Source of the DNA: Deroplatys truncata
Taxonomy: Eukaryota; Arthropoda; Insecta; Mantodea; Mantidae
NCBI GenBank assembly: GCA_030765065.1
Contig: CM060985.1
Coordinates: 7,812,001 to 7,876,000 of the forward strand
Direction: 5' to 3'
Length of the DNA stretch: 64,000 bases
Under the pieces are notes generated by a model that did not search any database, was not told the origin of the DNA, and saw only the letters and a program-made list of their open reading frames with translations. The position numbers and the translations under genes are program-made. This document shows, piece after piece, positions 1-64,000 of this stretch. Every line of letters begins with the position of its first letter. Position 1 is the first letter of the stretch.

Positions 1-480
1 ACGTCCAGGACAGTGGTGAAAGCAGCAGCAGTTCATATTAGGAGAAATCCAATGCGGAAGCAAACATTAACATCTCCAGGAGATCAATGTCCAATAGCTC
101 AGAAAAACCTTGGGCTGAAGGCTTATTGCTGGAGTACTGCACATAAAACTTAAGCAGCTGAGAGAGTCGAAATACAAATGTCTACTTTAATTTGCGCCAA
201 CAACAGTTGCAGAAAAATCCTTTTTATGGATGAAAACATTTTCACAACTGAACAGAGCTACAACCGCCAGTGACCAAGTGTATGCCAGGACTTTAGAAGC
301 TCATGGGTGGGTCCCATAGATCCAAAGGGGTCACGGTCCTGCTTTTGTGATGGTTTGGTGGGCAGTAAGCTACAATGATGTCACAACAACCAGAAACAAC
401 CCTCCTTCAAATTGTGGTGAAACATTTGAACACCACTTTGTGGACCTTCACTTAAGTAAACAGACAGTTTTGGTCAAGAG
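1..480 (+). pseudogene. Decayed mariner/Tc1-like transposase fragment
   Basis: Frame-hopping translation of the + strand gives recognisable Tc1/mariner transposase pieces: a helix-turn-helix-side stretch (VHIRRNPMRKQ, then NLGLKAYCW) followed by KILFMDENIFTTEQSYN, whose D is the expected first catalytic aspartate of the DDE/D nuclease. A block resembling RGHGPAFVMVWWAVSY comes next, which in this family follows the first aspartate. Several frameshifts and stops separate the blocks, and I cannot find convincing second and third catalytic aspartates downstream. The copy starts before the window edge, so its left inverted repeat is not visible. It is a dead copy and would not make transposase. 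Family-level assignment is fairly secure from the order of blocks; the subfamily is not. Confidence 0.7.
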
Positions 481-489
481 AAGATGACA

Positions 490-3400
490 TTAAACAGGAA
501 ATAAAGCTTTTAAAACACCAGCAGAGAAGTCACAGTATGGGAAAATATCCACATCACCAAAACTGCACATAGAGTAATGAATTTTGAAATTTCAATGATA
601 AATGACACATTGAAGTTCCTCTTCCAGACACCAGTGGACCTACACAATGGAGACGAATGTCTTTGTAACATGTTCCGAGTGTAAACTTAGTAAGAGATAC
701 TAAAAGTGCAAGCAATCCACTCACTGTTTGGTGATACTCATTAAAATAACTTAAGTTCCATTTATTTTATACTTTGCGTAAGTTAATCAAAATGAAACTG
801 GATTCTTAATTTTTCAGATACACTGCCTTAAACCAGTAATGCTATATACCATTTTGAGGTTTCATTAATAACACTTTGATCCATCTTTAGCTGTAATGTT
901 ACATTAATTAATATTGCAAGATGTCTTCAGGTTGATCCAAGTTGTAAGGCTTACACAACCATTCACCATCTGGTGTTGAAATATGTTAAACTAATATAAA
1001 CAACCCTTAAAACTGTGGTCACTACAATTTTACTTTCTGCGCCACTTCCCTATGACATTCTATACCAATATTTCACTGAAAATCTACATTTTGAGCTTTC
1101 TTGAGTCAAATAATGCAGCATTCCCAAAGTATGTTATTTAAGTTATATTTCACAAAATTTCCCCTACTTAAAAAAAAAGAAAGAAACCTCTAACTGTAAA
1201 AAGCGTTACATAAAAAATAGCTCTTTGAATATCTTAACAATTTTTTTTGATACTGACATGAATAAACTGTATATCTTGAATATTGTGTAAAATATCATAT
1301 ATCCTGACATTCATATTGAATTTTCTGCAAATAGGAAACCAGTACACATATTTCTCAGTTATGCAATTTAAATTAATGCAAAATTAAAAGTTGGAACATT
1401 GACCACTCCAGAAATACTTGCCATTTTAAGTGTGAATTTTCCAATATTTTATTAAGGGTACTCAATACTGGGGGGGGGGGATCTCCAGCATTGTAAAACC
1501 AGGATCCAATTGTGGTCCTGCTCTTCTGCAGAGCTTTCATGTTAAAATGATATGCATGCAATGCGTTTGATTCTCAGCAGCTGTTAACAGTGCTCCCCAG
1601 TCTTTCCCCTACAGTTCTTGAATGTCAGTAATTGAGGTGCACCAGTTGACTCTAGAGCAGTGCATCTTCATGTGTAAATGTTACCACAAATACGAGTCAG
1701 CTCATTGTGTTTGCAGTTTCCTGAATAATTTACCAGCTTCTAGAAAAGCCATTTACAAAACTGCAAATTCATTTGATTATGCTATATCACTGCATAGCAG
1801 GAACGTACAGTTTTAACATGAAATTGATGCAAACCTTGAATGTCCATCAACAAATTCACTCCCAAAATTAGCAAACAAAACGGTTCTGCTAATTATTTAC
1901 ACCTCAAACTGTATAAGCCCATTGTTTAAAACAGGGTGACCCAGTAACAAAAGTGCCTTTTTTTTTCTCTCTCTGTAAATGAAGGTTTAATGGACTCAAT
2001 GCTGTTGTTGCTTTCAGACAAGGCCTGGTTTTACGCTGAACAGCCATGCGAACAATTAAAACTAGTGAACCAAAAATCCACATTGTGTACAGGAAACTCT
2101 CTTAATGACAGGAAGGTTGGAGCTTGGTGTACTATTAGCCCATGGTCGCAGAAAGGTATTGAAGAGACATTTTGACCCCCAGCAGCTTACAGAAGAAGGG
2201 AAGTCATATGGGTGGATTCAACCGCTAATACAGCAGCAGAAGTGTGGATTATTAGTGCTGGGTATGACAGATTTAACATCTGTGGGGTTGCATAAAAGAA
2301 CTAAATAAAATATTACAGAAACATTACTGTGGCTGAACTGCATGCGGGATATTTCCAGCTTCTACTATGAGGTAACACTTTATACAATATTAGGGACAAG
2401 GTTTAAGTATGCTCTAGGCAGCCGTAACACACCCAGTCACCAAGAATCAAAAGACATGTACAGGATAATTTTTATATGAAAGCTTGTAATTATTTAAATG
2501 CAATATGTAATATTTAAAGAGACATGTGTAAATAATACATAACGTTTTGAAAATTGATTTTCTGATAAACTCCATTTCTTAAATGTTAACCATTTTTAAA
2601 TTAATTCTTGTTATGGAATTTTTTGTTTTCAATTTGTTTTTAAATTTTCAGTGTAAATTCTTTGAAGGTGAATGTATAGATGTATACAGAACCATTTCTT
2701 TAAATTAAGCATGATTTTGGATTTAAGGTTTTAATAATTTAATACACCACTGAGATTTAAAAAACAAGAGTTACACGCTATTTATTTTCTTTTCCAAGAA
2801 AACTTTTAATATTACTATACAAATTTTAAAGGTAAAGAACCACATTTGAGAAATAATATGCAAGATTTTAAAACCTTCTGCACATGACTCAAATTTCATT
2901 TTTGCAATAGTCTTATCTTTGAAAGAACCACAAAAATTAATTTTCTAGTGTAATTTTGTTGAGCAATTCCAGGATAAAAATTTGTATAAATTACGGTATC
3001 AGTATTAATTCTCGTCTTTTGCTTCTCATCGTTCCATGCAAAGAGATGCGGACAAGCATACAGTGAAGTGTTTTTCAAAATGTTGACTGTCATGAAGTGT
3101 ATGTGTATTGATCGTGGTTAACAAGAAGCATGCATATAAACAAGCTTCCTAAGGAATAAACTGTAGAATAGATTATACACATATAAATCTTTCTGTAAAT
3201 GTACTTTCTTTCAGTTCAAAGGACCTCAAAACATGTATTTCTAGTGAAATCTTCATTATAATTCTGTGGAAAATAATACTTCCCCTACTTAGGTGGCAGA
3301 GAAAGTAAAGTTGTTATTAGTCTATAGCTATCACACATCGACAGTACAAATGAACCTCATACTTGTAGTTGTTTGAATAGAACAATAACATCTTGTTTAT

Positions 3401-4900
3401 GGCCATGTCATTCGAAGACAGTGCCAATTACATTATTACTTTACACACACACATTTCAAATTGTCTACGTCTCGTTTTGCATGTGACAATTCATGTATTT
3501 TACACCTTACATACACAAGTTTTAATGCTTAATTATGCATCTAGTAAGATGTGGGCATTGTTACTGCTCAATGTGTTTTGCAAGAAAGAGGCATAAGCCG
3601 AGTTCTGTAATTGCAGTAATTATTCTCATATCCCAAGAGTTGCATACAATTATTCTATTTGTGACCACTTAATGGTGGCTACATAGTGTAAACCAAAGCC
3701 TAGCTAATATTATTCTATTGTTCTAGAAACAAAAGAATCTATGTACCTAACAATATTAATTTTTTTATAACAATAGAATAGTATACATTACAGAAGAAGC
3801 ATTGTAATGGAGGAGGTGGGGGGTGATAGGGTAGCAACCTACCCATAAATGAATGTCTGTAAATAAAAACAAAAGAAAGGAAGGACAACATCAGATGTCA
3901 CTGCAGTATTAATTTCTGCACTCCCCAATTTAATTTAGAGATTTTGTTTTGTTTAAAATGTTTTTGTAATGCTTATACAGCAAGTAGCATGAATATCTTC
4001 ATAATGGAGTGTATTTTGGACTACATCAAGTCTGCCTTGCATTTGTGAATACTGCTAGAGGTGAATGCTTTGATTATGATTGAAGGGTGTAGAGGTAATA
4101 AATTGGAGGATCCGAGGTGCTTCTCCATTGGTTCTTTCTCCATGCAGCCTTTTAATGTAGTCATTCAATTTCACTGCCATAACCATAATGAAATTTAATA
4201 TTGTTATATGAATTGATCTTAAATTTAAGTAAATTCTTAAGTTATAGTGTGATTTAAAATATAGTGCTGTAGAGTTAAAATAACTCAGAGCAGAAAATAA
4301 ATAACAACCTTTACACTACAAGCTATGTTGGTTGGTTTTGTTTACCAATTTTACCAGTATGCTATCACTAATTCCAGTATTATCCAGTTACCAGTGGACA
4401 TCCTGTAATATTATAGAGAAAATTTTGAGCTTGTACATAAGAGATTACAGAAGCAATTTTGATGAAAAAGCCTTATTCTTTCTGATGATCCTGACGATAA
4501 AACACCTTCTAATTTCAATTACTAAAAAGGTTTACATGCTACAATATGAACACAGTGGAGATATAAAAGAACATACTTGCGAAGAAGACTTTGAGTTTTG
4601 ATTGAAAATGCCTTGGAGTAGAAAATAGTTGTTTCTCCACACAAAATGCATGTAAAATAAGAAGAATGCTACAAGAATGTCATGATTTAACAATCAAATT
4701 AAAGGAAAACAAAAGAGAATAGAATCTGCTACGATAAACTTCGGATTCAAATGCCAAAATATTTCACTATCCCTCATGTAATAAACTTTTGCATTATTTC
4801 CTTCGTTAGCAGGGCATGCTAAATAATTGTATTTAAGGAAGAAAACTGCTAACATTAAAATTCAGTCAACTAACATTTTATAATTAACAACTGAGAATAT
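490..4900. other. AT-rich tract without recognised genes
   Basis: Dense stops in all frames and only short spurious reading frames. It contains a poly-G run of 10 near 1,471 and a scrap of dispersed repeat A at about 3,185-3,320. I see no tRNA, rRNA or protein family here. Undetected host introns or old transposon DNA are both possible. Confidence 0.5.
3185..3320 (-). repeat. Repeat A, terminal fragment
   Basis: Matches the 5' end of repeat A read in reverse: caaaacatgtatttctagtg, then a line like gaaatcttcattataattc, then the short terminal hairpin-like motif ending gcagagaaagtaaag. Compare the copies at 33.8 kb and 57.0 kb. It is non-coding. Confidence 0.55.
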
Positions 4901-4984
4901 TATTTTTCTCGGTGATCGCAGACTAAAGAGGTTAACTTGGTGGCCTGGAGGTGCAGAATCTGCAACTCTATTTGGTTGTATATG

Positions 4985-6050
4985 TTAAGGGTTTCTGCAT
5001 TATGTAATTAAATAACTATGGGACCAAAGAGAGGTACAAAGGTTTAAAATTTCACCAACTCGACCGTTTTGACCAAGGATTGTTCCACCACCAAACGTCT
5101 ATGCAGCAGCATTTCCAGAATGGTTGTCGCAAGGTTAAGGAAGTTCGATGTTTCACATCCTTTTGTGTGAATATGAGATTTTTCCCCCATTATCAGCTGT
5201 ATGGATATTACAATTTTAAGGGGATAAAGGGGAGGATTCACCATAAAAATGTCCTAGATCATTGTACCTGTAGTAATTTCATTAACAATGGGGGAGTAAA
5301 TTAAATCATTTGAGTTTTAAAACAAACCATACAATGTTAGGTAAGCCAGCTGGTAATTACATAAAGAGAGAAAATATTGTGCAGCTCAATATCAGAAACT
5401 ATCCTCAATTTGCTGATGACAGATACATAACACAGTATCATCAAATGATTCATGGCATGCACCAAATAACAACTCACCATTATAACAGAGGAGATGAGCA
5501 GCAGTAATACCAACTGTCTTCCTAAAGTCTGCCACTCAGAATAGACATCTTCTCACAGGCAACATACCATTAACTGTAAATATAAAAAGATCAGCTGTAA
5601 ATATCTTTATGTGGTCCTAAACAGCATATCCAACCTTAAAACTATAAAGAGAGAACATTTTGTGCAGATTAACATAAAAAATTACTCTACCAACATTTAT
5701 CTTTTCAGTTGTTTCTTGATGATTACCGATTATGTGCCATTTCCAGAATGTTTAACTTACTGGTCCGGAAGTAGGGAATCTTCATATTCACCATCTTCAC
5801 CTTACTGCATTGTGTACTGATGTTATGGGCTTCTGTATTATATGAAAACTTGTGTCCTTTAATAACTATGGGACCAAAGAGAAGGTATAGAAGTTTATAA
5901 AATTTCATCTACTGTCACTACCTAAACATTATACAACCAATCTGATAATTCCTCAGTTACTTTACAACATTTCCAGGATTTGGAAGATTAAGGAATCAGA
6001 AATACAAAATATGCTGATATTTCATATTCATGCAGCATCAGAAAGTCAAT
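4985..6050. repeat. Repeat D region with internal inverted-order duplicates
   Basis: Two blocks recur here. One is aactatgggaccaaagag followed by an imperfect aaaatttcayc stretch (about 5,010-5,060 and 5,860-5,910). The other is taaagagagaa followed by ttgtgcag (about 5,362 and 5,645). The segment at about 5,505-5,650 also matches 25,410-25,508 joined to 26,488-26,600, so the region belongs to a dispersed family. It is non-coding, and its element type and true ends were not determined. Confidence 0.5.
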
Positions 6051-6786
6051 AACAAACAATTTAATGAGGGAGTTGATATTACAATTCACATTGTCCATAA
6101 CTGAATGTTGTGTCCTGGTTACTAGAGGTGCATGGTATGCGTTTTGTTGCAGCCCAGTGAAGAGGGACCATGATCATGATAAAGGATAGACACACAGATA
6201 AGCTTTTGGCTTAATTACCAGGAAAAGCACCAGAGTATTCATAACTGAGTAAAATTAAGAACAAGCTGGAGAAGAAAGCTCTTTAGGAGATACATGGGGG
6301 CAAAGACATGGAATGGTACAGAGCTTTTGGAAATACGCCTGATCTAAGTTTGAAGATACGGATAATCAAAACATCTGGGTTGAGATGTTAGCCTTTTATT
6401 AAATGATTAAGACAGAACCTAACAAAAAGAAAAGTATTTAGATATATGTAATTAAAAAGAGAGGGAAGTCACTGCATGACTCCAGCCTGGGGTGTAGAAA
6501 TTAAAAGAGGACAAGGTATAATAAAGATGGAGTGCATATTTTGATGCAATGTAGAGGAACCAATGAGGGAAGAAAAAACTAATCAAAGAAAAATGTCTTA
6601 GAGATAATAAAGGTGTAGCAATTAGGAAAATGTTCACAGATCAATCGCAGATAAGGCAATTAGGAGCATTTCTTTGCAAGGCTATGTTGAAATGAAAATA
6701 GTCTGTCGACAAATGTTAATTTGACAATCACATTACTGTAAATAGTAGGTTATTGAAAATAGTATATAGAGAGCAATTAATTGAAC

Positions 6787-6850
6787 TTTATTTATGGACA
6801 CTCTTTAACTACTATGGTTCTTAGGGTCAAATTCATAGTCGTTGCTTATG
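6787..6850 (-). repeat. SINE B 3'-end fragment
   Basis: Contains actttatttatggacactc followed by tttaactactatggttctta, the 3' end of the tRNA-derived SINE seen complete at 52.1 and 56.65 kb, in reverse orientation. Only about 60 bp is recognisable. Confidence 0.55.
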
Positions 6851-7235
6851 TGGAGAGTAGATGCTTAAGCAATAAGTATTTCCTTCTGATAAGGAAACGC
6901 TTATTACCATTTGGTATACATAGACGGTACCTATTTGCTCAACGCTGAATGCTTACTTATTTCCGAAGCACATGTGGCAACATGGTTCAGCTGTTTCACA
7001 GCCACTCGGATGCGCAAAGGAATGTGTAAATAACTATGCAGGTGACCACATAGCCAGCCGCCATTTTCATTTTCATTATTTTGTTCACAACAGCTGTTGA
7101 GCACATGGTAGAAGTTTGCGAGTTTTAAATGGTGCATTTATTAATTAGTTAGCTTTAATTTAAAATCAAGTAGATTCTAAATTTAGTTAGGGTTTGTAGT
7201 AATAGTTGTACAGTTACATTAGTTAGGTCGAAAAC

Positions 7236-7310
7236 ATGCCAAAAGGAAAACACTGCAGTGAGCAGGAAAGAAACAAACTAAAAGAGTTGGTGCTGAGATA
7301 CAAAGACATT
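7236..7310 (+). pseudogene. Possible N-terminal scrap of a transposase
   Basis: An ATG at 7,236 opens MPKGKHCSEQERNKLKELV, which resembles the first residues of Tc1/mariner-type helix-turn-helix proteins. The frame then runs into a reversed fragment of SINE B (gaggctagcatgataaccc) and stops. It is about 25 codons, too short for a firm family call. A short basic host peptide would look similar. Confidence 0.25.
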
Positions 7311-7370
7311 TGGTTTGCGGAACTAGAGGCTAGCATGATAACCCTACACCATGAAGGACGATCTGCCACT
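7305..7370 (-). repeat. SINE B 5'-end fragment
   Basis: The stretch gaggctagcatgataaccc followed by tacaccatgaaggacga matches the reverse complement of the SINE B head, including the A-box side, as in the complete copy ending at 56,942. Only the head is present. Confidence 0.5.
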
Positions 7371-7512
7371 GAATCTTTATGTGCATTATCGTAGATAAAC
7401 ATTTTATATCAAAGAAACCAAACATAATGTATAAGTTAGCTCTACAACAAATTGTGATAAATTGAAGTATGACGTTTTCTATTGTGAACAGATAATGTGA
7501 GTGCCATGAAAA

Positions 7513-8170
7513 TTAATCATGTAAAAAGGCAATGAAAACTAAATATGTATGCAGGCTTCCACGGTCGTTGTCCATAGTATGTTTCTTTAGCTGGTAATAG
7601 GCTGCATTGTTACTTTGGAAGTACACTCTGGCGATGTTTTGCCGCAACCCTGGGCTACTGGTACTGTATGTGCTAACCACACCACGGTCTCTCAGTGAGG
7701 CCTTCCAGACCAAATTTAGTGGTTTGCCTCCCTCTCTGTTAAGTTCGCTATTGTCTTTAAAGATTTCAATGCTTTGTAACGCCCGCATATTGCCAGAATC
7801 TTGATGTCATCAATATCTATATGGTGCCCTGCTTTTATCCCATGTTCTGCAAGTACAGATTTCTCTGCCTGGGAATACTTTATGGATCTAATATGCTCGT
7901 ATCTGTGAGTTTGAATACATCTGCCAGGAGTCTCTGCAGTCATAACTGACTTTATAGGCTCCAGGGTTTATTAAAGGTGGAACTTTGTTTTTCACAGCTG
8001 ACACCTGTGATAGTAATTTTCTGCTTTGTGTGTATCTAACCCTTCTGTGACACCTTTAATAGTTCTCTCAAAGACATATGGCAAAGAAGTCCATCCGGTG
8101 TTATTGTCAGCGAATGTTTTTTTCCCCCTTTATTTCTGTTCTGCGAAGTTCTTATATCTAGGGCCAAGTA
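7513..8170 (-). pseudogene. Penelope-like element, C-terminal GIY-YIG region (decayed)
   Basis: Minus-strand translation gives the order typical of the C-terminal part of Penelope-like retroelement proteins: RYEHIRSIKYSQAEKSVLAE (start of the endonuclease helix region), then HGIKAGHHIDIDDIKILA, then in another frame IEIFKDNSELNREGG and KPLNLVWKASL. In the family this region follows reverse transcriptase and supplies a GIY-YIG-type nicking activity. Here the GIY-YIG core itself (the Y-x-G-Q-T stretch) is degraded to a remnant near 7,925, and at least two frameshifts separate the blocks. No reverse transcriptase core is present, so the copy is inactive. It also forms the left arm of the inverted repeat described at 7,570-8,820. 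Confidence 0.7.
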
Positions 8171-8820
8171 TAAGCTGCAGTGGCAGGTTACCCTTCCTTG
8201 ATGTTCTGGGGGAACGTGACACAGTGAATCAAACCATACGCTCTTACACACAGAAAGATACATACCAGCGAGCTCATATCACCCTCCAGCAGTCAAACGG
8301 GAGATGATAAACATGCTATACCAATGCGCAAAGCATGTGTTTCACTTGGACTAAGGCAAAAGAAATCAAACACTTAAATTACGTACTTAGAGCCAATATA
8401 TGCTCGGCCTGAGATATAAGAACTTCACAAAACAGAAATAAAGGGAAGAAAACAAACCCACCAACAATAACACCAGATAGACATCTGTCCACCAAGTCTC
8501 CGAGAGATTATCAAAGGTGTTATAGAAGCACAACATAAGGGCTAGATACACACAAAGCAGAAAATTACTACCTCAAGTGTGTGAAAGATAAAGTTCCACC
8601 TGGAGTGCACATTAGATCCATAAAATATTGTGACTGATGGGACAAGCCTCCTCTCCCCCATTGACTGTTGCGTGGCCAGAGTATAAATACCCGCATCGTA
8701 ACACATTCAGTACCAGTAGCCCAGGGAAGAAGCTCAACAAAGGCTGCAGCAAAACGTCGGCAGAGTGTACTTCCAAAGTAACGACGTGGCCTATATGAGA
8801 AACCAAAGGAACATACAATG
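7570..8820. repeat. Large inverted repeat made of two Penelope-like halves
   Basis: The left arm pairs with the right arm in three blocks: 7,571-7,675 with 8,697-8,818 (shared cagtaccagtagcccaggg and agagtgtacttccaaagtaa), 8,010-8,075 with about 8,499-8,567 (gatacacacaaagcagaaaa), and about 8,131-8,175 with 8,386-8,440 (agaacttc followed by acagaaataaaggg). The centre lies near 8,285. The right arm lacks most of the GIY-YIG segment kept in the left arm. Penelope-like elements often carry such terminal duplications, in direct or inverted order. Confidence 0.75.
8680..8700 (+). promoter_or_regulatory. TATA-like box in Penelope-like arm
   Basis: The motif agtataaataccc lies in the right arm just before the block shared with the left arm. 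Penelope-like terminal repeats commonly hold their promoter in this position. This is inference from motif and place only. Confidence 0.3.
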
Positions 8821-9204
8821 AAAAGAAAAAAGTCAAGTTATTAAACATGTGCAAACAGAAAGGTTAATTGCCATGTGATTGGACTTGAAACCAAAGTTGG
8901 TCACTCGTGTCAAAAAAAATCCTTTACATGAGTATAGAACTACTTCATAAAGAATACGGGGGTAAATAAATTAAATTAATGAAATCCTCACTTAACTTGA
9001 GTATAACTACCTGGGAAAAGGAAGGAGAATCAGAAGAGGAATGCAATGGGAAAGTGTCAATCGGAAACAGCAGTTCTAACACAAGGAATTTATAAGGTTA
9101 TTTCTTCTGGTAATGAGAAGAGAGAGCACAATACATGAGCTATCAATAATTCACAGGAAGTATGCTGATAACTGATTGCGTGCAATTTGTGTAAAATTGA
9201 CCAA

Positions 9205-9972
9205 TACCATTTTTACTTTCTCTGACACGTACCTAGTACACAGAGGAGATATTGCATTAAATCCAAAAATGTATACTGAGATTTCACCACAAATATATGT
9301 GTGCCCATGAATAAAAAAAATCATTTTTATCTGAATAGCATAACTAAAAAACGGTAAGTCAGATAAATACCAAACTTGGTATTTAGGTTCAATATCTTCT
9401 GAAGATGCAACACAAAGATTTTCAAGAAAATTCCCCCAACCATCGCTTACATGGAAGATTTTTCAAAATTCTTGAATTTCTAAAACATGGCTCTAACCAT
9501 TTTGATTAAAATACCATTATTAAATATATTTACATGACAAATAAAAGTATAATCTTGTATAACAGATAAACATTAAAAAGACGAAAAAAAACGTAGATCT
9601 CTTTAAAACACACAATTTATTTCATTTTTTTTTGTGGCAACAAACATTTACGAAATAGCCGTTATTAATGATTCAAATTGTTCAACACTTTGTCATTCTT
9701 TTCAAGTCCTGTTGATTTTCATCTGTTTCTCGCAATGTCATAGAAAAAGCATGGAATTTTAAGGCTGGCAATATCATTCTTAAACATTTGACTATCACTA
9801 TTCCCTTTGCATCTATAATGAGATATGTAAAGTAGCTATTTTCAAAAAGTTTTATCTGGATTAAAATGAAGTAGATAGGAAAATTAAAATAATTTGTATA
9901 CCCACTTTCTGTATAACTAATAAGCGATAGAGGGTAGAGAAAGTCATGTGAATACAACACATCAGAGTTTTC
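9205..9972 (+). repeat. Repeat A, near-complete copy
   Basis: A non-coding dispersed element of about 0.77-0.9 kb. Landmarks in order: tactgagatttcaccac, a line with caaacttggtatttaggttc, gcaacacaaagattttcaag, aaacacacaatttatttc, gtttctcgcaatgtcat, aaacatttgactatcac, ttatctggattaaaatgaag, and an end at agagaaagtcatgtgaatac then acacatcaga. The same landmarks recur at 33.8-34.7 and 37.0-37.7 kb. No reading frame is shared between copies. The ends carry a motif (ctctacc...gtagagaaagt) that can pair with itself. Confidence 0.8.
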
Positions 9973-9974
9973 TT

Positions 9975-11040
9975 GCCTTGGTCTGAATGCAGATTAGACA
10001 ACCTTGAAAAGTGATAGAATTACTGATTGTGATTAAATGCTATTGACAGCAAAAATGAAACTGAATGCGGCTGTCAGATTGGATTTTCCAAGCCGCTACT
10101 ACAGAGAGCTCTGGTGGCTGTTATGGGTCACAGCCCTCTTGACAAGAAGCAAACAGTATGCTAAGATGGAGACAACTTCACCTACATTCCCAGGCTCCAG
10201 AAAGCTTGTCAATTTGCATGCTTTTAACTTTTTTCCTGCTCTGGTTCTATTTTTAAATATTTTATCATACTGTTGTTTTCTTTTAGGTAGTATTTAACAA
10301 GCACTTTTACTATATAGGGTACCCCAGTGATATATGATTATTGGGAAAGGAAACGTTCCAGGCCTAAGTTTACCAGTTATGAGAAGAAAAAAACCTCAGT
10401 CTGTGAGGAACGTCCTGGCTTAACAGCATAACACACTTGTGTCAGTCTGTTGGTACTCAGCTGTGATTAAATTTCAATGCCAACATCTGACTACTATAAA
10501 TTGTCTTCTGTATTCCTCTTGTAGCTACAATGTTTATCTTTACTAAATAGATAGAAGAATAGGCTTTCCTAGGAACAGTAGCTATACACGAGTGGTAGAC
10601 AAACTCATGTGAATTCTCCTTTGAAGATTATTTCACAAAAGTAACCAAATTATTTCTGCCATAAAATACTCTGCACAGGCTTGTATCTTCTGCATACTCA
10701 CATGATGCAACTTTTCTGAGAATAAGGGCAAGATTGCTTGGTGCTGAAGGTCCTGTTAACAAAGGATCAGATTTCTCTGATTACTTGAGGACAAGTTTTC
10801 AAGGGATGACCAGAATGTACCCACATTCTGCACGTCAGTAATACTTTCTCCACTAGTATTTTGTTTATATTAACATACAATATTATTACAGCCACCTACG
10901 TAGTCAGGCAAATGATTTATCTTCAAGTTTGTAGCCATTCTTTTATGTAGTGCACTTAAAATTCTTACACTGCTTTGTGATCAACATAATAAACTACTGC
11001 TTGCTGCATAAACACCAGGAGATAACTAAAACTTTCTGGA
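9975..11040. other. Unassigned AT-rich tract
   Basis: It holds one open frame of 86 codons (10,037-10,297) whose predicted tail is hydrophobic (FFPALVLFLNILSYCCFLL), but I recognise no family, and the frame has no partner or conserved context. Treated as non-coding by default. Confidence 0.4.
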
Positions 11041-11049
11041 TGCTTCTTC

Positions 11050-11345
11050 CCCAAGAAGTGTGTCAAAATAATTCTGGAACATTCGAGAACCTTGTGGAAA
11101 GACTACACTGACTATATAACTGAGCGCTCTTGTGGGAGTCGGTCAGTGTGGCAACAGTAGAGTGAGTCGTGTTGGTCATTCAGTGAGCAAGTTGGTGATG
11201 GCTGTCATGATGTGCTGCAGAGCGACGGGTTGTGGAGAGCTTGTGTTTGACTCCCATTAAAGTAAACCGTGTCTATGTCACAAAGGAAGTGAAGTGAAGT
11301 GAAAGTGTCAACCAAGTGAAACAGATAAGAATTTAAAATGACAGT
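11050..11345 (+). mobile_element. Possible solo LTR
   Basis: The tract has LTR-like composition and order: a start near tgtgtcaaaataattctgg, the block cattcgagaaccttgtgg, a TATA-like gactatataactgag, an initiator-like gtcggtcagtgtggc about 25 bp on, and a polyadenylation-like cattaaagtaaaccgtg. It is GC-richer than its surroundings. I found no second copy in the window, no clear TG...CA ends and no target-site duplication, so a decayed host promoter is an alternative. Confidence 0.3.
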
Positions 11346-11711
11346 AAAAAGTGATCAGTGAAAAACTGGACAAAGTTCACAATACTTTTAACAAAATCTG
11401 ATGAGATACATTCACACAACTTTCTCTACCGTCTATCATTTATTAGTGTATATACAAACCATTCTTACTTAAGCTTATTTTTATATGTACTAAATTTTAA
11501 TCCAAATAAACCTTTACAGAAACAGCTACATTACACATTTCGTTATAGAGAACAGTGATAGTCAAATGTTTAACAACTGGATGCCATATGCTGACCTTAA
11601 AATTCTATACTGTTTCCATGACATCGCGAGAAACAACTGAATGTTGGAAGGACTTAAGTGAATGACCAAGAAATGAACAATTCGAACCTTTAATAACGGA
11701 TATCCCAGAAA

Positions 11712-12640
11712 TGAGTCACTCCACATCAAACTGAACACACATAAAACATCACTTTCTCTGAATTTTAGTTTATGTGTTCCACACATAAAATAAATGTACA
11801 CACTTTTATATTTTGCAGAAAATCAAATTATTTTAGGATTTACAGCATACTTAACATTTTTCTTATATGCGTACCACGTTATATAAAAGCAAGTTATTCT
11901 CGGAGTACAGAATGGTCAGGAAAAGAACAATACGTTGTATTGTAGATTAAAACACTGCGGTTATCCTTATTCAAAATACTATTTATTCAATCACTTTTAT
12001 AAGTATGAATATTTTAAACTGCAATATCATATTTAACCCCATAACATTAAAACCTGAAAAAAATACAGAAGAAATCTGTGATATATTTTCTTATAGAACT
12101 GTTAACATCAGGATGGGATGCTCTTTAGAACTATACTTTTAAACATTTTATTTGTGTTAGCACGTAGGGTTCTACAACATAAATTACTGACTGAGAACTT
12201 AACGCCGCAGTGATGCCCCAGCTGATGCATTGCACAGTACAAATATGATAGGTTATTACTTCCGGCACTTGCAATAACTTAGCAACTAGAATCTGATATT
12301 CTATGGTGCATCTCTCCACTGTTTATTTTAAATGTTACTTTGTGTTCAGCTTTTTGCTTTATAATTCATACTTAGCTCTGTGGTTTGTTAAAGTGCATAA
12401 TGAATGCATGGAAGAGAACAGCTATGACTATTGATTCAATCCACTTAATGTTTCCAAGCATAACACAAGACACAAATCATCAAGCGCATCATCACAAACT
12501 TAAAAATGGAGAACTTAGCTTTGTCACCATACCTACGACTATGTGATAGATGTCAAAAAAATATCTCCAAGTACTATCCACTTCTAACAGTGATTATGCG
12601 CTACAAGGCACCAGTGGCGTGAATAATCCAGAAGTGACAT
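11712..12640 (+). repeat. Repeat E (copy 1), bounded on the left by a terminal motif
   Basis: Begins with tgagtcactccacatcaaac followed by tgaacacac. It then holds the landmarks ttctctgaattttagttta, ttgcagaaaatcaaattatt, ccaagcataacacaag and acaaacttaaaaatggagaa, all found again at 26.8-27.3 kb in the same orientation and at 18.1-18.87 kb in reverse. The segment 11,880-12,330 is missing from the 26.8-kb copy but present in the reversed one. It is non-coding and probably a non-autonomous DNA element. Confidence 0.75.
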
Positions 12641-12742
12641 TGAAAGCTCATCTTGAGGGGTTTTCTAATTTAAAGACAATATTTCTGAGCTGAACGAAAG
12701 CATAGTGTTAAGAAGAGAAAACCATGTACAATATCCACAGAA

Positions 12743-13436
12743 ATGTGCCTTCAAGAGAAAGTATTTCATACAGAGCAGAAGCAAATGATGAAATATCAAC
12801 TGACAGTTCCACTATCATACAGAAAGAGAGATTCTTACCATGTAACTGATAAGAATTTAAAATTACAAACACTAACCATCTTTGAAGACTGCCCGTATAA
12901 AAAAATTCAGCAGCATTTGGATGCATCATTTCACATGATTAGGATGGCAAAAGAACTTGCTGCAGAGAAGGGAATATTGCCAAAACCTGAGTATAAAGCT
13001 GGAAAAAAACTGGAACCATCAACAATGCAAAAAATTCCTTAAACTTTACTCTTCAGATGCAGTAAGTAAAGTAATATCAGGGAAGAGGAATTTGTTACTT
13101 TGAGAGAGAACAACAAAATGGTACAAAAACAAGAGACTGATATTACGTGCTCTGAGAGAAACCTACCAGCATTTTAAGGAGATGGATATTCAACAGTGAA
13201 AATTGATTTTCTAAATTTGCCGAGCTAAGACCTAAAAAGTGTATTTCACCTGAATCTCAAGGAATTCATACTGTGTGCATCTGACCCTATCATCAAAATG
13301 TTAAGTTGATGGCTGACAGTGCAAATATTCCAAGAAAGCAGTATAGTTATAAAGATGCCATAGTCCAAATAATTTGCAATCCTCCATCTCAGCATTGCTA
13401 TCCTGTTTGTCCTGGAACTGATAACTTCACTACATA
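12743..13436 (+). pseudogene. Broken copy of a multicopy transposon-associated insect gene
   Basis: Frames joined in order show a family I recognise from repeated copies in insect and other invertebrate genomes, usually annotated only as uncharacterised. An N-terminal part resembles a DNA-binding fold (SYHVTDKNLKLQTLTIFED, then MIRMAKELAAEKGILPKPEY). Next is a YSSDAVSKVISGKRN-like linker, then KRLILRALRETYQHFKEM, then SKFAELRPKKCISPESQGIH. The hallmark HTVCI-stop-PYHQNVKLMAD follows, and finally a CNPPSQHCYPVCPGTDNF cysteine block. At least three frameshifts and a stop in the hallmark (TGA after HTVCI) show it is dead. The mariner at 13,437 begins directly after the cysteine block, so the gene probably lost its 3' end there. 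The molecular function of the family is unknown to me. Confidence 0.6.
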
Positions 13437-14596
13437 TGAGGGCTGATCAACAAAGACTGAGAAAGACTGATTTTTTTTTCACAGGCGTTTATTACTCCAA
13501 TTCAATGTTTACATGATCTTTTTCAAAGTACTCCCCTCCTACTTCAATGCACTTTTTATAGCAACTCTGCCAGTCCTTGAACATGTGCTGCAGACCATTC
13601 TTTATCAGGTCCTTGAGAATCGCCTCACTTTTCTTGAGCACTGCTTCAGAGTTCTCAAATCGAATACCCCTAAGCTTTGCCTTTAGTGATGGGAATAAAA
13701 AAAAGTCACAGGGTGCAAGATCGGGGCTGTAAGGTGGATAAGGTACACAGGTAATGTTGAATCGAGCCAGAAACTGCATGACTTGATTTGCGACGTGAAG
13801 CCGTGCATTGTCATGATGAAGTCGCCACCCAGTCCAAGAAAGCTCCGATCGTTTCTTTGCAATGTGCTTCCTCAGTGTAGCCAATACTGACGTGTAGTAT
13901 GCTGCTGTAATAATCATGTGAGGGGGAACTGCATGCTGGTAAATCATTCCATTACAGTCAAAAAATGTGATCACCATCACTTTCCCTGCAGATGGGACAA
14001 CTTTTGCCTTTTTTGGTGTTGGAGAACCTGGCGATTTCCACACTGTGCTGGCTTGTTTTCCTTCAGGATCATAATGATGCAGCCATGATAATCGATTTAA
14101 AAAATGCATCCCCTCCATCAGCAAAGAGATGCAGCACCTCACGGCTTGTCTCCATTAACACAGCCTTTTGTTCGGGAGTCAACAGACGTGGCATCCAACG
14201 AGCACAAACTCGGGTCATATGGAGATGGTCGTGCATAATTGTCAACACACTGCCATATGAAATTCTCAACACTTCACTGAGGTTACATAATGTTATAAGC
14301 GATCCCCTCGGACAATCACAGCAGCTGTGTTGATGTTGACTTCAGTCACAGCAGAAGCCGAAACACCAGGCCCACCTTGCTTAACACTGACAAGTCAGCC
14401 TTCTTTGAAGTCCTTGAACCACCCAAACACTGAAGGACATTTATTACCTTTCTGATGGTGCCAATGCTCAGTATCAAAATAAGAAACAAACTTTCTAATT
14501 TGTGCTACCATGAGGACGACTATGGTATTCATGCTGAGCGGTATTCCTTTGCGACGTCACACAGAAAAGGACGAAGTAATACATTTTTTTTGTTGA
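13437..14596 (-). mobile_element. Mariner (DD34D) element, dead
   Basis: A mariner transposase is encoded on the minus strand. The left end (the 3' end of the gene) starts after TA at 13,435-13,436 with tgagggctgatcaacaaaga, a typical mariner terminus. The right end is not a good match to it. Near 14,585 only a short tcaacaaaa-like piece is seen before repeat A begins at about 14,597, so the 5' terminus is degraded or truncated. Confidence 0.75.
13492..14511 (-). pseudogene. Mariner transposase, frameshifted
   Basis: The likely start is the ATG at 14,511 (MVAQIRKFVSYFDTEHWHH, helix-turn-helix side). The middle part, ISYGSVLTIMHDHLHM then RVCARWMPRLLTPEQKAVL (14,069-14,272), is in a different frame from the catalytic part. 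A frameshift near 14,085 separates FADGGDAFFKS from LSWLHHYDPEGKQAS. The catalytic core (13,492-14,142, 216 codons) is open and has all three aspartates: VITFFDCNG, LHHDNARLHVA and SPDLAPCDFFLFP. There are 34 residues between the second and third, as in classical DD34D mariners. The C-terminus ends in CIEVGGEYFEKD, also canonical. The protein would be a cut-and-paste transposase acting at TA sites, but the frameshift and upstream stops make this copy non-functional. Confidence 0.85.
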
Positions 14597-15012
14597 GTGA
14601 AAGATTTTCGAGATATAGCTTGTTATTCCCTTAAATTTTTCAATACTTATTTTCTAAAATGGGAATTCGTTATTCATTTTTTTGTCTTGGATATGCAAAG
14701 AGTATTAACCTGTGGCAAAGGGAATGGTGCTGCACCTAGCAACCAGCTATTAAGATATATGTCGATGCTTAAAGGTTACTGTATTTCTATATTGCCCTTG
14801 CAATTACAAAACAAGGGGAACAAAGTACGCCCTAAGCGGTAGTCAAATATTTTTAGAACTGGTCGCTATGTGTAAAATGTAATTCTCTTTGCATGTCAAA
14901 AGATTGTTTCTGCAAATGTTTATCTGATTAATATGAAATAGATGGAGAATAAGAGTTTGTAAAAATAGTTTGTACAAGAGTAGAGAAAGTCATTTGAGTG
15001 TAACACATCAGA
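14597..15012 (+). repeat. Repeat A copy with an internal inversion
   Basis: The outer parts follow the usual + order: a gagatatagcttgttattcc stretch, then gtcttggatatgcaaagag, later tttctgcaaatgtttatctg and gtagagaaagtcatttgagt. The inner segment at about 14,795-14,902 is reversed relative to them. It reads ctaagcggtagtcaaat then ctggtcgctatgtg then ttctctttgcatg, which is the reverse complement of the order seen at 37,446-37,530. Confidence 0.7.
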
Positions 15013-16202
15013 TTTTTTGTATTATAAAGATTCTATTTTTATAACCAAACTTTCCCCAAAATATTATACGATATGATAAATGAGTAAGGAAATATGAAAA
15101 GTAGGCCATTTTAAGTACGTCAAGATTAACTGAAGTTTTAAGGGTATATAATGCAAAGCATGTATGGGATAATTCTTTAGATAGTACATCAATGTGGATT
15201 CCCCAGTCAAGGTTACTATCAACCCAGATTCCAAGAAATTTAATTTTATTATACATTGTTACCAAACCATTTTCTAAATAAACTTGGGCAAAATTTACAT
15301 TTTTATATGATAGAATCCTAAGGCAACATTTTATTTTTAATAACAACGACAAGTCTGTTGTTATTAAACCAATTTACTACATAATCTGTTCCTGTATCAA
15401 TGTTTACTGTAAGTTCTTGTTTAGTTTACCAGAAATTAAAATGCTTGTGTCATCTGCATTTAGTGTTAGGGAAGTCATTGTTTACAGCCAGGTCATTAAT
15501 AACAGTAAAAATAGTAAGGGGCCTTGAGGTACTACATATTTAACATTTTCCAAACCAGAAGGAGAAGCTTTTATCTCTTTTGAATTTCTTATTTCAGTTA
15601 GATGTTTTATGATTCAAACACTATAATCGGATTCCCCTTATACCATAATTGCACATTATATCATGGTCAACCAGTTAAAAGCTTAAGATTGATCAAGAAA
15701 TAATCCCAAGCACTGGTTTCCGGCATCTACAATTTTATACACTTCTTCAATAATGTATTGCATTGCAGAATTTGTAGATTTCCCTTGCTGAAACCCATAT
15801 TGGGCTTTTTATGTAATATCCTATTGTACACTACCCTTTCGGAAAAAAACTGAAGAAATAGAAATAGGCCTATAGTTTTCTATCTCAGATTTCAAACCCT
15901 TTTTGTGTAGTGGTCTAATTTTAAAGACCTTCAAACTCTGAGGGAAGCAACCTTCTTTTAGAGATTAGTTGATCGTGTGACTGACCAGATGCAAGAAACA
16001 TTTTTTTAGGAAAACTCGTCAAGACCTGGAGACTGCTTTTAATTATAGTGATCAGTTGTTGGTAAAAAGAAATACAAATAACATTTCTTTGGTCACCTAA
16101 TAAAGGATTATTAGTAACATTTCCCTTTTTTCTAATATTACTGGCAACAGTTGAGAAATACTGATTGAACTCATGAGCCACTAATTGAGGATGTGACACC
16201 AA
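15008..16202 (-). pseudogene. LINE reverse transcriptase, decayed
   Basis: RT blocks are readable from high to low coordinate in shifting frames. FNQYFSTVASNIRKKGNVTN is the RT upstream region. Then come FPQSLKVFKIRPLHKKG, KSEIENYRPISISSVFF, YGFQQGKSTNSAMQY, GLFLDQS-stop-AF (first catalytic D), VKYVVPQGPLLFLL, and NADDTSILISGK, the Y/FADD box with its first residue changed to N. The thumb KFLGIWVDSNLDWGIHIDVL follows, with the open C-terminal frame 15,008-15,352. It would polymerise cDNA from LINE RNA, but stops after the first catalytic block and several frameshifts leave it inactive. Confidence 0.8.
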
Positions 16203-16610
16203 TCTACCATTTATATTTATGCTAAAGTTCCTTTTGTGATCCTTGGATTCATGCTTAATAATGTTCCATAAGTTTTAGATTTATTTACAGAGTTACTCAC
16301 TAGATTCCCATTATAAAGGTTTCTTGCAATTCACGTTATTCTGTTATATTTTTTTTGTAATTTATGTAACATTGTTTTACACACAATTTCTTTTGTTAAT
16401 TTACTTTGGAAACCTTGATACCTGAATACCCTTAGTAATCCATTTAGCCTTTTTATTTGTAGTTTCTTCCTTTTACCTCAACTTTCCTCCATAAAATTTA
16501 TGTAAGGTCATCTAACTGATTACACTCTGTTTCATTCTATAAAAGTGATTCAGTACGATCTCTAATTTCTTTATGAACTCATTTAAGTCACTACTGGGGT
16601 TTTTATACAA

Positions 16611-17153
16611 TCAAATTAGTATAATCTTATAATCGCTTAGTTCAACTATACTTCCTTCAAAGACCTCATCACACATTTGAGTACCAAAAGTGCACATAGG
16701 TTTTGGCATAGTATTTTCTTTTACAAAAATACAGGCACCACCATTATTTTTAATTTTTCTGCAATAAGAGCTTTCCCTTATATACCTGTGTAAATTTAAC
16801 ATTTCAATTTGGTTATCTTTTAGCCAGTAATCAGTTAGTGTTATTATATCAACACCCTGTGGTTTACCATTTATCAATACATCTAAACTAGTATGCTTAT
16901 TTCTAATACTTTGAACATTTTGATGAAATATTGCAAGAGAATTGAACAAACACTTTTTAGTTGACTGCTCGTTTACCCCATTCAACTTTACATTGACAGT
17001 CCCTCCATCAAGCTTGGCCCCTAAATAGCTTTCACTTGAGTTCCTAGTTTTTTTACACACTGAGAATATAACATTATTTAACAGATTGCCAAATTTGCTG
17101 GATCCCCTTCGATTGAGATGGGCCTCATCCCTGGAGGCAGGAATTCCCATCAA
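16611..17153 (-). pseudogene. LINE endonuclease with upstream esterase-like tail
   Basis: An open 180-codon segment. Its first part, DEAHLNRRGSSKFGNLLNNV, looks like the last conserved block (D-x-x-H) of SGNH/GDSL hydrolase domains, which are known in ORF1 of CR1-type LINEs. The matching GxNNI block is readable just upstream in another frame as LLNTGINNISPGLRAEEM (about 17,300). From residue about 72 the AP-endonuclease fold begins: SLAIFHQNVQSIRNKHTSL (metal-binding N of the first motif), then VDIITLTDYWL where many family members have a TETW/TEHW motif, and NGGACIFVKEN. The nuclease nicks target DNA for target-primed reverse transcription. The downstream catalytic D/H blocks are lost in frameshifted sequence, so this is a remnant. 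Confidence 0.75.
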
Positions 17154-17574
17154 CCATTAGACAAGTTCCTTCTAGCACAAAGCCAATCCAGTTCACTATT
17201 AATTCTTATAATTCTCCTAGTGGTAACAGCATCTTTACATCCAGCACCTGTGACCTAATGCTGCTTATCACGTCCATAATTTCCCCAATCATCTCCTCAG
17301 CCCTTAGCCCAGGACTTATGTTGTTTATACCTGTATTCAGTAAAACAATTTCCGGTTTTTCTTCTTTTTAATTCCACCCTTTCTATTTGATGTTTTATTT
17401 CCTGCAGTTAAATACCTGGGAAACAGCACACTTTGTAGCCTTTTCCCTGCATGTCTTGCCAGCAAATTCTAAAATCCAATCACCCACTTCAAGCCCTTTC
17501 CTTAAAGGCATCCAATAACTGCTACTCTCCAGCCATGCCGCACTGGAAACCCACTACACACAGCTTTATAAATT

Positions 17575-18010
17575 ATTTTATTTAACATTAACTACACAGA
17601 ATTCCATTTTGTTTTATGCAAATACATACAAAAAACACCAAGGAATTTATTTATATTTTTTATAGAAATTTAAACAAGCGAGTTAATAAGAATACATTGT
17701 TTTTAAATTTTTGGTTTTTAAAAATTGATGTAAATTATTAATTTTATCAATTATAATAAATATTACGTAAAGGATCATATATTTAGCTTTCTATATTGAA
17801 CTTTATAACATATCTAATCACTCCTTGCCTGCGAGATATTCTAATTTAAAGGTAGAGAGGTGTGCCGCTTTTCACTAGTTGTATTGCACAATATTTTTTA
17901 ATACAATGCGAGTTTTAAAAAATAAGAATTTACAACATGCTTCACTTTGTTTTTGTAATCCATGGACAAAATCTGAAGTGAATTGGAAACATTAATGGTC
18001 ACTATGTTCA
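17575..18010 (+). repeat. Repeat F (copy 1)
   Basis: Shares long blocks with 27,650-28,130 in the same orientation: ttttaaaaattgatgtaaat, ttaattttatcaatta, gagatatt then aatttaaaggtagagaggtg, and ttcactttgtttttgtaatc. It is non-coding. In the second copy it forms the right half of an element whose left half is repeat E. Confidence 0.7.
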
Positions 18011-18099
18011 AAACCACTTCTGGATTATTCACCGCATTGGTACTTTGTACCACACAATCACTGTTAGTAGTGGGTGGGAATTTTTTTTCGACACGCATC

Positions 18100-18866
18100 A
18101 CATAGTTTTAAGTCTGGTTACAAAATTATCTTTCTAAGCATGCTGCAGGCAACTAAGCTTAATGATTTCTGTCTTGGAATCATTAAATGAAATTAAGCAA
18201 TAGTCATAGCTCCATTTCTTCAGTATGCACCATCAGAAACCACAGAGCTAAAAATGAACTTCTAACACAAAGTAACATTTAAAATGAAACAGTGGAGAGA
18301 AGCTTCATAGAATATCAGATTCCAGTTGCTAAGTTACACCGTGACAGCATATCAGCGTGCTTCTGCGGTATGAAGGTCTCAGTCAGCACTCTATGTTCTA
18401 AACCCCACGTGCTAACACAAACTGTTTAAAAGCATACTTCTAAGGAAGACCCCATCCTGATATTAAGAGGTTTAAAACAAATATATCACAGACTCCTTCT
18501 GTATTTTTTCCCGATTTTAATATTATGGGGTTAAATATGATATTAACGATTTAAAATATTCATACTTGAAAAAGTGATGGTTTTTATTCCAAATAAATAG
18601 CATTTTGAATAAGGAAATCCACAATGTTATTATCTGCAAAATGACACATTGTTCTTAACTTTGACCATTTTGTATTCTGGGAATAAATTGCTTTTATGTA
18701 ACACTGTGTGTGTATAAGAAAAATGTTAAGTACACTGTAAATCCTAAAATAATTTGATTTTCTGCAAAATATAAAATAGATGTCCACTTATTTTGTGTGG
18801 AACAAATAAACTAAAGTTCAGTGAAAGTGATGTTTTGTGTGTGTTCGGTTTCTTGTGGAATGACTC
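18100..18866 (-). repeat. Repeat E (copy 2), reversed
   Basis: A reverse-orientation copy of the 11.7-kb repeat. Landmarks include ctaagcttaatgatttctg, ctccatttcttcagtatgc, gggttaaatatgatatta and ttttctgcaaaatataaaat. The terminal motif gtgttcggtttcttgtgg then aatgactc ends at 18,866, only a few bases before the TA used by the DD41D element. Confidence 0.7.
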
Positions 18867-18871
18867 TAATA

Positions 18872-20122
18872 CGGAGGGTTGCCCACTTAAGCTCTGAAGA
18901 CTCTGAATCACCCTTCCACTCCTGCCATTGGTCAAATTGCTTATATTTATTACTGCATCAGCTCGGCCCAGCAGACAGCTGGCACTCACAAAGTTTACTC
19001 GTAATGGCTGACTTGTGGCAGGGGTACATTGTTGGGCTTTCCAATGCCGGTTACAGCCTTTCAATGATAGTGCAAAGGTGGAAACAAAAAGATTTTAATA
19101 TAAATAAGTTGTGTGTGGGCCGTATAACACAACTGCATAAAATGGATCCCCACCTGAGGCTCAGTGTGCAAGAAAAAGGTCATAACCAACACAACCTAAA
19201 GCAGTAGTAGCCAAGGCGAGTGCAAAAGTGAATCAACCAACCCAAAGCAGCATTTCCATTCGCATTGGAATATCCAAAGGGACTGTCTATCAGATAATAC
19301 ACAGGAATTTGGGTCTAGAAAGGCGCCATAAATCATGCGGGCACGCCTTGAAAGAGCAGCACATCAATGAATGCTTCACCAATGCAAGAAAGCTCTATGA
19401 ACACCACCTGGCAGGTGAAAAGTGGCAATGGGTGGTTTCTTTAGATGAAGCACGGGTTTATCTTGGTGACACATAAAAACCCCAAGCCATTTATTACCAC
19501 CAAGTGGGCCAAAAGGGGCACTCCTGCTTTATTCGGGAGAACAAGGAAAAGTTTTCCAAAGGATTCATGGTGGTTGCAGGTTATTTCTCTCGGGGGGAAA
19601 CTCCACATTCACAGAGTTGCCAACAATGTAAAAATTAATGCAGCCTGCTATCAAAGGAATGTTATGGGCCCAATTTTTTAAGAAGATATCCTTTGGTTGT
19701 ATGGTGAGGATGCCCCAAATGTTTGGATCCACATGGATAAAGCATCCAGTCGCACTTCTTGGTCTTCCCAGCATTACTACCACCGGAAAGCTATGAAAAC
19801 GGATGTCAATGTGATATCATTTAAAAGGATCCCTGTGAAGTCACCAGATGCCTCGCCAATGAATTTTTGCAGATTTGGTCTGCTGAAACAGCACCTTGCT
19901 TCTCGGTATCCCACCACAATTGAAGGACTCTGGAAAGCCTGCCAGGAGGAGTGGGCTAGCATGCTGTTCTTAGACGCAGCCATCTTCAACAGAAATTGCA
20001 CCGCAGTGCCATAGTTAAAGCCTGTGGAAATCACACTGAGTGCAATAGGTGGTGGCGAAAGGGAATCTCACCATGAAAAAACATAAGCAAAAACATCCGA
20101 GCTTAAGTGGAGCAACCCTCCA
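18872..20122 (+). mobile_element. DD41D-type mariner, both ends intact, dead
   Basis: The left end cggagggttgcccacttaag (18,872) and the reverse complement of the right end, tggagggttgctccacttaa, match over about 25 bp with one single-base insertion. Each end abuts TA (18,870-18,871 and 20,123-20,124), giving a 1,251-bp element with a TA target-site duplication. The transposase lies between, on the + strand. Confidence 0.9.
19003..20014 (+). pseudogene. DD41D mariner transposase, frameshifted, with D to N in the catalytic triad
   Basis: The start is probably the ATG at 19,003 (MADLWQGYIVGLSNAGYSLS, first helix-turn-helix). Translation then needs a frameshift near 19,150-19,200 to reach AVVAKASAKVNQPTQSS and the second DNA-binding part ISKGTVYQIIHRNLGLERR. 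The first catalytic D is in VVSLDEARVYL (about 19,445). A second frameshift near 19,470 and an in-frame TAA at 19,679 follow. The second D is in WIHMDKASSRTS. The third block reads SPDASPMNFCRFGLLK, where the N occupies the third catalytic position. There are 41 residues between the second D and that position, which is the spacing of the DD41D (rosa-like) group rather than DD34D. About 337 codons in all, the expected length. Non-functional on three counts. Confidence 0.85.
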
Positions 20123-20240
20123 TATATGATGAACATGATAAACAATTTGGGTTTAAAATCAATAAATATAGTCAACTCCATTGTTTTTAAACTTTAAAAC
20201 ACATTAAACAATATATGCTATATATAAATGAAATAATATA

Positions 20241-20710
20241 CAGGGTTATTATAAATGATTGAAGGGATTTCATAAATTCACTGTAGTTATATTACTTGAC
20301 ATATTGTCACAAAACTCAAGAAGTTTTGTTTTGTTGCAGCTGCACTTCAATTTCTGCCATGACAGTGCAACAGTAAGCAGGTAGTCAACATGGCACAGGT
20401 TGTGCTTGAATTTAATTCACATTAGTCTGTCGTAACAGTGCATTAACACTTCAAAACAAAATTGAATAAAGATCCACCAAATACCAACTCCATTCAGCGA
20501 TGGTATGTAGTTTACAGCTTCAGAATGCCTCTGTAAGGAGAAATTAACGGATCAGCCTACAGTGACTGCAGAAGTGGTTGAGCACTTGCAGGCGAGCTTT
20601 ACATTTAGCCCAAAGAAGACGATGAGCAGAGCGCTTAGCATTCCACAATCAACAGCTTCAGGGCTGCCAGCAAACAGAGTGTTTAAGGGACTTCCATTAA
20701 GATAATAGGG
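20241..20710 (+). mobile_element. 5' end of another mariner-like element, truncated
   Basis: Begins right after TA (20,239-20,240) with cagggttattataaatgatt, a terminus I associate with a mariner lineage. It then encodes a decayed N-terminal DNA-binding region: MAQVVLEFNSH near 20,390, then KLNKDPPNTNSIQRWYVVY and PKEDDEQSA-like scraps, which fit the RVQR..KY..DPP....IRRWY pattern of this group. Stops are frequent. Sequence after about 20,710 no longer matches, so the catalytic domain is gone. Confidence 0.65.
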
Positions 20711-20719
20711 GCTTTTTAG

Positions 20720-21250
20720 GGACCAATACAATTGAATAAAAACATTTTTAGTTTATTTTGGTGGGTTTGCTTACACTGTTTCTTGTGATTTCATTCACTA
20801 TTGTTACGTGTATTAAGACAAAAGTGAGTTTAGGATTGGTCACCCTTCTCCCAAATGAGCATAAATATAATATAGAGTACATAGCTTTAAAGAAATTAAA
20901 CTATATATTGTACACCAATTACACAGTATACGTAGTACGGACTATTTGTGCGTTCCCTTTTTTGTCCTTTATTTACTTAAACAAGCATTTTTACTTGCTG
21001 ATTTATAAACAAGTTGCAAAACTATTGCCATTAAAAAAAATGGTAACACAACAGTGTTTTGTAATATTTGTGCTCATACTATTTCCCTTTCCACCATTTA
21101 ATTTTATTATTTTTCCCCATTTAATCAGTCTACAATATTATTACTAATAAAGACACAAAAGATATGTGTTACAGTACAAAAACAACATAAGGTAATTATA
21201 ATTTAGATTAAAAACAACTTTATGATTTGCAATCTAAGATCACAATACAA
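20720..21250. other. Unassigned AT-rich tract with a spurious hydrophobic frame
   Basis: An open frame at 20,758-21,147 (129 codons) is rich in L, I, F and Y because the DNA is T-rich on this strand. I recognise no family and see no conserved context, so I do not call a gene. Confidence 0.4.
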
Positions 21251-21254
21251 CCCA

Positions 21255-21540
21255 ATTTTTTTAGAAAATAAAAAATTTTGAAAAATGTTCCATGTAAAGG
21301 ATATTTTGGGGTGGGGGATTTTCTTGTAAATCTTTGTCTCTTTGTCAAAATGTTGTACTTATACAAGTTTCATTTTTGAGTTAAGCTGTTTTCTCTCTCA
21401 TGCGTGCGCATGCACACAAACAGACCTTCTTCTTAAGTTTTTTTTATTCAGGTAGACTCAAAAAACGCATTTTCAGTGAAATCTCGGTATCAAATTTTTG
21501 GGTGGAATGCAATAGCTAGTACATGATAAAGTAAAAATGT
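21255..21540 (-). repeat. Repeat A, partial reversed copy
   Basis: The reverse-order landmarks are gattttcttgtaaatctttg, tttcatttttgagttaagct, acgcattttcagtgaaatc and tcggtatcaaatttttgggt, matching the first 300 bp of repeat A. It is non-coding. Confidence 0.7.
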
Positions 21541-21544
21541 AGGT

Positions 21545-23065
21545 GCTCCAGCTGGTCCTGTATGTCACTTAACATTTCTATAATCCTGTCCGACAAGAGA
21601 GAGCAACTGAGTTTGTATCAGTCATTGCATTTGCAGAAACCTCTGTGGCAGCAGCCACTAAGCATTCTGTAACAATTCTCTATCTGTAAAACACTGCAGT
21701 TTCTTTTAGATATTAGCCAGGATATTCTATAACCTGCGCCTAATATTTTCTCTCTAGAAGTTTCATTCTTTGGGGCATTTGACTTCAATTTCACTTTGTT
21801 AAGCTTATGTTCTCTCTCCAACTCTTAAGAGAAATACATTTAAAGATATACTTCAGATACACTTCTTAAATAAATATATATATAAATAAATCACATCAAA
21901 TAGGTCTAATATGCACTCAAATTTTTAGGTAAGTTCAGTTCCAGGTACTTAATAAAATAGTAACTAAATAGTGGAATCATATCCTGGTTTTTATATTTCC
22001 AAAACTATTAAGAAAGCACCTTTAAATATTGTAAATAAATACCAGTAAGACCACCAAAGTCCGCTTCATGCTTCCAATTACAGCGGCATTGATATTGAAG
22101 TATTTTATGTGTAATTTAAACACTGCATATCAAATAGCAGGCTTTATTTTTGTAAGTCATAACAAAAATACTCTCTGCCACTCTTCCTGAGTTCGAAGCC
22201 ATACCTGCCACTGAATGCGGCGTGTCTGAAGCACAGGTGAATGAGACGGTTGGAGAAGGGGAGGGGAGTGAGACGGCAAGGATGCCTTTCAGTGCAGTGG
22301 CTCTTCAGAGTCGTTTTTTTTCCCCATGCGTGTTTTACACAACATCAACCTGAACACAAATGAAAAGGCACGGGGCCATCCCTATAAATTTGAATATTCT
22401 TGGAAAGCTCATTCTTTCAAAAATGAATCTGCAAATAAAGAAACTTTTATTTGCACACTATAAAAAAAAATCTGATATGCAACCCAAGACTTACCAACCT
22501 TTATAAAATAATTGAATGTATAAGCGTGATACTTCAAACTGTTTTACATAATCATGGTAAATGCCTAGAAATAGTTTCCAATTTAGTTACACTGACTTGG
22601 TCAACTGCAACATGTGACAACAAATGTCACTGTTTATACTGACATATACTATCGTGCGGCACATATTACTATCACTTTGTCTGTCATTATACCTGAAACA
22701 ACTTGCCAACTGCAGCAAATAAGGATTTATATTTTTTATACAAGAGCTTAAAGAAAATTTATCATTACATTAAAAAATGTGCAGAAGTGCTGACCTGGCA
22801 GGAGACCTACAAAAATTGTCTGAAATATACAGGAGACAATTTAAATCATTTAAAGTGCTGTAACCCACCTACCTGCCCATATTAAGGAGATTATTATATG
22901 TAAAAAAACTTGGTATATAAATAAATAGAAAGACTCCATTTTGAAAGCAATATGCATGTGCAAACACACTGCCAGCTAAAATGGCTTTGTTTTGTATTCT
23001 TATTCTGTTAAGAAGACCATACTTACATTAAGTTTCATCACTCACAGATTGAGCATGACTATACC
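21545..23065. other. Unassigned AT-rich tract
   Basis: Only short frames with stops. A G-rich patch lies at 22,240-22,280 (gttggagaaggggagggg). No family is recognised. Confidence 0.4.
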
Positions 23066-23070
23066 TTTTT

Positions 23071-23922
23071 CACTATAAGCTGAAAGGAGAAGTAATCAAA
23101 ACTTAAATGTATCACTCCGCCAAGCACATGGCAACACCACGTGGAGGATGACGGGAACTAAGCACTGAGAGAGGAAATGGCTTCAGACAGAATGCTAGCT
23201 TGGGGATAAGTAGCTTTTAAACATTGTAGTCTTGTTCCTATATTTTACCTTATAACACACAATACTAAGAGTAGACAAATAAAAGCTGTACCTGAACAGT
23301 TTGGCATTAAAGGTAGTGGATTAAACTGTTCTTAACTTCAGGCTTTAGAAATCATTCATTTAATGACTAATATCAATATACCACCTTTGCTTTAACCTTT
23401 TATGAGTCAACAAGTTAAATAACGATTAGCACTATAGGTTAAAACACAACAGAAAACTAATGCAACCCAAGCCATCCAAGCAACAATCCTGCATCACTAA
23501 CGAAGAACTTCAATTATTGCTAAACAATGGCCAACCATATTCTTTGTTGATTAACAGTGGATACGTTTCAAAGAATTTGTTAAAAGCATTTAACACAATT
23601 GTCTTCTTTCCATTTCCTGCATTTATGTTTTCTGCAGTGGCACAAGATTCTAAGCTGGAAACAAAGTGTGCATAGCCTCTTAAACCCTCTGATATATCGG
23701 TTCATGTAGTTATAGGTGACATTTAGTTTCATAAATTTAACGGTTACAGTAATGAGTTTTTTTAAATTTCTCTGCACGAGAATAACCACAAAATGTTACG
23801 ATATGAACTGAACTGTTTTTTGTAGAGGAAGGCACAACATGCTAAGCAGGAAAGGTTGTAATTTGTTCACAGCCAATGAGGTGCCACATGGTTTTGTTTA
23901 CTTCTCCTTTTAGCTTATAGTG
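23071..23922. mobile_element. Element with CACTATAAG terminal inverted repeats
   Basis: The left end cactataagctgaaaggaga then agtaatcaaaac pairs with the right end, whose reverse complement is cactataagctaaaaggaga then agtaaacaaaac. The inverted repeats are about 32 bp with two mismatches and lie 852 bp apart. There is no coding frame inside, so it is probably a non-autonomous DNA transposon. The CACTA start recalls the CACTA/EnSpm and Chapaev groups, but I see no target-site duplication, so the superfamily is open. Confidence 0.65.
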
Positions 23923-24039
23923 GAAACATAATCAGTTAATTAATATACTGGTGTGTACCAGCCATGACAATACCGTCCACATGTCTTCTAGGGGATGAAA
24001 AGCAGCTACTGCAATTCATAACTGATAACTGATTAATAA

Positions 24040-24700
24040 ATGACATACATTTATGCCACATGTGTGAGAATGTTGTCAGAGCTGCGGAGGAGGCATCCAA
24101 CAATGATAATTAGTGTGAAAATGGGAAGCTTCCTCGACAGCATGATTATGGATGAACTAAGGTGTTCACCACACACCATAGTGAACTGGTCCCACTACTG
24201 CGACTTCAAGAACCAGAAGGCCATTTAAGATGTGGGAACTGTGCTCGAAATTGACAAATCAAAATTCGGCTGTAGAATATACAACCAAGAACATCGTGTT
24301 GAGGCCAGTGTGTGTACAAAGGGAAGTGCACTCGCAACTTCTTCCTTGTGCCCATTGAAATTATACACAGGGAAACTCAACTTGCCATCATCCAGGAATA
24401 GATTTTACCCGGAATCACTATAATATCCGACTACTGGAAGTTGTACAGGATAAAGGTCTCCAGCACCTCTGGATAAACCACTCCGTGGAATTGGAGAATC
24501 TGCATAAGCTGACTGGCCAACATCTCCCCATTCACACAAACAGCATCAAAAGCGAGCAGAAGAATGTAAATATACCATCCCTGTCTTCATTCACAGATGC
24601 GGCCGTTTGCTGGATACTTAGCTGTCTTCAAAGGGATCAACAAGGAAAGACTACATAAACTCATAATTGAAGCAGCTGAAGATTTTCTCCCAGAAGTTTA
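24040..24700 (+). pseudogene. Merlin-like (ISXO2/IS1016-type) transposase, decayed
   Basis: Frames joined in order give the DDE domain of ISXO2-type transposases, known in animals as Merlin. ISVKMGSFLDSMIMDEL and CSPHTIVNWSHYC come first. Next is VGTVLEIDKSKFGCRIYNQ then EHRVEASV (the EIDESKFGKRKYNRGHRVEG block, with the first catalytic D). In another frame follow IIQEWILPGITIISDYWKLY (stop at the position shown as W) with the second D, then LWINHSVELEN, and IHTNSIKSEQKN in place of the HTNTIESTWR block (E changed to K). At least two frameshifts and several stops are present. No flanking inverted repeats were found. The protein family acts by cut-and-paste with 8-9-bp target duplications; this copy is dead. 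Confidence 0.75.
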
Positions 24701-25409
24701 AAATCTATTTACCCCTTAAATTCTGCTTGTTACGTTAACTTTTATACTTACAATTTTTTTAACTTCATATAAAACAAAAACAGTTTTTAGGAACTGGTTG
24801 TAATAATTGCATCTTAACCGTGGGTATTATTTACCTAGTAATCCCTTCCACTAACTTGGTAACAAAACCAAAAAACTTAGATATTGCAAATTAACATATT
24901 TCTTAAAGGCAGTCTTTTCTATTGTGTATTTTGGCTTTATACAGATTACTCACACTATTTTTCCCTCTATATTGTTGGCTCTGCAGCATCATCCCCTATA
25001 GCGGCCGAGCACCCTCTGTGGCCATAGTGTGAACTATCCCTTCCAAATGAGTACTACACTTTGGCCAAAAAATGTTTAAAATTGGTACAAAATTAAGGAT
25101 AGTTTGGATGTGCAGCATTCAAATTGAGGTTACATTTGAAGACTTCCAAACAGAGGCAAATGGCTAAAGAAATATAACCCACTGCAAATCGGTGGGAGGA
25201 AATCAAATACAACAGTGTTTTTTTTTTCCTTTCTTTATTTCTGTATTCCAAATGGGTGTAGTGTGATGCAATGGTTTGCCATGTAAGGGACCACTAATAC
25301 GAAAGTTCTCATTTAAGATGTAACATTGTTAGAAAAGGTCACATGAAATATTACTAGACACAAACAAAAAGAGAAAAATCAGGGCCTGAAGCAACACTAT
25401 GTTTCAAAG

Positions 25410-26600
25410 AGCACCTCTGGTAAAGGAATTGTAACTTACCATTACAAGAGTAGTTTCCAAAATGAGTAAGAACTGCCTTCCTACAAAGTCTACCACTTAG
25501 AGTAGACAGGATATTCCTTCGAACATGTCCATCGACTTATTTTCTAAGTCCGAGGAAAGCTTCATGCACATGCGCGGGATGTGATGGCTCTCATATCAGC
25601 TGCACAAGAGGATGCCACCAACTTAAAGAAAACAAAAAGCAACTATGAAACAAACTCACCTAAATGCTATCCAAACGAGCAATGTTGGTAGTGATTAAGT
25701 GTTATAAAAATGTTAAAGAAGCACAGGCAAATTGTACGTATACAATAATTATGAGAAAAGCCAAAACTAGTCATAAAACCAAAAAATACCACACATTCCT
25801 GCTCTAAGTCTAATCTAAAGCACACTTAAAACACTACACTATAGAATACATGCTCCTAATGTCCTCAATTTTTTCTTGAAAGGCGTCTGTTTGTGATTCT
25901 TGAAGTCCTGATGCCACAAGTTTTCGGGCAGGTGTTCATCCACCTGGTCACGTCAAATACCACCCATCAACAACCGTACCGTAGACTTCGCCAGCACAAG
26001 TTGGTGTGAGCACTGCTCACTGGATCCACAAAGTTAACAGGTTTAGTGTTAAATGTGCAGCAAACCCACAATAACCTCTCCACCAATCGGGTTGTATGGT
26101 GGCCGTGAACTCAACATGTTGAGATATCAGATGGTAAAGGTTGATTTTCCTTCTATTTCGGACAATTTAAAATGCAATGTCCCACACACATCTCTTCATT
26201 TCTGTATAGCGGGGGCAAGGTCTACTTTACTCGTGAAGCGGTTCATTTTTAAATTTCCTACCCGAAATCTCTCTACAGAATGAGGTGGACAGACTGGTGA
26301 ACAAACTTTCAAACAGATAACAATGAAAAATGTGTTATGTTGTGCACGTGTATCTGGGCTATTTATTTTGATTTGGGGACTAACACTTAATGTTGGCAGA
26401 TTTGAAAAGGCAGAGGTAGTTGTGCATTGCCCTGATATTGCACTTACAAAATATCTAGAGTTAGTTGACATGTTCAGAAGAAGAGCCGAGTAGACATCTT
26501 CTCACGGACAACACGTCATCATTAACTGCTAACATTTAAACATCAGCTGTAAAATGTCTTTACACAGTCCTGAATAACACATACAACTGTAATTTTAAGC
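25410..26600. repeat. Repeat D copy split by an insertion
   Basis: 25,410-25,508 and 26,488-26,600 together match 5,505-5,650 (acttcctaaagtctgccact-like, then agaatagacatcttctcac). The two halves are separated by the 979-bp element described next. Confidence 0.7.
25509..26487. mobile_element. 979-bp non-autonomous DNA transposon with 9-bp target duplication
   Basis: The left end ggatattccttcgaacatgt and the reverse complement of the right end, ggctcttcttctgaacatgt, share 16 of 21 positions, with a perfect gaacatgtc core. The 9-bp gagtagaca is present on both sides (25,500-25,508 and 26,488-26,496) and occurs once, as gaatagaca, in the uninterrupted repeat D near 5,540. Nine-base duplications fit Merlin or Mutator-type transposition. 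No transposase is encoded within. Confidence 0.8.
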
Positions 26601-26798
26601 TACATTAATATACAAAGAATAATTATTATTTTTAATGTTATGTGACGGGTAATGCAAATTTTTTTTAATGAAAACTGAAATTTTGCCTTTTTTAAGTTTC
26701 TAAGCGAGTTTTAAATTCTAAAAGAACCTGTCCCCCAAAAAATTGAAACCTTCACAGAATCTTATGCAAACAACAAACATTTAAGTACAACATGAACT

Positions 26799-28142
26799 TG
26801 AGTCACTCCACATCAAACCGAACACACACAAAACATCACTTTCTCTGAATTTTAGTTCACGTGTTCCACACATAAAATAAATCTACATTTTACATTTTGC
26901 AGAAAATCAAATTATTTTAGGATTCACAGAGTACTAAACATTTTTCTTAAATGCACACAATGTCTCATAAAAGCAATTTATTCTCTAAATACAGAATAGT
27001 TCAGCTTTTTGCATTAAAGTTCATTCTTAGCTATGTGATTTCTGAAGGTGCATACTCAGTGAACTGAAGAAATGTAGCTATGACTATTGCTTCAGTCCAT
27101 TTAATGCTTCCAAGCATAACACAAGGCAGAAATCATTAAGCTTAGTTACAAGCAATATGCTTACAAACTTAAAAATGGAGAATTTAACTTTGTCACCAGA
27201 CCTAAAACTACATGATGCGCGTTGTAAAAAAAAAAAACCAAAGTACTCCCACTGATAACAGTGATTGTGTGCTACAAACTGCCATTTGAACAGAGTGACC
27301 ATTTTCGGCAAGATACAGCAACGCAAAAGGGATCCTTGGTACCTTAGAGCTAAATTCATTTATTTCATCCACCAATAATAACCAGATGGTATTTACTTGA
27401 CCCAAAGGGGAAAATGTGCACATTTAAATTGTAGTTAAGTTGCTTTCCATAGGATAAGATTGAAAGTTTGAATGTTACTCACTGTATGCCAAATTTAAGT
27501 TACATGTGAATAAACTAGTGCAACTAAAGCGCTGTGAACATTTGACAAGGCATCAAATGACAAAGACTGCTGCTGCTACTCTCGTCGCGCCGAACTTGTA
27601 TCCTGCTAAGCACCGCTGTTATTTTATTTAAAATTGGCTAAATTGTCATACTGTTTCCCCGCATTTATACGTGAAGTAAACTGAGTTAACTATACATCAT
27701 CCAATCCTTGTTTTATGTAAATATACACCAAAGACTACAAGGATGTTTTTATAACATTTATACAAATTTAAACTTGGGGGTTAATAGGGATATATAGTTT
27801 TTGAATGTTTGGATTTTAAAAATTGATGTAAATAGTTAATTTTATCAATTACAATAAACATTAAGCGAAATATTACATATTAAGCTTTGCATTGCACTTT
27901 ATGACATAATTTTATCACTTATCGCCTGTGAGATATTCCAATTTAAAGGTAGAGAGGTGTGCGTTTTTCTCAAGTGGAGTTGCGCAACACTTTAAAAATA
28001 TCGTGATTTAATAAAAAAAGGGGGTAAGAATTTAAAACATAATTCACTTTGTTTTTGTAATCCATTGAACAAATTTGAAGTGAAGTGGAGACTGATGGTC
28101 AGATTTTGTGAAAAGTTGTGCGACTTGACGTGGAATGACTCA
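26799..28142. mobile_element. 1.34-kb element of repeats E and F with terminal inverted repeats
   Basis: The left end tgagtcactccacatcaaac then cgaacac (26,799) is matched by the reverse complement of the right end, tgagtcattccacgtcaagt then cgcacaac (28,142). The left half is repeat E (to about 27,300) and the right half is repeat F (from about 27,650). No transposase-like frame is seen. The family recurs at 11.7 kb (E) and 17.6-18.9 kb (F and reversed E). Superfamily not assigned. Confidence 0.7.
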
Positions 28143-28766
28143 CTTTCAGGAAGTTACCTTATAACGTAAACATACATTAGTATCTTTACTTCCTTTTAAT
28201 CCTCGTAATTTCCTTACCTAGACGTGTTGAGTTACATTTGTAATACTTTGAAACACCAGCCTTATTAAAAATTCTGTCACAGCGACGTATTTGAATATTA
28301 CAATCAGCATGCGCCATTTCCAAATCTCCTCCGCAGCACGAACTACCAACTGCCTTTGTGCTCGCTATCGAATTGTATCAGAAAGAGAATTTTCTGGTGC
28401 AGTATTCACCAACTTAACATAAATATTAAACAAAATATTATGAACTTATACCCCTATTGATTTTATTGTTCAAATCTAAATAAACCTAATTGCAAATCAA
28501 CAACATTTCAGTTTTAGCTGCAACTGTTGTCTTCCTGGCAATTATATCCATCTACATTATACATGGCTGTTTGAATATTTTAAAATATACGAAAAAGATA
28601 CCAGAACTAAATACACGGATGGTGCATATGCAGAAATTCAATATAAACGCTTATAAATGAAAATAAACCAAATTGTGGTGCTTTAGAATGAAAAAATTCA
28701 AGGCCAAAACATGGCAGCATTGTCGCTGGTTGAGAATTACACAGTTCCAGCTAACCAAATATAAAT

Positions 28767-28830
28767 ATAATTGTCGTGTTTCAGAAGTGAAGTAACACGA
28801 AACCCTTCAATTCTGAAACATGACAATTAT
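28767..28830. other. Strong hairpin
   Basis: The arms at 28,767-28,792 (starting ataattgtcgtgtttcagaa) and 28,805-28,830 pair at 24 of 26 positions around a 12-base loop. It is not followed by a T-run typical of a terminator, and I recognise no RNA family. It could be a miRNA-like fold or a small palindrome left by a transposon. Confidence 0.6.
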
Positions 28831-29054
28831 TCGCTCGTTCTATTTCAAATTACCATTTTACTTAATTACATAATAGATTATATTATTGAATTACCATATC
28901 AAAACGACATACAAAACCATTATTTCCCCAGAAATGCTCCTTATAATCATTTTCAATCCTTATTTTAATATGACATAAAAATGAGAGTAGGTAAGGTGAT
29001 AATATTGTATGCAATGTGAGCATTATAGCTTGAGTACATTCATATACACAGATC

Positions 29055-29205
29055 TTTTTATAAAAGTGACTTTTTCTCTTTTTAAAAGGACAAAAAAAAA
29101 AAAAAAAGCATTTTCAATAAAATCTTGATATAATACATTTGGTAGGAATACAATACATACTCTACCTATCATAGGTAGGTATTAGAGAAAGTAAAAGGCA
29201 TATAC
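29055..29205 (-). repeat. Repeat A, terminal fragment
   Basis: The stretch gcattttcaataaaatcttg, a diverged taatacatttggtaggaata, and the self-pairing end ctacctatcataggtag then tagagaaagtaaaagg mark the repeat A end in reverse. A 17-base A run precedes it. Confidence 0.6.
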
Positions 29206-29381
29206 ACAAGACTAGTTATATTGTTTGTTTGTTTATTCATTTGGTCCCACCGTAAGCAATGCTCAGGGACATTGAACATGTCATACAATTATGAAATATG
29301 CAGCATAACTAATAAACATTCCCAGCATCAAGAACTTGTTTAACTAATAACATACCCAACATCAATAATATTTCTCCCTCT

Positions 29382-29426
<45 letters not shown>
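29382..29426. repeat. (CT)n microsatellite
   Basis: About 22 uninterrupted CT units within the 3' region of the LINE remnant. Confidence 0.9.
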
Positions 29427-29599
29427 CACACCATGCATTATCTAAGAAATGAAAATTTTCAAAACAACACCAATTCAAGAGTAAACATCTCAACATGCAT
29501 TACAGTAGAACAATAACAAATAAGTGTAAGTCACTATCATATGCCATCTGCTCTGTGTATTGAATATTTATATTTTGCTCGACATATTAAAAAATTCCT

Positions 29600-30600
29600 C
29601 CATAGTATATGGGGAATGAGTATATAAGAAAGACTTTAGCTCTTAAAGATTTTATGTTGATTAGGCTTGCCTAATAGTTTTAAGTAGCATGGAAGGTTAT
29701 TATAAATTGTTATTGCAGAACAGTAACATCATTTTTGGGATAATTTTAAGCTATTTGCTGGCCTATGTAAATTGCCTGCATGCCTTGCATTGTGGCCATG
29801 CGCAGCTAGGTTTATTGTGAAGTTATCGTAATTGTCTGTAAAGTAGCTCAAGAGAGAATATACGTATTCACCAGTGAGAGTAAGAATTTTTGGGTTTTGA
29901 ACAAGGGTCTACAGGAATGACGGGACACAACACCACAGATAATATGCATGGCCTTTTTTTGTAATATAAATACTCACTTGCTATGTGCCAAATTACCCCA
30001 GAACATTATTTCGTATTGCAACAGGGAGTGAAAGCATGCAAAATATGCTGTTCTTAAGGCATTTTGGTGGAGCAAATTTTTTAAGTTTCTTAAGGCAAAG
30101 CAAGCCGAGCTGAGTTTTGGCAGCATGATTTTTATTTGTTTTCTCCAGTTGAGCTCTCCATCTATTTGAAGCCCAAGAAATTTTGTATCAGATACCTTAT
30201 TTGTGGTGTAATTGTTGTACATGATTGTTAATTCACTCACTTGTTTATGCTTCATTTGAAATTGAATAAAATTGGTTTTATCATAGTTTAATGAAAGCTT
30301 ATTAGCTTCAATCCAAAAGTTGAGCTGTTCGAACACTTTATAGACAGAATTTCTTAATTGCTGATGTGGCTTTTCAGATATAAGTACACTGGTATCATCT
30401 GCAAAACGCACAGTTATTGAATCTTCACTAAGATAATATGGAGATCGTTTGTAAATATTAAAAATAACAAAGGACCAAATATAAAACCTTGTGGGACACC
30501 TCTAGTAATAACACCTGGTTCTGAATCACAACCATTGATTCTGGTTATCTGGATCCTATTATATGGTATTAAAAGTGTAAGTACCTATGTATGAAGGTCC
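29600..30600 (-). pseudogene. CR1-like LINE reverse transcriptase, 3' half
   Basis: The minus strand encodes the back half of a LINE reverse transcriptase. TRGVPQGFIFGPLLFLIFTND lies in one frame near 30,510. The long open segment 29,974-30,411 (145 codons) begins RFADDTSVLISEKPHQQL, with the catalytic ADD box intact. The thumb continues FWIEANKLSLNYDKTNFIQF and SDTKFLGLQIDGELNWRKQI, then the helical SLLQYEIMFWGNLAHSK. The usual C-terminal tail, HGHNARHAGNLHRPANSL, is readable near 29,800. One frameshift at about 30,415 separates PQG from ADD. The 5' end is truncated near 30,600 and the fingers are missing. It would copy LINE RNA if complete. Confidence 0.8.
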
Positions 30601-30604
30601 TATG

Positions 30605-31615
30605 TGCATGCAAATGCATCAAAATTGTTAAAAATATGAAATGAAGCAGAACGAAACAAATGTAATGTAAATAAATTAAATATTTCAACTTATTGTGACT
30701 TTTATATACTCAAATTATATTAAACAGCTGAAATGAATTATTAAACAAATATTGCTATTTTCACACTTATGCAGTTTTGATTATTCCAACTCTTCTTTAC
30801 CTTTGTTAATGAATTAGCAAATTGTGTAATTGTTGTGCACATGCATTTATTCTTCAGTTTGAAACAGTGTTCTTATATATATATATTTATTTTATGCCTT
30901 TTTCTCTGGGTAAGATAGGTATCTGCTGTTTTTTAATTTTCTGTGCTTTTTGCATTTTCCATACTTTAAATGATAACTATTTCATTTTTTAGTCAGATAA
31001 ATAAATAAGGCACAATTACTGAAAATAATTGTTAGGGAACTTCAGAATATTTCTGGATTATCTGACTATTGTTTCCCTTAACTTGTACAAATATGTAAAC
31101 ACATTATGGTATTTTAAGAAGTTCCTGGTTAACTATGAAGGAATTCAACAATGTTTCATAGCTTTATAATGATTGTTATAATTGATGTTAACCTTGTTTT
31201 TAACACTGATCAATGTACATCTCTTTTTCTTTTTTGATGTATGTGTGGTTTATTTATTGATTGTTTTGTTTGTTTAATCATTTGCATTAAAAAATTGTTT
31301 AAACATTTTTTATTTTATTACAAGTTACTGTTTAGCTTCCTCATATGGCACCAGGTATCTAACAGAGATACTTCTGCACCAAACAAGACTCTCAGAAGAA
31401 TCTTGAAACCCTTAAACATTTAAAATGAAAATTTGAAATAGTATTGGAAGTACAATCATGTTAAACTGCATGAATTATCAGTTTCAAGCAAGTCTTGGAT
31501 ATGGTGAATAAGTAAAATGATTAAGTTCTAGAATGTTAATGAAGAATTATAACAATGAAGTGTATTAAATGTTATTTATAGAGATAAATGCAGATATTAC
31601 TTTTTATTTACATTT
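30605..31615. other. Unassigned AT-rich tract
   Basis: No family recognised. It contains a short (TA)n run near 30,875 and only short frames. Confidence 0.4.
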
Positions 31616-31700
31616 TGAGATTTCCAAGAACTGGTGAGAAACACTTGCACAGGAATCTGTAACAAAGACATATAGCAATGGCTCTTTTCTTACCTTACAG

Positions 31701-31907
31701 TAAAAAATAAATTGAGTTTTATTTATGGATGCTCTTTAACTGCTGTGGTTCTTAGCGTCCCATTCTATATTGGGCATGAAAGACTGGTAATTTTGCTCAG
31801 AGGCCTCTTTATCAGGCTTGAGGTTCTTTTAGGTGCCATAAATCTATGACACGGGACCACCGGCTTTACTTCCCTTCCGAAGGAAGCCGTGCTAAGGATT
31901 TTTACGC
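31701..31907 (-). mobile_element. SINE B, 5'-truncated, inserted in the minisatellite
   Basis: The reversed SINE 3' end starts taaaaaataaattgagtttt and continues through the conserved cttagcgtcccattctatat block to ggatttttacgc. The A- and B-box head is missing. A 12-bp target duplication is visible: cttaccttacag (31,689-31,700) and cttaccttatag (31,908-31,919). Confidence 0.85.
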
Positions 31908-33254
31908 CTTACCTTATAGTGTCCTCAAGCCCTGTATAATATAATACACAGGAATGTGGAAAATAACACATATTCTGTTAATACAGTGATGACAGGTGAA
32001 CATAACATGATGATTCATGCAAAAAAGTTGTGACTCTGCCCTTACCTTTCAAGGTCTTCAAGCCCTGATAAAATATAAACAGAGGAATCTGTAACAAAAC
32101 AATGATGTTTTCTTAGTATAGTCATGATGATACAGTGGTGATACAGACAGAAAATGGTGACTCTTCTCTTACTTCTCAAAGACTTGATGCCCTGGTGAGA
32201 AATACCTGCAAAGGAATCTGTAACAAAACACAAGTATTCTTCAGTCGGATTAGCTTCAGAGGATGGGAACAACTGTTTCCCGAAACATGTTAAGTGGACA
32301 AATATTCTATTAGTATAGTGATGATGATACAGTGGTGATGCATTCAAGTAAGTGGTGACACTTCTCTTACCTTTCAAGGACTTCACGCCTCTGTGAGAAA
32401 CCCCTCAGAGGAACTTGTGACAATACACATATATTGTCTTAATACAGTGATGATGATACAAGTAACTGGTGACCCTTTTCTTACCTTTCAAGGACTTCAC
32501 GCCTCTGTGAGAAACCCCTCAGAGGAACTTGTAACAATACACATACATTGTCTTAATACAGTGATGATGATACAAGTAACTCGTGACCCTTTTCTTACCT
32601 TTCAAGGACTTCACACCTCTGTGAGAAACCCCTCAGAGGAACTTGTAACAATACACAGATATTGTCTTAATACAGTGATGATGATACAAGTAACTGATGA
32701 CTCTTCTGTTGCCTTTCAAGGACTTCACGCCTCTGTGAGAAACCCCTCAGAGGAACTTGTAACAATACACAGATATTGTCTTAATACAGTGATGATGATA
32801 CAAGTAACTGGTGACCCTTTTCTTACCTTTCAAGGACTTCACGCCTCTGTGAGAAACCCCTCAGAGGAACTTGTAACAATACACATACATTGTCTTAATA
32901 CAGTGATGATGATACAAGTAACTGGTGACCCTTTTCTTACCTTTCAAGGACTTCACGCCTCTGTGAGAAACCCCTCAGAGGAACTTGTAACAATACACAT
33001 ATATTGTCTTAATACAGTGATGATGATACAAGTAACTGGTGACCCTTTTCTTACCTTTCAAGGACTTCACACCTCTGTGAGAAACCCCTCAGAGGAACTT
33101 GTAACAATACACAGATATTGTCTTAATACAGTGATGATGATACAAGTAACTGATGACTCTTCTGTTGCCTTTCAAGGACTTCACGCCTCTGTGAGAAATA
33201 CCTGCAGAGGAATCTGTAACAAAACACAGATATTCTCTTAATTCACTGATCACG

Positions 33255-33480
33255 CAGTTTTTTTTCTAGTTCTACTTATGGACACTCTTTGCTACTATTG
33301 TCCTCAGCATCCCATTCTATATTGTGTGTGAAAGACCAAAAATCTTTCTCAGAGGCCTTGTTATGACTTTCTTTCATGTATCATAAAACTATAAAATGGC
33401 ACCAACAGCTTTACTTCCCTTCAAAGGAAGCCATGCTAAGGATTTTTACACCCGCAAAAATCCATCGTCTTCCATGCGAT
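33255..33480 (-). mobile_element. SINE B, diverged, in minisatellite
   Basis: Conserved SINE blocks cccattctatattgtgtgtg, ctttacttcccttcaaagg and aaaatccatcg are present in reverse orientation. The flanks attcactgat and attcaattgatgat may be a worn target duplication. Minisatellite sequence resumes on the right. Confidence 0.7.
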
Positions 33481-33539
33481 TCAATTGATGATACCGTGGT
33501 GATACATGCAAGTAACGGTTGACTCTTCTCTTACCTAAA

Positions 33540-33812
33540 GTAAATTAAATCAAGTTTTATTTATGGACGCTCTTTAACGCTGTGGTTCTTAGCGTCCCAT
33601 TCTATATTGGGCATGAAAGACCAACAATTTTGCTCAGAGGCCTCCTTATCAGACTTGAGATTCTTTTACATGCTGTAAATCTACAACACTGGACACTGGT
33701 TGTACTTCCCTTCCAAAGGAAGCCATGATACAGATTTTTACAGCTGAAAATATTCATCACCCTCCACCAGGTTACATCCCTGACTTCAGGAAGCAGAGGC
33801 TAGCATGGTACG
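33540..33812 (-). mobile_element. SINE B, near full length
   Basis: From the tail-side ttaaatcaagttttatttat to the head-side cagaggctagcatggtac. The B-box region is eroded (caggttacatccctgac). The right end abuts repeat A at about 33,815. Confidence 0.75.
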
Positions 33813-33814
33813 CC

Positions 33815-34712
33815 TAGAGTGCAGAGAAAGACTTTTATTTTCTCTACAATATACATAGTAGGTTCAGAAGGTATTTCATTCCACCCAAAAATTTTATACT
33901 GAGATTAAGAAAATATGTACTTTTAGGCCCCTGTATCCATAAAAAGCATTTTTAGAAAAAAAAAGTCTGTATGTGTGTGCCTGTGAAAAGCATAACTCAC
34001 AAACGAAAAGCCACGCAAATACCAAAGTTAGTGTTTAAGTTCAGTATGTTCCAAAGATGCGACCAAAGATTTTCAAGAAAATCCCCCTCCTCCAACCCCA
34101 GCTGCCCTTTACATTGAAACATTTTTCGAAAGTTTTGATTTTATAAAAAATGACTAACAATTTTGATTAAGATATATATACTTAAGCTTTTTACATGGAA
34201 AATAAAATGTATATCTTTAATTTTCTTGAAACACCCATGAAGTTTTCTCTTCATTCGGAAAGAATTTTGCATAATCTTGTACAAGTGGTAAGTGTTAAGC
34301 AAACGACGAAAACATACTACATAAAAAATGTATATTTCTTTAAAACACACAATTTCAAATAGCTTTTTTTTTGTGGCATTATCCATTTATGAGATATCCG
34401 TTATTTATGGTTCAAATTGCTCATTACTTTGTCATTCTTTTAAAGTCCTGTTAAAATTCAGTTGTTTCTCGCTATGTCATGGAAACAGTGTGGAATTTTA
34501 AGGCCAGTATATAGCGTCCAGTTCTTAAACATTTGACTATCACTGTTCTATAACAAAATATGTAATGTAGCTATTTCTGCAAAGGTTTATCTTGATTAAA
34601 ATGAAGTAGATAGAAAAATAAAAGTTTAGTAAGAATAGTTTGTATACCCATTAATAAAGGATAGAGGGAGGAGAGAGTCACGTGAATGTATGACATAAGA
34701 TTTTTTTACTCA
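33815..34712 (+). repeat. Repeat A, longest copy
   Basis: Shows the full order of landmarks, from gtgcagagaaagactttta and ctctacaatatacatagtag, through ttttatactgagattaag, gcataactcacaaacgaaaa, aagattttcaagaaaatccc, aaacacacaatttcaaatag, gtttctcgctatgtcatgg, ttatcttgattaaaatgaag, to gagagagtcacgtgaatgt. About 0.9 kb, non-coding. Confidence 0.85.
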
Positions 34713-35400
34713 GGTATGGAAAAAGCCTGTTTTAAATATAAACAAATACATCAAGGGTTACCACAAGATGCAGTTTTAAGCAGTGCACTAGATCTAGGTA
34801 CCACAAACAATCCAAAAGTCAGGTGCTCTTTTGCTGTTGATTTACCTATTCAGTATCAAGAAGTTAAAGACAATTAAACAATCCTGGTAAAACTGGTATA
34901 AAGAAAATTTAATGATGATAAATAATGCAACCAAGTCAAATTATAAACTCTTTCTTTTCATTGAGAAAAGAATATTAAAATTGCAATTACAATTTAGAGA
35001 TTCATCATTACCAGAAACTAATGCAGCAAAGTAGTTGGGTATTATGTTTGATTCTCAACTAACTTGAACAAACATATAGACTATGTAACAAGTAAAAAAA
35101 AGAAAATTTTGTTTCTCATCAGGCAGGATGTTCAAGAAATACATATAATGTTTATATAAAACCAGGGCTTACATACTGCGCCAGAGTGTTATTACAGCAA
35201 ACCTTAAAAAAGACTCAGGTGCTGTGAAGTCCTCATCAGTACCAACCATACAAATACTAGCATATTATTCCACCACTCATCATAACACATCAATTTGTAG
35301 ATTCTATAGTGAGTTAGGCCAGCTTAAGAGAACTAATGTAATGTAGGATGTATTTACATCAGAAACCACATACATTGTGCACTTTATGAAAATAAATTGT
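34700..35400 (+). pseudogene. Heavily decayed LINE reverse transcriptase scrap
   Basis: The + strand reads KQIHQGLPQDAVLSSAL, which resembles the GLPQGxVLSPLLF block of RT. Further on are WYKENLMMINNATKSNYKLF and LPETNAAK-stop-LGIMFDSQLT, which fit the thumb pattern (N.N..KT..., then AKYLGI.FDS.LTW). The catalytic ADD box between them is not recognisable, and stops are frequent. It is oriented opposite to the 40-kb LINE. Clade not determined. Confidence 0.5.
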
Positions 35401-36985
35401 AACCCCTATGTAGAGTATGTCAGAGCTAAAAATTAGATGTCAGTCTTGTTTAGATTTAAAATATTTACAAAATTATTTATATTTAGTATTTATAAAACTG
35501 AATTAATTTTTGGAATAAAATGGGTAGTACAGTTATTTTTTTGAATGAATGAAATTCTTCTCTGTATAGAAGGAGAGACTGATACGGTATCTTTCTAATA
35601 TAACTTAAATTTATTTTTATTAGTTTTCAGTTCCTTTATATATGATGAAAGTGAATTAAAAAATACTCCTTTTTAGAATACTATTGAATATGAACTGGAG
35701 CGAGAGCTATTATTGAGCTAATTTCATTTAGTACTTGGCAGAATTGGAATTCAAAACACCAAGAACACTTCTTATCTAAGGTTTATGAAATTAAGGGAAA
35801 ATTACAGCTTCCTAAAATTAAAGAAAATATAATCCTTCATTACAAACAGTAGAAGCAAAATAATATCTACCAAAGGTGCGAAGCTTGCATTCGTGAGGCC
35901 TGGCTCCGGCCACTCTCAGCATGGGTTGGCAAGGTGAATGGTTTCTCTTCTAACATGAATTTCCTATCATTTTGCTTCCCCTTTCATGTTTCAGGTAGTA
36001 GACTTAGGGGTTGTACAGTGTCGGTCACTGGCAGACAAATAGCAAGATGCTTGTTGCTGGAAAATTCTTCTCAGTTCTGCCAGATGGCAGCCTTGTCTCA
36101 GTCACTGTAACTGGATTGAGTTCTCCCTGGTTCCATCAGAGGAGTGAACGGGTCATCAAGTTTGGAACCATTAGCGACCTATGACCTCCTGCAGGTCCCT
36201 CACATTGTACGTTTTTCTTGAGGGTAGAAACAACAAAAGATGTGCGTTGGGTCGAGGTGCAAGGTGTCCCAGTCACACCATACAATATTTACATTTAATA
36301 GAAAAAGCAAAGAAATGTGACAACCCAAAAGATGTAGTGAAAACACTGGATCTAGAAACAGTTGTTATTAGATTTCCTGTGGAAGAGCAAATTTATATAT
36401 TTTACTGATGATTGTTTTAGGCCAAACAAAATGAAAGTGGTGCAGGTGTCATCTTTTTTCATTCTATAAATCTTTAGGATATGGTCCTACAAATTTTGAT
36501 GGCTGTTTCTTCATCAGTACAAAATGTTTTATTCTGGAATGCTCATTTTCAAACGGCAGTTATATTTTCAAAGGTGAAAGAATCGCAGAGTGCTGCATCA
36601 TTTAATAAAATTAGCCTTCCAGTGGGTAACTTCACATTGCGGACTAATTGACAATAAAGTTGCTCAGAAGCCACATTCAACAAAAACCAATGTCATACTT
36701 GTTCTTTCATGCAATTAAAAAATTAATTAAATCAAAATTTCAGAATTTACCTACACCAAATTTCCTTGTAAATAAAAATGTGAAATTATCATGAAAAGCT
36801 GAAATGTAATTCCTGAATATTCACGCAGCATTTCGATTACTGACAGTTAGTCAAGCATTTGAATAAGATTGGGATACCTTCCATCTTCTCAGTTGTCCAC
36901 CGTGAGATCTTCAGCCACTTCCTCGTTGTCAATAACTCAGCAACATATTCCATTGAAACAATCAGTATTTTCACCAGAAATATTT
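35400..36985. other. Unassigned tract
   Basis: AT-rich apart from a GC-richer patch at about 35,880-36,280 (gtgaggcctggctccggcc). The short frame 36,181-36,408 has no recognised family. A worn retroelement or a host exon cannot be excluded for the GC-richer patch. Confidence 0.35.
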
Positions 36986-36989
36986 GTTT

Positions 36990-37665
36990 TGAGGCAATCC
37001 AATATCCAAAATAAAGCAGTTTTTAGAAAAAGACCCATGTGTGTGTTGAAAAGTTGGAAAAGTACCAAAGTTGGTATTTAAATATGCGACACAAAGATTT
37101 TCAAGAAAATCTCCCCCACAAACTACCCTTTACATGAGAAATTTTTTGTTATTTGTTTTTCTTTTTTATTAAAATATCAGATATTAAAGATATTTGCATG
37201 ACAAATAAAATGCATATCCAGAATTTTCTGAAATAGCCTCTTCATTATGAATAATTTTTGTATAACTGGTAAACCGTAAGAGACAGACAAAGTCTTGCTA
37301 CACAAAAAATATACATCTCGTTAAAGCAAGCAATTTATGTGAAATAATGATTTTTGTGATATTACCCACTTCTGATTGGTTTGAATTGTCAAATACTTTA
37401 CACTTTTTCAACTGCAAAGCTGCTCTTCATTTTTTTCTCCTGGTCATGCAAAGAGAATCGAATTTCAAAGCCATCACATGGCGACCAGATTTGACTATCG
37501 CTTAGGCCTACTGTATTCCCTTATACCTACAAGGAAATATGTAATACGACAATTTCTGCAAATCTTTATCTGGATTAACATGAAGATAGATAGGAGAATA
37601 AGCTTTTGCTAGGATAGTTTGTTGAGGAATGGACCAGTGATGTGAATGTACCACATCAGAAGTTT
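36990..37665 (+). repeat. Repeat A copy
   Basis: Landmarks in + order: accaaagttggtatttaaat, caaagattttcaagaaaatc, gcatgacaaataaaatgcat, caaagccatcacatggcgac, gactatcgcttaggcctact, tttatctggattaacatgaa, and the end gatgtgaatgtaccacatca. Confidence 0.8.
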
Positions 37666-37865
37666 GTTTATTATTTATTCATGATACAGCATGTTTTATT
37701 GTAATTGGTAACACTACATGTTTTGGTTTTCTTTTCTTTTATGCTATTGGCTGACACGTCCTATTTCCTATTATACTGGATCATTCAATAATTAGTGGCA
37801 ACATTTGAATTAACAAGAAAGAAAATATTTTTGGAACAGTCACACTGTTGCTGTGCTCAGAAGGA

Positions 37866-37910
37866 ATCTCCTTAAACGTGAGTAACCCGTCTCCACACTT
37901 CAGGGAGATT
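37866..37910. repeat. Left remnant of the 77-bp satellite / native transposase end
   Basis: The 45 bp starting gaatctccttaaacgtgagt and ending cacttcagggagat are identical to the satellite consensus but continue leftward into unique mariner 3' DNA. On the minus strand this reads LPEVWRRVTHV, stop, GDSF, stop, the expected end of a mariner transposase (usually GGDYF-like). Confidence 0.85.
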
Positions 37911-39954
37911 ATGTATGTATGTATGTATGTATGTATGTATGTATGTATGTATGTATGTATGTATGTATGTATGTATGTATGTATGTATGTATGTATGTAT
38001 GTATGTATGTATGTATGTATGTATGTATGTATGTATGTATGTATGTATGTATGTATGTATGTATGTATGTATGTATGTATGTATGTATGTATGTATGTAT
38101 GTATGTATGTATGTATGTATGTATGTATGTATGTATGTATGTATGTATGTATGTATGTATGTATGTATGTATGTATGTATGTATGTATGTATGTATGTAT
38201 GTATGTATGTATGTATGTATGTATGTATGTATGTATGTATGTATGTATGTATGTATGTATGTATGTATGTATGTATGTATGTATGTATGTATGTATGTAT
38301 GTATGTATGTATGTATGTATGTATGTATGTATGTATGTATGTATGTATGTATGTATGTATGTATGTATGTATGTATGTATGTATGTATGTATGTATGTAT
38401 GTATGTATGTATGTATGTATGTATGTATGTATGTATGTATGTATGTATGTATGTATGTATGTATGTATGTATGTATGTATGTATGTATGTATGTATGTAT
38501 GTATGTATGTATGTATGTATGTATGTATGTATGTATGTATGTATGTATGTATGTATGTATGTATGTATGTATGTATGTATGTATGTATGTATGTATGTAT
38601 GTATGTATGTATGTATGTATGTATGTATGTATGTATGTATGTATGTATGTATGTATGTATGTATGTATGTATGTATGTATGTATGTATGTATGTATGTAT
38701 GTATGTATGTATGTATGTATGTATGTATGTATGTATGTATGTATGTATGTATGTATGTATGTATGTATGTATGTATGTATGTATGTATGTATGTATGTAT
38801 GTATGTATGTATGTATGTATGTATGTATGTATGTATGTATGTATGTATGTATGTATGTATGTATGTATGTATGTATGTATGTATGTATGTATGTATGTAT
38901 GTATGTATGTATGTATGTATGTATGTATGTATGTATGTATGTATGTATGTATGTATGTATGTATGTATGTATGTATGTATGTATGTATGTATGTATGTAT
39001 GTATGTATGTATGTATGTATGTATGTATGTATGTATGTATGTATGTATGTATGTATGTATGTATGTATGTATGTATGTATGTATGTATGTATGTATGTAT
39101 GTATGTATGTATGTATGTATGTATGTATGTATGTATGTATGTATGTATGTATGTATGTATGTATGTATGTATGTATGTATGTATGTATGTATGTATGTAT
39201 GTATGTATGTATGTATGTATGTATGTATGTATGTATGTATGTATGTATGTATGTATGTATGTATGTATGTATGTATGTATGTATGTATGTATGTATGTAT
39301 GTATGTATGTATGTATGTATGTATGTATGTATGTATGTATGTATGTATGTATGTATGTATGTATGTATGTATGTATGTATGTATGTATGTATGTATGTAT
39401 GTATGTATGTATGTATGTATGTATGTATGTATGTATGTATGTATGTATGTATGTATGTATGTATGTATGTATGTATGTATGTATGTATGTATGTATGTAT
39501 GTATGTATGTATGTATGTATGTATGTATGTATGTATGTATGTATGTATGTATGTATGTATGTATGTATGTATGTATGTATGTATGTATGTATGTATGTAT
39601 GTATGTATGTATGTATGTATGTATGTATGTATGTATGTATGTATGTATGTATGTATGTATGTATGTATGTATGTATGTATGTATGTATGTATGTATGTAT
39701 GTATGTATGTATGTATGTATGTATGTATGTATGTATGTATGTATGTATGTATGTATGTATGTATGTATGTATGTATGTATGTATGTATGTATGTATGTAT
39801 GTATGTATGTATGTATGTATGTATGTATGTATGTATGTATGTATGTATGTATGTATGTATGTATGTATGTATGTATGTATGTATGTATGTATGTATGTAT
39901 GTATGTATGTATGTATGTATGTATGTATGTATGTATGTATGTATGTATGTATGT
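37911..39954. repeat. Perfect (ATGT)n microsatellite, about 511 copies
   Basis: 2,044 bp of ATGT without a single interruption. The three very long open frames here (707-738 codons on +, 712 on -) are translated repeat and not genes. It is followed by about 40 bp of variant units (CTGT, CCGT) on the LINE side, so interruptions are confined to one end. Confidence 0.98.
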
Positions 39955-40071
39955 CTGTCTGTATGTCCGTCCGTCCGTATGTATGTATGTATGTATGTAT
40001 TTATTCTGCAATTGGGTACTTCCCGGTGGCAGAATTAAACCGTACAAAATTTACATCACCATGACTAGCTT

Positions 40072-40074
<3 letters not shown>
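39955..40074 (-). mobile_element. Imperfect repeat and probable LINE 3' terminus
   Basis: 39,955-39,997 is degenerate ATGT/CTGT/CCGT. Then comes about 75 bp of unique sequence that reads on the minus strand toward acccaattgcagaataaat and then (ACAT)n. Non-LTR elements often end in a short simple-repeat tail, so I infer that the microsatellite grew from the tail of the LINE at 40,555-41,890. Confidence 0.55.

Positions 40075-40075
<1 letters not shown>

Positions 40076-40145
<70 letters not shown>
40076..40145. repeat. (TAA)n microsatellite
   Basis: About 22 uninterrupted TAA units between the LINE 3' untranslated region and its terminal 75 bp. Confidence 0.95.
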
Positions 40146-40224
40146 CAAGACTAACAATACAAAATGATTAATTTTAAATGTTAACAAAGCTTTTAAAATC
40201 CCTAATTACTGAACCATTTATAGT

Positions 40225-40470
40225 TTACTTAACTATTCACAATTACTTAAGTATTCACCATTTACTTCACTATTCACAATTTACTTAACTATTCACAATT
40301 TACTTAACTATTCACAATTACTTAACTATTCACCATTTACTTCACTATTCACAATTTACTTAACTATTCACAATTTACTTAACTATTCTCAATTTACTTA
40401 ACTATCTACAAAGTACTTAACAATTTACAAAGTACGTAACTATTTTCGAGGTACTTAACTATTTACCATT
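40225..40470. repeat. 19-bp tandem repeat in LINE 3' untranslated region
   Basis: About a dozen imperfect copies of acttaactattcacaattt, decaying toward the LINE coding end (acttaacaatttacaaagt forms). It lies just after the LINE stop codon in transcript order. Confidence 0.85.
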
Positions 40471-40554
40471 GGTCCTTATATTTAGTTACCAGTATTTTCA
40501 ACCTGGTAGTGTCAACTTTAATAGTATAGTTTGTGAAATGAGTACACTAGTTAA

Positions 40555-41946
40555 TTAACCAACATTTATTCTGCTAATATTATTTCTGAACTGCTTTAAG
40601 GTCAGAGGACAGCCCTGAAAGCCTGCTACAGGCAATTCATTCCATTCCTCAATGGTTCTATTAACAAAAGAAAATTTTCCCACGTCGGTTCTGCACTTTC
40701 TACCCCTAATTTTAAACAGATGATCGTTTCGACCGTAGTGTGCTGGATTCTCTAACCTTTCTCTAACATCCGCCCAAGCATTTGAACCAGTATAAGCTTT
40801 AAATAACGCAACTAATCTATGTTTTTTACGCCTAACTTTTAGCGGTTCCCATTCATTCTCTTCACCTTTTGTAAACCCAAAATCTTTACCTCTCCTTATG
40901 AATTTTATAGCCCTTCTCTGTACTTTTTCTAAGGAATCAATCTGATTGACTCTGTATGGGTCCCAACATGCTACTCCATATTCCATAACCGGCCGCACTA
41001 AAGATTTGTAGGCTAGTTCCCTGGTCTTTGCGCTCCCCTTTTTCAGTATTCTCATTACGAAATGCAATGCTTTCCACGCTTTCCTAGATGTACTATCTAT
41101 CTGTTCCCCCCATCCAGCATTACTTGACAAGCACACTCCCAAATATTTGCAGCTGTCCACCTGTGGAATTGGTTCCCCGCCCATTTGATAGTTATGTATA
41201 ATCTTCCCCTTAGTTCTGCTAAAAACAATGGATTTACTTTTCCCAGCATTAATTGTCATTTTGTTTGCTTCGGCCCACCACCTGATTTCATTTAGGTCGT
41301 CCTGAAGAGCAGTCTCATGCATGGAATTCCTAATCTTATTGTAAATAATACAATCGTCTGCGAACAGTCTTAACTGGCATTTAATGTTTATATGGATATC
41401 ATTAACAAAGATAAGAAACAGTAACGGGCCCAGTACCGAGCCTTGGGGCACGCCCGAACTTACGGTCCCCCCTTCTGACAGTTCTCTACCTACTCTTATT
41501 CTTTGCGTCCTCCCTTTCAAAAATTGTTCTACCCACAATACAACGCGATTATCAAGTCCCGCATTTGCTAGTTTCCGGATGAGTAAACTATGTGGCACTA
41601 CGTCAAAAGCTTTAGAAAAATCTATCACCACTGCATCAGTCCTTCCCCCTGCATCCACCTCATCTGCCAAATCTTGAATTAATGAAGTTGTTTGACTTTC
41701 ACATGAATACCCGGATCTAAATCCATGTTGCGCTTTGTTGAACCACTGTTTGTTTTCTAAATCCTCGCGTATGTATTCTGCAATTAGATGCTCCATTACT
41801 TTACACACTACCGACGTTAGGCTAACAGGCCGATAATTATTTATTTCTGTTTTATTACCCCCTTTGTATATTGGAACTACAATGAGGATGCCATCCACAG
41901 CATCTTGTTGCACTAATCTCCTTAAACGTGAGTAACCCGTCTCCAC
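40555..41946 (-). CDS. 5'-truncated LINE reverse transcriptase, open frame fused to satellite
   Basis: 463 codons without a stop. Residues 1 to about 19 (METGYSRLRRLVQQDAVDG) are encoded by the 77-bp satellite and are not LINE. True LINE coding starts near ILIVVPIYKGGNKTEINNYR. RT blocks in order: NYRPVSLTSVVCK (about 37), NKAQHGFRSGYSCE (about 70), VVIDFSKAFDVVPH (first catalytic D, about 107), SSGVPQGSVLGPLLFLIF (about 163), RLFADDCIIYN (catalytic DD, about 193), NAGKSKSIVFSR and KYLGVCLSSNAGWGEQI (thumb). Then comes the C-terminal RYGV..WDPY-type region, ending EWNELPVAGFQGCPLTLKQF, the normal end of Jockey/CR1-like proteins. The endonuclease is missing, as expected for 5' truncation. All catalytic residues are intact, so the insertion is young, but it cannot move on its own. 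Confidence 0.85.
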   Translation of the reverse strand: METGYSRLRRLVQQDAVDGILIVVPIYKGGNKTEINNYRPVSLTSVVCKVMEHLIAEYIREDLENKQWFNKAQHGFRSGYSCESQTTSLIQDLADEVDAGGRTDAVVIDFSKAFDVVPHSLLIRKLANAGLDNRVVLWVEQFLKGRTQRIRVGRELSEGGTVSSGVPQGSVLGPLLFLIFVNDIHINIKCQLRLFADDCIIYNKIRNSMHETALQDDLNEIRWWAEANKMTINAGKSKSIVFSRTKGKIIHNYQMGGEPIPQVDSCKYLGVCLSSNAGWGEQIDSTSRKAWKALHFVMRILKKGSAKTRELAYKSLVRPVMEYGVACWDPYRVNQIDSLEKVQRRAIKFIRRGKDFGFTKGEENEWEPLKVRRKKHRLVALFKAYTGSNAWADVRERLENPAHYGRNDHLFKIRGRKCRTDVGKFSFVNRTIEEWNELPVAGFQGCPLTLKQFRNNISRINVG

Positions 41947-44900
41947 ACTTCAGGTAGATGACTGATGCCATCCACAGCATCTTGTTGCACTAATCTCCTT
42001 AAACATGAATAACCCGTCTCCACACTTCAGGGAGATGACTGATGCCATCCACAGCATCTTGTTGCACTAATCTCCTTAAACATGAATAACCAGTCTCCAC
42101 ACTTCAGAGAGATGACTGATGCCATCCACAGCATCTTGTTGCACTAATCTCCTTAAACATGAATAACCCGTCTCCACACTTCAGGGAGATGACTGATGCC
42201 ATCCACAGCATCTTGTTGCACTAATCTCCTTAAACATGTATAGCCCGTCTCCACACTTCAGGGAGATGACTGAGACCATCCACAGCATCTTGTTGCACTA
42301 ATCTCTTTAAACGTGAGTAACCCATCTCCACACTTCAGGGAGATGACTGATGCCATGTACAGCATCTTGTTGCACTAATCTCCTTAAACGTGAGTAACCC
42401 ATCTCCACACTTCAGGGAGATGACTGATGCCATCCACAGCATCTTGTTGCATTAATCTCCTTAAACATGAGTAACCCATCTCCACACTTCAAGGAGATGA
42501 CTGATGCCATCCACAGCATCTTGTTGCACTAATCTCCTTAAACATGAGTAACCAGTCTCCACACTTCACGGAGATGACTGATGCCATCCACAGCATCTTG
42601 TTGCACTAATCTTCTTAAACATGAGTAACCAGTCTCCACACTTCACGGAGATGACTGATGCCATCCACAGCATCTTGTTGCACTAATCTCCTTAAACATG
42701 AATAACCCGTCTCCACACTTCAGGGAGATGACTGATGCCATCCACAGCATCTTGTTGCACTATTCTCCTTAAACGTGAGTAACCCGTCTCCACACTTCAG
42801 GAAGATGACTGATGCCATCCACAGCATCTTGTTGCACTATTCTCCTTAAACGTGAGTAACCCGTCTCCACACTTCAGGAAGATGACTGATGCCATCCACA
42901 GCATCTTGTTGCACTATTCTCCTTAAACGTGAGTAACCCGTCTCCACACTTCAGGGAGATGACTGATGCCATCCACAGCATCTTGTTGCACTAATCTCCT
43001 TAAACGTGAGTAACCCGTCTCCACACTTCAGGGAGATGACTGATGCCATCCACAGCATCTTGTTGCACTATTCTCCTTAAACGTGAGTAACCAGTCTCCA
43101 CACTTCAGGGAGATGACTGATGCCATCCACAGCATCTTGTTGCACTAATCTCCTTAAACGTGAGTAACCCGTCTCCACACTTCAGGGAGATGACTGATGC
43201 TATCCACAGCATCTTGTTGCACTATTCTCCTTAAACGTGAGTAACCCGTCTCCACACTTAAGGAAGATGACTGATGCCATCCACAGCATCTTGTTGCACT
43301 ATTCTCCTTAAACGTGAGTAACCCGTCTCCACACTTCAGGGAGATGACTGATGCCATCCACAGCATCTTGTTGCACTAATCTCCTTAAACGTGAGTAACC
43401 CGTCTCCACACTTCAGGGAGATGACTGATGCCATCCACAGCATCTTGTTGCACTATTCTCCTTAAACGTGAGTAACCAGTCTCCACACTTCAGGGAGATG
43501 ACTGATGCCATCCACAGCATCTTGTTGCACTATTGTCCTTAAACGTGAGTAACCTATCTCCACACTTCAGGGAGATGACTGATGTCATCCACAGCATCTT
43601 GTTGCTCTAATCTCCTTAAACGTGAGTAACCAGTCTCCACACTTCAGGGAGATGACTGATGCCGTCCACAGCATCTTATTGCACTAATCTCCTTAAACAT
43701 GAGTAACCAGTCTCCACACTTCAGGGAGATGACTGATGCCATCCACAGCATCTTGTTCCACTAATCTCCTTAAACATGTATAACCCGTCTCCACACTTCA
43801 GGGAGATGACTGATGCCATCCACAGCATCTTGTTCCACTAATCTCCTTAAACATGTATAACCCGTCTCCACACTTCAGGGAGATGACTGATGCCATCCAC
43901 AGCATCTTGTGCACTAATCTCCTTAAACATGAGTAACCCGTCTCCACACTTCAGGAAGATGACTGATGCCATCCACAGCATCTTGTTGCACTAATCTCCT
44001 TAAACGTGAGTAACTAGTCTCCACACTTCAGGGAGATGAGGATGCCATCCACAGCATCTTGTTGCACTAATCTCCTTATACATGAATAACCCATCTCCAC
44101 ACTTCAGGGAGATGACTGATGCCATCCACAGCATCTTGTTGCACTAATCTCCTTAAACATGAGTCACCCGTCTCCACACTTCAGGGAGATGACTGATGCC
44201 ATCCAAAGCATCTTGTTGCACTATTCTCCTTAAACATGAGTAACCCGTCTCCACACTTCAGGGAGATGACTGATGCCATCCACAGCATCTTGTTGCACTA
44301 ATCTCCTTAAACGTGAGTAACCAGTCTCCACACTTCAGGGAGATGACTGATGCCATCCACAGCATCTTGTTGCACTAATCTCCTTAAACGTGAGTAACCT
44401 GTCTCCACACTTCAGGGAGATGACTGATGCCATCCACAGCATCTTGTTGCACTATTCTCCTTAAACATGAGTAACCAACACTTCAGGGAGATGACTGATG
44501 CCATCCACAGCATCTTGTTGCACTAATCTCCTTAAACGTGAGTAACCTGTCTCCACTCTTCAGGGAGATGACTGATGCCATCTACAGCATCTTGTTGCAC
44601 TAATCTCCTTAAACGTGAGTAACCTGTCTCCACTCTTCAGGGAGATGACTGATGCCATCCACAGCATCTTGTTGCACTAATCTCCTTATACATGAATAAC
44701 CCGTCTCCACACTTCAGGGAGATGACTGATGCCATCCACAGCATCTTGTTGCACTAATCTCCTTAAACGTGAGTAACCTGTCTCCACTCTTCAGGGAGAT
44801 GACTGATGCCATCCACAGCATCTTGTTGCACTATTCTCCTTAAACATGAACAACCCGTCTCCACACTTCAGAGAGATGACTGATGCCATCCACAGCATCT

Positions 44901-45454
44901 TGTTGCACTAATCTCCTTAAACGTGAGTAACCTGTCTCCACTCTTCAGGGAGATGACTGATGCCATCCACAGCATCTTGTTGTACTAATCTCCTTAAACG
45001 TGAGTAACCCATCTCCACACTTCAGGGAGATGACTGATGCCATCTACAGCATCTTGTTGCACTAATCTCCTTAAACGTGAATAACCCATCTCCACACTTC
45101 AGGGAGATGACTGATGCCATCCACAGCATCTTGTTGTACTAATCTCCTTAAACGTGAGTAACCCATCTCCACACTTCAGGGAGATGACTGATGCCATCTA
45201 CAGCATCTTGTTGCACTAATCTCCTTAAACGTGAATAACCCATCTCCACACTTCAGGGAGATGACTGATGCCATCCACAGCATCTTGTTTCACTAATCTC
45301 CTTAAACATGAATAACTCGTCTCCACACTTCAGGGAGATGACTGATGCCATCCACAGCATCTTGTTGCACTAATCTCCTTAAACGTGAGTAACCCGTCTC
45401 CACACTTCAGGGAGATGAAGGATGCCATCCACAGCATCTTGTTGCACTAATCTT
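41887..45454. repeat. 77-bp satellite array, about 46 copies, derived from mariner transposase 3' end
   Basis: The unit begins aatctccttaaacgtgagta and ends cagcatcttgttgcact. On the minus strand each unit reads LVQQDAVDGI(S/L)HLPEVWRR, then VTHV, stop, GD. The length 77 is not a multiple of 3, so the frame shifts between units and no long frame forms. Variants (cgtgag, catgaa, catgta; ctaatc or ctattc; cacact or cactct) cluster among neighbours. A 154-bp dimer is repeated at about 44,975-45,282. The last right-hand unit (45,418) has gatgaaggatgcc, the form that encodes the native ILHLPE. Confidence 0.95.
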
Positions 45455-46800
45455 CGAACAGACTACTCTACTGCTGCTACAATTGCCTATCTGGCTCTAA
45501 AGCGAACTCCTCTAAGTGGTAATTTCATTTTTGCAAAAAGGTCAAAATCACATGGGCTCATATCTGGGGAGTATGGAGGATGCTCCAGAATTTCCCAGTT
45601 CCATCTGCGAAATAAATTAACCGCAGGACCAGCTATGTGAGAGCGAGCACCATCATGGACATTTGGACATTTATGACACACAGCTGGTCGTAAATGGTGT
45701 TCCAGAAAGTAACTGTAATATTGTGGCATATTATTAATTTTATTGTCATTGCCAGATGCACTGTTGTGCTGTATTGTTGCTACCATTATTGTGTCTGCTT
45801 AGTTATACTTTGTCTTAAAGGTCTTTCCTTTCGGCACGGATCATGCAAAAGAGAAAGGCCTGTTTGAAACTGTCTAGTATGATGTCAGCCCTGTCTGGCT
45901 TTGGCTGGACACGGTTGGTGGAGGTAAGATAGTGTTACTCCAGTGGAAGTGGTCATTGGAGCCAGTCGTATATGTGGCTAGTCTATGCTTTCATGGCATC
46001 TGCCTCCATCCTGTTTCCTTTATTCATTATGTAGAGTTGCCAAATGTTTTGTGAATAAATCCCAGGTAATGTGTGTTATGTAATATAAAACCCACACTTT
46101 CCCCTTAAATCTACACACCAAGGTCCCAGACTCTTTGCTGCCAGCAAGTTGCGTCGCGCCATGTGCTTGTTGAGGTGACCTCAATTAATAATTTTCTAGT
46201 AACCTTTTTTGCCTTCACCCCAACTTGTAACATTATTCACCATTCACACAATTTCCCACAGGAACTGAATGACTGACAAGGACACCATCAAAATCATCAG
46301 CAACTATGAACATGACTTTAAGTGGACCCTGCTCTTGCTGATACTTTTTTGACCGTGGGGAATCATTGTGCGTCACACATTTGATTGTCTCTTTAGTTTT
46401 TGTTGGTAGCATCTAAAGTTATGAAGGAAATGCTTGCCTTCATGTGCAATGTTGCCACATGTTCTCTTCTTCAAGATTGTGTGGAACTGATTGAGTGCAG
46501 ATTTTCCTCATCTGTATAACTTCTTCTTGTGATCACACCTGGAGCAATTCCAACTTCCCTTACTAGTTCAATACAAGTCCAACAATGGTGTTCTTCCAGC
46601 ATGCTCTAACAGTGTCCACATGTACTTGCTGTCTGCCAGCTCCACATTTCCCTACCTCTGCATGTGCCCACCTACCGCAAGCTTCCAGTAATGCTGCATG
46701 GCATTGTTGAGCATTCTTGCCTCTTGTAACTTGAATTTTAATGAAGCATCTTTGTTCTTATTTATTGAACATTTTACAGCACAACAGTCAACAAATTAAA
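45455..46800 (-). pseudogene. Mariner-like transposase, interrupted
   Basis: The N-terminal helix-turn-helix piece IKIQVTRGKNAQQCHAALLE is near 46,700. The first catalytic region SPRSKKYQQEQGPLKVMFIV then ADDFDGVLVSHSVPVGN is at about 46,250-46,360. About 490 bp of foreign DNA (roughly 45,735-46,225) separates it from the second half: PQYYSYFLEHHLRPA, HDGARSHIAG (second D) and SPDMSPCDFDLFAK (third D, 34 residues later), in an open segment at 45,487-45,786. After a stop the frame continues as AIVAAVE-stop-SVRRLVQQDAVDG and then ILHLPEVWRRVTHV at the first satellite monomer. The true C-terminus (LPEVWRRVTHV-stop-GDSF) survives at 37,866-37,911. The gene was dead before the satellite expanded, since every monomer carries the same TAA. 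Confidence 0.8.
45735..46225. other. Foreign DNA inside the mariner transposase
   Basis: About 490 bp lies between the VPVGNCVNGE part and the QYYSYFLEHH part, which are adjacent in related transposases. The insert includes agccctgtctggctttggct and ttgctgccagcaagttgcgt. I find no coding frame, tail, terminal repeats or target duplication, so the insertion type is not identified. Confidence 0.55.
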
Positions 46801-46959
46801 CTCACTACAAATATCTTATAAATAAGATTACTGTCTTCAAACTCACAGATAACACCATCAGATGCTGTTCTTACTCATTGTTATCAGTTTGCATCATTTA
46901 CCACTAATAGTGCCACATACAAACATTGTTGCCACTAATTACTGAATGATCCATGTATA

Positions 46960-49160
46960 CTCCCTACAAACTAACTAGTACCTATTAGTTTTCTTTTCAA
47001 AAGGTTGTAATATTGACTTATAGGTTGCTTAATCGTTGAATTTATTTTAAACCATAGTTATACAAATTATAATTATATTTAAGAATTCCGAATGTTACGA
47101 GTACAATTTTTAATAAATATTAGCTAGTGTACTTGCGTTGAAATGTCTACTTACATATTCTGTAAGTCAATAGCATTTACAAATGTGCAGCACTCTTTTA
47201 TAAGTTATGATATTAAATCTATTTTGCTGGCTTGCCATGTTCATCCTTTTCTTAAGATGTCTGCCTGTAGTTTTCCTTTTTCCATGTTTAGTTTGGGGCA
47301 GCTTGGATCCTCCAGTCAGTGATAGTCTTCCATGTCCTTTAGCATTGTTGTTATGGGAATTCTTTGTTTTATTCTCTGGACTATGTTAAGGAAATTCTTT
47401 TTTTTTTTACTTCACCTTTTATTCTGCTTTGCCATTCACTTTCCAAATGGTATCTTGTCATAAATCTCACTTTATTGTTTGTTGTAATCTTTTTACCTTC
47501 TCTACTACTAGTGGTGTAGATAATGGGGAGTTCAGTCCCCCTGGACACCCCCCAAAATATAAAAAGGTGAAAAAACTAAAAATGTAAACAAAAATCAAAA
47601 TTGCAAATAGCAGTAAAGCAATAATGTGGATGCTGCTATATTAAAATTAAATATATATTCCTTATGTGCATAGCCATAAAAAGCCCAAGGCTGGGAAACA
47701 ACTGGCACCAGTTTCTTAATATGGCAGCTCCTTTATGCTACAACCATAATCCTGGCTTTCCCTTTAATGTAAATAACTAAGCTACTTATAAATGTAGGGT
47801 TCATTCCAACCTGATCTTGTGTAGTGTACTTCAGCTGGTGCTATATTGTTTGCAATTGACAAATAGTGCACTCCTGGCTGCAACCAAGGGAGTGTACACG
47901 TGTGTGGAGGGGAAGTGTGCAGCATAAGATTTGTTGGTTAACCTAATAGTCAGGGAGCATGGAATAGGGTGATCACTTTGACTTTCATGATATAAACAGC
48001 ACCATCTGTTGGTTTTATAGTAAATGTTTGCCTCACTTCTGGTCATCCATATATTGAACGTTTCACTGCTGTGTTTCAACTGGTGAATGCAGGTAAACGG
48101 TGCTATAGGGAGAAACAATGAATTCCCTTCAGTCTCTTCTAGTACCACTAACTTTTTCAACACTAAACTTGAAAGGTCTTGGTAGACCTACACCAAACTT
48201 AAAGATCACTCAGCTGTTAAAACAGAAACAAGATGTTTAAACTGGATATGTGTGGTTGTGATATTAAGAACACCCTATTTTGCTTTCCTTGGGTTTTATT
48301 TGGTAGTGAAGACACACTGAAGATCGGCACATAAAACGTGGTGATAATGGTTTTTAGCATCTTCACAACTTCCCCAAAAAACATGGTTTATAATAGCACA
48401 GCTATCACTAAACATGCTGATGATATTTGGAAGTGTGTAATTTTTAATAACAAACATTTATGTAGCAAAACTGACGGTGCAGTCTTTATTACTTTAACAA
48501 ATGAAATTGCAGCTACATATAGCTTCATGAACCACCAGCTGCCCCTGGAAACAACAAACGCAGATCACAGCTGACACACATGCGTAATAAAAACACAAAC
48601 AACACAATCACTATATACATAAAGTGGATCGGACAATATATAAAGTCCTTGCGACTTTGATCGCTCCCATATAGTTGAAGAGTTTTACAGGCAACCGACG
48701 ACCCTCTTTGCACCATCAGTGGCTCTGCGTCACTGGGAACAGATTGACTACATTGAAGGCTTACAAAACTTAGAACTATGAAATAACATAGCTGCCAGGA
48801 CCTCTTGTATTTAACATACTTACAATGTATATCTTGAATTTTCTGTGAAGTCCTTTTCATGCTGCAGGACTTTTGTTTAATCTGGAAACATCAAGTGATA
48901 GATGAAAACGTGCTTCACAAGAAAGTGTGTACGTGTCTCTCTCTCTCTTCTTTTTCTTGCTTCTCAATATTCTGATGTTAGATTTTCAAAAGCCATAAGA
49001 GAGTCACAATTTAGGAGAAGTTGCAAGTCCATTTTTTCTTCCTTGGAGCACAATATGGAGTTGTTACTATTCCAATTTTGTAAAGATGTTTATTCAAACA
49101 ATCATGTCCTGTGCTAAGTCAGAATGCAGAAGATTTTCTTGGTAAACAGGAATTATTGAT
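46960..49160. other. Unassigned tract
   Basis: Includes a patch at 47,515-47,560 (tagtggtgtagataatgggg then ccccctggacaccccccaaa) that vaguely recalls a hAT-like terminus. Several frames of 60-110 codons have no recognised family. No RNA gene is seen. Confidence 0.35.
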
Positions 49161-49163
49161 GCA

Positions 49164-49690
49164 TCATTTAACATATGTTTTCCATTTTGATTGTTCATTT
49201 TGAAGTGTTATCGGTTGGTTATAATCGGAAATGATTTTTCTTTTTATGATTCGTTTAACTGATTCATATGAAAAATTTTGTTTTATCATATAGTTGATTT
49301 TAGGTCCTTTCTTTGCTAAAATATCTGCCATTTCATTTCCAAAAACACAGCAGTATGCAGAAATCCACTGTAAGACTATACTTTTATTTAGGTTCTGTAT
49401 TTGTTTGATCTTCATCATTTTGGGCTGAGTAGTAGAACCAATAGCTTGGAGTGCAGGTTTAGGATCAGACAGAATAACTACATTTTTGCATTTATGTAAC
49501 CATGGAAATACATTTTGCAGTTATGTATATATGGTATCAATTTCACCATCAAAATTGCTTGTACGTTTGTCTACTTTTTTATAAAGGAAAAAGAGTTAAC
49601 AAAATGCACCAGCTCTTCATGACCCAGAAGAGAGCCATCAGTATAGATATGAATACAGTCGCTTAGTGGGTACATTGTATTGAGGGTTTC
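49164..49690 (-). pseudogene. LINE RNase H domain remnant
   Basis: The minus strand has the start and end of an RNase H fold of the kind carried by I/R1-type LINEs. Near 49,650 is CIHIYTDGSLLGHEELV, the YTDGS block with the first catalytic D. In the open segment 49,164-49,418 is KSIVLQWISAYCCVFGNEMA then DILAKKG, matching W(I/V)P.H.G..GNE.AD..AK with the last catalytic D kept but P-x-H changed to S-x-Y. The middle of the domain is frameshifted. The domain removes RNA from RNA:DNA hybrids during retrotransposition. No adjacent reverse transcriptase is recognisable. Confidence 0.75.
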
Positions 49691-49694
49691 AAGG

Positions 49695-50815
49695 GTAAAA
49701 GCTGGGACTTATAATAATATAATAATTTTTGTTGATATAAAGATTATATTTATTATTTATATTTATAAATCGCTTGGTGCCAAATCCAGACTGTAGGGAG
49801 GGTGTTTGAATTGTTCCCCCAAATGATACAATTAGATCTTGAGTTTGTTTGGCTGTGTGTCTAACACACTTTTATCACTCCATTATTGTTTCCCCATAAA
49901 CTCACACAATTGGGGTTCTTGCATTCATTGATCTGACTTCACAGTCAATGTTTGTTTGATTGTTTTGAGCATTTAAAAATGCTCCAACAGCAGGAAAACA
50001 AAGTGGCATTTGCTCACAGCCACGTGTGGCTTCCTAATGATTGGAGGAATGATTGTGCCTGCTCAAAATCACAACTGCAGCGTGGCAGTGGCAAAATATT
50101 AAAATGGCACTTACTTCAAAAACACACCTTGTACTTTATTATGCATATTCTATATAACATTTAACAATAAGCAACTACATAAATCAGACAGGATATTAAA
50201 TCTTTATGATTCACAAGTTATTCTATACCTTCCTGATGCGACGATGAATCCAGTCGCCATTCACGCTAAATACAACAATCAGACGAGGTTCAGAATCCTA
50301 ATACATTCATATATTGGAGACTTTAAATTGCTATTGAAACTACAGCCATAAGATTTTCATTTGAAAACATTACAGGTAATGATAATAACCTCAATGAGTT
50401 GGTCGTAAGGAAATTATTAAACAATTATTACCCTGATAACACATTTGAAACACATGCAGATGAGAATACTAGAAAGTCTTCAAGTGGAAATTAAAATAAT
50501 AAAACTTGCAAATATAGAAACAAGAAACTTGACAAGCAGGATGTATAATAAAAACACAACTCCGGGCAAACATGATAATGTTACATATTATTTAAAAATT
50601 TCTAGAAGATGCAAACAATCAGAAACAGGAAACGAATAACAGCACAGAAACAGAAACATCACAAAGAAAGTGTCCAGTTCTTTAGCAAACGTAACAACAC
50701 AATTATAAATATTTTTTTAAAACCTTAGTCAATGGGAATTAACTCTCCTTGTACAGTTCAACTTATAGAAAGAAACAACTGAACATCACATTTGGAAATT
50801 TCTTTCAGAATGGAA
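49695..50815. other. Unassigned AT-rich tract
   Basis: No family recognised. Possibly continues the LINE whose RNase H lies at 49.2-49.7 kb, but I cannot read reverse transcriptase blocks here. Confidence 0.35.
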
Positions 50816-51578
50816 AGTTCTGATGTGTTGCATTCACATGACTTTCTCTACTTACTCTTCTTCCAAAAGCTTATTCGTGCGTCTACTGCTTGTTGATCAG
50901 GATAAAACTTATTGCGTTTCATTGCAGGTGCAAGAACAATACAGTAGGTTAAAGCGATAGTCTGATATTTAAAAAGTGGTTCACTATGTGATGGCTTGGA
51001 AATTGCATGATGTTTGAATGACCACCAGTAAAAACTGAATAGTGACTTTTCACATGAAAAAAGTATAAGTATTTAAAAATTCAAGAATATCTCGGAAATG
51101 GTTAATGCCACAAAAATTATAGTTCATATAAATTGTGTACTTCAACAAGATTTTGTGAGTAAGATTTTGTCTATCTGTTGTGATTTATGAATTATACAAA
51201 AGTCATTCAGAATGAAGAGGACTTCACAGGCTATATGCACAAAATCTCGTTAAAGGAGATAACATTTTATGCAAAATAAAATTTTTCTGCCATTAACCAT
51301 TTACAAGATACTTTTTGTTACTGGTTTGAATTTTCAAATAATTACAGTTTATTTGAAGTGGGAAGTTGCTATTCGTTTTTTCTTGTGATGAAATTTCAAA
51401 TCCAACCCACTTTATAAAAATTGAACTATTACTTTAGCCTACTGTATTCTTCTTATACCTACAACAAAATGTGTAATGAAATTTTATCTCAGTTAATGAG
51501 AAGTAGACAGAAGAATAAACTCTTGTAAGAATAGTTTGTAGATGACTAAGTAGAGAAAATCATGTGAATGCATACATT
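50816..51578. repeat. Repeat A fold-back (inverted dimer of the 3' half)
   Basis: The left end ctgatgtgttgcattcacat then gactttctctact is the reversed repeat A terminus. The right end tagagaaaatcatgtgaatg is the forward terminus. Inside, reversed landmarks (ttaaagcgatagtctgat, gttcactatgtgatggct, gaatatctcggaaatggtta) are answered by forward ones (ccatttacaagatacttttt, gaatttcaaatccaacc-like, gcctactgtattcttcttat). The arms are about 300 bp with a centre near 51,200. Confidence 0.75.
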
Positions 51579-51891
51579 CTATTTTTTTCAATACCATTCT
51601 TACAATGAATGGTGGATGTTGATGATATATTAAATCCGGGAAAGAAATGTTTCAGATTCTACTTTAGGGCGCCAGAGGAAAATGTCACTCAGGAAGATGA
51701 TTCAACAGGTTTCAAACCATGGACCTGCATCTTGCCCACCATGTTGATATATTTTCCGTTAAGTATAAACCCTGCAATATTTATTTAACTTCTCTATTAT
51801 AAAATGTTCAAAAACCAAAGTTATTTTAATCTTAAGAGGCAGAAAAAATTTGAAACTTTACTCCTTATGGTTATAAACAAGAAGTTCTATC

Positions 51892-52770
51892 CAGAGGCAT
51901 AGCTAGGGGGGAGCATTTTGGGGTAGGAACCCCCTTCCTTGCTAACAAAATGTAAAAATGATTAGCAAAAATAGCTTTATTAAAATAACAGCAGTATTTT
52001 TGGGTTGTTGGTAACAAATTGCTTCCTAATCATATATTCCTATGAGATGTATAATCCCAATCATATACCACTATATTTATGCCACATGTCTCAGACTGTC
52101 GTCCTCTGTAGACTAGTGGTACCGTGCTAACGTCTAGTTACCAAGGTTGCAGGTTCAAACCCGGCAGAGGGCGATGGATTTTTTCGGGCGTAAAAATCTT
52201 TGGCATGACTTCCTTCGGAAGGCAAGTAAAGCCAGTGGTCCCGTGTCATAGATTTACGGCACATAAAAGAACCTCAAGCCTGATATAGAGGCCTCTGAGC
52301 AAAATTCCTGGTCTTTCATGCCCAATATAGAATGGGACGCTAAGGACCATAGTATTTGAGCGTCCATTAAAAAAAAAAAATAATCATGTTAAGATATTTG
52401 GGGCATGTTTTTGTTCCAGTGCTAAATTTGAGTGGTTAACAAATGAGTGCAATATCTCCCAGTTCAGAACATAACATAACCCTATTTTGTAGTGAAATAA
52501 ATGCCTGCAGCAGCAATATAAAATACCTATTTCACAGTGATAATTAATTCTCATGTCACAACAAATTAGTCGCCTAGAATACACAAAACATCCTATCGTA
52601 ATTTCAATTCCATTTGCTGCACCTTAATCTGTGAATATGAAGTGGATTTATTTAAATATTTCAACTCAGGATTAATTCATTTTTATTATTTGAGTTGATA
52701 CAAATTGTTTAAAAGATGGATTCCTATATATAAGCCCCTACCCTGCTAATATTTTTATGCTACGCTACTG
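51892..52770. mobile_element. hAT-like non-autonomous element carrying a SINE
   Basis: The ends are cagaggcatagctagggg (left) and, reversed, cagtagcgtagcataaaaat (right), of the CAGNGGCGTAGC type common in hAT relatives. The flanking octamers gttctatc (51,884-51,891) and cttctgtc (52,771-52,778) agree at 6 of 8 positions, consistent with an aged 8-bp target duplication. No transposase is encoded. SINE B occupies 52,096-52,382. Confidence 0.6.
52096..52382 (+). mobile_element. SINE B, full length, tRNA-derived
   Basis: Starts near gtcgtcctctgtagactagt. The internal RNA polymerase III promoter is visible: A box tagactagtgg (one mismatch to TRGYNNARNNG) and B box gttcaaacc (exact match to GWTCRANNC) about 32 bp further on. 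A conserved body (ggcatgacttccttcggaag, cccaatatagaatgggacgc) leads to an A tail of 12. About 287 bp. It has no protein and would be mobilised by a LINE. The cloverleaf is not maintained, so it is not a tRNA gene. Confidence 0.9.
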
Positions 52771-53294
52771 CTTCTGTCTGCAACGATGTTGTTAATGTAA
52801 CATAATAAGCTTGTAAATTAGTATGTACAGATGTGATTTAGCAAATTTGTAAAATTTTCACACTCCAAACATGATAAATAGCAAATTAATTATGAATATT
52901 GTTCATCAAACAAAGAAAATCCATATGTTTTTATTATAATAAATCCTAAAGCTTTATTAGTGAATTTGCAATGATCACTAAACTTTTAATACTGAAGAGA
53001 AAATGCCAATGTGAAGCATAAACATCATAATTTAACGTAATTAAAAATGGTAGCCAGAATTTACTTAAATAGACAATAAAATAGTATGTCAAGGATTCCA
53101 AAGCAAAAATGTTTCTGAAAATGAATACTCCTGCACGAACCTGTAACATAAGTAAATATTCTGTTAGGGTCGACAAGGCATCCCCACATCACTTCTCTGG
53201 AACTGATTATTAAGAGCTTGCAAAAATTGTTAAGTTTGTAACCTTTCTCTGAGAAATGGTACAAGTATTCAAGCAATCATCTTTTACAACTCTG

Positions 53295-53805
53295 GTACAC
53301 AGAAGAAGTATTGTATTCCACCCAAAAATTCATAATCAAGACTTCACCAGAAATGCATTTTTTCAGATCTCCTGAACCTGAATGAAAAGTATTTTTGAAA
53401 ATTGTCATCTGTTGCATTCACATGACTTTTTCTTCCACAAACAGAAATCCAGAGTATGTATTTTATTTGCCAGGAAAAATATTTTAAACATACAGTATAT
53501 AAATCAAAACCATTAGAGCCATTTTTGGAAAATAAAAAACATGACAAATTTAGTTGGGGGGGGGTGAATTCTCTTTAAAATCTTTGTGTTGTATCCTTGG
53601 AAGATACTCAACTTAAATACCAAGTTTGATGCTTAACCGACTTTTCATTTTTGAGTTATGTTGTTCTTAGACAGACACAAACACACAGAACTTTTTCTAA
53701 AAATGCTTCTTTTGGATTCAGGGGTCTCAAAAAATGTATTTCCCTGGTGAAATCTCAGTATAACATTTTTGGGTAGAATACACTTACTATAAAAGTAGGA
53801 GTGTG
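53295..53805. repeat. Repeat A, opposed fragments
   Basis: A forward start (tattccacccaaaaattcat, gacttcaccagaaatgcat, 53,317-53,360) is followed by a reversed terminus (tgttgcattcacatgacttt, about 53,410) and a reversed 5' half (aaatctttgtgttgtatcc to ggtgaaatctcagtataac, 53,505-53,790). This is another fold-back layout with a large internal loss. Confidence 0.65.
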
Positions 53806-53809
53806 CATG

Positions 53810-55795
53810 TAACATTGGATGAATGGCAAACTTTCAGGAATGCAACACAATGATTTTCATTAAATTTGTCCCAGCCTAGAAGGAAAATACTTCTTTGGAA
53901 AATTGAATCAAACTTGAAAGAATTCAGCTCTAACCAATGTGGAGTCAGACTTAATGTGTAAACCTAAAACAGCATTTATAAGGTTCTAGATTGACTACAA
54001 TCACTGTTAGCACAGACATTGAAATTAAATAAAGTTTGCTTTGTACTCTGCCAGTTGAAGACATGCATTGTGATGAAAAGCTGCAATTTTCACTCACAAT
54101 TAAAATATGGAATAATATTAAGGCAAATTGTGTAAAGAGCAATTTCATTTTCAATCTATAAAAAAGGAGGCACTGATAACAATGGTTGTCATTTCAAAGA
54201 GAAAAAGTGGTTTGTTCCATACTTACCTTGACTGATTAAATGACAGTTTGGCCAGTAGTAGGCGCTTTATGGCTATCATAATGCGTTCAGTTTATTCTGA
54301 AGAGGCACCAAGATTTGAGCGAGATTGAAGTATGATTAATATTCAAGACTTTCATTAAAGAAAAGAAAAATGGAAAGAAGAAATGAGTATGAAGTGAGCG
54401 GAGGGCAGATTACCTCTGCTCGCCTCAGTGAAACGTTAAGGTCCTATGGTTTTGAGATTTATCCGAGCTTACGTTTATGTGTTGTAAATATGAATTGGAC
54501 ATCAGAAACTGTACACTAAAGGAGGCGAGAATGAACATTACATGCACGTGTAAATGTTAAGTTTTTAATGATGATGCATACAGATTAATTCTTAAAAGAA
54601 GGAGCACAAATATTAATATTTTTGCAGATTATGCTAATACAGTTTGCGTTGACAGTTTCTTCTACACATATGCAGTATTAATAAAACGGAGTACTTTGTT
54701 GACAAATTTTGATGATTTTGCTATACAACAAACTGTGTGTGGTATAGTGTTTTAAATATTAACATCTCCACTCTTATATTGATTTTCATTATTTAAGTCA
54801 CTATTTTTTACCATCTTAACTATAAGGTAAATGTGGAACTGTTACCAGAGAAAGTTGCAGGGAACACATCCTAATTCAGAGTGGTCATTTCATAGCTCGC
54901 CTGCGGATCGCATGTATGGACTAATAATATGACAAGAACAGCAACAATAATAAGAAAACTGTAAAGTATTTAAACACAACACAGATGTTTGAATAAGCTT
55001 TCACTTTTGAGATGCACAATGTACAAACTCTAATCTTTATGGCAGCAACTGACAGTTGACATTCACAGCCTTGAGTGGGTCACTGACTGCTACTGAACTA
55101 GCGGAAAATACCAAGGTCACTGCAGTACAAGCAAATCATGCATACATGTAATCGTGGCTGGGTTATGAAACAAGGGCTCTATTATGCTAAGTGCAGTTTT
55201 TTATACTTTCATCATAAATTCAGAAGTTCATGCTCTTAATGTCAGAATATAAATAAGTTCATCTCCTTATACATAAAACCAAAATATATCAGAAGTATGT
55301 TAAATATAACAGTCTAAAGTTATATAACGACTTACCTGTATATCTAAGGAACATTAAAACACAATTACATAAATTCTCGCTTTTAAATCATTTTTATTCA
55401 CTTGAGGAATTCAATGAATTAGTGTCTGCTAATAAATATCTAAAAGTAATATATGTATTTAACATTGTGTTATCTTTGATTCAGGTATCAACGACATAGA
55501 ATCTGGTACAAATCACACGTTACTTTAGCTTTAATGTCACTTGAATTGTATCACTTTGATATTATTTGGTGTTTTGACAAATCCCAAAACAATATCTTTT
55601 ACTGTGAATAAAATAAATAGAGTAGAACTGCATGCTGATGCTGTAGGTACATCTGAGATGAATATTAAACTTTTTCATCTGATTGAAGCATCCGTATAAA
55701 CCTTCAAGAAAATCACATCCTACCTTAGTGTTGTGGGTATTATTAATTTCCAGGCTTTATAGTTAACGCTGTTACGTTAATTTGGATTTCACCAA
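53810..55795. other. Unassigned AT-rich tract
   Basis: Short frames only. No recognised family, RNA gene or tandem repeat. Confidence 0.4.
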
Positions 55796-55799
55796 GTTT

Positions 55800-55875
55800 T
55801 AAAGTTCAATCAGACTTGAGCTGGGGCTCAAACCATGGATCCTTGAGTGCTGTATCACTGAGCTACCATGGTACA
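55800..55875 (-). mobile_element. tRNA-like SINE head, second type
   Basis: On the minus strand the tract reads accatggtagctcagtgata then agcactcaag, and later catggtttgagccccag. This gives an A box (tagctcagtga, close to consensus) and a B box (gtttgagcc, one mismatch) at tRNA-like spacing. The arms do not form a full cloverleaf, and the sequence after the B box is unlike SINE B, so it is probably a fragment of a different tRNA-derived SINE. Confidence 0.5.
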
Positions 55876-56079
55876 TTAACCTCCAAGGTTTAACGCTGGA
55901 TTACTTATCATTTGTCTGAAACAATACACAAGTTATCAAAACTACGAGATACTTGAACTTGTGTTATTACAGCTTATTCAAACACTTCAGTAATATTGTA
56001 TAACAATAACAACATTATTGTTATGTTCAACAGCAGCACACCTCACATCTTGGTATAGAAATTTAAAAAACTCGAATGT

Positions 56080-56190
56080 GCAACTCTCACATGACTTCTC
56101 TACCCATTCAAAGTTCACATGACTCCTTGTATATTACTTTATTCATTTATTCTTCTATCCACATTACATTGCTTACGTTTACAAATAATC
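56080..56190 (-). repeat. Repeat A terminus fragment, reversed
   Basis: The stretch caactctcacatgacttctc then tacccattcaaagttcacat, followed by ttattcttctatccacatta, matches reversed repeat A ends. Two copies of the cacatgactt motif lie side by side. Confidence 0.5.
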
Positions 56191-56646
56191 TCAAATTCAG
56201 CAATAGGTGCTAAGTTACACAGAACATGTGGAAACAACATTCACAACTTTATTGGAAGCACTGAGGAATAAATTCATAATAATGAGCTCCTTCGGAGGGA
56301 AAAATAAAGAAATGCTTAAGCATCTACCATCAGACAACAGAGTTAATTTGGAAACATAATCATACAACATGGGATATCGTAAAATGGCTAACACTACAAA
56401 ACAATTATTATTTGACACAAACAGTATATTTTAATGACATCTATATTTTTTCTAAGTAAATGTTTGCCTATATGGTATGGTTTTGCAGTTTTATAAAATC
56501 CAATGGAAAGGAAATTCACTTTTAATTTATCATGCCAATATCTCAAAACCCTTAAAACTGTTTTAAATGAAACAAAATAAAATACAAAATGATATTTAGT
56601 GTTAGATGAATACTTTGTGTGTGTGTGTGTGATATTTAGTGTTAAG

Positions 56647-56942
56647 TTAAAATTAAATTGAGTTTTATTTATGAACGCTCTTTAACTGCTATGGTCCTTA
56701 GCGTCCCACTCTACATTGGGTATTAAAGACGGGTAATTTTGCTCAGAGGCCACTTTATCAGGCTTGAAGTTCTTTTACGTGCCATAAATCTACGACACAG
56801 GACCACCTGCTTTACTTCCCTTCCAAAGGAAGCCATGCTAAGGGTTTTTATACCCAAAAAATCCATCGCCCTCTGCCAGGTTTGAATTCACGACTGCGGG
56901 AGCTGCTAGCATGGTAACCACTACACCATGGAGGATGACAAC
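56647..56942 (-). mobile_element. SINE B, full length, with target duplication
   Basis: The reversed copy runs from the tail side (ttaaaattaaattgagtttt) to the head (ccatggaggatgac). In sense direction the A box is tggtgtagtgg, a perfect match to TRGYNNARNNG, and the B box is attcaaacc (one mismatch). The flanks atatttagtgttaag (56,632-56,646) and atattagtgttaag (56,943-56,956) are a 14-15-bp target duplication. 296 bp. Confidence 0.9.
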
Positions 56943-56984
56943 ATATTAGTGTTAAGGTGAATACCTTGTGTATGTTTTGTTTAG

Positions 56985-57145
56985 TGTTAGATGAATACCT
57001 TTGTGTGTATGTAAACACTTGTCTGGATTCAAGAAACCTCAAAACACACTTTTCCAGTGAAATATCGGTATCAAATCTTTGGGCCAAATTCACCACTTCC
57101 TCTACCTTAAGTAACTAAGCGGTAGAGAAAATAAAAACAAAGTTT
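56985..57145 (-). repeat. Repeat A terminal fragment, reversed
   Basis: The landmarks tggattcaagaaacctcaaa, ttttccagtgaaatatcggt and atcaaatctttgggccaaat are followed by the self-pairing end cctctaccttaagtaac then gcggtagagaaaataaa. Confidence 0.7.
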
Positions 57146-57149
57146 ATGC

Positions 57150-58050
57150 CATAAGTAAACACTGATTTACATCTACCATGGCCATGACAATCACTAATCT
57201 TCATGTATAAAACCAGCAGATGCTAACAGCATATTTTCTCTTGTGTGTAAAATTGAAAACTGCATGGAATATATTTAGAAAAACCACATTATTTAGAAAA
57301 ACTGTAAACTACAACAGTTTGCTATTAATAGAAAGAATAAATTATGCATGCATAAATATTATTAATGGAAAAATAAATAAAATAAATTAATTAATAAATA
57401 AAGCTAGCTGATAATGAAAGCAAAATTATTTACAGTAGTAAAGGACAAATTTATGAAAATGTTAGTAATCTTATAAAATTATGATAAATGACAGCTGTAT
57501 GTAAATAAAATGTATTCTTTAAATATATTGAATTCTGAGTAACGCATTCAGAAACTCATTTTTGAAATTAATACAAAAATATTGAATGTCCATTATGACA
57601 CCACATGCCATGTTTAAACACAATGAAACAAATTATTTAAATGTTACAATGTAATATTTGTGGAGAGTCAAGGTTTGCATACCTTAGCATTTTGTGAATA
57701 AGTCCTCAACACACGCAGGATTTCAAATTTCAAACACGCGGAATTTGCGCTACGCAGTTTGTTAGCGCATGGAATGGACTTTACCAACAGAGGGGAGTCC
57801 GGCACGGAATTGTGGAACGAAAGATGGCTTGGGAAACAATTTTGAATTAATATAGTGCTCATCCTTGTACTTGATTTCTTATTTAATGTCAGAATTAGCA
57901 TATGTAGATAAATAAGTGTTTCTATTTTATGTGCAAATATGCCCTCCCGCCATTTGCAGGCAAATAAAATTGTTCAGAAACAATGGAAATCAATGTTTTT
58001 TTTTGTTTTTTTTCTTCAATTTTCCATTTATACCCCACCTTTAGCTACAT
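57150..58050. other. Unassigned AT-rich tract
   Basis: One slightly GC-richer patch lies at 57,700-57,840 (cacgcggaatttgcgctacg). No recognised family. Confidence 0.35.
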
Positions 58051-58194
58051 CGGTATTATCGGCGGCCTTTCCATTGGAACTTTTTGCCTAACATTTCTGA
58101 AACGAATCTAAATATTCTGACGCCAAATTTGATACCAAAAATTATTAAAAATCTATTTAAAAGTAAGGGTAAATTGCTCTTACGGGGTCCTCTA

Positions 58195-58780
58195 CAGCGA
58201 TGGAAGTGATATCTTATATGCCTTACAGATGTCACTCTGTGTCGTTCTCTAGCTCTAACGCAATGCTGGCAACATATGCATAACTAATGCCGCCAAAGCC
58301 GGTAAGATACTCAGCATCAAAGCGTAGCCGAGGGATGTTTTTTAGAATGAGAGGTGTGTAGCAGTTGCAGCCCCAAGTGCGAAGCGACGACAGGGCGTAG
58401 CCGAGAGATCTGTGCGTCTAAAACTCGAATGATTCACATTTGCAAAAATTCCTTATTTCGCGGATTTCACTTCTTATTTAGGTTGGCACTTACCATGCAG
58501 CGTCTGTTTTAGCGGGAAGATGGCTACGTTTGTTCTGTTTAAATCGCAATTTTGTTTTATAAAAGTAAAACACCTAAAAGGGTGCAGGTGGGCACCACGT
58601 ATTGGTGAGATCACATCCACTTATTTCCTCACTCTTAAGGTAATTTATTTCATTCCTTCTTGCTTTTTTCGGGTAATGTTGCTCCAGAGGTCGACGTGTC
58701 ATGGCGGACTATGTAAATGCGCAATGTCAGGTACCAACTGCTAAACGGAAAAAACGCTGCCGCGTTAGTAGAACCGGAAA
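58195..58780 (+). promoter_or_regulatory. CpG-richer patch, possible host promoter and first exon
   Basis: CG dinucleotides are frequent here and rare elsewhere in the window outside element coding regions. Within it, ATG at 58,520 follows agcgggaag and opens 40 codons (MATFVLFKSQFCFIKVKHLK then GCRWAPRIGE...). The segment ends in AAG followed by GTAATT at 58,640, an acceptable splice donor in phase 0. I recognise no protein family, and the next exon is not identifiable. Chance is a fair alternative. Confidence 0.25.
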
Positions 58781-59439
58781 CAGTTTGGTATTGTTGCGAA
58801 CTGTTATACGCTGTCGTAATAGAAAAGCACGAAATAGCACAACAAATGCAATAAAACTGAATAATAACCGCAAAGCAGTAAACAATATTGTTATAATTGT
58901 CTAATGCTTGGCTTTTAGTAATGACCATTAGCGCTTGTGCAATACAACTGAATAATTACGGTGCAACAGTAAACAAATGTAATACTACTAAATAATTACG
59001 CGATGCAGTAAACAAATGTAACTGAACTAATTAAGGGCATATTTGCTCTTTCAGGATGTAATTGTTAGCTTTAATAAAAGTTGTTTTACATCGATGTATA
59101 TAAGGAAGACAGATGTAGATGTTCTGTGAGACAAATGTAGAAGAAAAATGAAGTTCTGGAGGATAGACAATGAAGAAATATGAAATTTTGGAAGAAAAGG
59201 AAGTTTGAGGGAGAAGAGAGCTGCGAAGATGTTATGCCGCATGATAATTCTCGGAGAGTGCCACAAGAAAATTCTGAAACACTCCGATTAGGACAGCTGC
59301 TGTACATGGACTCATGCAAGTATGAGTTGAAGAACTTCTGAGAAGTGCCGAACTGCCTCCTAAGCTTGCTAGCTCTTCTGCAAGTTGTTCTATGTCCCAA
59401 TTTTCCATTAGGACACCATCATTATTTAAGATGCGAAGT

Positions 59440-59971
59440 AGCCTCAACAAAAATACAAACAGGAAACCTAAACCTGCAAATAATTGGTCTGTACAGATCG
59501 TCAGGTACTAAAGTATGTGATTTTCTTTGCTCTTTTGAAAACATGCTAAATAAAACAAAAATTGGCATTAACAACAAATTAATATTAATAGGGGATCTAA
59601 ATATAAATACTACGACAAATAATACAGATTATAAACACCTACTTAACTTAATTACAAGTTACAATTTAAAAGACATTATTAACGAGCAAACCAGAATCAC
59701 ACCAACCTCGGCCACATCGATAGATCATATTATAACCAATATTGAAGAGGGTAAATACACAACAGAAATCATAGATTATTGCATTTCGGACCACAGTGCC
59801 CAAATTATTGATATCAGCCATATGCAGGAAGAATTAGATTATACAGAATTTATGAAGTTAAGACAAATGACTACTAACAAACTGAGCCAGCTTCTAGACA
59901 GTTTAAGCAACGAGAGATGGGAGGAATATATACATTGCAGGATAGTAATAAAAATGGGACTGCTTCTTTGA
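59440..59971 (+). pseudogene. LINE endonuclease, N-terminally truncated
   Basis: The open frame carries the back half of the AP-type endonuclease: LNLQIIGLYRSSGTKVCDF, KLILIGDLNINTTTNNTDY (GDxN catalytic block), RITPTSATSIDHIITNI (S-x-D block) and IIDYCISDHSAQIIDI (SDH block with the catalytic histidine). Codons upstream of 59,440 within the same open frame do not belong to the domain. The first catalytic N/E blocks are absent, so no nicking activity is expected. Confidence 0.85.
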
Positions 59972-60083
59972 TACAATAAAACGGCATCTAGATTAACACT
60001 GTCCACTCAAAAACAAAAGGGTTGCAAAATCTCGTAACCATAATCTTAAAATTCCATTTGAAGTAAAAAAGATTAGGGAAAAA

Positions 60084-61923
60084 ATGGACTACCATACCTT
60101 CTATGAATCAACAAACTTAGTTATTTATAGGGAATGTCTAAAAAAGCAGTATGCCCAAGAACTGATTAATCTAAAGAGACAACAATTTAATGAAAAAATA
60201 ATAAAATCAAATAATAAGGCAAATACGATATGGGGAATTGTAAAAGAACATCACGTAAACAATAAGACATTTGAAAACATAACCTTAGAAGAAAACGCGC
60301 AAGTAGTAAAAAATCCTAAAGATGTTTGCCAGATCTTCAATAATTACTTTTTAAAAATGGGAATCGATAAAATCAGTCACATTAGTGATACCACTAAGGG
60401 GACAAATGGACTACTATCTTCCATTTATCTAAAAGGAACCACTAAAACAGAATTAGAAAAAATAATAAACGAACTAAATAATAACATGTCGACAGGATGG
60501 GATGAAATATCCACAAAACACTAAAACATTGTAAATATGCCTTACCAGATGTACTGGAGCACCTGATAAATACATTAATAATTGAGGAATTTTTCCCCGA
60601 TTGTCTAAAAATAAGCATAATTCGGCCAATATTAAAAAAAGGCAATAAAACAAAAGTAGAAAATTATAGGCCAATCTCCTTAACTTCTGTCTTTGCTAAA
60701 GTTATCGAAAAAGTGCTAAATAATAGATTACTGAACTTTCTAAATAAATTTAATATACTAAGTAAATCCCAACATGGTTTCAGAAAAGATCACTCCACAA
60801 CCACTGCTATAGCAGAGCTATATCATACTATAGTCCAAGGGCTTGAAAATGACGAGAAGATCACAGGGATATTCCTTGACTTATCTAAAGCGTTCGACAG
60901 TGTATCGCATGTAATGCTGATGAATAAACTGCAGAAATATGGCATAAGAGGAAAATTTCACACAATATTAAGATCGTACCTTGAAAACAGGAAACAATGT
61001 ACAGTAGTCAGAACCAAGAGTAAACACACAATAGAATCTATCACATCCGATTACGGAAACGTCAAAGCGGGAGTACCTCAAAAATCTGTCCTAGGGCCAA
61101 TATTATTTTTACTTTATATAAATGATCTTCCAATAACTACACACTCCAAAACAGTGACGTATGCAGATGACACCTCATTAATATTTGGACTCAATCAAAC
61201 GAAATGGAGAAAATAATAACTACAGAAACGCAAATTATTTACAATTATCTTACAAACAATAGCCTGAAAGTTAATCTTCAAAAAACAAAAACAGTAATGT
61301 TCCAACACCGCAATAACAGGTATAGTAGTAAAAGTCCTATAAATGTAACGCTAAATGGTGAACCTATCCAGCAATTAGATAAAATAAAATTCTTAGGGGT
61401 AAATATCGATGAAAAACTAAACCTTTAGACACCATATTCACTACATATGTAAGAAGATAAGTGCACATCTCTACTTAATAAGGAACCTAGCAAATTACTT
61501 AAATTCTGAACATCTGAAATTGACCTACTATGGAATAATACATCCACATCTACAATATGCAGTTGACGTTTGGGCCAGTTCTTGTATAACCAACATGAAC
61601 AGATTACTAGTTTTACAGAAGAAATGTTTAAGATGTATATATATAATGTAAATAGAAGAGAATCATGTAGAAATGTCTTTATAGATAACAAAATTCTAAC
61701 GGTAGTATATTTATATGTTTTTAAAGTAGTCATGTTTGTAGTTAGTAAAGACGGAGCAGGTAACTTAAATAAGCACTATCATAACCACGAAACAAGGTCA
61801 CAAAACAATTACCATAGAATAACTGTGAATAACAAGTCAACTGATAAAGATCCCTTAATAATGGGAAAAATACTGTTCAATAAATTACCGATTTCAGTAA
61901 AAAAAAAAAGCGAAACTGTTTAG
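60084..61923 (+). pseudogene. LINE reverse transcriptase and C-terminal region, frameshifted
   Basis: The connector (60,084-60,524) ends [14 protein letters not shown], the usual S.G.D.I..K block before RT. Then come [57 protein letters not shown] and [19 protein letters not shown] (first catalytic D). [20 protein letters not shown] has K where most members have G after [13 protein letters not shown] (catalytic DD) follows. The thumb NLQKTKTVMFQHRNN and DKIKFLGVNIDEKLNL is one frame over (61,204-61,428). The C-terminal NHETRSQNNYHR and GKILFNKLPISVK blocks are in a further frame. A frameshift between FGLNQ and MEKIITTE and stops after NIDEKLNL prevent a full-length product. Confidence 0.85.
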
Positions 61924-62199
61924 AAATGAAGTATCTTTCAGTCAACAGAGGATCTAGGATGACGAAGGATAATAGCAATGTTGGATACTTGATGATATTC
62001 AATCCAGTAGTTATCCAAACACCTTGTTTTATTTTGCCCATGGGGATTGAGTTACTACGTTGAGGGAACAAATTACATAGTTCATATTCAGAACTATTGA
62101 GCAATTTGGATACAAATGTATAATCAATAAAAACGTTGTCTGACTCGATAATTACTAAATTACATTTCTTTTAATTATAAGTTGTGTGGGTGGTTTAAC

Positions 62200-63990
62200 T
62201 CTGGTCTAATACGTCTTAGAATATCGCTGAATTAAGTTTCAGAAGAGAACTTTGTAATACCTTGTGAATTATTATACTGTCATATTCAATTACTGATTTG
62301 ATGAGGTTGTTAAACAGACTAGCCATAGCTTGAGGATGGACTCCCAAGAGGTACTAGAGATGTAACGGGAAAATATGACCTTATTAACAAGATTACTGAA
62401 GTGGGTTTTCTAATTCATTCAGTAATCCATAGTAATAGCCAGAAACTTAACACAATGATTTGCTTGAAGAATTTCCTTTCCTACTTTCACAGAGTTTAGC
62501 TAAAAATCTTGCCCCCCCTTTTTTTTTAAGACAATCCATTTGATATATTGAGGATTGGAGCTAGGCACCATTTCTTCTACTTCAGAAATAGAGGTCTTAA
62601 AACGATTAGGAAAACTCTTCCTTATTTTGTCTTAGGTTTTTAAGATGTATATATTGATAAATAAAGATATCATCTGCACAAAACAAGAAAAGTTTAGATG
62701 CTAAATGTATAAGAAATAATTGAGAAATGTATAAATTATACAAGATTGAGTTAGAGGAAATGTTTGGGGAAATCCTTCTGAAGTTAAACGTTATAAAGAA
62801 TTATGAAATCTTGGTTGGAGCTAAAGATTTATATCCTTTAATAAGGTGTATATAAGAATTATATCCTTAGGTAGGTATAATTTCGGCAGATTTCTGATTA
62901 AAATATATAAGTTAACGGTATCATAAGCATGAGCAACATCCAGACTAAGTCCTTGTAATGCCCTGTTCATGGATAAAGGTTGTAGGATTTCAGAAGTAGG
63001 AATACTTAGACTGTGGGTGGTTCCAAAAGTTAAGTCATAACTATACTGATTTCCTGACCAACCTCCATATCTTTCCTTAAAAATTGAATTATTTGTGCTT
63101 TATTTTTTCTATAGTTTTTCGGAAAACACGAGATTAATGCTATAGGTCTATCATTTTTTTAAATTTTGTTAATTTTCCTTCATTTTTTTCAATTAGAAAT
63201 GTAAAACTGCTGCTATATATCATGAATAATATTGTAATGTAGAATAAAATCAGAACCATGGAGTATTGGAAAGAGATATTCTTTTGGAAAAGCTTGAACA
63301 TTTGATATTTAATGTCATCTGGTATTGGCATGGAGTCATGTCCTTTGATAACTCCATGAAGCTCATCAAGTAAAATTATTAGTTAACTCTATATTTAGCC
63401 TTTTAAGGTTGCATTACATTCTTAATAGTCTGCAATAATCTGAGGAGTTTTGCCAAGAACTAAATCAGGTGAAAGTAAATTAAGAAATTGATTTTGAAAG
63501 CAATGGTTATCTGAAATTGGAGAGAATTGTTGAATTTTTATGACTGAAATGTGTACCGTGTTTTAAATTTGAGATACTATTTTCTTTTCTAAATAATGGA
63601 GTTGCAACATTCCTGCCATCTATAAGTTTTCGACTGTTTAATAATCTTTTTTTTTCTTTTAGCATATTATCTCACTGAAAGAAAAATCTCTGCGGTTTTG
63701 TCTTTCACAAATTATTACAGATTTTCTCCTAGTTTCTATGTGCATCTTAAAATTAATATTCCACCAGATAGGTTTATTTTCTTTTTCCTTTTAATATTTA
63801 CTGTGAGAAAATGAAATATTTGAAGATATTTCATCCAATGCTTTATAGATGAAATGTAATACATCTATACTTGAGATGCGGAAAGATTTATAGTACTTCT
63901 CCAAAAGAAATTTCTTAAAATTTTCCCGATTTATATTTCTTTAAAGACAATTACTTTCCACAATAAAGTTCCCAGTATAATTGATACTAT
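62200..63990 (-). pseudogene. I/R1-like LINE reverse transcriptase remnant
   Basis: Read on the minus strand with several frame changes: ELHGVIKGHDSMPIPDDIKYQMFKLF (63,140-63,370 region) resembles the block before RT that usually reads S.PG.D.I.Y.M.K.L. Then comes LQGLSLDVAHAYDTVNLYIL (about 62,930), the first catalytic D in the A-Y-D-x-V form found in I/R1-like clades, followed by SEGFPQTFPLT-like and LNFSCFVQMISLFIN scraps where the PQG and ADD blocks would be. Upstream, 63,580-63,800 reads like the connector. It is much older than the LINE to its left, on the opposite strand, and inactive. Confidence 0.55.
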
Positions 63991-64000
63991 ATAATGATCA

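Follow-up and report, generated by a model that had tools for sequence, protein, structure and literature searches.

Features of the locus

The window, which means the whole stretch of 64,000 nucleotides that was analysed, contains a 77-bp tandem array, the remains of a mariner transposase gene and a LINE retrotransposon, all lying between two terminal inverted repeats (TIRs). The features are as follows.

37777..37803, plus strand: 3' TIR of the mariner (27 nt, 96% complementarity with 46927-46953)
37804..37864, minus strand: transposase gene, native 3' end, followed by its 3' flank, ..SF-stop-AQQQCD (by translation; the relative P0010 continues YFCALQQCD there)
37865..37909, minus strand: the 47th and last monomer, 3' part only, split from the array by the LINE (by blastn)
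37910..41883, minus strand: LINE retrotransposon inserted in the last monomer (by RVT_1, Tandem Repeats Finder, ORF and flanks; array-side boundary exact to about 2 bases)
41887..45453, minus strand: 77-bp tandem array from the transposase C-terminus, 46 full units and 1 unit truncated at the LINE
45442..45720, minus strand: C-terminal half of the mariner transposase, YYSYFLEHHLRPA...PPYSPDMSPCDFDLFAKM..., continuing the frame of the first unit and carrying two stops near the array (by tblastn and PDB)
45721..46235, no strand: insert of about 0.5 kb splitting the transposase gene (bounded by tblastn matches, which extend to 46236 on one side and begin at 45720 on the other)
46236..46802, minus strand: N-terminal half of the mariner transposase, with stops and deletions (by tblastn)
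46927..46953, minus strand: 5' TIR of the mariner (27 nt, one mismatch to 37777-37803)

Short TIRs flanking the gene are a mariner feature, and the pair found here (27 nt, 96%) brackets the gene remains, the array and the LINE, which places the array within a single mariner element. Among further matches to the TIR within the window none was convincing, each of the 6 carrying the 7 errors allowed. The gene is decayed, with stops and gaps in the N-terminal half and with the gap between 46236 and 45720; residues 3-235 of the relative P0004 match 46802-46239 by tblastn (E 5e-15), and the matches of P0001 and P0014 extend to 46236. No second copy of the 0.5-kb insert at 45721-46235 was found within the window. 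Measured between the outer TIR edges, and leaving aside the LINE, the 0.5-kb insert and the extra units, the pieces amount to 718+279+77+88 = 1162 bp, which is close to the length of a mariner with deletions, the typical mariner being about 1.3 kb long. A further mariner transposase ORF, less decayed (216 aa, Transposase_1, E 1.6e-12) is located at 13492-14142, and its C-terminus points to a different subfamily.

As to the TA target-site duplication of mariners, a TA dinucleotide is found outside both TIRs, but off by one base on one side and by two on the other (TAC-TGGATC and TACA-TGGATC). Since a TA thus stands within two bases of each TIR, the whole looks like one transposed unit, and the presence of both TIRs with one mismatch in 27 nt would also agree with an array that was formed in another mariner copy and was carried here by transposition of the array-bearing element, with transposase supplied in trans; the locus would then be a daughter and not the birthplace. 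The deletions, the stops and the 0.5-kb insert of the gene, as in an old resident copy, speak indirectly against this, and such an arrival is considered unlikely. Formation of the array within this old copy is the preferred reading.

The reverse-transcriptase ORF of the LINE (40555-41946, RVT_1, E=1.6e-33) has its first codons within the array. Tandem Repeats Finder recognized (TAA)23 at 40076-40144 in the LINE and, with 99% matches, a (TATG)n run of 2.1 kb at 37910-40004. Since this (TATG)n run occupies the 3' end of the LINE, it is probably the LINE's own expanded tail. The identity of the LINE to any match was at most 60% among the 120 listed of 2296. The flank on the array side ends with ...GGCATCCTCAT and the far side resumes with ATCTCCCTGAAG; joining them through a single AT yields GGCATCCTCATCTCCCTG, as present in unit u19. 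Thus the LINE was inserted in the last unit, the left piece and the array were once continuous, and the gap between them exists because the LINE sits in the last monomer. The insertion is therefore later than the existence of at least this last unit. The sequence-only reading had described the array and its junctions correctly, and had missed the TIRs and the LINE that splits the last monomer. Degenerate TCTG/TCCG units were also seen near the LINE-proximal end of the (TATG)n run.

Derivation of the 77-bp unit

The array was delimited by Tandem Repeats Finder at 41887-45453 with a period of 77, 46.4 copies and 94% matches (3.6 kb), in agreement with the about 46 units of 77 bp claimed earlier; a long head-to-tail array of similar units is one feature of satellite DNA, others being high abundance with spread over many loci or a heterochromatic location. 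When the minus strand was split into units, the spacings (n=46) were 77 in 43 cases, 76 in 2 and 71 in 1. The 46 full units were taken into the alignment and the 47th, cut by the insertion, was left out. Each unit is translated on the minus strand as QQDAVDGI(S/L)HLPEVWRRVTHV-stop-GD (in full QQDAVDGISHLPEVWRRVTHV-stop-GD, with variants among units), just as the sequence-only reading had it: GGCATC is followed by the codon AGT (Ser) in 44/46 full units, by CTT (Leu) in 1/46 and by a frameshifted codon in 1/46, and the TAA is kept in 46/46. The mean pairwise difference between units is 5.5% and the mean distance to the consensus is 3.3%. Four CpG columns account for 44 of the 118 substitutions from the monomer consensus, counts that ignore the shared ancestry of the units, and methylation decay may have contributed part of the divergence.

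A false repeat count by assembly was also considered, because the adjoining 2.1-kb near-perfect TATG run is hard to assemble. However, 35 of the 46 full units are distinct in sequence and their variants are structured, and long reads can span an array of 3.6 kb. The copy number may be off, and an array that is an assembly artefact is very unlikely. By blastn, the array and 37865-37909 account for all monomer copies found in the window; elsewhere, 8 rows of 11-16 bp were obtained (E 1.1-3.8). A 29-nt monomer core gave 0 exact matches in viral_contigs, a set without bearing on the host genome.

At the right end, the first unit is in frame with LRGVRFRAR-stop-AIVAAVE-stop-SVRRLVQQDAVDGILHLPEVW, and upstream of this junction (LRGVRFRAR-stop-AIVAAVE-stop-SVRRLVQQDAVDGILHLPEVWRRVTHV) lies the gene sequence HDGARSHIAGPAVNLFRRWNWEILEHPPYSPDMSPCDFDLFAKM, matching SETMAR and Mos1. 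The left junction reads VTHV-stop-GDSF-stop-AQQQCD, where the monomer piece at 37865-37909 (45 bp) has 100% identity to the query monomer. Because the residues after the stop (AQQQCD) agree in 5/6 positions with the ALQQCD that follows DYFC in P0010, a Periplaneta protein, the left flank is the native 3' end of the gene. Both junctions had been proposed earlier, with the array running in frame into a mariner transposase on the right and the last monomer running into GDSF-stop on the left, and both stand as proposed.

The transposase is homologous to Mos1/SETMAR, with 6 distinct PDB sequences matched (all SETMAR or Mos1, E 3.5e-11 to 2.8e-9), and the SETMAR and Mos1 structure sequences align through the C-terminus that forms the monomer. 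No Pfam match was obtained with the 118-aa C-terminal piece at E 0.001. Among 570 candidates, 69 protein relatives were retained at E<=0.001, many of them with Pfam PF01359; an organism name was attached to 28 of the 69, and 25 of these 28 were from Periplaneta americana. By tblastn, the gene adjoining the array was matched by all 9 relatives tried. Over the gene together with the first unit, the identity is 75% for P0003 (E 4e-50) and 64% for P0010 (E 5e-45), and both match single later units at E about 1e-9 to 1e-10; the more distant P0001 and P0006 give single-unit matches at E 0.004-0.009 only. From these results with 9 relatives, the match of the array to the transposase is not due to chance.

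P0003 and P0010 are the closest of the relatives extending to the C-terminal end; both are Periplaneta americana proteins, predicted from decayed or fused copies and not from intact elements. They have the shared C-terminus once, as VQQDAVDGIHRLPEVWRRILHVGGD and VQQDAVDGVRHLPEVWRRIHHVGGDYF, respectively, with P0003 ending in ...VQQDAVDGIHRLPEVWRRILHVGGDYV and P0010 in ...VQQDAVDGVRHLPEVWRRIHHVGGDYFCALQQCD, then CALQQCD. P0009, P0018 and P0041, which are also close, end within the monomer region or leave the reading frame there. Intact copies of this mariner without the monomer at the 3' end had been named by the sequence-only reading as evidence against its claim that the unit came from the 3' end of this gene; P0003 and P0010, each carrying it once, do not provide such evidence.

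The unit is thus homologous to part of a transposable element whose copy is identifiable as the parent, as is the case for tandem repeats derived from transposons. The sequence comparisons support the monomer as the 3' end of the mariner transposase gene, with the parent attached on both sides, and the enclosing TIRs strengthen this earlier claim. Capture of a pre-existing 77-bp satellite by a mariner has been proposed for the Xenopus MITE miDNA4, which is likewise a tandem array inside a Tc1/mariner element (PMC12628747, in the part available). Here the unit itself is transposase-coding and common to single-copy relatives and Mos1/SETMAR; with the monomer present in the C-termini of single-copy relatives and matched by tblastn, capture was rejected, its probability being practically negligible.

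Proposed formation and growth of the array

A single mechanism is proposed for the array and is held with high confidence as a whole. An old mariner copy would have lost its coding capacity first. In the last coding bases of its gene, two AGATT sites would have lain 77 bp apart, one over the Arg-Leu codons (AGA TTA) and the other in GGA GAT T.. near the stop, and an error of replication or repair would have joined the second AGATT to the first, giving one 77-bp tandem duplication mediated by microhomology. From two copies, unequal exchange or slippage would have led to about 47 units, with blocks of one to several units being copied, and the last unit would later have received the LINE. The array is presumably a neutral by-product of a dead transposon, with no function proposed for it.

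The single microhomology-mediated duplication is proposed because the ends of the duplication share 5 bases. The breakpoints, with the ancestral state read from this mariner copy and from the proteins of its relatives, are TTCGA-AGATT-AGTG before the first unit versus TAAGG-AGATT-CCTT after the last, with exactly 5 bases in common. As the background, breakpoint pairs 40-120 bp apart were taken from two stretches of the gene remains, the first of which includes 16 bases possibly from the insert, and shared runs of at least 5 bases were found in 0.67% of the 64,344 pairs. The 5-base overlap (about 1 in 150, a figure that serves as a guide since the pair was picked after looking) is suggestive of microhomology.

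The TAA is present in the 46 full units and also in the left piece beside the native end, which fits a gene that was already broken before amplification, as the sequence-only reading had concluded from the TAA common to all units. Alternatively, the TAA may have arisen early and then spread by exchange, in which case the end unit would necessarily have been included.

Block copying is suggested by the way in which the variants are distributed. Adjacent units resemble each other more than distant ones do, with a mean difference of 4.7% at lag 1 (1/3000 permutations as low) and 4.9% at lag 2 (17/3000); at lags 3-10 the similarity was not significant in the permutation test, so that block copying would be local or old. 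Repeated blocks were also found, u26-u28 being equal to u31-u33 and u03-u06 being arranged as AB-AB. Growth by exchange or slippage fits these data, because neighbours are more alike and blocks recur. The codon after GGCATC is CTT in the first unit and the corresponding bases are CTCAT in the truncated last unit, versus AGT in 44/46 full units; such deviating end units are expected if exchange homogenises the interior of the array. The variant form of the last unit is also present in the interior unit u19, so that the peculiarity of the end units is not clean. A hairpin of the monomer was tried separately as a driver of slippage and rejected, since DNA folding of one unit was no better than that of shuffles on both strands (z -0.09 and 0.24).

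A more far-reaching possibility is that the full birth of a satellite has been preserved here (the in-frame gene, the native stop with the 3' flank, the TIRs and, as determinant of the unit length, the 5-base microhomology) and that the unit has since spread elsewhere in the genome, with this locus as the founder; this is improbable.

Comparison with known tandem repeats

In the Bari1 clusters of Drosophila melanogaster, the repeat unit is the whole element, and the unit of Tetris in Drosophila virilis reportedly has an origin other than a C-terminal coding end. According to the parts of the sources available, Bari1 clusters resemble the present array as tandem repeats of a Tc1/mariner transposon, but they arose through an anomalous rolling-circle mechanism with reintegration (PMC9659126), and Tetris is likewise an emerging satellite traced to a DNA transposon, but one that is a foldback element (PMC4079207).

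That transposons give rise to tandem arrays is well established (PMC12628747; PMC9659126, as far as their available text goes). The nearest known case in the sources as available is CficCl-61-40 of Chenopodium, the most abundant satellite family there, with arrays of 8 to about 125 units; its start monomer is a fragment of about 40 bp of a CACTA tnp2 transposase, and its arrays are attached to transposase-coding DNA as here (PMC7320549). The differences are that the present array comes from a mariner with a 77-bp unit and not from a plant CACTA with a unit of about 40 bp, and that both gene ends and the TIRs are found around it, a feature not found described in the available part of PMC7320549. 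In Xenopus miDNA4, the array is also in a Tc1/mariner element and short direct repeats (microhomology) are invoked for its growth, but miDNA4 is a non-autonomous MITE whose repeat is thought to have been captured and, in the portions of the sources at hand, is not described as transposase-coding (PMC12628747, PMC9659126).

No satellite from a mariner C-terminus was found among the literature matches listed, which cover titles and the starts of abstracts, with subscription papers mostly outside this scope. The last 77 coding bases of a dead mariner, repeated about 47 times, are a clean example of a known route by which repeats are born from transposons. As judged from the partial sources, what sets this case apart from the Chenopodium arrays is the transposon family and the parent gene kept on both sides within inverted repeats. 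The presumed founding duplication can thereby be specified, as 77 bp between two AGATT sites, and can be tested against relatives.

One further array and one further retroelement remnant were recorded in the window. A second array at 32327-33250 has a 114-bp unit, 8.1 copies and 94% matches by Tandem Repeats Finder, and is open for 282 codons because 114 is a multiple of three; it gave five Pfam matches, with no stretch passing alone, and these look like repeat artefacts. A reverse-transcriptase fragment at 60713-61216 (RVT_1, E 1.5e-18) represents another retroelement piece.
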